Shown: one piece after another, positions 1-64,000 of the stretch
How positions within the stretch are numbered: the first letter of the stretch is position 1
Layout of the letters: every line of letters begins with the position of its first letter
DNA from: Microbacterium marinilacus
Lineage (GTDB): Bacteria; Actinomycetota; Actinomycetes; Actinomycetales; Microbacteriaceae
NCBI RefSeq assembly: GCF_019753765.1
Contig: NZ_JAIJZW010000010.1
Span: 1-64,000 of the forward strand
Direction: 5' to 3'
DNA length: 64,000 nt
Notes under the pieces: model-generated
Told to the model about the DNA's origin: nothing
Seen by the model: only the letters and a program-made list of their open reading frames with translations
Database searches by the model: none
Program-made: the position numbers and the translations under genes

Positions 1-87
1 TTTGACAAGTGCACGCTGTTGAGTTCTCAAGGATCGGATGCTCCCAGCCCTGCGACTCCCGCCGCAGCCCTCCGGGGCAACTTCTCT
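1..87 (-). other. 5' leader of rRNA operon with boxA-like antitermination element
   Basis: Read on the minus strand, the leader contains TTGAGAACTCAACA (17-30). This resembles the boxA-type element found in actinobacterial rRNA leaders, where Nus factors assemble to prevent early termination. The leader continues past the left edge towards the 16S gene. The match is by recall of family leaders; no rRNA sequence is present to confirm it. Confidence 0.6.
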
Positions 88-115
88 ATCTTATCCAGCT
101 CGTTCGGCCTGTCAA
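88..115 (-). promoter_or_regulatory. Strong sigma-70-type promoter of an rRNA operon
   Basis: On the minus strand a perfect TTGACA (110-115) is followed after 16 bases by TAAGAT (88-93). It reads leftward into a leader that resembles 16S rRNA leaders of Microbacterium. The perfect -35 box is unusual in this window and fits an rRNA promoter. The rRNA genes themselves lie outside the window, so the assignment rests on promoter and leader only. Confidence 0.7.
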
Positions 116-260
116 ACCGACACGCCGTCTCGGTGACCGCCTGAGCGGGCCGACCCGACATCGTCGAGGCGAGCCCGAGAAGCTGGATCCCCCACGCTAG
201 ACCCGAAGGCCAGCATGCTCAAGAGCGTGATCTTCACGTGGGGTTGTCGTCGACCTGGGG

Positions 261-280
261 TGGGAGCCTTCCGGCTCAAC
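261..280 (-). terminator. Possible tyrS terminator hairpin
   Basis: GAGCC (264-268) and GGCTC (273-277) pair around TTCC about 100 bases after the tyrS stop. The stem is only five strong pairs and there is no T-run, so this is weak. The rest of 116-381 shows no gene; it separates tyrS from the rRNA promoter. Confidence 0.35.
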
Positions 281-381
281 CTCACCGCTTGGCGGCGACA
301 AGGGAATACATTACGCGGAGCCCGACCCTCGGGCAAACCGGAGCCGGTCCCGGGCGTGTCGCGGTCGGAGGACCGCGACCG

Positions 382-1677
382 TCACGAGACGAACAGGCCC
401 GCCAGCGCCTTCTTGCCGCGCCGCAGCACGGACACTCCCCCGGGCAGCGAGCCCTCGACGGTCGCCTCGTCCGAGCCCACCTTCTCGCCGTCGATCGAGA
501 CGCCGCCCTGCGCGATCGCGCGGCGGGCCTCCGACGCCGACGACACCAGGCCGGTGTCCACCAGCGCCTGCACCACAGGGGTGCCGGACGCGAGCTCGGC
601 GTGCGGCAGCTCGCGCAGCGCCGAGGCGAGAGTGCGCGCATCGAGCGCGGCCAGATCTCCCCTGCCGAACAGCGCCTCCGACGCCGCGACGGCGGCCGCG
701 GTCGCGTCCTGGCCGTGCACGGTCGTCGTCACCTCCAGCGCGAGGCGCTTCTGCGCCGCGCGACGGAACGGCTCATCGGCCACGAGCCGTTCGTAGCCCT
801 CGATCTCGGCGCGCGACAGGAACGTGAACACCTTCAGCCGCTCGACGACGTCGGCGTCGTCGGTGTTGAGCCAGAACTGGTAGAACGCGTACGGGCTGGT
901 CAGCTCGCCGTCGATCCAGATCGCGTTGCCCTCGCTCTTGCCGAACTTGGTGCCGTCGCTGTTCGTGATCAGGGGCGTGCCGATGGCGTGCACCGAGGTG
1001 CCCTCGACCCGGTGGATCAGGTCGGTCCCGCTCGTCAGGTTGCCCCACTGGTCGCTGCCGCCCGTCTGCAGCATGCAGCCGTACTGGCGGTGCAGCTCGA
1101 GGTAGTCGAGGCCCTGCAGGATCTGGTAGCTGAACTCGGTGTAGCTGATGCCCGCATCGGAGTTCAGGCGCGCGCTCACCGCGTCCTTCTTGAGCATCGT
1201 GCCCACGCGGAAGTGCTTGCCGATCTCGCGCAGGAAGTCGATCGCGCTGAGCGGCGCGGTCCAGTCGAGGTTGTTGACCATCCGGGCGGCGCTGTCGCCC
1301 TCGAAGCTGAGGTACCGCTCCACCTGGGACCGGAGCTTCGCGACCCAGTCCGCGACCGTCTCTCTCGTGTTGAGGGTGCGCTCGGCCGTGGGCCGCGGGT
1401 CGCCGATGAGTCCGGTCGAGCCGCCCACGAGGCCGAGCGGCCGGTGACCGGCGAGCTGCAGCCGGCGCATCAGCAGCAGCTGGACGAGGTGGCCGAGGTG
1501 CAGGCTCGGGGCCGTCGGGTCGAAACCGCAGTAGTAGACGATCGGCGGTCCGGACAGCAGCTCGCGAAGCGCGTCGCGATCGGTCGACACGTGGATCAGC
1601 CCACGCCAGACGATCTCGTCCCAGACGTTGTCGAACGTCGGATCGATCGCCGGCACGGCAACGGTCTCAGCACTCAC
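382..1677 (-). CDS. tyrS: Tyrosine-tRNA ligase
   Basis: Cytoplasmic class I aminoacyl-tRNA synthetase that charges tRNA-Tyr with tyrosine using ATP. The 431-residue product has the HIGH-type motif HLGH at residues 60-63 in the context DPTAPSLHLGH, the KMSKS-type loop KFGKSEGN in the middle, and a C-terminal S4 RNA-binding region (about 365-430) ending KALAGLFVS. The length is normal for bacterial TyrS. It lies just upstream of an outward-reading rRNA promoter and downstream of argH, an order seen in related actinobacteria. ATG start; no competing start is better. Confidence 0.97.
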   Translation of the reverse strand: MSAETVAVPAIDPTFDNVWDEIVWRGLIHVSTDRDALRELLSGPPIVYYCGFDPTAPSLHLGHLVQLLLMRRLQLAGHRPLGLVGGSTGLIGDPRPTAERTLNTRETVADWVAKLRSQVERYLSFEGDSAARMVNNLDWTAPLSAIDFLREIGKHFRVGTMLKKDAVSARLNSDAGISYTEFSYQILQGLDYLELHRQYGCMLQTGGSDQWGNLTSGTDLIHRVEGTSVHAIGTPLITNSDGTKFGKSEGNAIWIDGELTSPYAFYQFWLNTDDADVVERLKVFTFLSRAEIEGYERLVADEPFRRAAQKRLALEVTTTVHGQDATAAAVAASEALFGRGDLAALDARTLASALRELPHAELASGTPVVQALVDTGLVSSASEARRAIAQGGVSIDGEKVGSDEATVEGSLPGGVSVLRRGKKALAGLFVS

Positions 1678-1713
1678 GGCATCTAGCCTATGGGCTCGGA
1701 CCCGCCACGGACG

Positions 1714-2493
1714 TCAGGAGTTCAGCCCCCACCAGACGAGGAAAGCCGCGGCCAGCGCCTGCACCCAGCTGACCATGCTGCCGACGAGGAAGTACTCGGC
1801 CCGATCGCCGTCGTCGCGGTCGCGCGAGATCTCCGGGAAGCGCACGATCCCTTTCGCCGCGATGAACGCGGCCAGCAGCGGGTACGCCGCCGCGAGGGTC
1901 AGCCCGAAGACGATCGTGCGCTCGAGCGGACCGATCAGCCTGCCGCCCTTCATCACCTGCCCCGGCCCGGGCTTCGGAGTCGCCGCAGGCAGGGACGCGG
2001 CAACCGTCTGCTCCGCCGACGCCGGCGGGTCGTCCGGATCCGCGGCGGGCGCGATGTTCTCGCGCTCGAGGGCGGCGCGCACCACGACGTTCGCCGGCTC
2101 GAGCAGGTAGACCGCGGCCCCGATCATCAACAGCGCCACGGGCGCCGAGAGCGGACCGAGCGGCGAGGCGATCGCGCCCTGCGCGGTCAGGCCCGTGCCG
2201 TAATCGGCCGGGATCAGCAGCAGGCTCGCCGCCACGAGCACGCCGAGCCCCGCGGTCGGCCAGATCGACGCCGGGGAACGCCCGTGGTCGGGCATCAGCC
2301 ATAGCCACAGCGCGGCCACGAGGACCGCCGCGAGGCCCGCGACGAACGCGTCGGTCAGCAGGCCGATGAGCAGCACGCCGACCGTCACCGCGCTCAGGCC
2401 GATGCGCACGGCGGTGCGACCCGCACGGCGGAACAGCGTGCGGACCAGTGCCGCCGCGCCGACCGCCAGCAGGAGGAGGCCGGCGACGATCAT
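1714..2493 (-). CDS. Conserved actinobacterial multi-pass membrane protein
   Basis: A 259-residue protein of unknown function, chosen to start at the ATG of MIVAGLLLL; the open frame upstream overlaps argH and is low-complexity. Several hydrophobic stretches are visible: about residues 2-17, 30-75 (two or three segments), 85-105, 125-140, and two at the C-terminus. The C-terminal motifs GPLERTIVFGL, AAKGIVRFPEISRD and AEYFLVGSMVSW look like a conserved family signature, but I cannot name a function. It begins 61 bases after argH and ends 36 bases before the tyrS start, so it may be co-transcribed with either. Confidence 0.75.
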   Translation of the reverse strand: MIVAGLLLLAVGAAALVRTLFRRAGRTAVRIGLSAVTVGVLLIGLLTDAFVAGLAAVLVAALWLWLMPDHGRSPASIWPTAGLGVLVAASLLLIPADYGTGLTAQGAIASPLGPLSAPVALLMIGAAVYLLEPANVVVRAALERENIAPAADPDDPPASAEQTVAASLPAATPKPGPGQVMKGGRLIGPLERTIVFGLTLAAAYPLLAAFIAAKGIVRFPEISRDRDDGDRAEYFLVGSMVSWVQALAAAFLVWWGLNS

Positions 2494-2554
2494 GAGCCCA
2501 TGATGCCGGTCGCCTCCGACATCGTGTCGCGCGCGCCCGGCGGGTCGCCCCGCC

Positions 2555-4009
<1,455 letters not shown>

Positions 4010-5551
4010 CTATCGATCCGAGCCGGCCCGCCCCGCCCGCTCCCGGGCCGCCCGGGGCCGGGAGCTCCGCGGCGCGGACTCCCGCCGCGTCCGTACCGCG
4101 CGGAAGACCGACCAGCCGACCGTCGCGAGGCTGAGAACAGCGAAGAACACGAAGATCGGCCGCTCCGCGAAGAAGGTCGGCGACATCGTGAACGACTGCC
4201 GCATCGTCTGCTGCAGCGACGGCCCGAGGATGAACCCCATGACGAGCGGCGCGAGCGGCAGTCTCGCGCGGTCGAGCAGCAGCGCGATGAAGCCGAACGC
4301 CGCGCAGACGCCGACGTCGAACGTGCTGTTGCGCTCGAGCAGCGCTCCGACGAGGCAGCAGACGATCACGATCGGCCCCATGATGCTGAACGGCACCCGC
4401 GCGATCTTCGCCCAGAGCCCCACGAGGGGCAGGTTCAGCACGAGCAGGATGACGTTGGCCACGAGGAAGCTCGCGATGATGCCGGCGGTGAAGTCGGACC
4501 GCTCGGTGAAGAGGGTGGGCCCAGGGACGAGCCCGTAGACCAGGAGGGCCGCCAGGATGAGGGCCATCGACGGCCCCGTGGGGATGCCCAGGCTGAACAG
4601 GGGCACGAAACCGCCCATCGCCGCGCCGTTGTTGGCCGCCTCCGGCCCGGCGATCCCCTCGATCGCGCCGCGGCCGAACCGCGAGTCGCCGCGGCGCTCG
4701 CCCCGTCGCCGCTCCCACGAGTAGTTCAGGAACGAGGTGACCGACGGCAGCATGCCGGGGATGAGACCGAGGAAGAACCCCTGGAAGGTGCCCCGCACGG
4801 TCGGTCCGACGCTCGCGCGACGCTCCTCCCGGGTGGGCATGAGACTGCCCACCTTCGCCACCGACGTGTCCGGGTCGCGCTGCAGCAGCGTCTTCAGGAT
4901 CTCTCCGATACCGAACAGCCCGATCATCACCGGCACGACGCTGAAGCCCTGGGCGAGGGTCCACGACCCGAAGGTGAGCACCTGGGCGCCCGAGATGGCG
5001 TCGTAGCCGACCAGCGAGAGCAGCATCCCGAGCACCGCCATGGCGAGCCCCTTGACCATGGACCCCGAGACGAGCCCCGAGATCGCGGTGAGGCTGAACA
5101 GGATCAGGCCGAACTGCTCCGGGGGCCCGAAAGCCAGGGCGAAGTGCGCCAGCGACGGCCCGATCAGCATCACCCCGATCGTGCCGACGATCCCGGCGAA
5201 GAACGACGAGACGGCCGCGGTGGCGAGGGCGGCTCCCGCACGGCCTCGCTTGGTGAGGGGGTAGCCCTCCAGCGCCGAGGGCAGCGAGGACACCTCCCCC
5301 GGGATGTTCAGCAGGATGGCCGTGGTCGACCCGCCGTACATCCCGCCGTAGTAGACGGCCGCCAGCATGAGGATGCCGGAGACGGGATCGAGATAGGTCG
5401 TCAGCGGGAAGAGCACCGCGATCGCCGTGACGGGGCCGAGCCCGGGCAGGACGCCGAAGAACGTCCCGGCGAAACAGCCCAGGAACGCGACCAGCAGATG
5501 CTCGGGCGTCAGGATGGTCGCGAAGCCCTGGAGGATGGTGTCGAGGTCCAT
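4010..5551 (-). CDS. tctA: Tripartite tricarboxylate transporter, large permease subunit (TctA)
   Basis: Large membrane subunit of a TTT-family secondary transporter, which imports a carboxylate bound by a periplasmic-type receptor (TctC). The 513-residue product has about 11-12 hydrophobic segments and the family motifs GVLPGLGPVTAIAVLFPLT and YYGGMYGGSTTAILLNIPGE near residues 34-95. It is the last gene of a run reading hyuA-hyuB-tctC-tctB-tctA. The linked hydantoinase genes suggest the substrate is a cyclic amide or its acid product, but the sequence does not define it. The C-terminus is basic (RRESAPRSSRPRAA). Confidence 0.93.
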   Translation of the reverse strand: MDLDTILQGFATILTPEHLLVAFLGCFAGTFFGVLPGLGPVTAIAVLFPLTTYLDPVSGILMLAAVYYGGMYGGSTTAILLNIPGEVSSLPSALEGYPLTKRGRAGAALATAAVSSFFAGIVGTIGVMLIGPSLAHFALAFGPPEQFGLILFSLTAISGLVSGSMVKGLAMAVLGMLLSLVGYDAISGAQVLTFGSWTLAQGFSVVPVMIGLFGIGEILKTLLQRDPDTSVAKVGSLMPTREERRASVGPTVRGTFQGFFLGLIPGMLPSVTSFLNYSWERRRGERRGDSRFGRGAIEGIAGPEAANNGAAMGGFVPLFSLGIPTGPSMALILAALLVYGLVPGPTLFTERSDFTAGIIASFLVANVILLVLNLPLVGLWAKIARVPFSIMGPIVIVCCLVGALLERNSTFDVGVCAAFGFIALLLDRARLPLAPLVMGFILGPSLQQTMRQSFTMSPTFFAERPIFVFFAVLSLATVGWSVFRAVRTRRESAPRSSRPRAARERAGRAGSDR

Positions 5552-5576
5552 GCCCTCGCTCCTGTCGTTCGAAGGG

Positions 5577-6146
5577 TCAGATGAGGTACCAGAGAGCGCC
5601 CGTGGGCAGCAGCACGCCGGAGAGCGGGAAGAGCACGGCGAGTCCTGCGCCCACGCAGACGGCCGTGACGATCGCGACCCACCATCGCGATGCGCTGACG
5701 AGCCTCATGAACGCCAGGCAGAACAGCCCCGTGACGAGCCCGAAGCCCAGCCAGGGAAGCAGCACCATCCACGCGATCATGAGCACGGCGGACACCGCCA
5801 GGGTGCGGACGATGCGGCGGCGCGGCAGCAGCGGCGCGTCGGCCGAGAAGCGGTCCTCGACGTCGCGGCCCGCCGCCTCCTCCTCGGCGATGATGACGGT
5901 GGCGATCGCCGTGACGACCGACACCTGTCTGCCGCGCAGATCCTGTCCGACCCCGGCGACGACGAGGGCCAGCAGCACGACACCGACCGCCCCGACGAAC
6001 CAGCCGGCTGCGGCCCGCTCGCCGGAGCCCCCCGCCTGGGCGACGAGGACGATGCCGTCGACGGCCGCCGCGAGCGCCGCCACGGCGAGCAGCGCGTAGG
6101 CCCAGCCGTCGGGCTCGCGCAGCAGCCGGAAGAGGGCCGCCGGCAT
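5577..6146 (-). CDS. tctB: Tripartite tricarboxylate transporter, small permease subunit (TctB)
   Basis: Small four-helix membrane subunit that partners TctA. The 189-residue product shows hydrophobic stretches near residues 15-33, 45-65, 115-140 and 150-185, as expected for TctB, a family with little sequence conservation. Its ATG overlaps the tctC stop by one base (TGATG), indicating translational coupling, and tctA follows after 25 bases. The identification relies on membrane pattern and on its position between TctC and TctA. Confidence 0.85.
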   Translation of the reverse strand: MPAALFRLLREPDGWAYALLAVAALAAAVDGIVLVAQAGGSGERAAAGWFVGAVGVVLLALVVAGVGQDLRGRQVSVVTAIATVIIAEEEAAGRDVEDRFSADAPLLPRRRIVRTLAVSAVLMIAWMVLLPWLGFGLVTGLFCLAFMRLVSASRWWVAIVTAVCVGAGLAVLFPLSGVLLPTGALWYLI

Positions 6147-7132
6147 CAGCCCACCAGCTCGCCGAGCTCGCGGAAGGTCTCCGCCTCCTCGTGCACGGCC
6201 GCGTCGAGCTCGTCGCCGGTGACGATGTCCACGGTCATCCCGAGCTTGGCGAACGTGTCGTCGAGCTGACCGCCCTCGGCGAGCTCGCCCAGCGCGTCGA
6301 CGAGCGACTGCACCACCGGCTCGGGCAACCCGGCCGGGCCGGAAAGCCCGACCCAGTACTGCAGGTCGAGCTCCTCGTACCCCTCGTCCGATGCGAGCGG
6401 GATCTCCGGATAGTTCGGGTCCTCCGCCGTCAGCGCGAGAGGCACCAGGTCGCCCGAGCTGTACAGCGAGGCGATCGCGCTGGATCCTCCGCTGGCGAGG
6501 TCGACGTCTCCCGCCGCGGCGGCCTGCATCGCCTCGCCGGAGCCGTCGAACGGCACGCGCACCACGTCCGCCGGGTCGACGTCGATCTCGTCGAGCAGCT
6601 GGAGCGTGGCGTAGTCGCTGGTGGTCGTGCCGCCGAGCCAGGCGACGCGGAAGGAGGACGGATCGGCCTGTGCCTTCTCTTCGAGCTCACCGAGCGTCGT
6701 GACGCCGCTCGCCGCTCCGACGGCGTAGGCGTGTGCACCGCTGGCGACGTTGGCGATGAACGTGCGGTCGTCCCACTCATAGGGCAGATCCGGCAGCAGC
6801 GACTGGATCGACGAGGATCCCGCGCCGTCCGCGAGCAGCGTGTAGCCGTCGGCCGCAGCCCCCAGCACTCCGCTGACGGCGGGCACCTGCTGCGCGCCGG
6901 TCTGGTTCGTCGCGTTCAGCGGCTGTCCGAGCTGCTGTCCGAGCGCTTCCGCCATGGCGCGGGCGGCGATGTCGGTCGCGCCGCCGGAGCCGAAGGGCAG
7001 CACGAGCTCGACGGCCCGCGTCGGGTAGTCGGACTCGGCTGTGCCGGCGCCGGGCAGGTCGCCCGCGCAGCCGGTGAGGCCGACCGCCAGGGTCGCGGCG
7101 AGCGCCGCGCCGGTGAGCGTTCTGGTTCGCAT
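6146..7132 (-). CDS. tctC: Tripartite tricarboxylate transporter substrate-binding lipoprotein (TctC/Bug family)
   Basis: Extracytoplasmic solute receptor of the TTT system. The 328-residue product starts MRTRTLTGAALAA, with a signal peptide and lipobox LTGC, so it is probably membrane-anchored by a lipid on Cys. The mature part has Bug-family features: YPTRAVELVLPFGSGGATDIAARAMA near residue 35 and WVGLSGPAGLPEPVV towards the C-terminus. The start was chosen because AGGAG lies about 11 bases upstream and the signal peptide begins there; the longer open frame adds 25 unlikely residues. The ligand is unknown. Confidence 0.93.
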   Translation of the reverse strand: MRTRTLTGAALAATLAVGLTGCAGDLPGAGTAESDYPTRAVELVLPFGSGGATDIAARAMAEALGQQLGQPLNATNQTGAQQVPAVSGVLGAAADGYTLLADGAGSSSIQSLLPDLPYEWDDRTFIANVASGAHAYAVGAASGVTTLGELEEKAQADPSSFRVAWLGGTTTSDYATLQLLDEIDVDPADVVRVPFDGSGEAMQAAAAGDVDLASGGSSAIASLYSSGDLVPLALTAEDPNYPEIPLASDEGYEELDLQYWVGLSGPAGLPEPVVQSLVDALGELAEGGQLDDTFAKLGMTVDIVTGDELDAAVHEEAETFRELGELVG

Positions 7133-7196
7133 GGTCCTGTCTCCTGTCTCGTTGTGGTGCCTGTGTGTGCTCGGGCGCGCCGTCACGGCCCGTCGA

Positions 7197-8963
7197 TCAG
7201 CCGGCATGTCCGTCGTGCGCCCGCAGGGCGGCGGTCGCCTCGAGGTCGATCGCTCCGTCGGCGATCACGACGCCGTAGTCCGCGCGAGCCGACTCGGGCG
7301 TCACGCGTCCGTCCTGCACGTCGCGGAGCACGAGCAGCGGGTCGCGCCGGCGCGGCGGGCCGAACCCTCCGGCGCCCGGGCTCTGCACCCGCATGACGTC
7401 TCCGCGCCGCAGCACGACGCCGCTGACGCGCCCGCCCGGCAGCACGATCTCGTCCGACTCGCCCGGCCGCACGGTGAAGCGGCCGGGCGTGCCGTCGCCC
7501 CCGCCCGCGTACCCCGCCGGCGGCAGGGACTGGCGGTCGGCATGAGCGGAGAACTCGGCGCCGTCGCCCAGGATGCGGATGTCGCGACGGATGGCGAGCC
7601 CGCCGCGCTGCAGCCCCGGCCCGCCGGAGTCGGCGACGAGCTCGTACGCTTCGACCATCAGCGGGTACTCGGTCTCGAGCGACTCGATCGGCAGGTTCGA
7701 CGAGTTGGTGATGTGCACCTGCACCGCGTCCAGCCCGTCGGCGTCCGGTCGGGCCCCGGCCCCTCCTGCGACGACCTCGGGATAGACGTAGAAGTCGTCG
7801 CCGAGGCCCGAGAAGTTCACGTAGGTGATGGACGAATGGCTGCCGGCGGGGATGCGGTCGGGCAGCGCCTGCGCGAGCGCGGCGAAGACCGCGTCGACGA
7901 CGCGCTGACAGGTGTCGGTCCGCGCCGCGACCGGAGCCGGCGGGCGCGGGTTCAGGATGCTGCCCTCGGGCGCCGAGATCGCCACGGCGTCGAAGAAGCC
8001 GCCGTTGGCGGGGATCCCCGGATCGAGCGCGGCCTTGAGCGCGTAGAACACCGTCGCCTCCAGGGCGCTGCGCACCACGTTCACCGCCACGGTCGCCTCG
8101 CGGCCGGTGCCGGCGAAGTCCAGGGCGATGCGGTCGCCCTCGACGATCACCGTGGCGACGATAGGGATCCGGTCCTCCCCCGGCCGGTCTCGGTCCAGCC
8201 AGTCCGTCGCGGTGTAGCGGCCGTCCGGCACCGCGGAGACGGCGAGCGCGAGCCGGCGCTCGGCATAGTCGAGCAGCGCCTCGCTGCACGCCGTCACGAC
8301 GGCGCCGCCGTACTTCTCGTGCAGCTCGAGCAGGCGCTGCGCTCCCACCGCCGCGGCCGACTGCTGTGCGAGCAGGTCGCCGTAGCGCTCTTCGGGGAGC
8401 CGGGAGTTGAGCAGCACGAACGCCAGCACGTCGTCGACGACGCGTCCGCGGCTGACGATCTTCACCAGCGGGATGCGCAGGCCCTCCATGAACAGCGAGT
8501 GGGAGTCGCCGGAGTTGCTTCCGGGCACGTGGCCCCCCACGTCGGAGTGGTGGGCGATGTTCGCGCTCCAGCCGACGATCCGCCGGCCGTCGTGCACCGG
8601 GGCGACCATCGTGATGTCCGGCAGGTGGGTGCCGCCCCCGGCGTACGGGTCGTTGGTGATGAAGACGTCGCCCGGCTCGACGACCACCTGCTCGTATCCC
8701 GCGATGCGGCCGCTGAGGCGTCCCACGGCGCCGGCCATCGAGCCCATGTGGATCGGGATGTGCTCGGCTTGGGCGATCAGTCGGCCCGCGGCGTCGAACA
8801 GCGCGGTCGAGCAGTCGGCGCGCTCCTTGATGTTGGTCGAGTAGCTCGCCCGCCGCAGCACCGTCCCCGCCTCCTCGGCGACCGACAGCAGCGCGTTTCC
8901 GATCACCTGCACGGTGACCGGGTCGACCTGGGCGGGCGTCTCCGCGGTGTGCTGGGCGCTCAT
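7197..8963 (-). CDS. hyuB: Hydantoinase B / oxoprolinase-type subunit
   Basis: Beta-type subunit of the ATP-dependent hydantoinase/5-oxoprolinase family, which opens cyclic amides such as N-methylhydantoin or 5-oxoproline together with HyuA. The 588-residue product has the family motifs EHIPIHMGSM, GDVFITNDPYAGGGTHLPD, HHSDVGG and a late GGGDGTPGRF. Its ATG overlaps the hyuA stop by four bases (ATGA), so the two subunits are translationally coupled. A longer open frame runs back into hyuA in another frame and is not real. The exact ring substrate cannot be read from sequence. Confidence 0.93.
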   Translation of the reverse strand: MSAQHTAETPAQVDPVTVQVIGNALLSVAEEAGTVLRRASYSTNIKERADCSTALFDAAGRLIAQAEHIPIHMGSMAGAVGRLSGRIAGYEQVVVEPGDVFITNDPYAGGGTHLPDITMVAPVHDGRRIVGWSANIAHHSDVGGHVPGSNSGDSHSLFMEGLRIPLVKIVSRGRVVDDVLAFVLLNSRLPEERYGDLLAQQSAAAVGAQRLLELHEKYGGAVVTACSEALLDYAERRLALAVSAVPDGRYTATDWLDRDRPGEDRIPIVATVIVEGDRIALDFAGTGREATVAVNVVRSALEATVFYALKAALDPGIPANGGFFDAVAISAPEGSILNPRPPAPVAARTDTCQRVVDAVFAALAQALPDRIPAGSHSSITYVNFSGLGDDFYVYPEVVAGGAGARPDADGLDAVQVHITNSSNLPIESLETEYPLMVEAYELVADSGGPGLQRGGLAIRRDIRILGDGAEFSAHADRQSLPPAGYAGGGDGTPGRFTVRPGESDEIVLPGGRVSGVVLRRGDVMRVQSPGAGGFGPPRRRDPLLVLRDVQDGRVTPESARADYGVVIADGAIDLEATAALRAHDGHAG

Positions 8964-10996
8964 GCTCCGACCTCCACGATCAGGGTTCCGAAACGATCGA
9001 CCTCGCCGGTCGCTCCCGGCGGCAGCACCGTGGTGGAGTCCTCCTGCTCCACGACGGCCGGGCCGCGGACGACGTCGCCCGCGCGCAGCAGCTCCCGACG
9101 ATGGATGTCGGCCTCCCGCTCGCCGTCGGGGAAGCGCAGCACGCGGCGGGCGACGACGGACGGCGTGTCCTCGGCCGTCCTCTCGGGCAGCGACGACGGC
9201 CGGGGCTCCTCGATCGGCTGCGCCGCGACCACCGTGACGTTGACCACGCGGACCGGGGCGTCGGGGTGGGCGAAGCCGTAGCTCTTGCGGTGGACCTCGT
9301 GGAACCGGTCGACGATGGCGGGCAGGTCGTCGTCGTCCAGACGGCCGTCGCCGATGTCGACCGGCAGCTCGAAGTTCTGCCGCTGGTAGCGCATGTCCAG
9401 CACGAAGCCGGTGCGCCGCTCGCCCGTGGGGATGCGCTCGCGCTCGAACCATTCGTCTGCCGCGTCCCTCAGCTCGGCGATCAGCGCCCGCAACGGCGCG
9501 ACGTCGCCGTCCAGGTCGATGAGCCCCGACCGGCGGATCTCGGTGCGCACCTCGCTGACGAGCAGCCCCAGCGCGCACAGGGTGCCGGGGTTCGGGGGCA
9601 CGATGACCGTCCGCATCCCCACCTCGCGAGCGACCTCCACGGCGTGTAGCGGCCCCGCGCCGCCGTAGGCGACGAGCGCGAGGTCGCGCGGGTCGTCGCC
9701 GTTGTCGACGCTCACGCCGCGCACCGCCCGTGCCATGTGCGAGTTCGCCACGCGGACGATGCCGAGGGCGGCGTCCGGCTCGTTCAGGCCGAGTCGCTCG
9801 CCCACGGCGCCCACGACGCTCCGTGCGGCGCGGACGTCGAGGCGCAGCCCCTCGCCGATCACCTGGTCGGGGTTCTGCCTGCCGAGCACCACGTTCGCGT
9901 CGGTCACCGTGGCGACCGTGCCTCCGTGCCCGTAGGCCGCGGGCCCAGGCACCGCGCCCGCGCTGCGCGGACCGACGTGCAGCGCTCCCGCGCCGTCGAC
10001 CTGCGCGATCGAGCCGCCGCCGGCGCCGACGGTGTGCACGTTCGCGCTCGGCGTGCGCACGACGTAGCCGTCGATGCTGCGCTCCGACGCGACGAGGGCC
10101 CGTCCGTCCCGAACCAGGCACACATCGGTGCTCGTGCCTCCCATGTCGAAGGTCACGAGGTCGCCGTATCCCGACTGGCCCGCGATCCAGGCGGCTCCGA
10201 GCACGCCAGCGCTCGGTCCGGAGAGCAGCGTCGTGACGGGGCGTCGCACGATCGAGTCGGGTGAGACGATGCCGCCGTTGGACTGGATGATCTTCGGCGC
10301 CACGGGCACGCCGAGCTCGCGGGTGCGCTCCTCGAGACGAGAGACGTAGCGGTGCATGCGCGGGCCGACGAAGGCGTTGATGACGGTCGTGGAAAGGCGC
10401 TCGTACTCTCGGAACTCCGGCGCGACCTCGCTCGATCGGGTGACGTACCGGTCGGGGAAGCGCTCCGAGACCGCTGCTGCCACCTGCTCCTCGTGGCGCG
10501 GGTCTCGATAGCTGTGCAGGAAGCAGATGGCCACCGACTCGACGTCCACCGCCCCCAGCTCGTCCAGCAGCCGCGCGAGGTCGTCGTCCGCCACGGCTCG
10601 CAGCTCGGATCCGTCGCCCAGGATGCGCTCGTCCAGCTCGAACACGAGCCGTCGCGGCACGAGCACTCGGGGCTTGTCGGCGAAGAGGTCGTACAGGCTC
10701 GGCCGTTTCTGCCGGGCGATCTCCAGCACGTCGCGGAAGCCGCGGGTCACGACCAGCGCGGTGGACGATCCGTCGAGTTCGAGCAGCGTGTTCGTCGCCA
10801 CCGTCGTGCCGTGCCCCAGATACGAGACCTGCTCCGGCCGGGCTCCGCTGCGCGCGAGGACGCCGCGCACCCCGTCCGCCAGTGCGATCGACTGGTCGCC
10901 CAGCGTGCTGGGGATCTTGCCGATGTGGAACACCCCGTCCCGGTCCACCGCCGTGATGTCGGTGAACGTGCCGCCGATGTCGACTCCTACGCGCAT
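8960..10996 (-). CDS. hyuA: Hydantoinase A / oxoprolinase-type subunit
   Basis: ATP-binding subunit of the hydantoinase/5-oxoprolinase family; it activates the substrate carbonyl by phosphorylation. The 678-residue product carries the ASKHA-fold phosphate motifs VGVDIGGTFTDITA at the N-terminus and DMGGTSTDVCLV near residue 280, with GHGTTVATNTLLE and LLSGPSAGVLGA. Length matches HyuA. It overlaps hyuB by four bases and is followed by the tct genes. With the sarcosine-oxidase-like gene upstream it suggests breakdown of an N-substituted cyclic amide; this is inference from context. Confidence 0.94.
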   Translation of the reverse strand: MRVGVDIGGTFTDITAVDRDGVFHIGKIPSTLGDQSIALADGVRGVLARSGARPEQVSYLGHGTTVATNTLLELDGSSTALVVTRGFRDVLEIARQKRPSLYDLFADKPRVLVPRRLVFELDERILGDGSELRAVADDDLARLLDELGAVDVESVAICFLHSYRDPRHEEQVAAAVSERFPDRYVTRSSEVAPEFREYERLSTTVINAFVGPRMHRYVSRLEERTRELGVPVAPKIIQSNGGIVSPDSIVRRPVTTLLSGPSAGVLGAAWIAGQSGYGDLVTFDMGGTSTDVCLVRDGRALVASERSIDGYVVRTPSANVHTVGAGGGSIAQVDGAGALHVGPRSAGAVPGPAAYGHGGTVATVTDANVVLGRQNPDQVIGEGLRLDVRAARSVVGAVGERLGLNEPDAALGIVRVANSHMARAVRGVSVDNGDDPRDLALVAYGGAGPLHAVEVAREVGMRTVIVPPNPGTLCALGLLVSEVRTEIRRSGLIDLDGDVAPLRALIAELRDAADEWFERERIPTGERRTGFVLDMRYQRQNFELPVDIGDGRLDDDDLPAIVDRFHEVHRKSYGFAHPDAPVRVVNVTVVAAQPIEEPRPSSLPERTAEDTPSVVARRVLRFPDGEREADIHRRELLRAGDVVRGPAVVEQEDSTTVLPPGATGEVDRFGTLIVEVGA

Positions 10997-11013
10997 GTCC
11001 TGCCCCGGTCCTC

Positions 11014-11061
11014 TCTCATGCCGTCTTGCCCGATGTCGTCCTGTCTCATGCCGTCTCGCCC
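11014..11061. repeat. 18-bp direct repeat, 30-bp period, upstream of hyuA
   Basis: TCTCATGCCGTCTTGCCC (11014-11031) recurs at 11044-11061 with one mismatch, in the 99-bp gap between hyuA and the flavoenzyme gene. It could be a small duplication or a protein-binding tandem. Nothing else is visible in the gap. Confidence 0.5.
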
Positions 11062-11095
11062 CGCCCGTCCGTCGTGGGGAGCCGCCCGGGCACCC

Positions 11096-12238
11096 TCACG
11101 GGCCGACCACCGCCGCGGCGGGTGCCTCCTCCAGGCCGCGGACGACGCCCCTCAGCGTCAGCGCGGGCTCGACATCGAGCAGCCGGTCGACGACGTGTTC
11201 GGCGAGGGCGGGCGCCAGCTTGAACGCCTGACCCGATCCCCCGGCGAGGAGCCATGTGTCCCGGATGCCCGCGACCCGTCCCAGCAGCACGCGATAGTCG
11301 GGCGTGTAGCTCTCGACGTACGCAGCCGTGCGACGGCGGGCGCCCAGGCCGGCGATCGTGTCGTGCAGTCTGGCCTCGAGCACGTCGATGTCGGGCGGCA
11401 CGGCCGCGTCCCGCGCGCCCGCATCGGTGACGCGCGGCTTCGGCTGGTGGAAGTTGACCTTGATCCCCGCCTGGTCCACTCGGGGGAAGAACGAATATCG
11501 GGCGGCGCCCGAGCGGCGCAGCCCCACGGGGAAGCGCGCGGGCCCGTACGCCTCTTCGTCGGCGTCGTACCAGTGCAGCAGTGCCCGACGCAGCTCGACG
11601 GCCCGATCGAACGCCGGCACGAAACGGCCCGACCATGCCCCCGCGGCCACGACGACGGTACGTGCCCTCACCCGCCGGCCGGCGGCGGTGACGACCTCGC
11701 TGCCGTTCGAGGACGGCTCGACCCGCGCCGCCTCCGTGCCGTAGTGCAGAGAGGCGCCCGCCGCGCGGGCCTGCTCCGCCACTGCGGCGGTGACCGCGGG
11801 CGGCACGAGCAGCGCTCCCGCCGGGTCGTACAGCGCGAGATCGCCCGGCAGGAGCCTGTGCTGGGGCCAGCGCTCGGCGAGCAGTCCTGCGTCCTCGATC
11901 AGCTCGTGGGCGATGCCGTGGTCGGCGACGGCCTCCAGCGCCTTGCGGATCTCGGGGTCGTCCGGCGCGCCGATCAGCAGCGCGCCGGTGTCGTGCCGTG
12001 TGCCGGGAGCGGTCTCCGCCAGCGCGTCCCAGGCGGCCATCGACCTTCTCAGCGCGGGCACGTAGTCGCCCCCGAACGTGTACGCGAGACGGAAGATGCG
12101 GGTGCGCCCTCCGGTCGCCGCGTGCTCGTGGTCGCCGTTCCCGGAGTCGATCGCGACGACGTCGAGGCCACGACGCGCGGCCTCGGCGGCGACATGCACC
12201 CCGAGGGCGCCCAGGCCGATGACGGCGAGATCGTGCAT
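11096..12238 (-). CDS. Sarcosine-oxidase/DadA-like FAD-dependent oxidoreductase
   Basis: Flavoenzyme of the monomeric sarcosine oxidase / N-methyltryptophan oxidase family, expected to oxidise a secondary or N-methyl amine. The 380-residue product starts with a dinucleotide-binding fold (AVIGLGALGVHVAAEAARRG, residues 5-24), continues GRTRIFRLAY, and ends with a FAD-contacting GGSGQAFKLAPALAEH. In MSOX-type enzymes a Cys in the motif C-x-Y-T binds FAD covalently; here the matching stretch reads YVESYTPDYR, so Glu replaces Cys and FAD is probably non-covalent. It is divergent from the RpiR regulator and the first gene of the run leading to hyuAB-tctCBA. Confidence 0.87.
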   Translation of the reverse strand: MHDLAVIGLGALGVHVAAEAARRGLDVVAIDSGNGDHEHAATGGRTRIFRLAYTFGGDYVPALRRSMAAWDALAETAPGTRHDTGALLIGAPDDPEIRKALEAVADHGIAHELIEDAGLLAERWPQHRLLPGDLALYDPAGALLVPPAVTAAVAEQARAAGASLHYGTEAARVEPSSNGSEVVTAAGRRVRARTVVVAAGAWSGRFVPAFDRAVELRRALLHWYDADEEAYGPARFPVGLRRSGAARYSFFPRVDQAGIKVNFHQPKPRVTDAGARDAAVPPDIDVLEARLHDTIAGLGARRRTAAYVESYTPDYRVLLGRVAGIRDTWLLAGGSGQAFKLAPALAEHVVDRLLDVEPALTLRGVVRGLEEAPAAAVVGP

Positions 12239-12285
12239 TGCAGCTCCTAGCTTGTCGACGACGGCGGCGACGCTGTGTCGTGTTT

Positions 12286-12311
12286 ACTACACACGAGTGA
12301 ACTTGTGTAGT
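12286..12311. promoter_or_regulatory. Perfect inverted repeat, likely RpiR operator
   Basis: ACTACACA (12286-12293) and TGTGTAGT (12304-12311) form perfect 8-bp arms around a 10-base spacer, in the 175-bp gap between two divergent genes. The position suits an operator through which the adjacent RpiR-family protein controls both directions. The repeat is seen directly; the regulator assignment is inferred. Confidence 0.65.
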
Positions 12312-12413
12312 GTTTCGATCAGATTCCGGGGATGCAACGTCTCCGTGAAGCGGCGCGGCCGGCGACGGCGCGCGCCTAGCATGGCTGCGAGCGCAGCGAA
12401 CGGAGGACGGCGC

Positions 12414-13334
12414 ATGGACCAGCCGGCGGAGGGCGACACCCTCTACGCGCGCGCCATCCACATCGGCCCCACCCTCCGGGGAACGCTCGCGGACATCGCG
12501 GCCTACTTCGCGCTGCACCCCGACCGCGTCGCCGCGGCATCGGCGATGGAGATCGCGCGAGCGCTGGGCACCAGCGATGCCAGCGTCATCCGTGCCACCC
12601 GGGCGCTCGGATACCGCAGCATGAAGGAGGTGCGGCAGGCCGCCCTGGACACGATCGCGAAGCGCTCCGACCCCAGCGCGGTGCTGCAGCGTCGCATGCG
12701 CGCCACGACCGACGGCAGCCATCTGCGCACGGTCGTCGACGACACCGCTCGCGCCGTCGAGCAGTTCCGCGAGTCGCTGGCCGACGTCGACTGGGACGCT
12801 GTCGTCGACGACGTCGCCGGGGCGGAGCGCGTCTTCTGCTACGGCCTCGCGCCGACGGGCTACATCGCCGACTATCTCGCCTTCTTCCTCGCCCGCACGG
12901 GCGTCGACGCCCGCTCCTCCAAGGTCACCGGCGTCCTGCTCGCCGACGAGCTCGCGCTGCTGCGCCCCGGTGACGCCCTCATCGTGTTCGCGCCGATCCG
13001 CCAGTTCGACGAGGTCGCGGCGGCATGTCGGCGCGGGCGTCAGGTCGGCATCCCCGTCATCCTCATCACCGAGGCCATCGGCATGCCCATCCGCGGCGAG
13101 GTCGACCATGTGATCACGACCGCACCGACTTCTCTGTCGGCGGCGAGCGACGCGAGCATCCCCCTCATCGTCGCCCAGGCGCTGGTCAACGCGGTGGCCG
13201 CCCGGCACCCTGACCGCGCACTGGAGCGGATGCGGCGGCTCAATGAGCTGCGTGCCGAGGTGTCCAGCCAGGACGTGGAGCTGACAGCGGAGCGACTCGG
13301 CTTCCCTCCGTTCGACGGACAGGAGTCCCCGTGA
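12414..13334 (+). CDS. RpiR-family transcriptional regulator (HTH plus SIS domain)
   Basis: A 306-residue regulator. The N-terminal helix-turn-helix spans roughly residues 25-75 (SAMEIARALGTSDASVIRAT then ALGYRSMKEVRQ, the classic RpiR pattern). A SIS sugar-phosphate-type sensing domain follows (VFCYGLAPTGYIADYLAFFL ... GDALIVFAPIRQFDEV). The ATG was chosen because GGAGGA lies 7 bases upstream; the long upstream frame is not supported. The next gene starts inside its stop (GTGA). It probably senses a metabolite of the island and represses or activates the divergent flavoenzyme-hyu-tct genes through the palindrome upstream. Confidence 0.9.
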   Translation: MDQPAEGDTLYARAIHIGPTLRGTLADIAAYFALHPDRVAAASAMEIARALGTSDASVIRATRALGYRSMKEVRQAALDTIAKRSDPSAVLQRRMRATTDGSHLRTVVDDTARAVEQFRESLADVDWDAVVDDVAGAERVFCYGLAPTGYIADYLAFFLARTGVDARSSKVTGVLLADELALLRPGDALIVFAPIRQFDEVAAACRRGRQVGIPVILITEAIGMPIRGEVDHVITTAPTSLSAASDASIPLIVAQALVNAVAARHPDRALERMRRLNELRAEVSSQDVELTAERLGFPPFDGQESP

Positions 13335-14485
13335 CCGGCGGCCACCCGCGCGTGATCGTCGTCGGCACCGGGATCATCGGGCTCTCCCTCGCCCATTCCC
13401 TCGTCCGCCGAGGCGCCCGTGTCACGCTCATCGACGCCGCCGGCACGACGTCCGGCACCACGGCCACCAGCTACGCCTGGATCAACAGCCACAAGAAGGA
13501 ACCCCTCGGGTACCACCGGCTGAACGTCGAGGGCGTCGCCGCCTGGCGGGAGGTCGCCAGGACGGATCCCGCGGCGGTCACGTTCGCGGGGCACGTCGAG
13601 ATCGCGGCGGCGGAAGCGCATCGCGCCGGCCTGCGAGCCCGCGTCGAGCGTCTGCAGCAGCGCGGGTACGGGGCCGCGTGGATCACGCCTGCCGAGGCCC
13701 GGTCACGCACCGTCGTGGACGTGCCCGACGACTCCCTGGCGGCGGCATTCGACGGCGAGGGCCACGCGTACCCGCTGCGGCGGATCGAGACGCTCCGCCG
13801 TGCGCTCGACGCGAGCGGCAAGGCGGAGACGGCCACGGCGACCGTCACCTCCGTCACCGCGCTGGAAGACGGCGTCGAGGTGGGCACCGACGCGGGGACG
13901 TTCGAGGCGGATGCCGCGGCGATCTGCGCCGGCAACGGCAGCTCACAGCTCGTGGCGACCGCCGGAGGACGGCTGCCGCTCGTCCCGGCGGTGCAGGACG
14001 GCCCCGCCTTCGGCTACCTCGCCGACGCGCACGTCCCGGGGCACGGCGTGACCGGTCTGGTGACTACCGACCTCCTGAGCCTCCGTCCTCACGGCCCCGA
14101 CGACCTGCTGCTGCAGGCGCTCGACCTCGACCACGACGCACAGCCGGGGGTCGCCGCGCCTGCGGCCACCGTCCGCGAGTTCGCGCAGCGCCTCGGCGCG
14201 GTGCTTCCCAGCCGCGCCGGGCGCGTCGACGGAGTGCGCGTGGGCCACCGCGTCATCCCCGCCGACGGCGTGACCGCAGCGGGACCGGTCGTGGCCGGCT
14301 CACCCGTCTTCGCGGTCGTCACGCACAGCGGAGTGGTCCTCGCGCCCTGGCTCGCCGAGGTGATGGCGGACGAGATCCTCGGCGGCGACCCGCATCCGCT
14401 GCTGGACGGATTCCGCCCGGATCGCTTCCTCGCCGGTGCGCCCTCGGCGCCCCTCGCGGCGCCGAGGTCTCCCGGCGACCAGTAG
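13331..14485 (+). CDS. FAD-dependent oxidoreductase, DadA/DAO family
   Basis: A 384-residue amine or amino-acid oxidoreductase of the DAO superfamily. The N-terminus holds the FAD-binding motif IVVGTGIIGLSLAHSLVRRG. A SGTTATSYAWINSHKKEP stretch follows, typical of glycine/D-amino-acid oxidase-like proteins, and the C-terminal half has VGHRVIPADGVTAAGP. It starts with GTG four bases inside the RpiR gene, so the two are translationally coupled. With the divergent sarcosine-oxidase-like protein it gives the island two flavoenzymes. Substrate unknown. Confidence 0.85.
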   Translation: MTGGHPRVIVVGTGIIGLSLAHSLVRRGARVTLIDAAGTTSGTTATSYAWINSHKKEPLGYHRLNVEGVAAWREVARTDPAAVTFAGHVEIAAAEAHRAGLRARVERLQQRGYGAAWITPAEARSRTVVDVPDDSLAAAFDGEGHAYPLRRIETLRRALDASGKAETATATVTSVTALEDGVEVGTDAGTFEADAAAICAGNGSSQLVATAGGRLPLVPAVQDGPAFGYLADAHVPGHGVTGLVTTDLLSLRPHGPDDLLLQALDLDHDAQPGVAAPAATVREFAQRLGAVLPSRAGRVDGVRVGHRVIPADGVTAAGPVVAGSPVFAVVTHSGVVLAPWLAEVMADEILGGDPHPLLDGFRPDRFLAGAPSAPLAAPRSPGDQ

Positions 14486-14495
14486 CGCAGACGGC

Positions 14496-14533
14496 GTCAG
14501 GGCCGCGCGTCGACGTCAGGCCCGCGCGTCGAC
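14496..14533. repeat. 19-bp tandem duplication over a stop codon
   Basis: Two adjacent 19-bp units (14496-14514 and 14515-14533) differ at one base. The second unit contains the stop and last codons of the minus-strand DUF418 gene, and the first lies between the convergent genes. It looks like a slippage duplication. Confidence 0.6.
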
Positions 14534-15643
14534 CTTCGGCGGCGGTCCCACCGACGCGACCCGGCCGATCAGCCACTCGAGCGGCCCGCGGCCGACCAGC
14601 AGCGTCCACAGGGTGCATCCGGCGATCGTCGCGAGGGTCATGGGCCAGAAGGGCTCGAGAGCCCGGAACGATGCCAGAGGCGAGCCGTACGCGCCTGCGG
14701 GCGGCTGCAGGGCCGCCCAGACGACGAGCTGCACGGTGTATGCCGTGAGCGCCATGGCGCCGACGGCGCGCAGCGGCAGCACGACCCAGCGCAGGGGCGT
14801 GACGCACAGCAGCGCACAGAGACCGATCGTCGCGAGCGCCGTCCCGCCCGACCCGATCGCCTCGCCGATGCCGCTGGAGTGCGCCCCGCTCGACAGCACC
14901 ACGCCCCACAGCGAGTCGGCCTGCGACAGCTGCGCCCACTGTCCCACCACGCCGTAGCCGACGGCGGCCAGAGCCGCGCCGGCCGCGGCGAGCGCGCCGG
15001 CGACGGCCGGGCGGGAGAACGCGATGCGCCCGACCGCGATTCCCGCCACGACGAACGCCGCCCAGAGGAGGAACGGATAGTTCCAGCCGATCACCTGGGC
15101 GATGCCCTGCCCGAGCTCGTCGTCCCAGCCCGGCCACTCCCCGATCGCGTAGACCGCGAACGGCATCAGCACCGCGATCGTCGCGGCGATCGCGAACAGC
15201 CTCGACGGCGACAGCGCCAGCAGCGGCAGCGCCAGCAGGAACAGGATCGCGTAGGCGGGCAGGATCACCAGCACCGGAGTGCCCAGCAGCACCAGAGCGA
15301 TGCCGAGCACCCAGATGCAGGCCGCGCGCAGGGCGATCCGGATGCGCGCGTACGTCATCCGCTCGCCGGAGAACGGTCGCGTGCCTCCCGTCACCAGCGC
15401 GAGCGAGACGCCCGCGAGAGTGGCGAACAGGATCGACGAGCGTCCGTTGACGACATCGGTCCACGTCGCCGGATGGGACCAGTCGAACGCCGTCGTCTCC
15501 AGCAGGTGCGCCGCGAACATGCCGATCACGGCCAGCCCGCGGGCGAGGTCGACGCCCGCCTCGCGTCGCGGTCCGTCCAGCCGTGACAGGCCGGCGGACA
15601 CGCGGCGCGAGAGCGGGCCTCTCAGACCTGCCGCAGCAGCCAC
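14516..15643 (-). CDS. DUF418 / YeiB-like polytopic membrane protein
   Basis: A 375-residue integral membrane protein with about ten hydrophobic segments. The N-terminal motif VDLARGLAVIGMFAAHLLE and the C-terminal RGPLEWLIGRVASV are typical of the YeiB/DUF418 group, related to acyltransferase-type and heparan-alpha-glucosaminide N-acetyltransferase-like proteins. The reaction is unknown. The GTG at 15643 overlaps the end of argF by 22 bases and has AGAAGG 8 bases upstream; a GTG at 15601 would avoid the overlap. It may be expressed as the tail of the arg operon. Confidence 0.75.
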   Translation of the reverse strand: MAAAAGLRGPLSRRVSAGLSRLDGPRREAGVDLARGLAVIGMFAAHLLETTAFDWSHPATWTDVVNGRSSILFATLAGVSLALVTGGTRPFSGERMTYARIRIALRAACIWVLGIALVLLGTPVLVILPAYAILFLLALPLLALSPSRLFAIAATIAVLMPFAVYAIGEWPGWDDELGQGIAQVIGWNYPFLLWAAFVVAGIAVGRIAFSRPAVAGALAAAGAALAAVGYGVVGQWAQLSQADSLWGVVLSSGAHSSGIGEAIGSGGTALATIGLCALLCVTPLRWVVLPLRAVGAMALTAYTVQLVVWAALQPPAGAYGSPLASFRALEPFWPMTLATIAGCTLWTLLVGRGPLEWLIGRVASVGPPPKVDARA

Positions 15644-16545
15644 ACCAGCAGCGCCTTCTGCGCGTGCAGCCGGTTCTCCGCCTCGTCCCAGATGACGCTC
15701 TGCGGGCCGTCGATCACCTCGGCGTCGACCTCGTAGCCGCGGTCAGCCGGGAGGCAGTGGATGAAGAGCGCACCCGGATCCGCCAGCGACATGATCTCCT
15801 GCGTCACCTTGTAGGCGCCGAGATCGCGCAGGCGCGCGAGCTTCTCCTCCTCCTTGCCCATCGAGACCCACGTGTCCGTCACGACGACGTCGGCGCCGGC
15901 CGCGGACTCGAGCGGATCGGTGTACAGCGTCACGGAGCCGCCCGTCTGCGCCGCGATGCGGTCGGCATCGGCGATCACGTCCTCCCGCGGCGCGTACGGC
16001 TCGGGCGAGGCGACGCGCACGTGCATGCCGGCCGTGACGCCGGCCAGCACGTACGAGTGCGCCATGTTGCTGCGGCCGTCGCCGAAGAACGACAGCGTCA
16101 GTCCCTTCAGCTCGCCCTTGTGCTCGCGGATCGTGAGCAGGTCCGCCAGCAGCTGGCACGGGTGGAAGTCGTCGCTCAGGGCGTTGACGACCGGGACGCG
16201 GGTGCCCTCCGCCATCTCCTCCAGGCCCGCCTGCGCGTAGGTGCGCCACACGATCGCGGCGACCTGACGCTCGAGCACGCGCGCCGTGTCCGCCGGCGTC
16301 TCCTTGCCGCCCAGCTGGCTGCTGGCGGTCGAGATGATCAGCGGCGACCCGCCGAGGTCGGCGATGCCGACCGCGAACGAGACGCGCGTGCGCGTGGAGG
16401 ACTTGTCGAAGATGACGGCGACGGTCTGCGGGCCGGCGAGGCTCTTGTCCGCCCAGCGGTCCTTCTTGAGCTGTGCCGCGAGATCGAGGATCTCGGCCTG
16501 CTCGGCGGGCGTGATGTCGTCGTCGCGCAGGAAGTGGCGGGTCAT
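15622..16545 (-). CDS. argF: Ornithine carbamoyltransferase
   Basis: Converts ornithine and carbamoyl phosphate to citrulline in arginine biosynthesis. The 307-residue product starts MTRHFLRDDDITPAEQAEIL and contains the carbamoyl-phosphate motif SSTRTRVSF near residue 50, DDFHPCQLLADLLT in the middle, and the ornithine-binding HCLPADRGYEV near the C-terminus. Its ATG overlaps the argD stop by four bases (ATGA). It ends the argCJBDF run; argH, which often follows, is displaced by about 11.6 kb. Confidence 0.97.
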   Translation of the reverse strand: MTRHFLRDDDITPAEQAEILDLAAQLKKDRWADKSLAGPQTVAVIFDKSSTRTRVSFAVGIADLGGSPLIISTASSQLGGKETPADTARVLERQVAAIVWRTYAQAGLEEMAEGTRVPVVNALSDDFHPCQLLADLLTIREHKGELKGLTLSFFGDGRSNMAHSYVLAGVTAGMHVRVASPEPYAPREDVIADADRIAAQTGGSVTLYTDPLESAAGADVVVTDTWVSMGKEEEKLARLRDLGAYKVTQEIMSLADPGALFIHCLPADRGYEVDAEVIDGPQSVIWDEAENRLHAQKALLVWLLRQV

Positions 16546-17756
16546 GCGGAGGTCTCCTGGGTCGGGATGGGGGCGTGATGGGCGGACACGTCGGACAGCG
16601 CGGCGGCGAAGAGCTCGAGGAACTCCTCGACCTCGGCGTCGCCGATCGTGTAGGCGGGGGCGATGCGGATCGCGTCGTCCGTGGGGGCGTTGACGATGAG
16701 GCCGCGCGCCTGTGCGGCCTCGCGCACCTCGGCGGCGACGGGCGCCGTCAGAGGGATGCCGATCAGCAGACCGGCGCCGCGGGTGCCCCCGACCAGCGGC
16801 AGCGATGCGACGCCGGCGCGCAGCTGCGCGCTCCGCGCCGCGACGTTCGCGAGCAGGCCGCGATCCTGGATCTCCTGGATCACCGCGTTCGCGACCGCGC
16901 TCGCGAGCGGGTTGCCGCCGAACGTCGAATTGTGGGTACCGGGGTAGAACAGGTCGCTCGCCGCTCCGAACGTCACCATCGCCCCCAGGGGGAAGCCCGC
17001 GGCGATGCCCTTCGCGAGGGTGATCGCGTCCGGCAGGATGCCCTCCCGCTGGAAGGCGAACCACTCGCCCGTCCGGCCCATACCCGTCTGGACCTCGTCG
17101 AGGATCAGCAGCGCGTCGTTCGCGGTCGTGAGCTCGCGTGCGCGGCGCAGGTAGCCGTCCGGCAGGGGCAGCACTCCGGCCTCGCCCTGGATGGGCTCGA
17201 CGACGAGCGCGGAGATCCGCTCGCCCGACGCGAACAGCTGCTCGAGCGCCTCGATCGTCGGGGCGAGGTGCACGACGCCGGGCAGCAGCGGGCGGAACGG
17301 ATCCTGGTACGCGGCCTTCGGGGTGAGCGCGAGCGCCCCCGTCGAGCGGCCGTGGAAGGCGCCCTCCAGGCTGACGATCAGGCCGTCGCGGTCGTGGAGG
17401 CGGGCGAGCTTGATCGCGGTCTCGTTCGCCTCGGTGCCGGAGTTCGCGAGGAACACCCGCCCCTTCTCCCCCGTGCCGGCGAGCTGCTTGAGCCGCGCGG
17501 CGAGCTCGAGCTGCTGCGGCGTCGCGAAGTAGTTCGAGACGTGCGACAGCGTCGCCGCCTGGCGCGCGACCGTCTCGGCGAACACCGGGTGCGCGTGGCC
17601 CAGCGCGTTCACGGCGATCCCGCCGAGGAAGTCGAGGTAGCGGGTGCCGTCGGCGTCCCAGACGTGCGAGCCCTCGCCGCGCACCAGCAGCGCCAGCCGT
17701 CCGCCGAGGCTCATCAGGTCGCGAGACGCGACGTCCTGCCAGTCCTCGTTCGTCAT
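16542..17756 (-). CDS. argD: Acetylornithine aminotransferase
   Basis: PLP enzyme that transaminates N-acetylglutamate semialdehyde to N-acetylornithine. The 404-residue product shows DADGTRYLDFLGGIAVNALG at the N-terminus, NSGTEANETAIKLAR, the PLP-site segment LILDEVQTGMGRTG, and the Schiff-base lysine in ITLAKGIAAGFPLGA. The ATG at 17756 has GGAG 7 bases upstream. An alternative GTG at 17777 overlaps the argB stop (GTGA) and would add seven residues; both fit translational coupling. The argF start overlaps its stop. Confidence 0.96.
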   Translation of the reverse strand: MTNEDWQDVASRDLMSLGGRLALLVRGEGSHVWDADGTRYLDFLGGIAVNALGHAHPVFAETVARQAATLSHVSNYFATPQQLELAARLKQLAGTGEKGRVFLANSGTEANETAIKLARLHDRDGLIVSLEGAFHGRSTGALALTPKAAYQDPFRPLLPGVVHLAPTIEALEQLFASGERISALVVEPIQGEAGVLPLPDGYLRRARELTTANDALLILDEVQTGMGRTGEWFAFQREGILPDAITLAKGIAAGFPLGAMVTFGAASDLFYPGTHNSTFGGNPLASAVANAVIQEIQDRGLLANVAARSAQLRAGVASLPLVGGTRGAGLLIGIPLTAPVAAEVREAAQARGLIVNAPTDDAIRIAPAYTIGDAEVEEFLELFAAALSDVSAHHAPIPTQETSA

Positions 17757-17773
17757 GCCCGGCTCCGTCCCGC

Positions 17774-18709
17774 TCACTTCGACCCCCCGCTCGACTCGGT
17801 CGACGACGCGACCTGCGTTCCGATTCCCTTGCTCGTGAAGAGCTCCACCAGCACCGAGTGCTGCACGCGCCCGTCGATGATCGCCGCGGCGTCGACCCCC
17901 TCCTCGACGGCGTCGAGGCATGCCTGCATCTTCGGGATCATCCCCGACTCCAGGCGTGGCATCATCTCCCGCAGCTCCGACGCCGTCAGGTGTGAGACCA
18001 GCGAATCGCGGTGGGGCCAGTCGGCGTACAGACCGGCGACGTCCGTGAGGACGACGAGCTTGCGCGCCTTCAATGCGATCGCCAGGGCGGCGGCCGCCGC
18101 ATCGGCGTTCACGTTGAGCGACTGGCCCGGGTGGTCGAGGTCCGGCGCGATGCTCGAGACGACCGGGATGCGCCCGGCCTTGAGGTGGTCGAGCACGGCG
18201 GTCGGGTCGACGCGCACGACGTCGCCGACCCGGCCGAGGCTCTCCTCGACCCCGTCGATCACCACGCCGCGCTTGCGACCGCCGAACAGGCCCGCGTCCT
18301 CGCCGCTGAGCCCCGTGGCGAGCGGGCCGTATGAGTTGATCTTCGCGACGAGCTGGGGGTTGATGTGGCCCGTCAGCACCATGCGCACCACGCTGATCGC
18401 CTCGGTGCTCGTGACGCGATACCCGCCCTTGAACTCGCTCGGGATGGCGAGGCGGTCGAGCATGCTGGAGATCTGCGGTCCGCCGCCGTGCACCACGACG
18501 GGGCGCACGCCGACGTAGCGCAGGTAGGCGATGTCCTGCGCGAAGGCGTCCTGCAGCTCCTCGCTGATCATCGCGTTGCCGCCGTACTTCACCACGACGA
18601 TCTGGTCGCGGTACTTCTTCACCCAGGGCAGCGACTCGATGAGGGTCGCCGCCTTCGCGGCGGCCTCCTCGGGGCTGGTGTCCTGCAGGTCGACGGGATG
18701 ATCTGTCAT
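17774..18709 (-). CDS. argB: Acetylglutamate kinase
   Basis: Phosphorylates N-acetylglutamate, a control point of arginine synthesis. The 311-residue product has the amino-acid-kinase motifs [10 protein letters not shown] near residue 40 and [16 protein letters not shown] near residue 70, with [13 protein letters not shown] in the ATP-binding half. The N-terminal helix (about residues 10-35) resembles that of arginine-feedback-inhibited hexameric kinases, so inhibition by arginine is plausible. Its ATG overlaps the argJ stop by four bases. Confidence 0.97.
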
Positions 18710-19863
18710 GAGGAGTAGGCGCTGTTCTCGTGGACGTAGTCGTGGGTCAGGTCGTTGGTCAGGATCGTCGCCTCGGCGTCGCCCGTCCGCAGGTCGATCA
18801 GCACGTGCGTCGCGCGCGGCGTCAGGTCGACCTCCTCGCGCGGGCGATCGGGGCCGCCCTTCGTGCACACCCGCACGCCGTTCATCGATACGTCCACGTC
18901 GTACGGGTCGAACTCGGCATCGGTCGTGCCGATCGCCGCGAGCACGCGGCCCCAGTTCGCGTCGTTCCCGAAGATCGCGGCCTTGAAGAGATTGTTGCGG
19001 GCGACGGAGCGGCCGACCTCGACCGCGTCGTCCTCGCTCGCCGCGCCCCGCACCTCGATCGTGATCGCGTGGCTGGCGCCCTCGGCGTCGTCCTGCAGCT
19101 TCGCCGAGAGCTCGCGGCAGAGATCGACGAGCGCGTCGCGGAAGGCGGTCTCGTCGGGCACGACGCCGGACGCTCCGCTGGCCAGCAGCGTCACCTGGTC
19201 GTTCGTCGACATGCAGCCGTCCGAGTCGAGCCGGTCGAAGCTCACCCGCGTCGCGGCGCGCAGGTGCGCGTCCAGCTGCGCGGCGTCCAGCACGGCGTCG
19301 GTCGTGATCACGACGAGCATCGTGGCCAGCCCGGGCGCCAGCATGCCGGCGCCCTTGGCCATGCCGCCGATCGTCCAGCCGTCAGCCTGGCGGACGGCCG
19401 TCTTCGGCACGGTGTCGGTGGTCATGATCGCCGCCGCCGCGTCGTCCCCGCCGTCGGCCGACAGAGAGGCGACTCCCTGGGCGGTGCCGTCGAGCACCCG
19501 GGCGCGGAACTGCTCGTCGCCGGTGCCGATCAGGCCCGTCGAGCAGATCAGCACGTCGCCCGCGCTCACGCCGAGCAGCTCGGCGGCGCGCTCGGCCGTC
19601 TGGTGCGAGGTCTGGAAGCCGAACGAGCCGGTGAAGCAGTTGGCGCCGCCCGAGTTGAGGACGACAGCCTCCACCACGCCGTCCGAGACCGCCTGCTGCG
19701 ACCACAGGATCGGATTGGCCTTGGCGCGGTTGCTGGTGAACACCGCGGCGCCCGCCTTGAGCGGCCCGCGGTTCACCACCACGGCGACGTCCTTCGCGCC
19801 GGTCGACTTGAGCCCGGCGGCCGTGCCGGCCGCCTCGAACCCCTGGGCTGCCGTCACACTCAC
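18706..19863 (-). CDS. argJ: Bifunctional glutamate N-acetyltransferase / amino-acid acetyltransferase
   Basis: Transfers the acetyl group from N-acetylornithine to glutamate, recycling it. The 385-residue product has [20 protein letters not shown] near the N-terminus, [10 protein letters not shown], and the self-cleavage region [11 protein letters not shown], where the Thr becomes the N-terminal nucleophile of the beta chain. Whether it can also use acetyl-CoA cannot be read from sequence. It starts with GTG inside the argC stop (GTGA), and its own stop overlaps the argB ATG. Confidence 0.96.
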
Positions 19864-20906
19864 GGGGCCACTCCATTCACGCTGAGCGCGCGGCCCTCCG
19901 GGAGGCCGAGCGCGATGTTCATCGACTGGATCGCCGCTCCCGCGGTGCCCTTGGTCAGGTTGTCGACCGCGGTGACCACCACCACGCGGCCCGCGGCCCG
20001 ATCGATCGCGAGGCCCATGAGCGCCGTGTTCGCGCCGATCACGTCGGCGGTGCGCGGCACCTGACCCTCGGGCAGCAGCTGCACGAACGTCTCGTCGCCG
20101 TACGCCGCCTCCCACGCGTCGCGCACCTGCGCGTCCGTCGCGCCGTCCGCGATCCGGGCGGTGCTCGTGGCGAGGATGCCGCGCGCCATCGGCACGATCA
20201 CCGGCGTGAACGACAGGCGGACGTCGCCGGACGCGCCCGCGGCGCGCAGCGCCTGACGGATCTCCGGGATGTGCCGGTGAGTGCCGCCCACCGCATACGG
20301 GTTCGCCGATCCGAGGATCTCGCTGCCCAGCAGGTGGGTCTTCAGGCTCTTTCCCGCGCCCGACGGGCCGACGGCGAGAACGCTGACCAGGTCGGAGGGG
20401 TCGATCACCCCCGCCGCCACGCCCGGCGCCAGGCTCAGGCTCACGGTCGACGCGTTGCAGCCGGGGGCGGCGATGCGCGTGGCGCCGACCAGGTTCTCGC
20501 GCTGCTTTCCGGCGGCGGTGACGAGCTCCGGCACGCCGTACGCCCAGGGCTCGTGGAACGCGCCGCCGTAGAAGGCGTCCCAGTCCTCCCGGCCGGTGAG
20601 GCGATGGTCGGCGCCGCAGTCCACGACGAGCGAGACGTCCGTCAGCGCGTCCGTGTACTGCCCCGACTGGCCGTGCGGCAGCGCGAGGAACACGATGTCG
20701 TGGCCGGAGAGGATCTCGGGGGTCGTCTCCTGCAGGGTGAGGTGCGCGAGAGAGCGCAGGTGCGGCTGATGGGCGACCAGCGGCTGGCCCGCGTTCGAGT
20801 GCGCGGTGACGGTGCGGATCTCGATGTCGGGATGGTCGGCGAGCAGACGAAGGAGCTCGCCGCCCGCATAGCCAGAAGCGCCGGATACGGCGACCGAATA
20901 GGTCAT
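19860..20906 (-). CDS. argC: N-acetyl-gamma-glutamyl-phosphate reductase
   Basis: NADPH-dependent reduction of N-acetylglutamyl phosphate; first gene of the argCJBDF operon. The 348-residue product begins with the nucleotide-binding motif [19 protein letters not shown] and has the catalytic cysteine in [12 protein letters not shown] near residue 150, followed by GVPELV and [10 protein letters not shown] elements. AAGGTGG lies about 7 bases before the ATG. The operon promoter should lie in 20907-21161; no clear ARG box was recognised there. Confidence 0.97.
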
Positions 20907-21345
20907 GATTCCACCTTATTGTCCGTGGGGATGGGCCGGAGACGGCGACACCACGAGACCTTCGGGAGGCTGCTCGACCGGGTTCCGAGTGCAGGACTCA
21001 GGCGCGGGAGCTTCGCGGCGTCGCCGGGATTCGGCGGCCACGCGGACGTCGGCGCACGTCGACGCTCGGAGCGAGCATCGGGGAGGCGGACATGCGGCGA
21101 GCGTAGCAGAGTCCGCACGCCGCGACCTACCGCGGCCCCTCCGCCCCGCTCCACCCCCGCACGAGAATCCGTCCCTGCGCCGAGAATGCGTGTGGTCGCT
21201 GCATTCCCGGCGCGCGGAGGGATTGTCGGGGGTTGCGGACGCCGCGGGCGGCTCTGTCGCTCCCAGGGCGGCAGGATGCCGCGGTTGTGCCGTCCCGGGC
21301 TCCGGTGCGCGGAGGGACGAGGACGGGGCGCGCAGCCTGGGCGGC
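20907..21345. other. Divergent intergenic region with one 67-bp palindromic element
   Basis: Between argC (minus) and the AbiEi-like gene (plus) there are 439 bases without a credible gene. They hold palindromic element A1 at 21162-21228 and must contain the arg operon promoter. I saw no clear -35/-10 pair or ArgR-type palindrome. Confidence 0.6.
21162..21228 (+). repeat. 67-bp palindromic element, copy A1 (upstream of AbiEi-like gene)
   Basis: Architecture 7-8-13-11-13-8-7: outer arm CGAGAAT, spacer, inner arm GCGCCGAGAATGC (21177-21189), loop GTGTGGTCGCT, inner arm GCATTCCCGGCGC (21201-21213), spacer, outer arm ATTGTCG. It has one mismatch in each arm pair. It matches copy A2 at 22306-22372 at 59 of 67 positions without gaps, including an unbroken 30-base identity, in the same orientation. 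It ends 117 bases before the start codon of the gene. Confidence 0.85.
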
Positions 21346-22302
21346 ATGGACGCCACACGCGCACTGCAGCCCTCCCCCGTCCCCCTCCTGCGGCAGGCCG
21401 AGTCGATCGAGCGCCTCGACCTCGCCCACCGCCGTGGCGAGGTGCGACGCGTGGCCCACGGGGTCTACGCGCCGTCGGCCATGTGGGACGCGCTGGCGCC
21501 CTGGGATCGCTACCTCGCCCGGGTCCACGCCCACGCCCTGAAGCATCCGGACGCGGTGTTCTGCCTCGAGTCGGCGGCCGCGCTGCTCGGCATCCCCGTG
21601 ATCGGATCGCCGAGCGAGGTGCACGTGGTGAGCGCTCAGACCGCCGGGCGGCGGATCGGGGACGTCCGCTTCCACGTGACGAGCGACCGGCGGGAGGTCG
21701 TCAGCGCGTCCGGCCTCCTCCTGCTCTCCCCGGAGGACACGGCTGTCGACCTCGCTCGCGCGCGTCATCCCGCCGTCGGCCTGGCCGCCGTGGACGGCAC
21801 GTTGCGGATGCTCGGCCTCGACGATCCCGGAGTCCTGGTCGAGCTCAACGAGTCGCGCGCGAGCGGCCGAGGCCGCGCCGCCGCACGCTGGTCGCTCGGT
21901 CGCGCGACCGCCCTCGCCGAGACGGCCCTCGAGTCACTGAGTCGCGCCGTCATCGAGTGGCTCGGCTATCCGGACCCCGAGCTGCAGGTGACGTTCCCCT
22001 CGCGCCACGGACGCGAGCATCGAGCCGACCTCTACTGGCGCGCGCGCCGCATCATCGGCGAGACGGACGGGCGGATAAAGTACGACGGGACGTTCGGTCA
22101 CGACACCCGCCGCCTGTGGCGCGAGAAGCGCCGCGAGGACGAGCTGCGCCGGGCGTCGGACGGCTTCGCCCGCTGGGGGTGGCCGGAGGCGTCCGACCCG
22201 CCGGTCCTCGACGACCTGCTGCTGCAGGCGGGCCTGCGACACGTACGACCGCCCGTGTCCGCTCCGCTGCGCTCGCTGTCCGCGGCGCTGCGCGGCCGTT
22301 GA
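21346..22302 (+). CDS. Orphan AbiEi-type protein with a nuclease-like C-terminal domain
   Basis: A 318-residue protein of the type usually annotated as 'type IV toxin-antitoxin AbiEi family antitoxin'. The N-terminal winged-helix-like part (residues 15-45, LDLAHRRGEVRRVAHGVYAP) is followed by CLESAAALLGIPV and a central DLARARHP region. The C-terminal third resembles a Vsr/DUF559 restriction-endonuclease fold: HRADLYWRARRIIGETDG, then K-Y-D. Candidate acidic residues are the Asp of RADL and Glu/Asp of ETDG. No AbiEii-type toxin lies next to it. It is flanked by palindromic elements A1 and A2. The Shine-Dalgarno is weak; ATG 21346 fits the family N-terminus. Confidence 0.75.
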   Translation: MDATRALQPSPVPLLRQAESIERLDLAHRRGEVRRVAHGVYAPSAMWDALAPWDRYLARVHAHALKHPDAVFCLESAAALLGIPVIGSPSEVHVVSAQTAGRRIGDVRFHVTSDRREVVSASGLLLLSPEDTAVDLARARHPAVGLAAVDGTLRMLGLDDPGVLVELNESRASGRGRAAARWSLGRATALAETALESLSRAVIEWLGYPDPELQVTFPSRHGREHRADLYWRARRIIGETDGRIKYDGTFGHDTRRLWREKRREDELRRASDGFARWGWPEASDPPVLDDLLLQAGLRHVRPPVSAPLRSLSAALRGR

Positions 22303-22305
22303 CGC

Positions 22306-22372
22306 CGACAATACGACTCCGCGCCGAGAATGCGTGTGGTCGCTGCATTCTCGGCGCGAAGAGGGATTGTCG
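22306..22372 (+). repeat. 67-bp palindromic element, copy A2 (downstream of AbiEi-like gene)
   Basis: Same 7-8-13-11-13-8-7 architecture as A1, here with fully perfect arms: CGACAAT/ATTGTCG outside, and GCGCCGAGAATGC (22321-22333) / GCATTCTCGGCGC (22345-22357) inside around an 11-base loop. It begins 3 bases after the AbiEi-like stop codon and ends 3 bases before the end of pheT, so it could also act as a two-way terminator. Copy A1, in a divergent region, cannot have that role. Confidence 0.88.
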
Positions 22373-22375
22373 CGG

Positions 22376-24898
22376 TTACTCGCGGAGGGAGGCGCCGTGC
22401 CGCGAGGATGCGAGCGCGACGCCGGCCAGCTTGGCCTCGGTCGCCTCGGCCGCCGTCAGCGTGCGGTCGGGAGCGCGGAAGCGGAGTGCGAACGTCAGGC
22501 TCTTCGACCCCTCGGGGACGCCGCGGCCGCGGTAGTCGTCGACGAGGCGGACGGACTCCAGCAGCTCGCCGGCCCCCTCGACCAGGGCGCGGCGCAGCTC
22601 CGAGGCCGGGAGCGCGGCGTCGACCACGAGGGAGACGTCCTGCGTCGCCGCCGGGAACGTCGACAGCGAGGCGACCGTCACACGGTCGCCCGCCAGCGAC
22701 AGGACCACGTCGAGGTCGAGCTCGGCGACGGTCACGCGCCCGGGCAGGTCGGCGTCGTCCGCCACCGCCGGCAGCAGCTCGCCGACGTAGCCGACCACCG
22801 TGGACGTCCCGGATGCGCCGACGACCGAGAGCACGCCCGTGCGCCCCGGATGCAGCGCTGCGCGCTCGCCCTGTGCGACCTCGATCTCGACGCCCGCGGC
22901 CGCCGCGACGACGCGGACCGCGTCGAGGGCGACCTCGATGCCCGCCGGCTCTGCCTCTCGCCCCGGCTGCTTCGGTGCGACGGAGCCCGTGAGCAGCAGC
23001 GCCACGTGACGCGGCTGCGGCGCGATGGACGCGTCGAGCCGCGCGAGCGTCTCCGCATCGGGACGCACGGCGCCCGGCGGGATGGTCGCCGTGCCGTAGT
23101 CGACGCCCGGCAGGGGACGGAACACCGTTCCGACCTCGAACAGAGCGAGGTCGGTGGCGCCGCGCGCGACGTTCCGGTGCGCGGTCTGCAGCAGGCCGGG
23201 CACCAGCGAACGGCGAAGGAACGGCGCCTGCCCGTCGAGCGGGTTCGCCAGGCGGACGCTCGGCAGGTGCTCGCCGCTCGCCGAGCCGTGGAGGTCGTTC
23301 TGCTGCTCGGTCGTGAACGGGAACGAGGGGGTCTCCACGAAGCCGGCGGCCGCGAGGCCGTTCGCGACGCGGCGTCGGCCCTGCTGCGCGGGCGTCAGGC
23401 CTCGGCCGGACGGCGGGGTCGGCAGCACCGACGGGATGCGGTCCACCCCGTCGATGCGGGCGACCTCCTCGGCCAACGTCCACTTGTCGGTGAGGTCCGG
23501 GCGCCACGACGGCGGTGCGACCCGCCAGCCGTCGGCGGTCTCCTCTACGTCGCAGCCGATGGTCGTGAGCGTCTCGGCGATGCGCGCCGCCGTGTAGTCG
23601 ACGCCGATGAGCCCCTGCACGAAGCCCGCGGGCAGGGCGATAGAGCGACGCTCGAAGGTCGCGCCGAGGGCGCTGCCGAGGTCGTCCGCGACGCCGCCGG
23701 CGAGCTCGACCATCAGGTCGACCACGCGCTGCGCGGCCGCCGGCGGCAGCAGCGGGTCGACCCCGCGCTCGAAGCGACGCGACGCCTCGCTCGGCAGCTT
23801 GTGACGGCGGGCGGTGCGGGCGATCGAGACCGTGTCGAACACGGCCGCCTCGACCAGGACGTCCGTCGTCGTCTCGCCCATCTCGGTCTGCGCGCCGCCC
23901 ATCACGCCGGCCAGGCCGATGGGGCCGGACTCGTCCGTGATGAGCAGGTCCTCCGCGTTCAGCGTGCGGACCTGGCCGTCGAGGGTCTCGAGCTTCTCCC
24001 CCGCCGCCGCGCGGCGCACGGTGATGCCGCCGCGGAGCCTGCCCAGGTCGTAGCCGTGGATCGGCCCGCCGAGCTCGATCATCGCGTAGTTGGTGATGTC
24101 GACCAGCAGCGAGATCGAGCGGATGCCCGCCAGCGCCAGGCGCGCGATCATCCACGGCGGCGTAGGACGGGAGGCGTCCACCCCGCGCACGACGCGGGTG
24201 ACGAACTCGGCCACGCCGGCGCGACCGCGGATCGGCGACGCGTCGTCCACGACCACCGGGAAGCCGGACGCGGCGACCGGCGACACGGCCAGCGCCGGGT
24301 CACGGAAGGCGGCGCCGGTCGCGTGCGCGTACTCGCGGGCGAGCCCGCGGATCGACAGCGCGTAGCCGCGGTCCGGCGTCACGTTGACGTCGACCGCCAC
24401 GTCGTCGAGGCCGAGGAGGGCGATCGCGTCGGTGCCGGGCTCCGCCTCGATGCCGAGCTCGACGAGGCGGAGGATGCCGTTGTGCTCATCGCCGAGGCCC
24501 AGCTCACGCGCCGAGGCGATCATGCCGTCCGACACGTGTCCGTAGGTCTTGCGCGCCGAGATGGGGAACGGCCCGGGCAGAACGGCGCCCGGCAGGGAGA
24601 CGACGACCTCGTCGCCGGTCTCGAAGTTGCCCGCGCCGCACACGATGCCGCGGGGCTCGCCGTCCGGTCCGTTGTGGGGGCCGACGTCGACCTGGCACCA
24701 GCGGATGGTCTTGCCGTTCTTCTGCGGCTCGGCCTCGAACGACAGCACGCGGCCCACCACGACGGGGCCGCTCAACTCGAAGCCGACGACCTCCTCCTCC
24801 TCGAAACCGACCGAGACGAACGCCGCCAGGACGTCCTCGGGCGTCGCCGAGGCCGGCACGTCCACGTACTCACGCAGCCACGAAAGCGGGACGCGCAT
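22376..24898 (-). CDS. pheT: Phenylalanine-tRNA ligase beta subunit
   Basis: Beta subunit of the heterotetrameric synthetase; it structures the enzyme, edits Tyr-tRNA-Phe and binds tRNA. The 840-residue product shows the N-terminal MRVPLSWLREYVDVP, an EMAP/OB-like tRNA-binding region (about 40-150), B3/B4 editing region with VDVNVTPDRGYALS, B5 domain, and a C-terminal anticodon-binding ferredoxin-like domain ending near SLTFALRFRAPDRTLT. The ATG overlaps the pheS stop by one base (TGATG). A longer frame running upstream is an artefact of overlapping frames. Confidence 0.97.
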   Translation of the reverse strand: MRVPLSWLREYVDVPASATPEDVLAAFVSVGFEEEEVVGFELSGPVVVGRVLSFEAEPQKNGKTIRWCQVDVGPHNGPDGEPRGIVCGAGNFETGDEVVVSLPGAVLPGPFPISARKTYGHVSDGMIASARELGLGDEHNGILRLVELGIEAEPGTDAIALLGLDDVAVDVNVTPDRGYALSIRGLAREYAHATGAAFRDPALAVSPVAASGFPVVVDDASPIRGRAGVAEFVTRVVRGVDASRPTPPWMIARLALAGIRSISLLVDITNYAMIELGGPIHGYDLGRLRGGITVRRAAAGEKLETLDGQVRTLNAEDLLITDESGPIGLAGVMGGAQTEMGETTTDVLVEAAVFDTVSIARTARRHKLPSEASRRFERGVDPLLPPAAAQRVVDLMVELAGGVADDLGSALGATFERRSIALPAGFVQGLIGVDYTAARIAETLTTIGCDVEETADGWRVAPPSWRPDLTDKWTLAEEVARIDGVDRIPSVLPTPPSGRGLTPAQQGRRRVANGLAAAGFVETPSFPFTTEQQNDLHGSASGEHLPSVRLANPLDGQAPFLRRSLVPGLLQTAHRNVARGATDLALFEVGTVFRPLPGVDYGTATIPPGAVRPDAETLARLDASIAPQPRHVALLLTGSVAPKQPGREAEPAGIEVALDAVRVVAAAAGVEIEVAQGERAALHPGRTGVLSVVGASGTSTVVGYVGELLPAVADDADLPGRVTVAELDLDVVLSLAGDRVTVASLSTFPAATQDVSLVVDAALPASELRRALVEGAGELLESVRLVDDYRGRGVPEGSKSLTFALRFRAPDRTLTAAEATEAKLAGVALASSRHGASLRE

Positions 24899-25959
24899 CA
24901 CACCACCATCCCGAACTGCTCGCTGAAGCGGACATCGCCCTCGGCCATGTCGCGCATGTCCTGCACGTCGGAGCGGAACATCAGCGCCCGCTCGATCCCG
25001 ATCCCGAACGCGAAGCCCGAGTACACCTCGGGGTCGATGCCCGCGGCGCGCAGCACGTTGGGGTTGACCATGCCGCATCCGCCCCACTCGATCCAGCGCG
25101 CGCCGCCCTTGAAGGTCGGGTGCCACAGGTCGAACTCGGCGGAGGGCTCGGTGAAGGGGAAGTAGTTGGTGCGCAGGCGCGTCTTGGCCTCCTCGCCGAA
25201 CAGGGCCTTGGCGATGTGGTCGAGGGTGCCCTTGAGGTGGGCCATCGTGATGCCCTTGTCGATCACGAGCCCCTCCGCCTGCGTGAACACCGGCAGATGG
25301 GTCGCGTCGAACTCGTCGGTGCGGTACACCCGCCCGGGGCACAGCACGTAGATCGGCAGGTCGCGCTCGAGCATCGAGCGCACCTGGACGGGGCTGGTGT
25401 GCGTGCGCATCACCAGGTGACGCGCCACCGGGTCGACGAAGAACGTGTCCTGCATCTGGCGTGCGGGGTGGTCCTCGTCGAAGTTGAGCGCGTCGAAGTT
25501 GTACCACTCGTGCTCGAGCTCGGGGCCCTCCGCGATCTCCCACCCCATGCCGACGAAGATGTCGCTGATCTGCTCCTGCAGCACGCTCATCGGATGACGG
25601 GCGCCGACCCGCGTGCGCGAAGCGACCGCCGTGATGTCGATGCGCTCGGCCTCGAGCCGCGCGGCCGTCTCGGCCTCGGCGAGCTCGGCCTCGCGGGCCG
25701 CGAGGGCCTGCGTGACACGCCCGCGCGCCTGGCCGACGAGCTTGCCGAACTCGGCCTTGCGCTCGTTCGGCACGTGCCGCATCTGCGCGTTGAGGGCGGC
25801 GAGGGGCGAGCCCTCTCCCGCATGGGCGGACCTGGCGGCCTTCAGGGCCGCGGTGTCGGGGGCGCCGGCGATGGCCGCCAGCGCATCCGCGACCGCCGCC
25901 TCCACCGCCTCGGCACTGATCGAAGGCGGGGTGATCTCGGGTACGTCGGACACGATCAC
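24898..25959 (-). CDS. pheS: Phenylalanine-tRNA ligase alpha subunit
   Basis: Catalytic alpha subunit that activates phenylalanine. The 353-residue product has an N-terminal coiled coil (about residues 15-100, rich in Ala/Glu/Arg) that binds tRNA, class II motif 2 (VLCPGRVYRTDEFDATH) and motif 3 (FGIGIERALMFRSDV). Start is GTG 25959, or the second GTG at 25953, which gives the family-like MSDVPEI; neither has a clear Shine-Dalgarno. A 37-bp hairpin lies directly upstream. Confidence 0.96.
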   Translation of the reverse strand: MIVSDVPEITPPSISAEAVEAAVADALAAIAGAPDTAALKAARSAHAGEGSPLAALNAQMRHVPNERKAEFGKLVGQARGRVTQALAAREAELAEAETAARLEAERIDITAVASRTRVGARHPMSVLQEQISDIFVGMGWEIAEGPELEHEWYNFDALNFDEDHPARQMQDTFFVDPVARHLVMRTHTSPVQVRSMLERDLPIYVLCPGRVYRTDEFDATHLPVFTQAEGLVIDKGITMAHLKGTLDHIAKALFGEEAKTRLRTNYFPFTEPSAEFDLWHPTFKGGARWIEWGGCGMVNPNVLRAAGIDPEVYSGFAFGIGIERALMFRSDVQDMRDMAEGDVRFSEQFGMVV

Positions 25960-25963
25960 CGAG

Positions 25964-26000
25964 TCTAGCCGGGCGGTCGGATGCCGCCCGCCCGGCTAGA
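25964..26000 (-). terminator. Strong hairpin over the gluD stop and just ahead of pheS
   Basis: TCTAGCCGGGCGG (25964-25976) and CCGCCCGGCTAGA (25988-26000) are perfect 13-bp arms around an 11-base loop. The hairpin includes the gluD stop codon and ends about 5 bases before the pheS GTG. It probably terminates gluABCD transcripts. Because it sits in the pheS leader it may also affect pheS expression. There is no T-run, as is common in actinobacteria. Confidence 0.75.
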
Positions 26001-26976
26001 GGGACGCGCCCGGGGTGCCGCCGGGATCGTGCTTGCCGAGCTGTCGACGGCTCGCGGCCGCGTCGCCGCGCTCCACGTCGTCGAGGTGCGCGAGGTCCTG
26101 CACGCCGATGAGCTCGGTGTTCGTGCCCTCGTGCAGCCTGGGGGCGATCGCCGCCTGCGTGGCGCGCACGCGGGGCGACTTCTGCATGCGCTTCTCGACC
26201 AGCCGCGCGACGCCCGAGAGGAGGAGGCACACGGCCACGTAGATCGAGCCGCCGATGATCGCCGACGGGATGAGCGGCGACCCGTAGGGCGCCTGGTTGC
26301 CGAGCTGGTTGATCACGTAGAGGAGCTCCTGGTACGTGATGATGAAGCCCAGCGCGGTGTCCTTCAACGCCACCACCAGCTGCGCGATGATCACCGGCAT
26401 CATCGCCCGCACGGCCTGCGGCAGCAGGACGAGCCACATCACTCCGGTCTTGCGGAGGCCGATCGCGTAGCCGGCCTCCTTCTGTCCGCGCGGCAGCGAC
26501 TCCACGCCCGCGCGCACCACCTCGGCGAGGACCGATCCGTTGTACGCGATCAACGCCACCACGACCGCGGTGTACGGGCTCAGCTTGATGCCGAGCACCG
26601 GGAGCCCGTAGTACAGCAGCATCATGAAGATCAGGACGGGGACCGCGCGCAGCACCTCGACGATCCAGGCGACCGGCACGCGCACCCAGGCGTGCTCCGA
26701 CAGCCGGCCGACGCCCAGGACGAACCCGACGACGAGCGAGCCGATCGCGGCGACGATGAAGGCCGACAGCGTGCTGACCAGACCGTCTGCGAAGCGACCC
26801 CAGACGGCGGTGTAGGTGAAGATGTTCCACTTCGCCGCGGCGAACTGGCCCGTCGCGGCGAGACGCCACACGACCCAGGCGAGGACCGCCAGCACCACCA
26901 GGACCGTGACGACACCGATGAGACGGTTTCGGACGATGGCCTTCGGGCCGGGGACGTCGAACAGCACCGAGCTCAT
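25996..26976 (-). CDS. gluD: Glutamate-type amino-acid ABC transporter permease
   Basis: Second permease of a polar amino-acid importer of the GluABCD type. The 326-residue product starts MSSVLFDVPGPKAIVRNRL, has five or six membrane segments, and carries the permease ATPase-contact (EAA) loop in RAGVESLPRGQKEAGYAIGL. Compared with GluC it has a longer hydrophilic C-terminal tail (about residues 280-326), a feature of GluD. Its ATG overlaps the gluC stop by four bases. Confidence 0.93.
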   Translation of the reverse strand: MSSVLFDVPGPKAIVRNRLIGVVTVLVVLAVLAWVVWRLAATGQFAAAKWNIFTYTAVWGRFADGLVSTLSAFIVAAIGSLVVGFVLGVGRLSEHAWVRVPVAWIVEVLRAVPVLIFMMLLYYGLPVLGIKLSPYTAVVVALIAYNGSVLAEVVRAGVESLPRGQKEAGYAIGLRKTGVMWLVLLPQAVRAMMPVIIAQLVVALKDTALGFIITYQELLYVINQLGNQAPYGSPLIPSAIIGGSIYVAVCLLLSGVARLVEKRMQKSPRVRATQAAIAPRLHEGTNTELIGVQDLAHLDDVERGDAAASRRQLGKHDPGGTPGASL

Positions 26977-27620
26977 CGCGCGATCCTCCAGGTCTCCTCG
27001 AGCTTGCTCTGCAGCCTGCCGAGCACCAGCACCAGGACCACGAAGATGGCCATGACCCACAGCAGCACGACGAGCTGGTTCTCGCCCTGCTCGCTCAGCC
27101 AGGATCGGATCGAACCGAGGTTCAGCACCGAGAAGCCCGCCGCGACGGTCGTGTTCTTCAGCAGGGCGATGAGAACGCTCATCAGCGGGGGGATCACGGA
27201 CCGCGCCGCCTGCGGCAGCACGACGTACCGCATCACCTGGGTGAAGCTGAGCCCGATGGCGCGGGCGGCCTCGGCCTGCCCGACCGGCACGGTGTTGATG
27301 CCGGACCGCAGCGTCTCCGCGACGTACGTGGCGGTGTAGACGCCGAGGGCGCAGACCGCCAGCGTCAGGGCGTTCACGCGCTCGCCGAGGATGATCGGCA
27401 GGCAGAACGCGAAGAAGAACATCACCAGCGTGAGCGGGGTGTTCCGGATCCAGTTGACGTACACGGTGCCCACCGCGCGCGCGATCGGCACGGGCGAGAC
27501 ACGTGCGGCGCCGACGATGAAGCCGAGGACGACGGCGATGAGGCCACCGCCGAAGAACAGCACGAGCGTCCCGCTCAGGGCCTGGCCCCAGAGGTCGAGA
27601 TGATCTGTGATGACGCCCAC
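26973..27620 (-). CDS. gluC: Glutamate-type amino-acid ABC transporter permease
   Basis: First permease subunit. The 215-residue product has five membrane segments and the conserved EAA loop in RSGINTVPVGQAEAARAIGL. GTG start (MGVITDHLDLWGQAL). It lies 81 bases after gluB, with a strong hairpin in the gap, and its stop overlaps the gluD start. Gene order gluA-gluB-gluC-gluD equals that of Corynebacterium glutamicum. Confidence 0.93.
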   Translation of the reverse strand: MGVITDHLDLWGQALSGTLVLFFGGGLIAVVLGFIVGAARVSPVPIARAVGTVYVNWIRNTPLTLVMFFFAFCLPIILGERVNALTLAVCALGVYTATYVAETLRSGINTVPVGQAEAARAIGLSFTQVMRYVVLPQAARSVIPPLMSVLIALLKNTTVAAGFSVLNLGSIRSWLSEQGENQLVVLLWVMAIFVVLVLVLGRLQSKLEETWRIAR

Positions 27621-27663
27621 GTATGCTCCTGTCCGCGTGGTGGGATGTCCAACTTGCCGGAGG

Positions 27664-27697
27664 GATGGGCAGCCGGTGCGGTCACCGGCTGCCCATC
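27664..27697 (-). terminator. Intercistronic 15-bp stem-loop between gluB and gluC
   Basis: GATGGGCAGCCGGTG (27664-27678) and CACCGGCTGCCCATC (27683-27697) are perfect 15-bp arms with a 4-base loop, 5 bases after the gluB stop. Such structures usually stabilise the upstream mRNA or terminate part of the transcripts, giving more binding protein than permease. Confidence 0.8.
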
Positions 27698-27701
27698 AGG
27701 G

Positions 27702-28622
27702 TCACTCGACCGCGTCGACCTCGGGCTGCGTGGCCGTGACGCCCGAGGCGCCGAGGTTGTCGTCGAAGATCTGCTGCCAGATGTCGCCGCCCTCGGTGAG
27801 CTGCTCGTTGAAGTACTCGGCGAGCACCGTGTCGTCCTTGGCGAGGCCGATGCCGTAGCGCTCCTCGCTGAAGGGCTCACCGACGACCTGGAGGTTGTCC
27901 GGGTCCTGGGCGGCGTAGCCGATGAGGATCGCCTCGTCGGTGGTGACCGCGTCGACCTGGCCGTTCTTCAGGTCCTCGACGCACTTCGAGTACGTGTCGT
28001 ACTCCTTGGTCGGCACGTCGGGGTAGTTGTCCTTGATGTTCTGGATCGGCGTGGACCCCGTGGCCGAGCAGACCGTCGTGTCGGAGGTCAGATCGTCGAC
28101 GCTCGTGATGTCGCTGTCCGCGGCGACCAGCAGGCCCTGACCCGTCACGAAGTACGGGCCGGCGAAGTTGATCTGCTCCTTGCGGGCGTCGGTGATCGAG
28201 TAGGTGCCGACGTAGAAGTCGATGTCGCCGTTCACGATCGCCTGCTCGCGGTTGGCCGAGGCGATCGCCTCGAACTCGAGCTGGTCCTCGTCGTAGCCGA
28301 GGGACGCGGCCATCCAGCGCGCGATGTCCACGTCGAAGCCCGTGCGCTCGTTGGTCACCGGGTCGAGGTAGCCCAGGTTCGGCTGGTCTTCCTTCACGCC
28401 GATCTTGACGACGCCGTCTTCCGTGATCCGCTCGAACGTGGGGCTGCCGTCGAGCTCGACGTCGGTGGCGACCGTCCACGCGGCGCCCGATGCCTCGCCG
28501 TCGCCGTCACCGGATCCCGGATCGGTCGGCGAGCCGCTGTTGCACGCCGTGAGCGCGAGAAGGGCCGTCAGGCCGATGCCGGCGCCCGCGAGCGCCCGCG
28601 CCTTCTTGTGCTGAGTGAACAT
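27702..28622 (-). CDS. gluB: Glutamate-type ABC transporter substrate-binding lipoprotein
   Basis: Extracellular amino-acid receptor tethered to the membrane. The 306-residue product has a signal peptide with lipobox LTAC (Cys near residue 27), a Gly/Ser/Asp-rich linker, and a type II periplasmic binding fold: VKIGVKEDQPNLGYLDPVT, TGFDVDIARWMAASLGY, and INFAGPYFVTGQGLLV. AGGAGG lies 7 bases before the ATG, a strong ribosome site matching its expected high expression. Ligand is most likely glutamate or a related acidic amino acid by operon identity. Confidence 0.94.
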   Translation of the reverse strand: MFTQHKKARALAGAGIGLTALLALTACNSGSPTDPGSGDGDGEASGAAWTVATDVELDGSPTFERITEDGVVKIGVKEDQPNLGYLDPVTNERTGFDVDIARWMAASLGYDEDQLEFEAIASANREQAIVNGDIDFYVGTYSITDARKEQINFAGPYFVTGQGLLVAADSDITSVDDLTSDTTVCSATGSTPIQNIKDNYPDVPTKEYDTYSKCVEDLKNGQVDAVTTDEAILIGYAAQDPDNLQVVGEPFSEERYGIGLAKDDTVLAEYFNEQLTEGGDIWQQIFDDNLGASGVTATQPEVDAVE

Positions 28623-28653
28623 GTGATTCCTCCTTGGTGGGGTGGTCCGTCCG

Positions 28654-28675
28654 CCCCGCGCCTCGTCGCGCGGGG
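28654..28675 (-). terminator. Stem-loop between gluA and gluB
   Basis: CCCCGCGC (28654-28661) pairs with GCGCGGGG (28668-28675) around a 6-base loop in the 91-base gap. A second, less perfect hairpin (GGGGCGCC/GGCGTCCC, 28688-28706) sits just after the gluA stop. Together they may trim or protect the gluA mRNA. Confidence 0.5.
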
Positions 28676-28713
28676 TGCGTGTCGTTCGGGGCGCCGACGG
28701 CGTCCCGGCAGGG

Positions 28714-29454
<741 letters not shown>

Positions 29455-29591
29455 GCGTTTCACCCTAGGGGGTGGGTCGGGGGCGGACCAGCGCGCCGGA
29501 CCCCGCTTTACCGACTTGTAACAGGCGCCGCGCGGAGGCGGAACGCTCCCGCCAGCCGAGAGGACCGGGCGTGTCGAGCGCCGCCGAGAGG

Positions 29592-30392
29592 TCAGGCGCG
29601 CTGCGCGAACGCGCTCTCGTACAGGCAGACGCTCGCGGCGGTCGCCAGGTTGAGCGACTCCGCGCGCCCGAAGATCGGCAGTCTCAGCACGCGGTCGGCC
29701 AGGCCGAGGGCGTGATCCTCCAGGCCGTGCGCCTCGTTGCCGAACAGCCAGCCCGTCGGTCTCGCGAGGACCCCGTCGGCCCGCGCCGTCAGCAGGTCGT
29801 CGCCCTTCACGTCCGCCGCCAGCACCGTGATCCCCGCGGCGTGGGCGCGCTCGACGACGTCGGCGAGCTCTCCCCCGACCGCGATCGGCAGGTGGAAGAG
29901 CGACCCGGTGGTGGAGCGGACCACCTTCGGGTTGTAGGGGTCGACCGTGCGCCCGGTCAGGACGACCGCGTCGGCACCGGCGGCGTCGGCGGCGCGGATG
30001 ATGGTGCCGAGGTTGCCCGGGTCGCGCACCTCCTCGCAGATCGCGACCAGCCGGGGGCCCGCGGCGAAGATCTCCTTGAGCGCCGTCGGGTTCTGACGCG
30101 CGACCGCGACGAACCCCTGGGGCGTCACGGTGTCGGCCATCGCCTCGAGCACGGCCTCCGAGACGAACTCGGCCTCGACGCCCTCGTCGTGCAGCAGCGT
30201 GCGGATGTCCTGGTGCCGTTCGAGGGCCGTCGGCGTCGCGAACAGCTCGACGATGGTGCCGGGACCGAACCGCAGCGCCTCGCGGACCGCCTGGGGCCCC
30301 TCGAGCAGGAACAGCCCCGTCTCCTTGCGCGCGTTGCGCTTCGCCAGCTTGGCGACGGCTCTCACACGCGGCGACCGCGGATTCTCCAGCAC
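29592..30392 (-). CDS. TrmH/SpoU-family RNA 2'-O-methyltransferase
   Basis: SAM-dependent methyltransferase acting on rRNA or tRNA ribose. The 266-residue product has an N-terminal substrate-binding part ([13 protein letters not shown]) and the SPOUT motifs: motif 1 [20 protein letters not shown], motif 2 [11 protein letters not shown] and motif 3 [18 protein letters not shown]. Its place after rplT matches the tsnR-like gene of mycobacteria, suggesting a 23S rRNA target, which is not proven. GTG start. It is separated from rplT by a strong terminator. Confidence 0.88.
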
Positions 30393-30515
30393 GCAGTCAG
30401 TCTATGGCCGCCCGGGCATACAGCCGTGAAGGCGGGATGAATGACGCGCGGATGACCGGCGCACGCCCGGCGAACGAACAGGTCCCACCGGCGCCGGCTG
30501 CCCGCACGTACGCGA

Positions 30516-30546
30516 AAGGAGGGCGCCCGCTCGGGACGCCCTCCTT
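30516..30546 (-). terminator. Intrinsic terminator of infC-rpmI-rplT
   Basis: AAGGAGGGCG (30516-30525) and CGCCCTCCTT (30537-30546) form a perfect 10-bp stem with an 11-base loop, starting 13 bases after the rplT stop on the minus strand. This is the clearest terminator in the window. Confidence 0.85.
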
Positions 30547-30559
30547 CGGAAGCTGATGC

Positions 30560-30946
30560 TTACGCGGCCGACTTCGGCGCGTTCACGTCGGCGGGCAGCG
30601 CGGCCTTCGCCGTCGCCACGAGCGCGGCGAACGTGGCGGGCTCGTTCACGGCGAGCTCGGCCAGGATGCGCCGGTCGACCTGCACGCCCGCCAGGCCGAG
30701 GCCCTGGATGAAGCGGTTGTAGGTCATGCCGTTGGCACGCGAGGCGGCGTTGATGCGCTGGATCCACAGGCGGCGGAAGTCGCCCTTGCGCTTGCGGCGG
30801 TCGCGGTACGCGTAGACGAGCGAGTGGGTGACCTGCTCCTTCGCCTTCCGGTACAGGCGCGAACGCTGTCCGCGGTAGCCCGAGGCCCGCTCGAGGATGA
30901 CGCGACGCTTCTTGTGGGCGTTTACTGCCCGCTTGACTCTAGCCAT
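30560..30946 (-). CDS. rplT: 50S ribosomal protein L20
   Basis: Early 23S-rRNA-binding protein, and in several bacteria the autoregulator of its own operon. The 128-residue product starts [18 protein letters not shown] and continues [19 protein letters not shown], the basic N-terminal helix, then the globular part [13 protein letters not shown]. Length is normal with a short Ala-rich tail. Third gene of infC-rpmI-rplT and directly followed by a terminator. Confidence 0.98.
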
Positions 30947-31009
30947 TTCTTATCTTCCTAACCCGGAAGCGCCGGTCGGCCCGGCACCTCCACGAATATT
31001 CTTCGGCGC

Positions 31010-31204
31010 TCAGCGACCGAGGAGCTTCTTGACCTGCTTGAGGTCGTTGCCCGAGATGACCTGGTCCTGGTTCAGACGGCGCGTGCGACGGCTCGACTTG
31101 TGCTCGAGGTTGTGGCGCATACCAGCCTGCTGCTTCTTGATCTTGCCGCTGCCGGTGATCTTGAAGCGCTTCTTGCTGCCCGAGTGGGTCTTCTGCTTCG
31201 GCAT
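31010..31204 (-). CDS. rpmI: 50S ribosomal protein L35
   Basis: Small basic ribosomal protein, 64 residues, [20 protein letters not shown], matching the family from end to end. It lies between infC (108-base gap holding a GC-rich hairpin) and rplT (63-base gap). Confidence 0.98.
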
Positions 31205-31262
31205 CTTCTCTTCCTTCGTGAGTGCGCCCCTCGGGGCGACGTTGTGTGCACCCGGTTCTTCG

Positions 31263-31285
31263 GGAGTGCCGCCGGGCGGCGCTCC
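31263..31285 (-). promoter_or_regulatory. Hairpin between infC and rpmI
   Basis: GGAGTGCCGCC (31263-31273) pairs with GGCGGCGCTCC (31275-31285) with one wobble, upstream of rpmI. L20 represses rpmI-rplT by binding structured mRNA in other bacteria; this hairpin could be part of such an operator, but only the structure is seen. Confidence 0.4.
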
Positions 31286-31312
31286 GTGGGAGGCGGGAGT
31301 CTGTGGGGCGGA

Positions 31313-31936
31313 TTACTCCGCGGCGGTGGCCTCGGCGACCGGGGCGTCGGGCGACTGGCCCTTGGCCTCGCGCGCGGCCTGCTTGTTGGCGGCGCGCTGG
31401 GCGTTCTGCTCGGTCTTGACCTCGGACTTGTTCTTGTGCGGCGCGATGACCATCACCATGTTGCGGCCGTCCACCTTCGGGTTCGACTCGACGGTCCCGA
31501 ACTCGGCCACGTCGTCCGCGAACTTCTTCAGCAGGCGGACGCCCTGCTCGGGTCGCGACTGCTCGCGACCGCGGAACAGGATCATGGCCTTGACCTTGTC
31601 GCCCGTCTTGAGGAAGCCCTCTGCGCGCTTGCGCTTGGTCTCGTAGTCGTGCTCGTCGATCTTCAAGCGGAAGCGGACCTCCTTGAGGACCGTGTTCGCC
31701 TGGTTGCGACGGGCTTCCTTGGCCTTCTGCGCGGCCTCGTACTTGAACTTTCCGTAGTCCATGATCTTGACGACGGGAGGCTTCGAGTTGGGGGCGACCT
31801 CGACCAGGTCGAGATCGGCCTCCTGCGCCAGACGCAGGGCGGCCTCGATGCGGACGACGCCGATCTGCTCGCCGGCGGGGCCGACGAGTCGGACCTCCGG
31901 AACGCGGATTCGGTCGTTGGTACGGGGATCGCTGAT
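31313..31936 (-). CDS. infC: Translation initiation factor IF-3, probable ATC start
   Basis: IF-3 binds the 30S subunit and proofreads the initiator tRNA and start codon. The 207-residue product runs [39 protein letters not shown], and a C-terminal domain ([13 protein letters not shown]), then an Ala/Lys-rich tail typical of actinobacteria. No ATG, GTG or TTG fits the family N-terminus. AAGGAG lies 5 bases before an in-frame ATC (31934-31936) exactly where the family begins. A non-AUG start fits the known infC autoregulation. An ATG 31 codons upstream lacks family similarity. Confidence 0.9.
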
Positions 31937-32051
31937 GCGGACTCCTTGGGTGGGGTGATGACGGCCACCGTGACGCGATGTCGTGCCACGGGCGGGAGAG
32001 AGACTCAGCATCCACCCGGCAGACGTCACGCGTCGGCCTCACCCTGTCGAC

Positions 32052-32067
32052 CACGCGCAAGCGCGTG
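32052..32067. promoter_or_regulatory. Small GC hairpin in the infC leader
   Basis: CACGCGC-AA-GCGCGTG is a perfect short palindrome about 115 bases upstream of infC, in the 275-bp divergent gap with the DUF1844 gene. It may belong to a leader attenuator or be incidental. Confidence 0.3.
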
Positions 32068-32211
32068 CCCGGAACACCCGCGTGGAACGCGAGGGAGTGC
32101 ATGACCCGGTAGCCTTGTAACGGCAAGCGCGGGTGGGAAGTGAATCCTCTTTCGTCCGGTCTCTCAGTGCGAGAAGGCCGGAGCCCGGGAAAGTCTAGCA
32201 GAAGGCGGCTC

Positions 32212-32622
32212 ATGAGCACCAACCCGGCCCACACCCATTCCTTCGACGCCTCGCGCGAGGCGCGCTGGGAGGAGCAGGAGCGCGCCGGCGCCGACACCTC
32301 CGCCGTCCGCGACATCGCAGACGTCGCCGCCGTCGAGGTCATCGGCACGGCGTGCGTCCACCTGATGAGCGCGGCCGCGGTCAAGCTCGGGCTGGCCGAC
32401 GCCCCCGGGGCAGAGGCCGACATCGACCTCGACGAGGCCCGCAAGCTCATCAACGCCCTCGCCGGGCTGGTCACCGCCGCCGCCCCCGAGATCAGCGATA
32501 TGCACGCACGTCCCATCCGCGACGGCCTGCGTTCGCTGCAGCTGCGGTTCCGGGAGATCTCGACCATCCCGGACGCCCCGGGCAAGGGGCCGGGCGAGAA
32601 GTACACGGGTCCCGTCAGCTGA
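32212..32622 (+). CDS. DUF1844 family protein
   Basis: A 136-residue cytosolic protein with the DUF1844 core: VAAVEVIGTACVHLMSAAAVKLGL, then DLDEARKLINALAGLV near residues 65-85. The function is unknown. DUF1844 genes next to and divergent from infC are typical of actinobacteria, which supports the call. The N-terminus is polar and charged. GAAGG lies about 7 bases before the ATG. Its stop codon lies inside a long palindrome. Confidence 0.88.
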   Translation: MSTNPAHTHSFDASREARWEEQERAGADTSAVRDIADVAAVEVIGTACVHLMSAAAVKLGLADAPGAEADIDLDEARKLINALAGLVTAAAPEISDMHARPIRDGLRSLQLRFREISTIPDAPGKGPGEKYTGPVS

Positions 32623-32636
32623 CGGAACCCGTGTAC
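32601..32636. terminator. 36-bp near-perfect palindrome over the DUF1844 stop codon
   Basis: Arms GTACACGGGT (32601-32610) and ACCCGTGTAC (32627-32636) enclose the perfect palindrome CCGTCAGCTGACGG, with a single mismatched pair. It spans the stop codon and lies between convergent genes, so it can terminate transcription from both sides. Symmetry is stronger than a terminator needs. Confidence 0.65.
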
Positions 32637-32664
32637 GCGGGTCACGGGAAGACCGAATGGCGGC

Positions 32665-32835
32665 TCAGTAGAAGAAGAAGGGCAGCCCGCCACCACCGCC
32701 GATCTCGGTGTAGCCCGTTCCCCCGGACGGGCATGTGTCGCATCCCGCTCCGCCCGCGTTCGCGGCCGTCGCACCACCCAGCACCAGCACCGCGGCCAGG
32801 GCCGCCGTCACGATCGGTCTCGTGAGCTTCTTCAT
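32665..32835 (-). CDS. Tiny secreted Gly-rich peptide with CxxC motif
   Basis: A 56-residue product with a clear signal peptide (MKKLTRPIVTAALAAVLVLG, ending about ATAANA) and a predicted mature peptide of about 29 residues: GGAGCDTCPSGG, then a Gly run, ending LPFFFY. GGAGGAGG lies 6 bases before the ATG, the best ribosome site nearby. I do not recognise the family. The mature part could be a signalling peptide, a small antimicrobial or a wall-associated peptide. No export or modification genes adjoin it. Two hairpins separate it from sseB upstream. Confidence 0.7.
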   Translation of the reverse strand: MKKLTRPIVTAALAAVLVLGGATAANAGGAGCDTCPSGGTGYTEIGGGGGLPFFFY

Positions 32836-32858
32836 CAGACTCCTCCTCCGGATCGGTT

Positions 32859-32871
32859 GAACCATCCGTTC
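32859..32871. promoter_or_regulatory. Short palindrome upstream of the secreted peptide gene
   Basis: GAAC-CATCC-GTTC (32859-32871) lies 24 bases before the peptide start codon. It resembles an operator half-site pair, but the 5-base spacing differs from SOS boxes. Function unknown. Confidence 0.3.
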
Positions 32872-32903
32872 TAGCGGAGAGGCAACACCAAACCCAGGGG
32901 TAT

Positions 32904-32926
32904 ATCTGCCCAGGTCCAGGGCAGAT
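32904..32926 (-). terminator. Stem-loop terminator downstream of the SseB-family gene
   Basis: ATCTGCCC (32904-32911) pairs perfectly with GGGCAGAT (32919-32926) around a 7-base loop, 68 bases after the sseB stop. It separates the his-sseB transcript from the peptide gene. Confidence 0.55.
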
Positions 32927-32993
32927 GGAGCGCCCTCGCCCGTCGTTCGGCGCTGTCGTGACGCCATCGCGGCGCGGTGGGCGACGGGCGTGC

Positions 32994-33797
32994 TCAGCCG
33001 GCGCGGTCGAGCTTGACCGACAGCGAGTCGACGAGGGTCGCGACGCGGTCGTCGGTCGACCACCGCCGAGCGAGACGCGCCAGCACGGCGTCGAGCTCGG
33101 TGCGGTCCAGGCCCGACATGAGGGTCAGGCGCACGACCAGCTCGGGGCCACGCAGCCGCGCCTGCGGGTCGCCCGGCTCGAGCCGGAGGTCGATCACCGC
33201 CAGTTCGCCGGAGATGCTCTCCTGCAGCCCCAGATAGACGTCGGGGTTCGCGAAGCTCGGGTGCCAGGGCTCCCCCTGGGCGATGGCCCAGACCGCGGGG
33301 CGACGCACGACGAACTCGGTGTCCGACGTCGGGTCGAGGACGATGAGGTCGGTCTGCTCAGCGGACGCCGCGAGGGCGGCGCGCACGGCGTCGACCGGGA
33401 TCGGCCGCGCGCCGGCGTCCCAGCGCGAGAGCGCCTGCACCGAGCTGAACACCGGCAGCACCTTGCGGCCGTCCGGCGCCGCGACCGTCACGATCGACAG
33501 CTCCTGGGTCTTGTCGACGGGCAGACCGTGCGCCCCGATCCCCTCGTCGCCCTTCTCCGCCACGAGCGGGATGAGCACCCGCGCGTGACGCAGCGCATCG
33601 ATCACCGCCGTCTGGTCCCCGTCCCCCGCGTGGAACGCGGTCAGGGCGGCCAGCAGCGCGGGATCGGCGGATCCATCGTCGCCTGAGTGCGGGTTCGCCT
33701 CGAAGTGGCGCCCCTCCCACGGCACACCCGCCGAGTCGGCGGCCGCGTCGCCGCCGCTCTCGTGCGGAGCGTCGGCGTCGTCAGTCGCCCGCGACAT
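32994..33797 (-). CDS. SseB-family protein
   Basis: A 267-residue protein of the SseB N-terminal-domain family. The recognisable core is [30 protein letters not shown] and [15 protein letters not shown] (about residues 75-150). The role is unclear in actinobacteria; the family name comes from an E. coli protein linked to serine sensitivity. The ATG overlaps the end of hisA by 17 bases, so it is co-transcribed with the his genes. The N-terminus is acidic and unstructured. Confidence 0.82.
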
Positions 33798-34527
33798 CCA
33801 GTGCCTCGGCGAGCGTGAACGCTCCCGCATACAGCGCCTTGCCGACGATCGCTCCCTCGACGCCGTTCGGCACGAGCTCCCGCAACGCCGCGATGTCGTC
33901 GAGGCTCGAGACGCCGCCGGAGGCGACGACGGGCTTCGGCGTGCGCGACGTCAGCTCGCGCAGGAGGTCGAGGTTGGGGCCGCGCAGCGTGCCGTCCTTC
34001 GTCACGTCGGTGACCACGTAGCGGCTGCACCCGGCCTCCTCGAGACGCTCGAGCACGTCCCAGAGGTCGCCGCCGTCCTGCGTCCACCCGCGCGCGGCGA
34101 GGGTGGTGCCGCGCACGTCGAGACCCACGGCGATCGCCTCTCCGTAGCGGCCGATCACCGAAGCGGTCCACTCGGGGTTCTCGAGCGCCGCCGTGCCGAG
34201 GTTGATCCTCTGCGCACCGCTCTCGAGCGCCGCCTCGAGCGATGCGTCGTCGCGGATGCCGCCCGAGAGCTCGATGTTGGTGCCGCGCAGGTGCTTGATG
34301 ACCTTACGCAGGACACCCGCGTTGCTTCCGCGGCCGAAGGCGGCGTCGAGGTCGACGAGGTGGATCCACTCGGCACCCTGCTCGGCCCAGTTCTCCGCGG
34401 CCTCGAACGGGTCGCCGTAGTCGGTCTCCGAGCCGGCGGCGCCCTGCGTCAGGCGCACGGCCTTCCCGCCCTGCACGTCGACGGCCGGAAGCAGGGTGAG
34501 TGCAGGGGTGGACGCGAAATCGTTCAT
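33781..34527 (-). CDS. hisA: HisA/PriA phosphoribosyl isomerase
   Basis: (Beta-alpha)8-barrel isomerase converting ProFAR to PRFAR in histidine synthesis. The 248-residue product shows [18 protein letters not shown] (catalytic Asp near residue 16), GGIRDD, a second catalytic Asp in [14 protein letters not shown], and [10 protein letters not shown]. In many actinobacteria this enzyme is PriA and also performs the TrpF reaction. The Arg-rich active-site context is compatible, but bifunctionality needs the rest of the genome. Part of hisC-hisB-hisH-hisA. Confidence 0.95.
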
Positions 34528-34587
34528 GGCTCCCTCAGTGCGTCGGGTTCGACTGGGCCGTGGCGGCTCTTCCGCCCGGGCACGATC

Positions 34588-35259
34588 TCAGAGAGTAGCC
34601 CCGGGGAGCGTCCCGATCCAATTCCGCAGCAGGCGGATGCCCGCCTCTCCCGACTTCTCCGGGTGGAACTGCGTCGCAGACAGGGGGCCGTTCTCGACCG
34701 CGGCGATGAACCGGCCGCCGTGCTGCGCCCACGTCACCACCGGCTGCGCGAACGGCCCGTGGGCGTCCAGCGCCCACTCCTGGGCGGCGAACGAGTGGAC
34801 GAAGTAGAAGCGCTCGTCCTCGAGGCCCCGGAAGAGGCGCGTCCCCTCCCCTGCCTCGACGGTGTTCCAGCCCATGTGCGGCACGACGGGCGCCGTGAGC
34901 TCCTCGACCACGCCGGGCCACTCGCCGAGCCCCTCGGTGTCCACGCCGCGCTCGATGCCTCGCTCGAACATGACCTGCATGCCCACGCAGATGCCGAGCA
35001 CCGGCAGGCCGCCCGCCAGGCGACGCTCGATGAGCTCGGGACCGCGCACGGCGTGCAGCTGCTCCATGACGGCCTGAAACGCCCCCACGCCCGGCACCAG
35101 CAGACCGTCGGCGTCCATCACGAGGCCGCGGTCGCGCGTGAGACGCACATCGGCGCCTGCCTCCTCGAGAGCCTTGACCGCCGAGTGGATGTTCCCGGAA
35201 CCGTAGTCGAGGACCGCGACGATCGGCCGGCGCTCGCCGCCGTTGCCGGCCTCGCTCAC
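34588..35259 (-). CDS. hisH: Imidazole glycerol phosphate synthase, glutamine amidotransferase subunit
   Basis: Supplies ammonia from glutamine to HisF. The 223-residue class I amidotransferase has [19 protein letters not shown], the catalytic cysteine in [14 protein letters not shown] near residue 90, and a late His/Glu pair in [10 protein letters not shown]. Its ATG overlaps the hisB stop by four bases. hisF is not in the window. Length is normal. Confidence 0.96.
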
Positions 35260-35861
35260 AGGGCGCCCTTGGTGGAGGGCACGCCCTCGACCAGCGGGTC
35301 GAGCGCCTTGGCCTGACGGAACGCGCGGGCGAGCGCCTTGTACTCCGCCTCGGCGATGTGGTGCGGGTCGCGACCCGAGATCACGCGCACGTGCACGGTC
35401 AGCCCCGCGTTGAACGCGATCGCCTCCAGCGTGTGCCGCACCAGCGATCCGGTGAAGTGCCCGCCGATCAGGTGGTGCTCGAAGCCCTCGGGCTCGCCCT
35501 CGTGGACGAGGTACGGGCGACCCGAGATGTCCACGACCGCCTGCGCGAGGGCCTCGTCCAGCGGGACGAGCGCGTCGCCGTACCGGGAGATCCCGGCCTT
35601 GTCGCCGAGCGCCTCGCGGATCGCCTGACCGAGCACGATGGAGACGTCCTCGACCGAGTGGTGCGCATCGATGTGGGTGTCGCCGGTCGCGGTCACCGTG
35701 AGGTCGGTCAGCGAGTGCTTCGCGAACGCCGTGAGCATGTGGTCGAAGAACGGCACGCCCGTCGAGATCGAGCTCTTGCCGGTGCCGTCGAGGTTCAGCT
35801 CCAGCTCCACGCTCGACTCACTGGTGGAGCGGGTGCGGCGCGCGATACGGGCAGTCGTCAT
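35256..35861 (-). CDS. hisB: Imidazoleglycerol-phosphate dehydratase
   Basis: Mn-dependent dehydratase of histidine synthesis. The 201-residue product has [17 protein letters not shown], the metal ligands in [18 protein letters not shown], and the repeat [18 protein letters not shown] near the C-terminus. It is a single-function enzyme without the phosphatase fused in enterobacteria. hisC lies 66 bases upstream. Confidence 0.96.
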
Positions 35862-35927
35862 GCTCCGAGTCTAATGACGTCGGCCGCCGCCCCACTCGCG
35901 CGGCCGAGCGGGCGCCGCACCGCAGGC

Positions 35928-37010
35928 TCAGCGCGAGCCGACGTCGGCGAGCGCCTCGAGGAACGCGGTGGTCTCGTCCTCGGTGCCCGCGGTCACCCTC
36001 AGGTGCCCCGGGATGCCGATGTCGCGGATCAGCACGCCGCGGTCGTACAGCGCCTGCCACGTCGCCGCGGGATCCGCGACTCCGCCGAACAGCACGAAGT
36101 TCGTCCACGACTCGTGCACCTGGTAGCCCAGCGCCTCGAGGGTCGCGGACATGCGATCGCGCTGCGCGACGATCTCGTCGACCATCTTCAGCATCGTGTC
36201 GGCGTGGCGAAGGGCTGCCACCGCCGCCGCCTGTGTGAGGGCGCTGAGGTGGTACGGCAGGCGGACGAGCCGGAGCGCGTCGATGAGCGCCGGGTCCGCG
36301 GCGAGATAGCCGACGCGCGCGCCGGCGAAGGCGAACGCCTTGCTCATGGTGCGGGACACGGCGAGCCGGGGCCTGCCGCCGAGGAGGGTCACCGCGGACG
36401 GCGCGTCGCGGGGCGCGAACTCCTCGTAGGCCTCGTCGACGATGACGATGCCGTCGGTCGCGTCGTACACCGCCTCGACCACGTCGAGCGGGAGCGGCGT
36501 GCCCGTCGGGTTGTTCGGGGCGCAGAGGAAGACCACGTCCGGGCGGGCACGCGCCACCTGATCGGCGGCGTCCTGGGCGGAGACCGTGTAGTCGTGCCCG
36601 CGGGTGCCGCCGATCCACTGCGAGCCGACGCCCCGCGTGAGCAGGCGGTACATCGAATACGTCGGCTCGAAGCCGAAGACCGTCCGACCGGGGCCCGCGA
36701 AGGCCTGCAGCAGGTGCTGCAGCACCTCGTTCGATCCGTTGCCCGCCCAGATCTGCGCGGGCTCGAGGCCGTGGCCGAGGTACTGGGCGAACCCCTCTCG
36801 GAGCGACAGGAACTCCCGGTCCGGGTACCGGTTCACGCCGCGCAGCGCCTGCGCGATGGCGTCGGCGATGTCGTCGGCGACCTCCGTCGGCACGGGGTGC
36901 GTGTTCTCGTTGACGTTGAGCGCTACCGGCAGCGGCGCCTGAGGCGCTCCGTAGGGAGTCTGCCCGCGGAGATCGTCGCGAATCGGCAGCTCGTCGAGGG
37001 TGACCGTCAC
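35928..37010 (-). CDS. hisC: Histidinol-phosphate aminotransferase
   Basis: PLP-dependent aminotransferase forming histidinol phosphate. The 360-residue product has LNVNENTHPVP near residue 32, AGNGSNEVLQHLLQAF, the Asp in IVIVDEAYEEF, and the Schiff-base lysine in SRTMSKAFAFAGARVGY. GTG start; GGAGG is very close (one base), so the precise start is less certain. First gene of the his run in this window; 54 bases after it upstream lies the LysM gene. Confidence 0.95.
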   Translation of the reverse strand: MTVTLDELPIRDDLRGQTPYGAPQAPLPVALNVNENTHPVPTEVADDIADAIAQALRGVNRYPDREFLSLREGFAQYLGHGLEPAQIWAGNGSNEVLQHLLQAFAGPGRTVFGFEPTYSMYRLLTRGVGSQWIGGTRGHDYTVSAQDAADQVARARPDVVFLCAPNNPTGTPLPLDVVEAVYDATDGIVIVDEAYEEFAPRDAPSAVTLLGGRPRLAVSRTMSKAFAFAGARVGYLAADPALIDALRLVRLPYHLSALTQAAAVAALRHADTMLKMVDEIVAQRDRMSATLEALGYQVHESWTNFVLFGGVADPAATWQALYDRGVLIRDIGIPGHLRVTAGTEDETTAFLEALADVGSR

Positions 37011-37064
37011 CCCTCCATGCTAGAGCCGAACGGCTCCGGACCGTCCCGGCCCGGCGGCGGCCGC

Positions 37065-37436
37065 TCAGCCCGCGGAGTACTCCGCGGGGATGGCGATCTG
37101 CTGACCCGCGTCGACGGAGGACCCGGACAGCTGGTTGAGAGCGATGATCGCGTCGACCACGTCGCGCGGGTCGGCGGTCGGAGCGACGTCCTCGGCGATC
37201 GCCCAGAGAGTGCCGCCCGGCATCACGGTCACGGTGTCGAACGTGCCGGCAGGAGCGCCGTCCTCGCGCGAGGCGAGCGCGCTGCCGCCGCTCATGATGG
37301 CGAGGCCGAGACCGAAGGCGACGGGTGCCGCGGCGAGCGTGGCCAGCACCCGGCGCCCCCGGCGCGTGAGCCGCAGGCGCGTCGCAGCCGGGCGGACCGA
37401 GTGGGCCTCGTAGGCGGTGATGCTCATCGTGCTCAT
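37065..37436 (-). CDS. LysM protein divergent from lexA, likely SOS cell-division regulator (YneA/DivS-like)
   Basis: A 123-residue membrane-anchored protein: a basic cytosolic N-terminus, a transmembrane segment (about residues 31-56, [20 protein letters not shown]), and a C-terminal extracellular LysM-like domain ([20 protein letters not shown] ... [11 protein letters not shown]). A small LysM gene divergent from lexA is also found in Bacillus (yneA), Corynebacterium (divS) and Mycobacterium (Rv2719c), where it is SOS-induced and delays division. AAGGAG precedes the ATG. A candidate SOS box overlaps its -10 box. Confidence 0.85.
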
Positions 37437-37510
37437 GGGTGGCTCCTTCTGTCAGGGAGAGGCTTCGCATCCGGCTCCTCGGCCGGGAGGGCCGAATGCG
37501 AAGCTCTGTT

Positions 37511-37526
37511 CCGAACCTATCTTCGA
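37511..37526. promoter_or_regulatory. Candidate SOS (LexA) box 1
   Basis: CCGAAC-CTAT-CTTCGA differs from the actinobacterial/Bacillus-type pattern TCGAAC-N4-GTTCGA at two outer positions. It overlaps the LysM promoter -10 box. Its right half CTTCGA is the same as in the recA box. Confidence 0.6.
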
Positions 37527-37543
37527 ATTTTCGAATCTGTCAA
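37514..37543 (-). promoter_or_regulatory. Promoter of the LysM gene
   Basis: On the minus strand TTGACA (37538-37543) is followed after 18 bases by TAGGTT (37514-37519), about 75 bases from the LysM start codon. A candidate LexA box (37511-37526) covers the -10 element, which would allow direct repression. Confidence 0.6.
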
Positions 37544-37584
37544 CGTCTTCTTCGAAATCCGATCCGGCGATCGGTGCGACACGC

Positions 37585-37600
37585 TCGAACGGATCTTCCG
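37585..37600. promoter_or_regulatory. Candidate SOS (LexA) half-site box 2
   Basis: TCGAAC-GGAT-CTTCCG has a perfect left half and a degenerate right half (3 of 6). It lies mid-way in the 254-bp divergent region, 90 bases before lexA. A weak site at best. Confidence 0.35.
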
Positions 37601-37614
37601 ATTCCGCGCTTGTT

Positions 37615-37630
37615 TCGGATACGGTTTCGA
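37615..37630. promoter_or_regulatory. Candidate SOS (LexA) box 3 near lexA
   Basis: TCGGAT-ACGG-TTTCGA matches TCGAAC-N4-GTTCGA at 9 of 12 positions and overlaps a possible lexA -10 (TACGGT, 37620-37625). It is the site closest to lexA and suits autorepression. Confidence 0.45.
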
Positions 37631-37690
37631 CAGAGCACAGCCCACCACGGACCACCGACATTGCCGGCCGGCCCAGAAGGAGAACCGCAG

Positions 37691-38383
37691 ATGAGCGCCG
37701 TAGAGACGCCTGCCGACCTCGAGGAGAAGCGCCGTACCCGGCGCCGCAAGAACCTGAGCGAGAAGCAGCTGGCGATCCTCGAGGTGATCCAGCGCTCCAT
37801 CCAGTCGAAGGGCTACCCGCCCACGATGCGCGAGATCGGCGACGCGGTCGGGCTCAAGTCGCTGTCGAGCGTCACCCATCAGCTCGGGCAGCTCGAGCTG
37901 AGCGGCTACCTCCGACGCGACCCGGGCAAGACCCGCGCGATGGAGGTGCTGATCGATCTGCCCGGCCAGGCGGCGGAGAACCTCGACGCCGGCGTGCCCT
38001 CGGTGGGCGACGCGGCGATGGTCCCGCTCGTCGGCCGGATCGCCGCCGGCGTGCCGATCACGGCCGACCAGCAGGTCGAGGAGATCTTCCCGCTGCCCCG
38101 TCAGCTCGTCGGCAAGGGCGAGCTGTTCATGCTCAAGGTCAGCGGCGACTCGATGATCGACGCCGCCATCTGCGACGGCGACTGGGTGGTCGTGCGGGTG
38201 CAGAACACCGCCGAGAACGGCGACATCGTCGCGGCCATGCTCGATGGCGAGGCCACCGTGAAGGTCTTCCGGCAGCGTGACGGCCACACCTGGCTGCTGC
38301 CCCGCAACTCGGCGTTCGAGCCGATCCTGGGCGACGAGGCAGTGGTGCTCGGCAAGATCGTCGCGGTGATGCGCGCCGTCTGA
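37691..38383 (+). CDS. lexA: LexA repressor
   Basis: SOS repressor that cleaves itself when RecA filaments form. The 230-residue product has an N-terminal winged helix-turn-helix ([20 protein letters not shown], then [18 protein letters not shown]). The cleavage site Ala-Gly is in [15 protein letters not shown], the catalytic serine in [16 protein letters not shown], and the catalytic lysine in [11 protein letters not shown]; all are intact. AAGGAG precedes the ATG. An open frame extends upstream through the operator region and is not used. Confidence 0.97.
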
Positions 38384-38437
38384 CGTCGGGTCGGCGCCCG
38401 GCCGCCGGTGCGCGGCGTGTGCCCTAGCGTGGGGCAC

Positions 38438-40411
38438 ATGCCCCATACCCTCCCCTACGGCTCCTGGCCGTCGCCGATCTCCGCCGCCGACATCGCGGGC
38501 GGCTCGCCGCGCATCGACGGCGCCCGCTTCGTCGGGGCGGATGCGGAGATCTGGTGGAGCGAGAGCGTGCCGGCCGAGCGCGGTCGCACCGCCGTCCGGC
38601 GGCGGCGCGGCGAGGACGACGACGTCGTGCTGCCGGCCCCGTGGAGCGCCCGCTCCCGCGTGCACGAGTACGGCGGCGGCGCCTGGACGACCACGGACGA
38701 CGGCGAGCTGCTCTTCGTCGAGGGCTCAGACCAGCGCGTCCATCGCCTGACGCCCGGCGGAGAGCCTGTCCCGCTCACCCCCGCGGCCCGGGGGATGGCC
38801 TTCGGCGACCTGACGTTCGCCGAAGGGCCGTCCGGCGCGCTGCTGTTCGCCGTGCGGGAGACGCAGGGCGACTCTCGTGTGCCGGCGCGGGACATCGTGA
38901 CGATCCCCCTCGACGGCTCGGCCGCCGACGACCCCTCCGCGATCGTCAGCGTCGTCGCGGGATCCGACTTCCTCGCCGCGCCCGCCCCGCGCGGCGATCG
39001 CCTCGCCTGGATCGCCTGGCAGCACCCCGACATGCCCTGGGACGCCGCGGAGCTGCGCGTCGGCCGACTCGGCGCCGACGGGACGATCGCCGAGCACGTC
39101 GTCCTCGCGGGCGGGCACACCCCGGCCGGCCCGGTCGCCGCCCTGCAACCGGAGTGGACGTCGGACGACGAGCTCGTCTTCAGCGCCGACCCGCCCGCAC
39201 CGCACGGCACGGGGCGCTGGAACCTGCACCGCGTGCGGCTCGACGGCCTGCAGGCGACGCCACCCGAGCCGATCCTCGCCGACGACGCGGACACGGGCGG
39301 CCCGCTGTGGAACCTCGGCGCTCGCTGGTTCGCGCCCCTGGAGGACGGGCGCATCGTCGCCGTCCGCACGCACGGCAGCGACGAGCTCGTGGTGGTGGAT
39401 CCCGAGAGCGGCGCCGCGGAGCCGCTGGAGACGCCTCTGTCCGGCGGTGTGCTGGTCCGCGACGCACGTGGTCCGCGCGTGCTGCTCTCCGGTGCGGGCA
39501 GGCTCGTCCCGAGCGGCCTGTGGCTGCTCGACGCCGACGCCCGCACCCTCTCGGCCGTGCGCGGCGGAGTGCCGCCGGTGGACCCCTCGTGGCTGCCCGG
39601 CTCCCGCGCCCTCACCTTCCAAGGCCCCGAGGGCGACGTGCATGCCTTCGCCTACCCCCCGACGAACCCGGACGTCTCCGCCCCCGAGGACGAGCTGCCG
39701 CCCTACCTGGTGCTCGTGCACGGCGGACCCACCGCGCACGTCTCCGGGGAGCTGTCGCTCGCCGTCGCGTACTTCACGAGCCGCGGGATCGGCGTGCTCG
39801 ACGTCAACTACGGCGGGTCCACCGGATACGGTCGCGCGTATCGCGAGCGCCTCCTGGGCCGCTGGGGCATCGTGGACGTCGCCGACACGGCGACGGCTGC
39901 CCGAGGCCTCGCGGCGGCCGGCCTGGCAGACCCGTCACGCATCGCCATCAAGGGCGGATCGGCGGGGGGCTGGACCGTCCTGTGCGCGGTCGCCGACACC
40001 GACGCCTTCGCCGCCGGCATCAGCCGCTACGGCGTCGCGGACCTGCGGCGGCTGGCAGCCGACACGCACGACTTCGAGGCGCGATACATCGACGGCCTGG
40101 TGGGCCCGCTGCCGCAGGCGGAGCCGCTGTACGTCAGCCGCTCCCCCCTCTCGCGCCCCGAGACGCTGCGCACTCCGCTGCTGATCCTGCAGGGCTCGGA
40201 GGACCCGGTCGTGCCCCCGTCCCAGTCCGAGGCGCTGCGCGACGCGCTCGCGATGAACGGCGTGCCTCACGCGTATCTGCTCTTCGAGGGCGAGTCGCAC
40301 GGCTTCCGCGGGGCCGAGACGCTCGTGCGCGCCTTCGAGGCCGAGCTCGCGTTCCTCGGCGGCGTGCTCGGCTTCGACACCCCCGGCGTCCCGGCGCTGC
40401 CGCTCGACTGA
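38438..40411 (+). CDS. S9 family (prolyl-oligopeptidase-type) serine peptidase
   Basis: A 657-residue cytosolic peptidase without a signal peptide. The N-terminal half (to about residue 380) is repeat-rich and fits a beta-propeller. The C-terminal alpha/beta hydrolase carries PPYLVLVHGGPTAHVSG, the nucleophile serine in KGGSAGGWTVL, the Asp region LQGSEDPVVPPSQ, and the His in FEGESHGFRG: a full triad. Closest to the acylaminoacyl-peptidase/dipeptidyl-peptidase-like group. The ATG at 38438 is preferred over an upstream GTG-rich lead. Convergent with the HAD gene. Confidence 0.9.
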   Translation: MPHTLPYGSWPSPISAADIAGGSPRIDGARFVGADAEIWWSESVPAERGRTAVRRRRGEDDDVVLPAPWSARSRVHEYGGGAWTTTDDGELLFVEGSDQRVHRLTPGGEPVPLTPAARGMAFGDLTFAEGPSGALLFAVRETQGDSRVPARDIVTIPLDGSAADDPSAIVSVVAGSDFLAAPAPRGDRLAWIAWQHPDMPWDAAELRVGRLGADGTIAEHVVLAGGHTPAGPVAALQPEWTSDDELVFSADPPAPHGTGRWNLHRVRLDGLQATPPEPILADDADTGGPLWNLGARWFAPLEDGRIVAVRTHGSDELVVVDPESGAAEPLETPLSGGVLVRDARGPRVLLSGAGRLVPSGLWLLDADARTLSAVRGGVPPVDPSWLPGSRALTFQGPEGDVHAFAYPPTNPDVSAPEDELPPYLVLVHGGPTAHVSGELSLAVAYFTSRGIGVLDVNYGGSTGYGRAYRERLLGRWGIVDVADTATAARGLAAAGLADPSRIAIKGGSAGGWTVLCAVADTDAFAAGISRYGVADLRRLAADTHDFEARYIDGLVGPLPQAEPLYVSRSPLSRPETLRTPLLILQGSEDPVVPPSQSEALRDALAMNGVPHAYLLFEGESHGFRGAETLVRAFEAELAFLGGVLGFDTPGVPALPLD

Positions 40412-40429
40412 CCGGCGGCCCTCGACCGG

Positions 40430-41140
40430 TCAGCCGGTTTCGTCGGCGACGTGACGCGCGGCGTCCCGCACCGTCAGGCCGACGGCGTCGGCATACGCGC
40501 CGTCGGCGAGCAGGGCTCGGATGCCCGCTGCCTCCGCGCCGGCGACGTCGGCGATCGGGTTGTCGCCGATCATCCACACGTCGTCGCCCGCGTCCGCGAC
40601 ACGCAGCGCGTGCTCGAAGATCAGCCGATTGGGCTTGTCGGCGCCGGCATCGGCGCTCGTGACGACGAGCTCGATCAACGGCGCCAGCCCGAGAGCGGTC
40701 ACGAGACCGCCGAGCTCGGGAGGGTGATTGCCCAGCACGACGTTGCGGTAGCCCGCCTCCTGCGTGATCGCGAGCGCCTCCCGTGCTCCGTCGAGGACCG
40801 CCCAGGCGTCGGGGCGGTAGTACTCGAGCGCGACGAACTCGGCCGCGTGAGCGGCATCCGGCTCCGTCAGCCCTGCACGCGCGTAAGCCGCCTGCAGCAC
40901 CAGCCGCATCCGTCCCCACCACTCGGAAGCGGGGAGCGGACCCCACGGGGCCTCAGGCGTGTGCCAGGGGAAGCCGCTGACGAGCTGCGGACGCAGGAGC
41001 TCGGCGCGCAGCGACGAGCCCACGCCGGCGCGGGCCGCCGCGTCGAGCATCGCTCCCGCCCAGAGACCGTCGCGGCGGGCCAGCGTGCCGTCGAAGTCCC
41101 ACAGGACGACGCGGGCGCCGGCGGGCTCCGGCTCGCTCAC
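40430..41140 (-). CDS. HAD-superfamily hydrolase
   Basis: A 236-residue phosphatase-like protein. HAD motif I is VVLWDFDGTLARRDGLW at the N-terminus, motif II/III region NVVLGNHPPELGG and DKPNRLIFEHAL, and motif IV VWMIGDNPIADVAGAEAAG, all complete. A helical cap lies between about residues 30 and 120. The substrate is unknown. GTG start overlaps the stop of the GNAT gene upstream (GTGA), so hflX, GNAT and HAD appear co-transcribed. Confidence 0.88.
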   Translation of the reverse strand: MSEPEPAGARVVLWDFDGTLARRDGLWAGAMLDAAARAGVGSSLRAELLRPQLVSGFPWHTPEAPWGPLPASEWWGRMRLVLQAAYARAGLTEPDAAHAAEFVALEYYRPDAWAVLDGAREALAITQEAGYRNVVLGNHPPELGGLVTALGLAPLIELVVTSADAGADKPNRLIFEHALRVADAGDDVWMIGDNPIADVAGAEAAGIRALLADGAYADAVGLTVRDAARHVADETG

Positions 41141-41757
41141 GCCTCGTCGTCCGCGGAGCCGTCCAGCCGGATGCCGAACGCCTGCACGCCCGGGTGGGAG
41201 TCGAGTCGCCGGAATCCCAGGCGATCGTAGAAGGCGAGGGCACCCGCGTTGCGCTCCGCCGCGACGAGGTGCAGCCCGGCGACCCCGCGGGCGCGCAGAT
41301 CGTCGAGGAGAGCGCCGATCAGGCGGCGCCCCCACCCGCTGCCCTGCGCCTCGGGCAGCAGGTCGATGTGCAGATGCGCGGGGTAGCCGAGCGCCGCATA
41401 GGGCTCCGCGCCGGCGCGGCGTCCGTACGCGTAGATCAGGGTGCCGTCCTGCCGGCTGCGCTCCACGGGCGGGAAGGGGTGGCGCTCGGCGATCGACGGC
41501 CACCACTCGTCGTGGAACCAGTCCTCGAACGCGTCGGTGTCGTCCGTCGCCACCACATAGCCGACCGCCCGGCCGTCCTCCCCCTCCACGACGCGCGCGA
41601 GCTCCGGGTGCCGGGTGACGTACGGGAGGGCGAACACCTGCGCCCACAGGCCGTCGTCCTCGAACACCCCTGTGGCGTCCGCCCCGGCGTCGGCGGTGCG
41701 CAGACAGACGTCCGCCACCGCATCGCGGTCGGCCGGAAGGTAGGGACGGATCCGCAC
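41137..41757 (-). CDS. GNAT-family N-acetyltransferase
   Basis: A 206-residue acetyl-CoA-dependent transferase. It starts IRIRPYLPADRDAVADVCLR-like (GTG, MRIRPYLPAD), has VVEGEDGRAVGYVVATDD, the acetyl-CoA-binding motif LLPEAQGSGWGRRLIGAL, and the closing GALAFYDRLGFRRLDSH. Its start lies one base after the hflX stop (TGA-G-GTG). Similar proteins are annotated next to O-GlcNAcase-like genes, but the substrate here is unknown. Confidence 0.87.
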   Translation of the reverse strand: MRIRPYLPADRDAVADVCLRTADAGADATGVFEDDGLWAQVFALPYVTRHPELARVVEGEDGRAVGYVVATDDTDAFEDWFHDEWWPSIAERHPFPPVERSRQDGTLIYAYGRRAGAEPYAALGYPAHLHIDLLPEAQGSGWGRRLIGALLDDLRARGVAGLHLVAAERNAGALAFYDRLGFRRLDSHPGVQAFGIRLDGSADDEA

Positions 41758-41758
41758 C

Positions 41759-43309
41759 TCAGGCGACCCGGTACGGCTCGAGCGCGGCCGCCAGTCGCTC
41801 GGACACGTGCGCGTGGACGAGCGTGCCACCCTCCTCGTGCGATCGAACCAGCAGGTGCCCGTGCTCGTGGATCTGCGAGATCAGCTCTCCGCGGTCGTAC
41901 GGCACCAGTGCTCGGATCTCGACCTCGGGCAGCGGCAGCGCATCCTCGATGACGGCTCGCAGCTCATCGACGCCCTCTCCGGTGCGCGACGAGACGAAGA
42001 CGGCCGACGGTGCGAGCCCGCGCAGGACGAGACGGGTGTCCTCGTCCACGAGGTCCGCCTTGTTGAACACGACGATCTCGTGGATCTCCCGCGCACCGAC
42101 GTCCCCCATCACGTCGCGGACCGTCTGGATCTGCCCGGCCGGATCGGGGTGGTGTGCGTCGACGACGTGCAGGATGACGTCCGCGTCGGCGACCTCCTCG
42201 AGCGTCGAGCGGAACGCCTCGACCAGCTGATGCGGCAGGTTGCGGACGAACCCGACGGTGTCGGCGATCGTGTAGACGCGGCCGTCCGAGGTCTCGGAGC
42301 GCCGCACGGTGGCGTCGAGGGTCGCGAACAGCGCGTTCTCGACCAGCACGCCCGCACTGGTGAGACGGTTCAGCAGGCTCGACTTGCCGGCGTTGGTGTA
42401 GCCGGCGATGGCGACCGAGGGGATCGTGTTGCGCTTGCGCTCCCCCCGCTTCGCCTCGCGGGCGGGGGCGAACTCGCGGATCTGCCGACGCAGCTGCGCC
42501 ATCTTGGTCCGGATGCGCCGCCGGTCGAGCTCGATCTTCGTCTCACCCGGTCCTCGGGAGCCCATGCCGGCGCCGCCGGCGCCGACCTGTCCACCGGCCT
42601 GACGGCTCATCGAGTCGCCCCAGCCGCGCAGGCGCGGCAGCAGGTACTCGAGCTGCGCGAGCTCGACCTGCGCCTTGCCCTCTCGGCTCTTGGCGTGCTG
42701 GCTGAAGATGTCGAGGATCACGGTGGTGCGGTCGATCACCTTCACCTTCACGACGTCCTCCAGCGCGCGCCGCTGACTGGGCGCCAGCTCGGTGTCGGCG
42801 ATGACGGTGTCCGCGCCGACCGCGGCCACGATGTCCTTGAGCTCGTCGGCCTTCCCTCGACCGATGTAGGTCGCGGGGTCCGGATGCGGACGGCGCTGCA
42901 GCACCCCGTCGAGGACGACGGCGCCGGCGGTCTCGGCAAGCGCCGACAGCTCGCGCAACGAGTTCTCCGCGTCGCCCAGCGAGCCCTGCGAGTACACGCC
43001 GACCAGGACGACGTTCTCCAGGCGGAGCTGGCGGTACTCGACCTCGGTGACGTCCTCGAGCTCGGTCGACAGCCCGGCCACGCGCCGCAGAGCGGCGCGC
43101 TCCTCGCGATCCCACTGCTCGCCGTCCGCCTGGCCGTCGCCCGTGGTGCCGCGCTCCTGCAGGGCCTGCGCCGCACCGAAGAGGCGCGCGCCCGTGCGCG
43201 CGTCGGCGCGCGAGATCACGCGATCGATCAGGTCGTTCGCCACCGGGTCGGTTCCGCCCTGGACCGCGTCGGTCCGCTCGACGGTCGGGTCGGGGGTCGT
43301 GTCAGTCAT
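41759..43309 (-). CDS. hflX: GTPase HflX
   Basis: Ribosome-associated GTPase that splits stalled or stressed 70S ribosomes. The 516-residue product has an N-terminal HflX domain (VVLVGVYSQGS; DTVIADTELAPSQRRALED), a Gly-rich linker GGQVGAGGAGMGSRGPGE, and the G domain: G1 IAGYTNAGKSSLLN, G3 DTVGFVRNLP, G4 VFNKADLVDE. In mycobacteria this gene is linked to macrolide/hypoxia responses. Its position near dapF, miaA and lexA matches other actinobacteria. Confidence 0.96.
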   Translation of the reverse strand: MTDTTPDPTVERTDAVQGGTDPVANDLIDRVISRADARTGARLFGAAQALQERGTTGDGQADGEQWDREERAALRRVAGLSTELEDVTEVEYRQLRLENVVLVGVYSQGSLGDAENSLRELSALAETAGAVVLDGVLQRRPHPDPATYIGRGKADELKDIVAAVGADTVIADTELAPSQRRALEDVVKVKVIDRTTVILDIFSQHAKSREGKAQVELAQLEYLLPRLRGWGDSMSRQAGGQVGAGGAGMGSRGPGETKIELDRRRIRTKMAQLRRQIREFAPAREAKRGERKRNTIPSVAIAGYTNAGKSSLLNRLTSAGVLVENALFATLDATVRRSETSDGRVYTIADTVGFVRNLPHQLVEAFRSTLEEVADADVILHVVDAHHPDPAGQIQTVRDVMGDVGAREIHEIVVFNKADLVDEDTRLVLRGLAPSAVFVSSRTGEGVDELRAVIEDALPLPEVEIRALVPYDRGELISQIHEHGHLLVRSHEEGGTLVHAHVSERLAAALEPYRVA

Positions 43310-43478
43310 CCATGCCTTTCGTTCCGGCTCGCCGCCACCGGGGCGGCGATGCCGAGCTCTCCAGCCTATTCTCCCGCGACACGCGCGGCTAGGGTGCGTT
43401 CGGGGAGCGCCGGCGGGCTCCCCGTCGCGGCCCCGTGCCCCTCCCGGCGGGAGGGGTCCTCCGGTACGCTGGCCACCT

Positions 43479-44123
43479 ATGGTGGACCACTACTTCTCCG
43501 CGAGTCCCACCAGTGCCGAGAACCTGCGACGCATCCGGGTCCCGATCGTCGGACGCACCGTGGAGCTCACCACGGCGGGCGGGGTGTTCAGCCCCGAACG
43601 CCTCGATGTGGGAACCTCGGTGCTGCTCGCGAACACTCCCGAGCCGCCGGCGGGCGGAGACTTCCTCGACCTCGGCTGCGGCTGGGGGCCGATCGCCCTC
43701 AGCCTGGCCACGCTGTCGCCGCACGCCCGTGTCTGGGCGGTCGACGTCAACGAGAGGGCCTTGGACCTCGTGCGTCGCAACGCCGCCTCCCTCGGACTCT
43801 CCAACGTCAACGCCGTCCTGCCCGCGGATGTTCCCACCGAGATCGCGTTCCGCGCCATCTGGTCGAACCCGCCGATCCGCGTCGGCAAGTCCGTGCTGCA
43901 CGAGCTGATGGAGACCTGGATCCCGCGCCTGGCCGAGCGCAGCGACGCGCACCTGGTCGTGAAGCGGGACCTCGGCTCCGACTCGCTGCAGCGATGGCTG
44001 GCGTCCACTTTCGACGCCGGTTTCAGCGTCTACCGCACCGCCACGGGCAAGGGCTACCGGGTCCTGAAGGTGCGCCGCCACGGCTCGCCGCCCACGGAGC
44101 CGGTGGAGCTGCCCGCGTTCTGA
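43479..44123 (+). CDS. Class I SAM methyltransferase, RsmC-like small domain
   Basis: A 214-residue methyltransferase. Motif I is FLDLGCGWGPIALSLA near residue 65, motif II VWAVDVNERALDLV, and the N6/N2-type catalytic motif SNPPIRVGK near residue 128, as in RsmC/RlmG 16S or 23S rRNA guanine-N2 methyltransferases. It consists only of the catalytic half, as is usual in actinobacteria. ATG at 43479; a longer upstream frame overlaps hflX on the other strand. Divergent from hflX, convergent with the mobA-like gene. Confidence 0.88.
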   Translation: MVDHYFSASPTSAENLRRIRVPIVGRTVELTTAGGVFSPERLDVGTSVLLANTPEPPAGGDFLDLGCGWGPIALSLATLSPHARVWAVDVNERALDLVRRNAASLGLSNVNAVLPADVPTEIAFRAIWSNPPIRVGKSVLHELMETWIPRLAERSDAHLVVKRDLGSDSLQRWLASTFDAGFSVYRTATGKGYRVLKVRRHGSPPTEPVELPAF

Positions 44124-44127
44124 GACG

Positions 44128-44709
44128 TCACGGCTCGTCGCCGCGGGCCGCCTGCAGGTCGTCGGGGGTGTCCACGTCGAACAGCACCTCGTCCGGCAAC
44201 GGCAGCCGGACGATCCGCTCCTCGCCCTGGAGCAGAGCCCGCAGAGGACGGTCACGGGGGTCGCCGATCGCCGCCAGGCGCTCCCGCAGGGCTTCCTCCT
44301 CCCACGCCGCGCACAGGGGCTGATCCCGCCCCGAGCCGTCGACGGCCAGGGCGACGGGGCCCGTGCGCGCGCGCAGCAGCGAGCGCAGGGCCGCGGCGGT
44401 CACGAACGGCATGTCCCCGCCCAGCAGCAGCACCGTCCCGGACCGTGGGGGCAGCGCCCGCATCCCCGCGGACACGGCCGACACCGGGCCCGAGTAGGGC
44501 GGGTCCTCACGCACGACCGGCACGCCATCCGGCACGCCCTCGTGCTCGCCGACCACCAGCGGCTCGGCGCCGACCTGACGCAACGCGCCGACGACCCGGG
44601 CGACCATCGGCTCGCCCGCGATCGGGATGCCCGGCTTGTGGAGCCCACCGAGACGAGACGCTCGGCCGCCCGCGAGCACGATGCCCCGCAGCACGCCGCC
44701 CTCGCCCAT
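44128..44709 (-). CDS. Molybdenum cofactor guanylyltransferase-like protein (MobA/NTP-transferase fold)
   Basis: A 193-residue nucleotidyltransferase fold protein with the MobA N-terminal motif GIVLAGGRASRLGGLHKPGI, a metal/nucleotide motif VLLLGGDMPFVTAAAL, and a C-terminal LFDVDTPDDLQAA. MobA attaches GMP to molybdopterin. No other moco gene is nearby, so a related nucleotidyltransferase activity (MocA-like) is possible. It ends 4 bases from the convergent methyltransferase gene and starts 8 bases after dapF. Confidence 0.82.
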   Translation of the reverse strand: MGEGGVLRGIVLAGGRASRLGGLHKPGIPIAGEPMVARVVGALRQVGAEPLVVGEHEGVPDGVPVVREDPPYSGPVSAVSAGMRALPPRSGTVLLLGGDMPFVTAAALRSLLRARTGPVALAVDGSGRDQPLCAAWEEEALRERLAAIGDPRDRPLRALLQGEERIVRLPLPDEVLFDVDTPDDLQAARGDEP

Positions 44710-44717
44710 GGTCCGAT

Positions 44718-45596
44718 TCAGGCGAGCGTGACGGTGCCCGAGTAGACGAGCGCCGCAGGCCCGGAGAGCGCCACGTGCTCGCCGTCCTCCGCCGCGAACA
44801 TCCGCACACCGAGGGTGCCGCCGGGGACATCGACCCGCCAGTGATCGGGGGCGGTCCGCCCCGCCCAGTCTCGGACCGCCAGGGCCGTCGCGGCGACGCC
44901 GGTGCCGCAGCTGAGGGTCTCGCCCACGCCGCGCTCGAACACGCGCATCCGGACGCGCCCGACGCCGTCCTTCACGAGCGGCTCCCGCGGCACCACGAAC
45001 TCGACGTTCGCGCCGTGCGGCGGCGAGGGCTCGATCTCGGGCTTCGCCGTCAGCTCGAGGCCGTCGAGCTCGTCATCCGAGGCCAGGGCCACCACGACGT
45101 GCGGGTTGCCGACGTCGATCCCGAGGCCCGGACGCGGCACCCCGAGTCCCCTGGCGCGCACGGTGGGCTCGCCCTCCTCCGCGCGCCAGCGACCGAGGTC
45201 CACCTGATAGCCGGTCTCCGACCGCATCACGTCGCGCACGCCGGCTCGCGTCCCGACAGGCAGCGTGGACCCCGCCGGCAGGTCGGCAAGGCCCGACTCC
45301 AGCAGGTAGTGGACGAAGACGCGCACGCCGTTGCCGCACATCTCGGCCTTGGAGCCGTCGGCGTTCCGGTAGTCCATGAACCACTCGGCGTCGGGCTCCT
45401 CGGCGAGCGACGCCGCCCCCTCGGGGATGCGGGACGAGCGGACCACGCGCAGCAGCCCGTCCGCTCCGATGCCGAAGCGGCGATCGCACAGGGCGGCGAC
45501 CTGCGCGTCGCCGAGATCGAGCTCACCGTCCGGGTCCGCGACGATCACGAAGTCGTTTCCCGTGCCGTGGCCCTTGGTGAACGCGATCTCTGCCAT
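44718..45596 (-). CDS. dapF: Diaminopimelate epimerase
   Basis: Interconverts LL- and meso-diaminopimelate for lysine and peptidoglycan. The 292-residue product has [16 protein letters not shown] at the N-terminus and the two catalytic cysteines in [12 protein letters not shown] and [13 protein letters not shown]. Pseudo-symmetric two-domain length is normal. The ATG is the only start fitting the family. Neighbours dapF, miaA and hflX match mycobacterial order. Confidence 0.97.
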
Positions 45597-45642
45597 GCCC
45601 TCGAGTCTATTTCGCCCGCCGGTCGGCGCGCCCCGCCGCCCC

Positions 45643-46068
45643 TCACACGTCGGGGATCAGCCGGCGTCCGGTCAGCCGCGTGGTCTCGCGCTGGTAGTCG
45701 AGCGCGTCGTAGTACTCCAGGACGGGCTCGTTGTCGGCGCGCACCATCAGCATCACCTTGGGGCAGCCGAGTGCCTCGAGCCGCCGCTCCGCCTCGGCCA
45801 CGAGGGCGCGGCCGATGCCTTCGCCGCGGCGGTGGGGCGCGCTCGCCAGGTAGTACAGCCAGCCGCGGTGGCCGTCGTAGCCGGCCATGACCGTGCCCAC
45901 GACCTCGTCGCCGTCGGCGGCGGCGAGCAGCAGGTCGGGCCAGACGGCACGCGCTCGTGACAGGTCGCGGTGCGGGTCGTTCCAGGGCTTGACGAGCCCC
46001 ACGGTGTTCCAGAGGGCGACGGCCTGGTCGTCGTCTGCGGCGTGGAGGGGGCGGATGGTGATCGTCAC
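45643..46068 (-). CDS. YpeA-like GNAT acetyltransferase
   Basis: A 141-residue acetyltransferase resembling E. coli YpeA along its length: [37 protein letters not shown], the acetyl-CoA motif [28 protein letters not shown], and the end ITGRRLIPD-like (TGRRLIPDV). The substrate is not firmly known. It lies between dapF and another GNAT gene on the same strand. Confidence 0.88.
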
Positions 46069-46164
46069 CCGAGCGATTCTGCCAGGGCGGCGGATCGGGC
46101 CCGCACCGCAGCGCCTCGTCGTGACGGGCGCCGAGGCTCCCGTCGTTCTGCACGCGCCCCGCCG

Positions 46165-46614
46165 TCAGCGCAGCACGTAGAGCACGTGGCGCTGGGCGCC
46201 GTGCAGGACGACGCCCTCGTCCGCGAACCCGACGCGTTCCAGCACCCGACGCGAGGCGGTGTTCCCCTCGTGCGGGTCGGCATGGAGGGGACGGCTCCGG
46301 TCGATGCCGAGGAAGGCACGAAGGGCTGCCGTGCCGATGCCTCGGCCCCAGAACGCCCGCCCGAGCCAGTACCCGAGGAAGCGTCGTCCGTCGTCCTCGT
46401 CCCACGTGACGAGGCTTCCCGCGACCGTGCCGTCGACCACCACGGCCCGCACGAGGACGCCGTCGCCCCGCATCACGTTCGCGCGCCAGTGGGCCATGAA
46501 GCGGTCGTGATCGCGCGGCGGGAACCGCGAACGGGAGACGGCCTCCGGCTCCTGCTCGAACGCGAACAGCACCTCGAGGTCGTCTTCTCCCACCTCGCGC
46601 AATCGGATGTCCAT
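46165..46614 (-). CDS. GNAT-family N-acetyltransferase (RimJ/RimL-like)
   Basis: A 149-residue acetyltransferase starting MDIRLREVGEDDLEVLFAFE, with LGYWLGRAFWGRGIGTAALR (acetyl-CoA loop) and the ribosomal-protein-acetylase-like ending NTASRRVLERVGFADEG. ATG at 46614; the open frame continues upstream through miaA-overlapping sequence and is not used. Substrate unknown. Confidence 0.85.
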   Translation of the reverse strand: MDIRLREVGEDDLEVLFAFEQEPEAVSRSRFPPRDHDRFMAHWRANVMRGDGVLVRAVVVDGTVAGSLVTWDEDDGRRFLGYWLGRAFWGRGIGTAALRAFLGIDRSRPLHADPHEGNTASRRVLERVGFADEGVVLHGAQRHVLYVLR

Positions 46615-46646
46615 GTCTCGAGCGTGGCACGGGCCTCCGACGTGGG

Positions 46647-47621
46647 TCAGGCCCCCGCCGCCAGCTCCTGGACGTCGACCGCCCCCGCCTCGGCCCACCG
46701 CACCCGCACCGTCGCGGATGAGGAGTATCGGCGGAACCACGACACCTGCCTCCGCGCGTAGCGGCGGGTCAACGCCTGCGTCTGCGCGATCGCCTCCGCC
46801 TGCGTGCTCTCGCCGCGCAGCTGTGCCAGCGCCTGCGCGTAGCCGATCGCGCGCCCCGCGGTCGCACCGCGGTCGAGTCCCTGCTCGCGTAGGCGCGCGG
46901 TCTCGTCGACCATTCCCTCCGCCCACATCCGCTCGACTCGGCGGTCGAGACGCTCGACCAGCGTCGCGCGGTCCTCGTGCAGGCCGAGGACCGTCGCAGG
47001 GCGCCAGGCCTCGGGCGCCTCCGGCAGAGCAGCGCCGTGGGTGCGCTCCCCCTGCGCCAGGATCTCCAGGGCTCGCACCACGCGCCTGCCGTTGCGCGGA
47101 TCGACTCGCTCGGCGGTGGCGGGGTCGGCCCGGCGCAGCCGCTCGTACAGGGCTCCCGACCCCTCGCTCTCGAGCTCGGCCTCCAGCCGAGCCCGCAGCG
47201 CCTCGTCACGAGGCGGGAAGCGGAAGTCGAACAGCACGCTGGAGACGTAGAGCCCCGACCCGCCCACGAGGATGGCGTGACGGCCGCGGGCGAGGATGTC
47301 CTCGATCGCCGCGCGCGCGTCGGCCTGGTACCGGGCGACGGCGGCGTCCTCCACGACGTCGAGCACGTCGAGGAGGTGGTGCGGCACCCCGCGCCGCGCG
47401 TCGACGGGCAGCTTGGCCGTTCCGATGTCCATGCCGCGATAAAGCTGCATGGCGTCGGCATTGACGACCTCGGCCCCGGTGCCGCGGGCCTCGAGATACT
47501 CGGCGAGGTCCAGCGAGAGATCGCTCTTGCCGGTGCCGGTGGCCCCGACGATCGCGATCAGACGCGCCGCCGCGCCTCCCGTGTCATCGTGGTCGTCCGC
47601 CTCGGCCGCGCGCAGCGGCAC
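46647..47621 (-). CDS. miaA: tRNA dimethylallyltransferase
   Basis: Adds the isopentenyl group to A37 of tRNAs reading UNN codons, the substrate later thiomethylated by MiaB. The 324-residue product has the P-loop [20 protein letters not shown] near residue 22, the substrate region [26 protein letters not shown], and the conserved [12 protein letters not shown] near the C-terminus. GTG start (47621) lies two bases past the miaB stop and adds about 20 polar residues before the P-loop; the true start is uncertain. Confidence 0.95.
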
Positions 47622-47622
47622 C

Positions 47623-49179
47623 TCACACGCCCACGCGCAGCGTCGGCAGCCCGAGCCGCACCGCTCCGTCGGCCGTCGTCGGTGCCGCCGGCACGGCGCA
47701 CGACTCGGCCTGCGAGCGGTCCCAGGCGTCGCCGGCGCGCGTTCGGCGGATGCGCAGCGGCGCGCCGTCCGTCGAGTCCGCGAGCAGGTGGGAGGGCGCG
47801 GCGTGGGTGACCACGACCGTGACGACGTCTCCTGGGCGCGGCGCCTCGGAGCCGGCGGGCACCTCGAAGTGGACCAGGCGGTTGTCCTCGGCCCGGCCCG
47901 TGAGGCGGTGGGTGCTCTGGTCCTTCTTGCCCTCGCCGGTCGACACCAGCACCTCAAGCGAACGCCCGAGCTGTCGCTGGTTCTCCTCCAACGTGATGCG
48001 CTGCTGCAGCGCGACCAGGCGCTCGTAGCGCTCCTGCACGATCTCCTTCGGGACCTGGTCGGGCATGGTCGCCGCCGGCGTGCCCTCACGGATCGAGTAC
48101 TGGAAGGTGAACGCGCTCGCGAAACGGGCCTGCTCGACCACGCGCATCGTGTCCTGGAAGTCCTCCTCGGTCTCGCCGGGGAAGCCGACGATGATGTCGG
48201 TCGAGATGGCCGCGTTCGGGATGCGCTCTCGCACCTTGTCGAGGATCCCGAGGAACTTCGCGCTGCGGTACGAGCGACGCATCTGTCGCAGGATGCGGTC
48301 GCTGCCCGACTGCAGCGGCATGTGCAGCTGCGGCATCACCGCAGGCGTCTCTGCCATCGCGTCGATCACGTCGTCGGTGAACGCGGCGGGGTGCGGGCTG
48401 GTGAAGCGGATGCGCTCGAGCCCGTCGATCTCGCCCGCTGCGCGGAGCAGCTTGCCGAAGGCCTGCCGGTCTCCGAACTCCACCCCGTAGGAGTTCACGT
48501 TCTGGCCGAGGAGGGTGACCTCGATCGCGCCGTCGTCGACCAGCAGGCGGATCTCGTTCAGGATGTCGCCGGGGCGGCGGTCCTTCTCCCTGCCGCGCAG
48601 GCTCGGCACGATGCAGAACGTGCAGGTGTTGTTGCAGCCGACCGAGATCGAGACCCAGCCGCTGTAGACCGAGTCGCGCTTCGTCGGCAGCGTCGACGGG
48701 AACGTCTCCAGCGACTCGAGGATCTCCAGCTCGGCCTCGCCGTTGTGCCGGGCACGCTCCAGCAGGCTCGGAAGCGACCCCATGTTGTGGGTGCCGAAGA
48801 CCACGTCGACCCAGGGCGCCTTCGTCTGGACGGCGTCCTTGTCCATCTGCGCGAGGCATCCGCCGACGGCGATCTGCATTCCCTCGTGCTTGTCCTTACG
48901 CGACTTGAGATGGCCGAGCGTGCCGTACAGCTTGCCCGCCGCGTTGTCGCGCACGGCGCAGGTGTTGATGATGACGACGTCGGCGTCGGTGCCGGCCTCG
49001 GCCCGGACGTATCCGGCGCTCTCCAGCGACCCCGAGAGCCGCTCGGAGTCGTGGACGTTCATCTGGCACCCGAAGGTGCGCACCTCGTACGAGCGCGGCC
49101 GGCCGTCCAGGGCGAGGGCTGCGGAGGAGGGCTCGATGAGCGTGGGGGCGTTCGAAGGAGCGCTGGCTGAAGTGGTCAT
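47623..49179 (-). CDS. miaB: tRNA-2-methylthio-N6-dimethylallyladenosine synthase
   Basis: Radical-SAM methylthiotransferase completing ms2i6A37 in tRNA. The 518-residue product has the N-terminal UPF0004 domain with three Fe-S cysteines ([23 protein letters not shown]), the radical-SAM CxxxCxxC in [17 protein letters not shown], and a C-terminal TRAM domain (about 410-475). A 40-residue Arg/Ala-rich tail follows, common in actinobacteria. Directly upstream of miaA, so both modification steps are co-expressed. Confidence 0.96.
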
Positions 49180-49261
49180 GGCGAGGCCATTCTACGATTC
49201 GCACCCGAGAAGCGGACGTGCACGGCCCGCGTCGTGCGATGAGTCGAACGGAGCCTGCGGG

Positions 49262-50041
49262 TCAGTCGAAGCGGACGCCGGAGCTCGGACGCCGTGCCTC
49301 ATCCAGGGCCGCCCGCGCGGCGGTCAGCGCCAGTCCGCCGCCGTATCCGCGACGGGCCAGCTGGCCCGATAGCCGGCGAAGGGCGGTGTCGTCGTCGAAG
49401 CGCAGCAGCTGCCGGGCCTTGCCCCGCGCGTACTCGAGGGCGCGCTCGAAGTCGTCGTCCGGCAGCTCGGCGAGCGCCCGGTCGATGACCGCTCGGTCGA
49501 TGCCGCGCGCGGAGAGCGACTGCGCGATCGCGCGGCGTCCCTGATTCTTCCGCTCCACGCCCGCATAGACGAGCTGGTCGGCGAGCGCCGCGTCGTCGAG
49601 TGCCCCCAAGCGGATCAGCTGCTCGACGATCTCGTCGATGGACTCGGCATCGAGCTCGCTCTCGCGCAGCTTCGCCCGAGCCTCGGACACCGACAGCGAA
49701 CGTCGCCGAAGGGCCTTGACGAGCCGTTCCTGCGCTTCCGCGCGCACCTCGTCGAGGTCCGGCTCGGCAGAGTCGTCCTCTTCGGGCATCTCGACGAAGT
49801 GGACGCCGCCGCTGTTCCTCACCGCGAGCGGCTTGACCGCCCGTGGGCGGCGCTCCCCCGGTCTCGAGCCGAGGTCACGCCAGGTCGTGTGCCAGCTCGG
49901 TGCATCGTCCCCGGCCTGCTCGGCCGCCGCCTCTGCGGGCTCGGTCTCCGGTGCCGTCGGTTCGGCGGTGGCGCCGGAGACCGTCTGACCACCGCCGAAC
50001 AGCGGGATCACGGGGGCGAGACGATCGTCCTCGTCAGTCAT
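49262..50041 (-). CDS. recX: Regulatory protein RecX
   Basis: Inhibitor or modulator of RecA filaments. The 259-residue product has a long acidic, Ala-rich N-terminal extension (about residues 1-100, probably disordered) before the three-helix RecX repeats: ERLVKALRRRSLSVSEARAK, IDEIVEQLIRLGALDDAALA, and RRAIAQSLSARGIDRAVID. It starts 63 bases after recA, the usual recA-recX arrangement, and shares its SOS control. Confidence 0.93.
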   Translation of the reverse strand: MTDEDDRLAPVIPLFGGGQTVSGATAEPTAPETEPAEAAAEQAGDDAPSWHTTWRDLGSRPGERRPRAVKPLAVRNSGGVHFVEMPEEDDSAEPDLDEVRAEAQERLVKALRRRSLSVSEARAKLRESELDAESIDEIVEQLIRLGALDDAALADQLVYAGVERKNQGRRAIAQSLSARGIDRAVIDRALAELPDDDFERALEYARGKARQLLRFDDDTALRRLSGQLARRGYGGGLALTAARAALDEARRPSSGVRFD

Positions 50042-50104
50042 CGCTCTCCCCCGTCGACCGTGCCGCGCCGAGACGCTTGCGTCGAGCTGCGTCGACGATC
50101 GTCA

Positions 50105-51160
<1,056 letters not shown>

Positions 51161-51356
51161 GACCTGCTCCTTCTGCTCGTGTGTCCGTCGCCTGTAGGCT
51201 GTCGCGCCCGGCCTCGGTGACCGGATCCAGCGACAAGGCGCGTGGCTCATGTGCCACCTGCAACGCTAGGGAGGACCACCGACATCACATCGCTGAGCCC
51301 TGCCCTGGAGAGCAGATGAGCGGCACTCACCACCTGTGGACGACACTACGCCGCCT

Positions 51357-51372
51357 TCGAACACATCTTCGA
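51357..51372. promoter_or_regulatory. SOS (LexA) box upstream of recA
   Basis: TCGAAC-ACAT-CTTCGA matches TCGAAC-N4-GTTCGA at 11 of 12 positions. It lies 197 bases before the recA start codon in the 262-bp gap with the DUF3046 gene. It is the best SOS box in the window. Confidence 0.75.
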
Positions 51373-51422
51373 TGACACGCCGAAAGAAGACGCGCGTGTT
51401 TCGAATTCCGCGCGGGACCGGG

Positions 51423-51641
51423 TCAGCGGCGCGGCTCGAGCCGGCCGGCGCCGTAGCGGCGCGACGGCGGCACGTCGGTCTCGACGCACAGCGCGAGCCA
51501 GATGTCGCGAGGGGGCACGCCGACGTCCAGCGCCTCAGACGCCGTTCGTCCGATCCCCGGCAGCACCAGATCGTTCAACAGGGACGATGCGCGCGCGCCG
51601 AACTCGTCGTCCACGGCGCGCAGGAACTCGCTGCGCCTCAT
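51423..51641 (-). CDS. DUF3046 family protein
   Basis: A 72-residue protein MRRSEFLRAVDDEFGARASS, with VLPGIGRTASEALDVGVPPR and DIWLALCVETDVP. This small family is restricted to actinobacteria and sits just upstream of recA, as Rv2738c does in M. tuberculosis. No function is known. It starts 7 bases after the ClgR-type gene and is probably co-transcribed with it. Confidence 0.85.
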   Translation of the reverse strand: MRRSEFLRAVDDEFGARASSLLNDLVLPGIGRTASEALDVGVPPRDIWLALCVETDVPPSRRYGAGRLEPRR

Positions 51642-51648
51642 GCCGGGC

Positions 51649-51957
51649 TCAGCGCAGCGACAGTTCCGGGCCGACCTCGGCCACGAGGTCGTCGGGGACG
51701 ACGTCCGGGAAAGGCTGCACGCCTTCGAGCACGGCGATCCGATCGCCGACCTCTCGCATGATCGACGAGATGGGCACGTCGAGGGCCTCGGCCACCGATG
51801 CCAGGATCTCGCTCGACGCCTCCTTCTGGCCGCGCTCCACCTCGCTGAGGTAGCCGAGCGCGACGCTCGCCTTGCCGGCGACCTGTCGGAGGGTCTGACC
51901 CTTCTGCTGGCGCATGCTACGCAGAACATCGCCGATCTCTTGACGAACCAGGATCAT
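51649..51957 (-). CDS. clgR: ClgR-type XRE/HTH transcriptional activator
   Basis: A 102-residue regulator. The Cro/C1 helix-turn-helix spans roughly residues 7-65: LRSMRQQKGQTLRQVAGKAS, VALGYLSEVERGQKEASSEI, LASVAEALDVP. The tail EGVQPFPDVVPDDLVAEVGP resembles ClgR/PopR, activators of clp protease and stress genes. In mycobacteria clgR lies between pgsA/cinA and recA, exactly as here. GAGGAGG precedes the ATG. ClgR proteins often end in a degradable tail; here the end is GPELSLR. Confidence 0.85.
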   Translation of the reverse strand: MILVRQEIGDVLRSMRQQKGQTLRQVAGKASVALGYLSEVERGQKEASSEILASVAEALDVPISSIMREVGDRIAVLEGVQPFPDVVPDDLVAEVGPELSLR

Positions 51958-52026
51958 CTCGGGCCCCCTCCTCACTGCGTCCCATCCGGGTGCACAACAG
52001 TACAACACCGTTGCGGCCAATCTAAT

Positions 52027-52046
52027 CCCGCGTGATTATGCGCGGG
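52027..52046. promoter_or_regulatory. GC palindrome upstream of clgR
   Basis: CCCGCG (52027-52032) and CGCGGG (52041-52046) flank an 8-base AT-rich spacer, 70-90 bases before the clgR start. It may be an autoregulatory operator; I cannot match it to a known ClgR motif with confidence. Confidence 0.4.
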
Positions 52047-52099
52047 GTGGGAATCGTCCAAGTTTTCACGCGGAGGAAACACACGCGCGCGGCGCCGGC

Positions 52100-52597
52100 T
52101 CATCCGCCGAGGCCCACGGCGCGCGCGAGGTCGACGATGGCCTGCGTGCGCGCGGCCTCCCGCACCGCCGCGCGACCGCCCGCGAACACCCACGACGTCG
52201 CCGACACCCCGTCGGGCGTCGCCACGCCGATGTGGACGGTGCCGACCCGCTGTCCGTCCGGCGACTCCGGGCCCGCGATGCCCGTGGTCGCGATGCCGAC
52301 GTCCGCCGGCCGACCGTCGACGGCCATCGCGCGACGCACACCGTCCGCCATCTGCCGAGCCACCTCGGGGTGCACCGGGCCGTGCTCCGCGAGCAGCGCC
52401 GCATCGACACCCAGCAGCGACGCCTTCACGGCCGTGTCGTAGGCGACGACGCCGCCGCGAACGCTCGCCGAAGCGCCCGGAACGTCCACCAGCGTCGCCA
52501 CGACGAGGCCTCCCGTCAGCGACTCGGCGACACCCACCGTCCATCCGCGGTCGCGGAGCGCGGCGAGCAGGGCGACGGGGTCGACCGTCGGGCTCAT
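52100..52597 (-). CDS. cinA: CinA C-terminal family protein / nicotinamide-nucleotide amidase
   Basis: A 165-residue stand-alone CinA C-terminal domain, as in PncC, which deamidates NMN to recycle pyridine nucleotides. Motifs VGVAESLTGGLVVATL near residue 22, GGVVAYDTAVK, and IATTGIAGPESPDG are present. The N-terminal CinA (MoaB-like) domain is absent, as is common in actinobacteria. Its ATG overlaps the pgsA stop by four bases. Confidence 0.92.
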   Translation of the reverse strand: MSPTVDPVALLAALRDRGWTVGVAESLTGGLVVATLVDVPGASASVRGGVVAYDTAVKASLLGVDAALLAEHGPVHPEVARQMADGVRRAMAVDGRPADVGIATTGIAGPESPDGQRVGTVHIGVATPDGVSATSWVFAGGRAAVREAARTQAIVDLARAVGLGG

Positions 52598-53169
52598 CGA
52601 ACCGTCCGCGCGCCGCGCACCTGCGCCGCGATGTAGTCGATGCCGCTCGCGACCGTGAGGATCAGCACCGCCCACATCAGCACCGCGGTGCCGAGCGCCC
52701 ACGGGAACAGGCCGATGATCCCCTGCAGCGGCAGGAGGGCCCAGCCGAGCGCCACACCCTGCACGGCGGTCTTGAGCTTGCCCATCCAGGCGGCGGCGAC
52801 GTCGTGCTGCTTCACGATCGTGAAGCGATGGATCGTGATGCCCCACTCGCGGATCAGGATGATCACCACCATCCACCACGGCACCTCGTCCAGGATGGCC
52901 AGGCCCACGAACGCCGAGCCGGTGAGCAGCTTGTCGGCGATCGGATCCCAGAGCTTGCCGAAATCGCTGACGAGGTCGTACCGCCGCGCGAGGTAGCCGT
53001 CCACCCAGTCGGTCGAGATGCCGACGATGAAGATCACCGCCGCGGCGATGCGCAGGCCGAGGTCGGCGGACCCCAACCAGCCGCCCAGGAGCAGGAGGAC
53101 GAAGAAGACGACGGCGAGCGGGATGCGGGCGATCGTGATCGCGTTCGGCAGCTGCCTCGGGATGGCCAT
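52594..53169 (-). CDS. pgsA: CDP-diacylglycerol-glycerol-3-phosphate 3-phosphatidyltransferase
   Basis: Membrane enzyme making phosphatidylglycerol phosphate. The 191-residue product has four or so transmembrane helices and the CDP-alcohol phosphotransferase signature DWVDGYLARRYDLVSDFGK-LWDP-AD (Asp residues about 58-83). It lies 5 bases after ftsK and overlaps cinA. A second actinobacterial pgsA homologue (phosphatidylinositol type) is possible, but context fits the PG enzyme. Confidence 0.93.
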   Translation of the reverse strand: MAIPRQLPNAITIARIPLAVVFFVLLLLGGWLGSADLGLRIAAAVIFIVGISTDWVDGYLARRYDLVSDFGKLWDPIADKLLTGSAFVGLAILDEVPWWMVVIILIREWGITIHRFTIVKQHDVAAAWMGKLKTAVQGVALGWALLPLQGIIGLFPWALGTAVLMWAVLILTVASGIDYIAAQVRGARTVR

Positions 53170-53174
53170 CGCGG

Positions 53175-55988
53175 TCAGTCCCGGCCGGTCAGCTGCCAGG
53201 CGTCTTCGTCGCCCTCGTCGTCCTCGACCGGCCGGCCCTGGAACTGCGCCTCGATCGGGTCGTCGCCGTAACGGTCGTCGTCGCCGTAGCCGTCGTCGTC
53301 CGACGGCGCCGCGGCGGGCGCCTCGGATCCGGCGGCGGGAGCGGGAGCTGCGGCGGGAGCGGCGCCCGCCGGAGGCTCCTCGCCCTTGATCCGTGCGAGG
53401 ACCCGCGGCAGCTGCTCGGGCGTGACCAGCACGTCACGGGCCTTGGAGCCCTCCGACGGCCCGACGACCTCGCGCGACTCGAGGAGGTCCATGAGGCGGC
53501 CCGCCTTCGCGAACCCCACACGCAGCTTGCGCTGCAGCATCGAGGTCGACCCGAACTGGCTCGTGACGACCAGCTCGGCGGCCGCGAGCAGCACCTCGAG
53601 GTCGTCGCCGATGTCCTCGTCGATCTCCTTCTTCTTGGACTCGATCGCCTCGGCGACGTCGGAGCGGTACTCCGGGCGCGCCTGCCCCGTGACGTGCCCC
53701 ACGACGCGGTCGATCTCGTCCTCGGTGACCCAGGCGCCCTGCACGCGCAACGGCTTGGACGACCCCATGGGCGAGAACAGCGCGTCGCCCTGGCCGATCA
53801 GCTTGTCGGCACCGCCCTCGTCGAGGATCACGCGGCTGTCGGTGACGCTCGTCACCGCGAACGCGAGACGCGACGGGACGTTCGCCTTGATGAGGCCGGT
53901 GACGACGTTGACGGACGGGCGCTGTGTCGCGAGCACCAGATGGATGCCCGCGGCGCGCGCCAGCTGGGTGATGCGGACGATCGAGTCCTCGACGTCGCGC
54001 GGAGCGACCATCATCAGGTCGGCGAGCTCGTCGACCACGACCAGCAGATACGGGTACGGCTTGAGCACGCGCTCGCTGCCGACGGGCACCTCGACCTCGC
54101 CCTTGGCGAGCGCCGCGTTGAAGTCGTCGACATGGCGGAAGCCGAACGACGCCAGGTCGTCGTACCGCATGTCCATCTCCTTCACGACCCACTGCAGCGC
54201 CTCGGCGGCCTTCTTGGGGTTCGTGATGATGGGCGTGATCAGGTGCGGCACCCCGGCGTAGTTCGTCAGCTCCACGCGCTTCGGGTCGACCAGCACCATG
54301 CGCACCTCGCTGGGCTTCGCGCGCATCAGGATGCTCGTGATCATCGAGTTGATGAAGCTCGACTTTCCGGAGCCCGTGGAGCCCGCGACGAGAAGGTGCG
54401 GCATCTTGGCGAGGTTGGCGACGACGAACCCGCCGCCGACGTCCTTGCCCACGCCGACCGTGAGCGGATGGCTCGACTTCTGCGCGGCGGCCGAGCGCAG
54501 CACGTCGCCGAGCGCGACGGTCTCGCGGTCGGTGTTCGGGATCTCGATGCCGATCGCGCTCTTGCCCGGGATCGGCGCGAGGATGCGCACGTCGTTCGAG
54601 GCCACCGCGTACGAGATGTTGCTCTGCAGCTGCGTGATCCGCTCGACGCGGACGCCGGGGGCGAGCTCGATCTCGTACTGGGTCACCGTCGGGCCGCGCG
54701 AGAAGCCGGTCACCTTGGCCTCGACCTTGAACTCGGCCAGCACGCGCGTGAGCTGCTCGACGACGCGGTCGTTCGCCTCGCTGCGCGCCACCGAGGGCGG
54801 GCCGGCCGACAGCGATGCCGGCGACGGCAGCACGTACGGTGCCGACGGCGGCTGGGGGCCGCGCGCGCCGGGGCCGTCCGTGCCGAAGCCCAGCAGTCCG
54901 GGCAGCTCACCCGTGTCCGAGTCGTCGCCGTCCCCCACGAGGCCGGTCGAGCCGCCCTCGGCGAGCGAGCCCGTGACGCCGCTGATCGAGCTGAGCACCT
55001 GGGTCGCGGCGTCGCGCGGGTCCGGCTCGGGCTCGGCCACGACGATGGCCTTGTCGTATCCGCCGTCCGACTGCTCGGTCAGCAGCTCGGTGAGGTCCTG
55101 CGGCGAGTCGACGACGTCCGGATCCTCCTCGCGCCCCGACTTGTTGCGGCGCCACCACGGCACGTGGTCGTCCTGCTCGTCGGCGTCGAGCACCTCGGTG
55201 GGCGCCGTCTGGCCCTTCGCGGTCCCGTTCTCGCCCTCCTCCGCACGCTCGGCGCCGAACATCCAGGCGTAGAGCTCGCCCAGGCGACGGCCGATGCGGT
55301 TCGGCGGGGTCTTGGTGATGATCAGCACGCTGAGGGCCGCGACGAGCGACAGCAGCACGTACGCGCCGACGTCGCTGAGCAGCAGCGCCGTCGGCTCGCC
55401 GACCATCCAGCCGAGCAGGCCGCCCGCCTGGCTCAGCGCGGGCATCCCCTGATACGGCTCGGGGCGGAGACCGGCGATGTGGCAGAAGCCGGCGACCGTG
55501 ATCGTGAGCAGCGCGAAGCCGATGCCGATGCGGCCGTTGTCGTGCACGGAGGACGGGTGACGGAACAGCCACCCCGCCAGCAGCAGCAGCGCCACCGGGA
55601 AGACGAAGGCCACGCGGCCGATCATGAGGCCGAACGAGTACGCGCTGATGTTCGCGGCGACCTCGTTGCCGATGAAGAACCACTCGGTGACGGCGCCGGC
55701 GACCGCCAGCAGCACGAGCAGCAGCGGGAAGCCGTCGCGGCGCTGATCCTTCTCGAGCGCCTCGGGCCCGAAGGCTCGGAAGAGCCCGCCGACGGCGTGC
55801 CCGAGACCGTTCCAGGCGCGCACCATCACCGGCGGGCGATCGGACTCCTCGAAGTAGGGCTTCGCGGCCGGCTCGGGCTTCTTGCGCGCGCGCGAGCTGC
55901 TCGCGGGCTCGGCCTTCGCGGCCGCGCGGCCCTTCCCGCCGGCGGGCTTGGCGCCGGAGGCCTTGGACGCGGTGGACGTGCGTGGCAT
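53175..55988 (-). CDS. ftsK: DNA translocase FtsK/SpoIIIE
   Basis: Septum-anchored motor that pumps chromosomes during division. The 937-residue product has a basic N-terminus, about four membrane segments (residues 85-235), and a variable acidic linker (about 240-440). The motor has Walker [18 protein letters not shown] and Walker [15 protein letters not shown], and the C-terminal gamma winged helix ([20 protein letters not shown]) recognises KOPS-like polar sequences. A Pro/Ala-rich and acidic tail follows. First gene of ftsK-pgsA-cinA. Confidence 0.96.
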
Positions 55989-56067
55989 GCCTCCACGGTA
56001 CGTCCCCGCGCCGACATCGCGCGGGAGCGACGCCGGTGATCCCGCGGATCGACGGCCGGCCGCGCGC

Positions 56068-56922
56068 TCAGCCGAGCCGGAACCCGCCGTCGGAGGACAG
56101 CGTCTCGCCGACGACCCAGCGGCCTTCGTCGCTCGCCAGCCAGCCGATCAGCCGCGCGGGGTCGTCCGGGTGACCGAACCGGCCCAGCGGCATCGCCTCG
56201 CGCAGGGTGTCGAGCGCGTCGGGCCGATCCGAGGTCTCGGGATCGAGATAGCCGGTGTTGACGGGGCCGGGGTTGACCGTGTTCAGGAGGATGCCGCGGC
56301 GGACCAGTTCCGCGGCCACCGTCTGGGTGACGCCCGCGAGCGCCGCCTTGCGCGCGGCGTACGCGACCTCCCCGGGCATCGGGCCGTGCAGCTGACCGCT
56401 CGTCATCCAGATCGCTCGTCCTGTGGAGTGCTCGTCGCCGTCCCAGACGAACTGCTCGGCGAAGCGCCGCGTCATCAGCAGCGTCGCACGCGTGTTGACC
56501 CGCCAGTGACCGTCGAGCACGTCCGCCGACGCGTCCAGCAGCGATGCGTCGTGGCCCGCACGCGCGTGGTTGCACACCAGCACGTCGAGGCGACCCGTCA
56601 GGCGGCGCGCCTCGTCGACGACGTGCTCGGCCGCGCCGTCCTCGACGAGGTCGGCCGCGATGTCCGTCGAGCGCGCGCCGGGCACGAGGGCCTGCCCCAG
56701 CCCGCGGCGCACGGCGTCGACATCCGCGCCGCCCCACGGGAAGTCGGCGTCGTGCGGCGCGTGATGATGCACCACGACGTCGGCGCCGAGCAACGCGAGC
56801 CGCCGCGCCACCGCGAAGCCGATGCCCCGGGGCCGCGAGACGCCCGTCACCAGCGCGGTGCGCCCGCGGAGCGGCAGCGACGCCTCCTCCGACGCGGGGC
56901 GGACGGCCTCGTGATCCGGCAT
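56068..56922 (-). CDS. Short-chain dehydrogenase/reductase
   Basis: A 284-residue classical SDR oxidoreductase. The cofactor motif is [20 protein letters not shown], a variant of TGxxxGxG lengthened by 'SRPR'. NAG-like [10 protein letters not shown] and the active-site Ser and Tyr-x3-Lys ([20 protein letters not shown]) follow; the late [12 protein letters not shown] is also typical. Similar proteins are annotated as FabG-like 3-oxoacyl-ACP reductases, but the substrate is unknown. It starts 52 bases after the rnj stop and may be its tail gene. Confidence 0.87.
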
Positions 56923-56974
56923 GGCGGCTCCTTCGCTGCGTTCGCGGCTCGCGCCCGGCGGCGCGGCGTGCGGG

Positions 56975-58651
56975 TCAGGCCTCGATGACGAGCGGGACGA
57001 TCATCGGCCGGCGACGCAGCGACTGGTTCACCCAGCGACCGATCGTGCGGCGCACGGCCTGCGACAGCGCGTGGTTGTCGCGGACGCCCGACGCCGCGGC
57101 CTCTTCGAGCGCCCGGGCGATCTTCGGCTTGACCGCCTCGAACACCGAGTCGTCCTCGGCGATGCCGCGGGCGTGGATCTCCGGCCCCGTGATGACGCGA
57201 CCCGTGGCCGCGTCCACCACGACGATGACGGACACGAAGCCCTCCTCGCCCAGCACACGACGGTCCTTGAGGTCGGCATCCGTGATCTCTCCGACGGTCG
57301 ACCCGTCGACGTAGACGAAGCCGAGGTCGAGCTGACCGACGACCCGCGCGATGCCGTCCTTCAGGTCGACCACGCTGCCGTTCTCGCCGAGGATCGTGCG
57401 CTCCTCGGAGATCCCGGTGTTCTGCGCCAGCTTGGCGTTCGCCATCAGGTGGCGGTACTCGCCATGGACCGGCAGCACGTTGCGCGGCTGCAGGATGTTG
57501 TAGCAGTACAGCAGCTCGCCCGCGGCAGCGTGGCCCGAGACGTGCACCTTGGCGTTGGACTTGTGCACGACGTTGGCGCCGAGCTTCGTGAGACCGTCGA
57601 TCACGCGGTAGATCGCGTTCTCGTTGCCCGGGATCTGGCTCGACGCCAGGATCACGGTGTCGCCCTCTCCGGGCTCGATCGCGTGGTCGAGGTTCGCCAT
57701 GCGGCTGAGCACGGCCATCGGCTCGCCCTGCGATCCCGTCGACATGTAGACGATCTTGTCGTCCGGGATGTCCCGCGCCTTCTTGTAGTCGATCAGCACG
57801 TCGTTCGGGACGTTCAGATAGCCCAGGTCGGCGGCGATCGTCATGTTCCTGACCATGCTCCGGCCGAGCAGCGCCACGCGCCGCCCGTTGGCCGCCGCCG
57901 CGTCGAGCACCTGCTGCACGCGGTGCACGTGGCTGGAGAAGCTCGCCACGATGACGCGCCCCGTGGTCTTGGAGATCACCTGGTCGATGACGGGGCCGAT
58001 CGCCCGCTCGGTCGGGGTGAAGCCGGGCACGTCCGCGTTGGTCGAGTCCGGCAGGAACAGGTCCACGCCCTCCTCGCCGAGCCGGGCGAACGCGCGCAGG
58101 TCGGTGATGCGGCCGTCGAGCGGCAGCTGGTCCATCTTGAAGTCGCCCGTGTGCAGCACCAGGCCGGCGGACGTGCGGATCGCGACGGCGAGAGCGTCCG
58201 GGATCGAGTGGTTGACCGCGACGAACTCGAGGTCGAACGGGCCGATGTCCCAGCTCTCGTCCTCCTTGACGACCGTCAGCACCGGCTTGATCCGGTGCTC
58301 CTTGAGCTTGGCCTCCACCAGGGCGAGGGTCAGCGCCGAGCCGATCAGGGGGATGTCCTGACGAAGCTTGAGCAGGTACGGGACGGCGCCGATGTGATCC
58401 TCGTGGCCGTGGGTCAGCACGACGCCCACGATGTCGTCGAGGCGTCCCTTGAGCGGCTCGAAGTCGGGCAGGATCAGGTCGACGCCCGGCTGGTGCTCCT
58501 CGGGGAAGAGCACGCCGCAGTCGACGATCAGGATCTGGCCGTCGAACTCGTACGTGGTCATGTTGCGGCCGACCTCGCCGAGACCGCCGAGCGGGGTGAC
58601 GCGCAGGGCGCCCTTCTCGAGCGCGGGAGGGTCGTAGACCGGAGTGGACAT
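56975..58651 (-). CDS. rnj: Ribonuclease J
   Basis: Metallo-beta-lactamase/beta-CASP nuclease with 5'-exonuclease and endonuclease activity in mRNA decay and rRNA processing. The 558-residue product has the zinc motif VVLTHGHEDHIGAVPYLL near residue 80, further ligands in LVLHTGDFKMDQ, beta-CASP motifs IVASFSSHVHRVQQ and STGSQGEPMA, and SGHAAAGELLYCYNILQP. Upstream of it is dapA, the usual actinobacterial order dapA-rnj. Confidence 0.96.
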   Translation of the reverse strand: MSTPVYDPPALEKGALRVTPLGGLGEVGRNMTTYEFDGQILIVDCGVLFPEEHQPGVDLILPDFEPLKGRLDDIVGVVLTHGHEDHIGAVPYLLKLRQDIPLIGSALTLALVEAKLKEHRIKPVLTVVKEDESWDIGPFDLEFVAVNHSIPDALAVAIRTSAGLVLHTGDFKMDQLPLDGRITDLRAFARLGEEGVDLFLPDSTNADVPGFTPTERAIGPVIDQVISKTTGRVIVASFSSHVHRVQQVLDAAAANGRRVALLGRSMVRNMTIAADLGYLNVPNDVLIDYKKARDIPDDKIVYMSTGSQGEPMAVLSRMANLDHAIEPGEGDTVILASSQIPGNENAIYRVIDGLTKLGANVVHKSNAKVHVSGHAAAGELLYCYNILQPRNVLPVHGEYRHLMANAKLAQNTGISEERTILGENGSVVDLKDGIARVVGQLDLGFVYVDGSTVGEITDADLKDRRVLGEEGFVSVIVVVDAATGRVITGPEIHARGIAEDDSVFEAVKPKIARALEEAAASGVRDNHALSQAVRRTIGRWVNQSLRRRPMIVPLVIEA

Positions 58652-58771
58652 GGTCCGCCTTTCGCGGGGCCTCTTGCGGCACCCGTGTTCGCCGGAGGCC
58701 CTCGGGCATCCGGCTGTCGTGTGTTGTTGTGCGGTGCGGCCTTCTCGGCCGCGGGAGAACGGTGGAGCGCG

Positions 58772-59749
58772 TCAGCGCGTGGTGCCGGGCACCTTGGGCA
58801 GGGCGCCGCCGGCGGCGGCGTTGCGGTCGGGACGGAAGTTCGAGAAGTCGACGCCCTCGACGTCCTTCACGAGCGCGAGCTCGTCCTCGATGATCGCGGC
58901 CTCCCACTCCTCCGGCCCCACGAGCGGCAGGCGCACGCGCGGGCTGGAGATGCGGCCGAGGCCGTGCAGCACGTACTTCGCCGACACCGTGCCGGGGACG
59001 TGCGTCATGACGGCGCGCACCAGCGGCTCGAGCTTCTTGTGCTGCGCGGTCGCGGCGGCGAGGTCGCCGCGGTTCACCGCGTCGACGATCAGCCGGTACG
59101 GCGCGGCCGCGATGTTCGCGGTGACGCCGATGAGCCCCGAGGCGCCGATCGCGAGGTGCGGCAGCACGTTCGCGTCGTCGCCCGAGAAGTACATCAGGTC
59201 GGTCTGGTTGAGCACGCGGCTCACCTCGCTGAAGTCGCCCTTGGCGTCCTTGATCGCCAGGATGTTCGGGTGCTTGGCGAGACGGAGGATGGTCTCGTAC
59301 TTGATGGGCACGCCGGTGCGGCCGGGGATGTCGTACAGGATCACCGGCAGATCGGTGGAGTCGGCGACGAGCCGGAAGTGCGTCAGGATGCCGGCCTGGG
59401 TCGGCTTGTTGTAGTACGGCGTGACGATCATGATGCCGTCGGCGCCGGCCTTCTCGCTCTTCTGGTAGAGCTCGATCGCGTGCGCGGTCTCGTTCGATCC
59501 GCCGCCGGTGATGATCTTGGCGCGCCCCGCGGCGACGTCCTTGCCGACCTCGACGAGACGCAGCTTCTCGGGGTCGGTCAGCGTCGACGTCTCGCCCGTG
59601 GTGCCGGTGACGACGATGCCGTCGGCGCCGGAGGAGATGACGTCGTCGATGTGCTTCTCGACGGCGGGCCAGTCGACCTCGCCGTCGGCCGTCATCGGGG
59701 TGACGAGCGCGACGAGCACCTGTCCGAAGGGGTTGCCCGAGTGCGTCAT
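58772..59749 (-). CDS. dapA: 4-hydroxy-tetrahydrodipicolinate synthase
   Basis: First committed step of lysine/DAP synthesis: condenses pyruvate with aspartate semialdehyde. The 325-residue product has VTPMTADGEVDWPAVEKHID, the substrate motif VVTGTTGETSTLTD, the catalytic Tyr in IILYDIPGRTG-like VILYDIPGRTG, and the Schiff-base Lys in ILAIKDAKGDF. A 20-residue C-terminal extension is present. Start ATG at 59749; element B-left lies 51 bases upstream. Confidence 0.96.
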   Translation of the reverse strand: MTHSGNPFGQVLVALVTPMTADGEVDWPAVEKHIDDVISSGADGIVVTGTTGETSTLTDPEKLRLVEVGKDVAAGRAKIITGGGSNETAHAIELYQKSEKAGADGIMIVTPYYNKPTQAGILTHFRLVADSTDLPVILYDIPGRTGVPIKYETILRLAKHPNILAIKDAKGDFSEVSRVLNQTDLMYFSGDDANVLPHLAIGASGLIGVTANIAAAPYRLIVDAVNRGDLAAATAQHKKLEPLVRAVMTHVPGTVSAKYVLHGLGRISSPRVRLPLVGPEEWEAAIIEDELALVKDVEGVDFSNFRPDRNAAAGGALPKVPGTTR

Positions 59750-59800
59750 GCCCCCAGGCTATCGCCCCGCGCGCCCCCCTCTCACCCGGGCGGGCGTCCA

Positions 59801-59873
59801 CGACCAGCGAACACGCGCGCGTGGTCGTCGGACGGCGCGCTCGGTCGTCGGATCCGTGGTGCGGGCGTGACGG
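59801..59873. repeat. 73-bp direct repeat, copy B-left (downstream of AbiEi/DUF559 gene)
   Basis: Aligns without gaps to 60855-60927 at 58 of 73 positions in the same orientation. Shared features are CGAC-A at the left end, two GTCGTCGG words 20 bases apart (59824-59831 and 59844-59851), then GGATCC and TGGTGCGG. The left part can fold (CGACCA ... TGGTCG). It ends 16 bases from the stop codon of the minus-strand gene it flanks. Confidence 0.75.
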
Positions 59874-59942
59874 AGGTGCGGTGCAGCCGCTACAGCTGTC
59901 CCCTTCGTCCGGCGACAGGGCGCAGACTCCGACGACCGAGCG
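59838..59942. repeat. 15-bp perfect inverted repeat spanning the 3' end of the AbiEi/DUF559 gene
   Basis: CGCTCGGTCGTCGGA (59838-59852, inside B-left) is perfectly inverted at 59928-59942, inside the coding sequence (codons for LGRRSL). The arms are 75 bases apart. A similar pairing (12 of 15) exists between 60892-60906 in B-right and 60961-60975. Confidence 0.6.
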
Positions 59943-60762
59943 TCTCTCGGGCGCCGAGGATCGCCGCCTCGACCAAGTGCCACTCGTACATGACCTGCGC
60001 GTAGTCGAAGCGAAGCGGCAGGTAGCCGAGGGCGAGGGCCCGCGCGTCGCGCCCGAGGTCCTTGTGACGCGAGGAGCCGCCGTCGTGGTTCTCGCGGCCG
60101 TCGACCTCGAGGATGATCCGGCCGTCCAGGACGAAGTCGACCACGCCGACTCCGCGGATGGACACCTGGCTCTGCAGGACGATGCCGAGCTTGGCCAGTC
60201 GCAACCGCACGAGCGACTCGAGGCCGCTGTCGGCGTCGGGCCGTGCGAAGTCGACCAGGTACCGCATGCCGGCATCGAGGTTCTGTCGGATCCAGGTGCG
60301 AGCCGTTGCCGTCAGCTTGCCGAGCCGCCATGCCGACTCGTACGCGACGAAGAACGCCTCCGATCCTCGGCAGCGGGCGACCTGCACGAGGGCACGAGCG
60401 ACCGAGACCACACCGGGCCTCGCGCGCCCCGTCTCCCAGTGCGCCACGCAGCGGCAGCCCGGATGCGCGTGCGCGCGCCCTCCCCGGCCGAGCCAGACAT
60501 GGACCCCGGGGGCGTCGAGTACCCATATGCCGTGATGGCGCAGGGCGGAGACGCAGGCCAGCGCGCCCCCGTGCGTCGCGGCGGTGCGCACGTCGGCGCG
60601 GGCGGACGGCAGGGCGTACAGGCCCTCGCGCAGGCGCTCGATGTCGCGCTCGGCGCAGCAGCGGCGCAGGTCCGCCCGCGTCGCACCGGCTCGGATCAGC
60701 TCCGCTGCGCGCATGACGCCGCCTCGTCCGGCCATCCTGGCCGCGATCTCGTCGATGTACAT
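59890..60762 (-). CDS. Orphan AbiEi-type protein with DUF559 (Vsr-like nuclease) domain
   Basis: A 290-residue protein built like the one at 21346-22302. An N-terminal winged-helix antitoxin-like region (AAELIRAGATRADLRRCC, then IERLREGLYALP) is followed by CVSALRHHGIWVLD, and a C-terminal DUF559 domain carries the full motif VDFVLDGRIILEVDGRENHD, then GRDARALALGYLPLRFDYAQ. Asp, Glu-x-Asp and His are placed as in Vsr-like nucleases. No partner toxin gene adjoins. The ATG gives MYIDEIAARMAGRGG; the frame extends 36 codons upstream without family similarity. It sits between dapA and folA and is bracketed by repeats B-left and B-right. Confidence 0.8.
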   Translation of the reverse strand: MYIDEIAARMAGRGGVMRAAELIRAGATRADLRRCCAERDIERLREGLYALPSARADVRTAATHGGALACVSALRHHGIWVLDAPGVHVWLGRGGRAHAHPGCRCVAHWETGRARPGVVSVARALVQVARCRGSEAFFVAYESAWRLGKLTATARTWIRQNLDAGMRYLVDFARPDADSGLESLVRLRLAKLGIVLQSQVSIRGVGVVDFVLDGRIILEVDGRENHDGGSSRHKDLGRDARALALGYLPLRFDYAQVMYEWHLVEAAILGARETLGRRSLRPVAGRRGQL

Positions 60763-61021
60763 GCCCCGAGCGTCGCCGCGCCGATGCCGGGGCGACGGTC
60801 CGATCCCCTGAGATGTGGGCGCCCTGCGCACGTCCCCGCGTTGTGGACGAGGAACGACGAGCGGACTCATCCGCGCAGTCGTCGGCCCACGCGCTCAGTC
60901 GTCGGATCCCTGGTGCGGACGCGACGGGAGAGGGCGCCTCAGGCTCAGTCGCACCGCGCGACCGACGACCGGGCGGAGCGTCCGACGGGGGTGACGGGCG
61001 ACGGGCGCCCGGCGGCGCGGG
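60763..61021. other. Intergenic region upstream of the AbiEi/DUF559 gene
   Basis: 259 bases without a credible gene. It holds repeat B-right (60855-60927) and a partly inverted partner of its GTCGTCGG word at 60961-60975. Transcription from folA may end here; no separate terminator was seen. Confidence 0.5.
60855..60927. repeat. 73-bp direct repeat, copy B-right (upstream of AbiEi/DUF559 gene)
   Basis: Partner of 59801-59873 (58 of 73 identical, no gaps). Its left part folds well: CGACGA-GCGGA-CTCA-TCCGC-GCAG-TCGTCG. The two GTCGTCGG words keep their 20-base spacing. It begins 92 bases upstream of the start codon of the minus-strand gene. Confidence 0.75.
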
Positions 61022-61528
61022 TCAGGAGCGGCGCAGCACCTCGAAGCGGTACCGCGTGCCCGTGCGGCTGGTGTGCCACTCGTCGGGCGCCGCGGGGTCG
61101 GACCGCACGACGTGCCACGCGTCGTCGATCTCCGGCGCGTAGGCGTCGCCGTCCAGGTCGAGGTCGATGCGGGTCACCCACAGCTCGTCGAGCCGCGGCA
61201 TCGCCTGCCGGTAGATCTCCGCGCCGCCGATCACCCAGGCCTCGTCGTCGAGCCGCGCGGCCTCGTCCAGCGCGGCGTCCAGAGAGTGGACGACCGTGGC
61301 GCCCGGCGCGTCGAAGGACGCGTCGCGCGTGACGACGATGTTCGGTCGGTCCGGCAGCGGCCGGAAGCGGTCGGGGAAGGACTGCCACGTGCGCCGCCCC
61401 ATCAGCACCGGCGTCCCGGAGGTCGCGCGCTTGAAGAACGCCATGTCCTCCGGCACGTCCCACGGCATGCCGCCATCGGCGCCGATGACCCCCGTCCTCG
61501 CCTGCGCCCAGATCGCGCGGACCGGCAT
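61022..61528 (-). CDS. folA: Dihydrofolate reductase
   Basis: NADPH-dependent reduction of dihydrofolate formed by ThyA. The 168-residue product has VRAIWAQARTGVIGADGGMPW (the Trp-loop motif), the acidic residue in VPEDMAFFKRAT, GRRTWQSFPDR, and VIGGAEIYRQAM. The ATG overlaps the thyA stop by one base (TGATG). Length is normal. Confidence 0.96.
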   Translation of the reverse strand: MPVRAIWAQARTGVIGADGGMPWDVPEDMAFFKRATSGTPVLMGRRTWQSFPDRFRPLPDRPNIVVTRDASFDAPGATVVHSLDAALDEAARLDDEAWVIGGAEIYRQAMPRLDELWVTRIDLDLDGDAYAPEIDDAWHVVRSDPAAPDEWHTSRTGTRYRFEVLRRS

Positions 61529-62337
61529 CAGACGGCCACGGCCGCGCGGATCGGCGGGTGGTGCTGGTAGTCATGCACCGCGAAGTCGTCGTACTCGTAG
61601 TCGAAGATCGACGCCGGCCTCCGGACGATCTCGAGGGTCGGGTACGGGTACGGGTCGCGGGTGAGCTGCTCGGCGACCTGATCGCGATGGTTGTCGTAGA
61701 TGTGGCAGTCGCCGCCCGTCCACACGAACTCGCCCGGCTCCAGCCCGGCCTGCTGCGCCATCATGAGCGTCAGCAGCGAGTACGACGCGATGTTGAACGG
61801 CACACCGAGGAAGAGGTCGGCACTGCGCTGGTACAGCTGGCAGGAGAGCCGTCCGTCGGCGACGTAGAACTGGAACATCGCGTGGCACGGGGGCAGCGCC
61901 ATGTTCGGGATGTCCGCGGGATTCCAGGCCGAGACGAGGATGCGACGCGAGTCGGGGTTCGTCCGCAGCAGGTCGACGGCCTGCTGGATCTGGTCGATCT
62001 GCCCGCCGTCGGGGGTCGGCCAGGAACGCCACTGCACGCCGTAGACCGGGCCCAGGTCGCCGTCCTCGTCGGCCCACTCGTCCCAGATCGTGACGCCGCG
62101 CTCCTGCAGCCAGGAGGCGTTCCCGTCCCCGCGGAGGAACCAGAGCAGCTCCAGCGCCACGGACTTGAAGTGCACCCGCTTGGTCGTGACCAGGGGGAAG
62201 CCCTGCGCGAGGTCGTACCGCAGCTGGCGGCCGAAGACGCTCGTCGTGCCGGTGCCCGTGCGGTCGTCCTTGTGGACGCCGGTCACGAGGACGTCGCGCA
62301 GCAGGTCCTCGTACGGGGTCGGAATCGTCTCGGTCAC
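61528..62337 (-). CDS. thyA: Thymidylate synthase
   Basis: Methylates dUMP to dTMP with methylene-tetrahydrofolate. The 269-residue product has [19 protein letters not shown], the catalytic cysteine in [35 protein letters not shown], and the conserved [14 protein letters not shown] 62337 is preferred: AAGGGG lies just upstream and [16 protein letters not shown] is the normal N-terminus; an ATG 10 codons earlier is possible. Coupled to folA, the usual pairing. Confidence 0.96.
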
Positions 62338-62591
62338 GGCATCCCCTTGCTCAAGATCCTGTCGCATGCTCGCGGCGTCCGCCGCCGCACCGGGCGGACG
62401 GGCGATCGCCTCGCGATCCAGGGTAGCCGCGCAGCCGCCCGTCAGGGCTCAGGCACGCGACGCACGCCGCGCCCGCCCACGGCAGGCGGCATCCGTGCCG
62501 CCGGGCAGTTCTGCCCCCGTTCACCGCATCGTCGGCATCCGGTGCGGCGGAGGTCACCGCCACGAACGACAGCGGGTCCAGCGTCGGGCGG
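62338..62591. other. Divergent intergenic region thyA / phytase-like gene
   Basis: 254 bases between divergent genes. No small gene, repeat or clear promoter boxes were recognised, though both promoters should lie here. Confidence 0.4.
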
Positions 62592-64000
62592 GTGACGAAC
62601 CTCCTCCGCCCGCGCCGCCGCCCCTCGCCGCCGGCCGCGCTCATCGCCCTCTCCGCCGCATCCGCACTGGTCGCGACCCTCGTGCCCGCCTCGGCGTCCG
62701 CCGACGTCGGGCGCGACTCCCACGACGGCCGAGACTCACGCGGCGAGCGCCCCGTGCGCACCGTCGTCCCGACGCTGGACGCCCGCGCGACGCTCTCGGC
62801 GGATCACCTGGCGCCCGGGCCGGCATCCGGCGCGGCCGCGACGCCCGCCAACGGCCGCACGGGTCCGTGGTGCGGGCAGGTGATCCCCGGGTTCTCCGCG
62901 ATGGTCGAAGGCGGCGACGGCACGTTCTGGGCGCAGCCCGACAACGGCTTCGGCTCGCAGGAGAACTCGGCCGACTTCCTGCTGCGCAACTACCTGATCC
63001 GGCCGGACTGGGACACCGGGGAGGGCGGATCCGGTCGTATCGAGATCGAGTCGTACATCGAGTACAACGACCGCGACGGCGTCCTCGACTTCCCGATCGT
63101 GAACGAGGACACCGAGGAGCGCCTGCTGACGGGGGCCGACTTCGACATCGAGTCGATCGCCCGCGCGAAGGACGGCACGTTCTGGGTCGGCGAGGAGTTC
63201 GGGCCGTTCCTGCTGCACTTCGACGCCGACGGCACGCTGCTCGACGAGCCGTACCCACTGCCCGGCGCCACATCGCCGCAGAGCCCCTACCTGGAGGACG
63301 GCGAGCAGCCCACGGTCGCCTCGAGCCGCGGCTTCGAGGCCATGTCGGCGTCGGCGAACGGGCACTACCTCTACCCGGTGCTCGAGGGCGCCTTCGTCGA
63401 CGATCCGGATCAGCGCCGGCGCGTGATCAACGAGTTCGACACCCGTTCGGGGCGCTACACCGGGCGCACGTGGTCGTATCAGACCGACCAGCCCGGCGAC
63501 GTGATCGGCGACGCGTTCACGACGCGCGACGGCTCGATGCTGCTGATCGAGCGGGACGACCACGAGGGCGACCAGTCGGTGATCAAGCGCGTCTACCGGG
63601 TCGATCTCGACCGCCGGGCCGACGGCGAGGGCTTCCTGCACAAGGAGCTCGTGCTCGACGCCCTGCGGATCGACAACCCGCGCGGCATCGACGTCGGCGA
63701 GGGCTACGGTCTCGGCGAGACCTACTCGCTGCCGGTGCAGTCGTTCGAGACGGTGCTGCAGCTGAAGGACGGCCGGCTGCTCATCGGCAACGACAACAAC
63801 TATCCCGCGGGCGACGCACGCGTCGCGGGCACCCCGGACGACACCGAGCTCGCGATCGTGGACCTGGAGCGCACGACGGCGCGGCCCGACGCCATCACGG
63901 TCGTGAGCCACCGCGGCGCGAGCGGCTACCGCCCCGAGCACACGCTCGCCGCGTACGAGACGGCGATCGCGCAGTGCGCGGAGTACATCGAGCCCGACGT
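62592..64000 (+). CDS. Secreted phytase-like esterase fused to a glycerophosphodiester phosphodiesterase domain (partial)
   Basis: At least 469 residues, cut by the right window edge. GTG start gives a basic N-region (MTNLLRPRRRPSPPAALIAL) and a signal peptide ending about PASASA. From about residue 95 the protein matches the 'esterase-like activity of phytase' family: PGFSAMVEGGDGTFWAQPDN, FDIESIARAKDGTFWVGEEF, and NPRGIDVGEGYGLG. After residue 435 a GDPD domain begins: VVSHRGASGYRPEHTLAAYE and EPDV, with the catalytic His and the Glu-x-Asp metal ligands. It is therefore probably an extracellular two-domain phosphoesterase scavenging phosphate from phospholipid head groups. The start is tentative; the Shine-Dalgarno is weak. 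Confidence 0.83.
   Translation, partial: MTNLLRPRRRPSPPAALIALSAASALVATLVPASASADVGRDSHDGRDSRGERPVRTVVPTLDARATLSADHLAPGPASGAAATPANGRTGPWCGQVIPGFSAMVEGGDGTFWAQPDNGFGSQENSADFLLRNYLIRPDWDTGEGGSGRIEIESYIEYNDRDGVLDFPIVNEDTEERLLTGADFDIESIARAKDGTFWVGEEFGPFLLHFDADGTLLDEPYPLPGATSPQSPYLEDGEQPTVASSRGFEAMSASANGHYLYPVLEGAFVDDPDQRRRVINEFDTRSGRYTGRTWSYQTDQPGDVIGDAFTTRDGSMLLIERDDHEGDQSVIKRVYRVDLDRRADGEGFLHKELVLDALRIDNPRGIDVGEGYGLGETYSLPVQSFETVLQLKDGRLLIGNDNNYPAGDARVAGTPDDTELAIVDLERTTARPDAITVVSHRGASGYRPEHTLAAYETAIAQCAEYIEPD

Follow-up and report, generated by a model that had tools for sequence, protein, structure and literature searches.

A gene for a predicted AbiEi-nuclease protein between matched palindromes in Microbacterium

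REP palindromes are common repeats of bacterial genomes, and the partner enzymes described for them (RAYTs) are of the HUH type. In the accessible parts of the corresponding reports, RAYT genes are flanked by two REPs, with many REP copies per genome (PMC2817692), REPINs are REP doublets able to form hairpins (PMC3116915), and a CGTC superfamily of REPs is reported without a dedicated transposase (PMC3733652). For the abiE operon, the available part of the source describes that AbiEi binds an inverted repeat of 11 bp, extending to 23-N3-23, in the abiE promoter (PMC3985639).

In the window, i.e. the whole 64-kb stretch of Microbacterium marinilacus DNA that was analysed, a gene for a predicted protein with an AbiEi-type and a nuclease-type fold stands between two nested palindromes, A1 and A2 (Table 1). 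Comparison with related loci supports the view that palindrome, gene and palindrome are one conserved genetic unit. By analogy, we propose, with slightly more confidence than doubt, that the protein binds and cleaves the palindrome of its own unit, which would thereby be spread or maintained, as in a RAYT-REP pair but with an unrelated enzyme.

The locus and its predicted protein

Re-reading of the sequence confirmed the two palindrome copies at the positions originally given, their identity of 59 of 67 bases and the 30-base stretch common to both (GCGCCGAGAATGCGTGTGGTCGCTGCATTC), as well as their spacing: A2 starts 3 bases past the stop of the gene, and A1 ends 117 bases ahead of its ATG. Since argC (starting at 20906) and pheT (ending at 22376) both lie on the minus strand and the gene on the plus strand, the A1 gap is divergent, as had been stated, and the A2 gap convergent. 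DNA-fold z-scores of A1 and A2 range from -4.5 to -7.6, and their 25-base core, with up to 3 mismatches, is matched twice in the window and never in 100 shuffles; the two palindromes are not a chance occurrence. The 7-8-13-11-13-8-7 plan drawn up for them proved to be idealised, as the outer 7 and the inner 13 bases of A1 each contain one mismatch, and the 8-base segments tend to pair across relatives, giving a 28-11-28 hairpin. An Rfam scan of 20900-22700 gave no match of note (best E 0.47, far under the gathering score).

Table 1. Features of the locus and palindrome-bracketed DUF559 genes of the same genome
Feature	Position	Strand	Remarks
Upstream 67-bp nested palindrome A1	21162..21228	+	argC/gene divergent gap
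Downstream 67-bp nested palindrome A2	22306..22372	+	gene/pheT convergent gap
Predicted AbiEi + nuclease-fold gene	21346..22302	+	ATG at 21346
A1 motif copies 1-4 (CGASAATNC type)	21162..21170, 21181-21189, 21201-21209, 21220-21228	+, +, -, -	sequence reading
A2 motif copies 1-4	22306..22314, 22325-22333, 22345-22353, 22364-22372	+, +, -, -	sequence reading
Codons of D228...E239-x-D241-G-x2-K245	22027..22080	+	reckoned from ATG at 21346; E192, E196 upstream
Window DUF559 gene (C2:59956)	about 59890-60894, region 59838-60975	-	matched inverted repeats at both ends
Bracketed DUF559 genes	C32:49401, C3:126305, C32:127472, C2:59956		by eye

An AlphaFold model of the protein computed with 55 natural sequences reached a pLDDT of 93.4 and a pTM of 0.90. 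With Z values that are all middling (below 8) and restricted to structures ranked by Foldseek, residues about 11-188 resemble AbiEi of Streptococcus agalactiae (6y8q, Z 7.5 over 164 residues, Foldseek E 3e-4), and residues about 191-299 resemble the Neisseria endonuclease-like protein 3hrl (Z 7.1), the homing endonuclease I-Bth0305I (3r3p, Z 6.8) and Vsr (1cw0, Z 6.5). AbiEi 6y8q was the top row in both structure comparisons, Rv2827c being weaker. All 90 homologues have E192, E196, Q214, R226, D228, E239, D241 and G242, and 89 of them have K245, a conservation that would be expected if the predicted nuclease had a functional PD-(D/E)XK-like centre.

Profile searches gave a match of the window protein to the PADLOC AbiEi model (2.8e-8), and with Pfam weak AbiEi matches for the window protein and 35 homologues; a Pfam nuclease family, DUF559 included, was matched neither by the window protein nor by any of these 35. 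An NCBIfam scan of the protein produced no match, and a PDB search by sequence nothing useful (one row, E 0.24). The designation as "AbiEi/nuclease-like" is thus supported in its first half, through fold and profile; its second half has the fold and the invariant residues on its side and the missing Pfam nuclease family against it.

The PADLOC match, together with the common occurrence of Vsr and DUF559 folds in phage proteins, would be compatible with a role in defence, the nuclease attacking foreign DNA or stalled forks while chromosomal palindromes mark or tether it. We consider this very improbable: by eye, no gene for an AbiEii nucleotidyltransferase toxin is adjacent, the neighbours (argC and pheT; in relatives GcvP, CPBP, Map, InfA and others) look like housekeeping genes, and a search of viral contigs with one peptide pattern found no such protein.

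Palindromes beside homologous genes

Homologues at E ≤1e-30 are present in 132 of 198 Microbacterium genomes. We read 90 loci, the 30 best and 60 of the matches that come after them, mostly in rank order, among at least about 150 listed, with a geometry rule that demands at least 17 of 22 pairs in a 67-bp frame and no motif. A palindrome was found upstream in 72, downstream in 68 and on at least one side in 80 of these loci. Both sides are occupied in 58 (60 by the rule minus the low-complexity cases L151 and L159), and in all 58 the two copies share at least 40 of 67 bases. The rule has a background of 5 in 398,374 sequence windows more than 800 bp away; motif and geometry together detect both palindromes in 55 of the 90 loci, with a background of 1 in 398,374. 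This conserved layout supports the core of the original prediction, namely that gene and repeats form one unit. The opposing case, related genes lacking any flanking palindrome, applies to the 10 of 90 homologues beside which no palindrome of the set geometry was detected.

In a second set of 80 loci, taken from named genomes and partly overlapping the first 90, 40 are flanked on both sides (43 by the rule minus three low-complexity hits) and 62 on either side, the background being 3 in 301,170 sequence windows. Humibacter albus and two Actinomycetes MAGs belong to the doubly flanked loci of this set, and the Frigoribacterium JB110 locus has a palindrome on neither side. Searching 299 Microbacteriaceae genomes from 85 genera by profile, we obtained matches at 1e-50 in 142 of the genomes and 53 of the genera. 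Matched hairpins on both sides (score ≥0.5) were seen in 16 of 29 loci of the family, 26 of them from other genera and with our own locus left out, versus 0 of 29 far flanks, a control that is often free of hairpins. A palindrome pair around a transporter-like gene (L025) was discarded as a second unit because no such nuclease gene lies inside.

Each palindrome contains four copies of a 9-bp motif, a pair in one direction with an offset of 19 bp followed by a reversed pair. In 60 units, the self-match of the 9-mer is 6.8 of 9 at offset 19 and at most 3.1 at the other offsets from 10 to 26, and the number of hits as a function of frame length has its maximum at 67 bp. Motif classes vary between units (CGAGAxxxC, GCATAAACGC, CGAACCCGA, CGATAAACGC and others). 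The 28-bp arms of 55 gene-flanking palindromes, which had been selected beforehand for pairing, show 322 two-sided changes versus 110 in shuffles, a covariation score of 0.512 versus 0.147 (reached by 0 of 500 shuffles; slid controls at most 0.120) and 86.8% paired arm cells. Six minus-strand loci stand in opposite orientation in the underlying alignment (A3), of which the pair counts are independent.

Some variants were noted in passing. By eye, extra half-units at a similar period are present in L056, L061 and L039, as if motif copies could be added. L046 (G029) and L048 (G149) contain a longer-looped class of 78 bp (CGAGACCCC type), for which no partner gene was found. In L074, L075, L081, L090 and L136 the stop codon TGA constitutes the first 3 bases of the downstream palindrome, and in other units this palindrome begins ahead of the gene stop.

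The two copies within a unit share on average 52 of 67 bases, those of different units 31.7, and a palindrome's own partner is its best match in 46 of 60 units. Palindrome similarity and protein similarity are correlated (Mantel rho 0.66, 0 of 999 permutations). Because such co-divergence could come from descent alone, we compared genomes with two units. In five genomes with one unit at gcvP and one near infA, the palindromes of the two share 31.2 of 67 bases (unrelated level 32.0); infA-locus units of different species share 40.8 of 67. Judged by this two-unit comparison, the palindrome class belongs with the gene lineage and not with the host.

Dispersed copies and site occupancy

The 25-base core, with up to 3 mismatches, occurs at 11 places in the M. 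marinilacus genome (reversed-pattern control 0). A covariance model made from these 11 copies retrieved 25 full-length 67-bp copies in this genome and matches in 68 of the 198 genomes of the genus; a broader model, based on the 55 gene-flanking palindromes, matched in 170 of 198. At least 10 scored copies were present in 112 of 132 genomes with the gene versus 17 of 66 without it (Fisher p 4e-16), where at most 26 candidates were scored per genome, the gene's own two palindromes are included, and the counts are non-independent since the genomes are related, species relatedness being uncorrected. The search of the core in this and other genomes that had been suggested thus finds the palindromes dispersed and commoner where the gene is present; the case raised against the unit, palindromes scattered with no link to such genes, is not what we observe, as they are scattered and linked.

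Fourteen of the 17 high-copy genomes without a close homologue have a divergent one by profile. According to the 30 loci read among 37 matches listed, a 67-bp palindrome, often of another motif class, adjoins a homologue in 8 of these 14; no palindrome link was found for the other 6, and 3 of the 17 are without any homologue.

For 60 dispersed copies from ten genomes (20 from M. marinilacus and 40 chosen among the best-scoring matches of the broader model), the unit of the same genome was the best match in 39 cases when 76 genomes were compared (chance 0.8) and among the best three in 48. The 20 M. marinilacus copies had been found by a model whose input included the copies of the unit itself, which favours them; without these 20, the own unit still ranks first for 24 of 40. 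Class mismatches are concentrated in few genomes, the own unit being first in 0 of 6 copies of G064, 0 of 6 of G079 and 1 of 4 of G121. G064 and G079 each have a second homologue, and the mismatch relates to the one unit compared.

With ORFs from a simple caller, 47 of 58 copies (58 of the 60 were used) are located outside ORFs, 28 between convergent, 18 between tandem and 1 between divergent genes, with a median distance of 31 bp after the facing stop codon. The remaining 11 overlap called ORFs, 6 of them belonging to the 20 M. marinilacus copies. A1 with its divergent gap is an exception among the copies, which the bracketing of the gene explains.

A preference for convergent gene ends is also what one would expect of mere strong bidirectional terminators that were amplified by chance, an account we find barely credible. 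It is at odds with the position of A1, it leaves bracketing and lineage-specific motifs unexplained, and the small number of G-U cells (51 versus 203 unpaired in a hand tally of the covariation cells of the 55 palindromes) suggests pairing as DNA rather than RNA. Autoregulation is less improbable: the protein could descend from an AbiEi repressor with A1 as its operator, other copies could be regulator or terminator sites, and the nuclease domain could serve otherwise. The AbiEi fold of the N-terminal part, the binding of AbiEi to an inverted repeat in the abiE promoter (in the accessible part of PMC3985639) and the location of A1-type copies, whose ends lie a median of 146 bp ahead of the aligned gene start in 60 units, would agree with this. 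We nevertheless regard it as unlikely, as the dispersed copies avoid promoters (1 of 47 divergent), a matched palindrome also stands after the gene, and the nuclease fold has kept its acidic residues without exception.

Judging neighbours by eye, we found the unit at several loci, namely gcvP/CPBP, infA/map, the nusG-rplA region, typA, pfkA/ptrB and pheT. At pfkA/ptrB, the orientation appears to differ between L144 and L147. Among genomes that lack a close homologue, we read 30 of the 40 gcvP sites: eight with CPBP adjacent have no such palindrome, two (L170 and L178) have a solo palindrome, one (L166) has a palindrome plus gene remains, and most others have a different gene after gcvP. The gcvP sites without the unit are too diverged for reading an insertion junction or target-site duplication.

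These sites bear on a homing scenario, in which the nuclease would cut single palindromes, repair from a donor would insert the gene with the palindromes as homology arms, and the palindromes themselves would have another origin. The likeness of the nuclease fold to I-Bth0305I, the presence of the gene at several different loci, as a rule between two palindromes, and the solo palindromes at gcvP in two genomes without a close homologue are in line with such a scenario. It leaves the dispersed copies and their tracking of the gene unexplained, however, and 8 of the 30 gcvP sites have CPBP adjacent and no such palindrome; we rate homing as distinctly unlikely.

Two close species (G140 and G050, 94% identical at one locus) allowed a site-by-site view. 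In a collinear stretch, 12 of 15 sites are occupied in both by coordinate, of which 3 were aligned, 1 was read as a unit and 8 are matched by coordinate only. The aligned sites have the same palindrome at two (66 and 63 of 67 bases). At another, positions 4328-4394 of L339 (G140) and 5685-5751 of L340 (G050) hold palindromes of different classes (38 of 67 identical) between near-identical flanks, with the outer GACCGCGAGAC edge kept; palindromes would thus be replaced in place at least sometimes, and this single site with differing classes in close species suggests palindrome turnover. Of the 3 sites that differ, one is taken by another unit and one by other hairpin DNA, and one shows an internal deletion. 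Neither these sites nor gcvP provided a clean pair of a filled and an empty site from which an insertion point could be defined.

Two of the differing spots were noted in more detail. In G050, 5354-6492 of L330 contains another gene, AbiEi/DUF559-like by eye, that is flanked by shorter palindromes of its own, where G140 (L329) has a solo 67-bp palindrome. At 8547-8720 of L332 (G050), hairpin DNA with CTTCGACGAGCTCAGG and CGCTGAGCCTGTGGAAGCG takes the place of a G140 palindrome and may, from its appearance, be another dispersed repeat.

Related genes and comparison with known systems

The M. marinilacus genome has seven DUF559 matches, six of them over the cut-off. By eye and with no control, four of the seven genes stand between matched palindromes of four other kinds (Table 1), and three have none. 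The repeats of the window DUF559 gene are of the CGCTCGGTCGTCGGA / TCCGACGACCGAGCG type with long loops, the downstream one overlapping the gene end. The gene at C3:126305 (L352) is bracketed by the GAGTGCCATATGGCACTC palindrome, which occurs at 38 genome sites with at most 1 mismatch (control none), often as doublets or triplets 31 bp apart; its protein is a remote relative of the window AbiEi-nuclease protein (hhalign probability 94%). For the bracketed protein at C32:49401 (L350), hhalign gave no profile relation to the window protein (0.9%). The AbiEi_4 model matched at 0.023 or better in three of six scanned DUF559 proteins (L350, L353 and L349). Pairing of gene and palindrome is therefore probably not confined to one case, several DUF559 genes being likewise arranged.

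As relatives repeat the layout with different palindromes, the unit looks like an unrelated counterpart of REP/RAYT pairs. For a route of binding, cutting and copying, we infer the following steps. Since AbiEi binds inverted repeats, as stated in the available part of PMC3985639, the AbiEi-like N-terminal module would be a natural reader of the palindrome, recognising the motif present in it four times. The Vsr-like nuclease might then cut the palindrome as a duplex, as a cruciform or as a hairpin of the lagging strand. Repair of the break, or copying, could place or replace palindromes in the intergenic gaps at gene ends, and the whole unit of palindrome, gene and palindrome may occasionally be moved.

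We see an even chance that proteins of the AbiEi-Vsr/DUF559 type represent a second, independently evolved class of palindrome-associated enzymes, with an own palindrome family per gene and several pairs per genome, which between them generate, exchange and maintain a large part of the extragenic palindromes in the Microbacteriaceae and perhaps in other actinobacteria. If so, a non-HUH, nuclease-type family would follow the same genomic logic, meaning that partnerships between genes and palindromes have arisen more than once in evolution. A likely role would also emerge for many lone "AbiEi antitoxin" and DUF559 genes, and the spread of extragenic palindromes would become testable beyond the groups in which RAYTs were studied.

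A RAYT as the hidden driver of the palindromes was dismissed, as its domain (PF01797) is absent from the M. marinilacus genome and present in only 1 of 198 genomes of the genus. By eye, neither a GTAG nor a CGTC tag was seen at the ends of the aligned or printed elements. A literature search through titles and beginnings of abstracts, including few subscription papers and preprints, returned no link of AbiEi or DUF559 to palindromic repeats and no description of this Microbacterium family.

With the AbiE type IV toxin-antitoxin system, the unit shares the AbiEi fold (6y8q, more weakly Rv2827c) and, following the accessible part of PMC3985639, a possible affinity for inverted repeats; it differs in the added nuclease fold and the dispersed palindromes. 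Vsr, I-Bth0305I and DUF559 proteins resemble it in the fold of the catalytic domain and the conserved acidic set, whereas the window gene lies outside an intron or phage gene and between its own palindromes, and its protein falls below what the Pfam DUF559 model detects. We conclude that the unit is real and conserved and that, as tested, it matches the full definition of no known family. Its closest likeness in layout is to REP/RAYT pairs (REPtrons), as far as the consulted parts of PMC2817692, PMC3116915 and PMC3733652 describe them: a lone enzyme gene between two palindromes, the occurrence of the same palindrome in many extragenic copies throughout the genome, and gene-specific palindrome classes with several systems possible per genome. 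Unlike REPs, the Microbacterium element has a fixed length of 67 bp and carries its motif four times, and unlike RAYTs, the protein combines AbiEi and Vsr-like folds and has no HUH Y1 domain. The original notion of a REP/RAYT-like layout with an unrelated protein is hence supported, by bracketing and dispersed copies on the one hand and by AbiEi/Vsr-like folds in place of HUH on the other.
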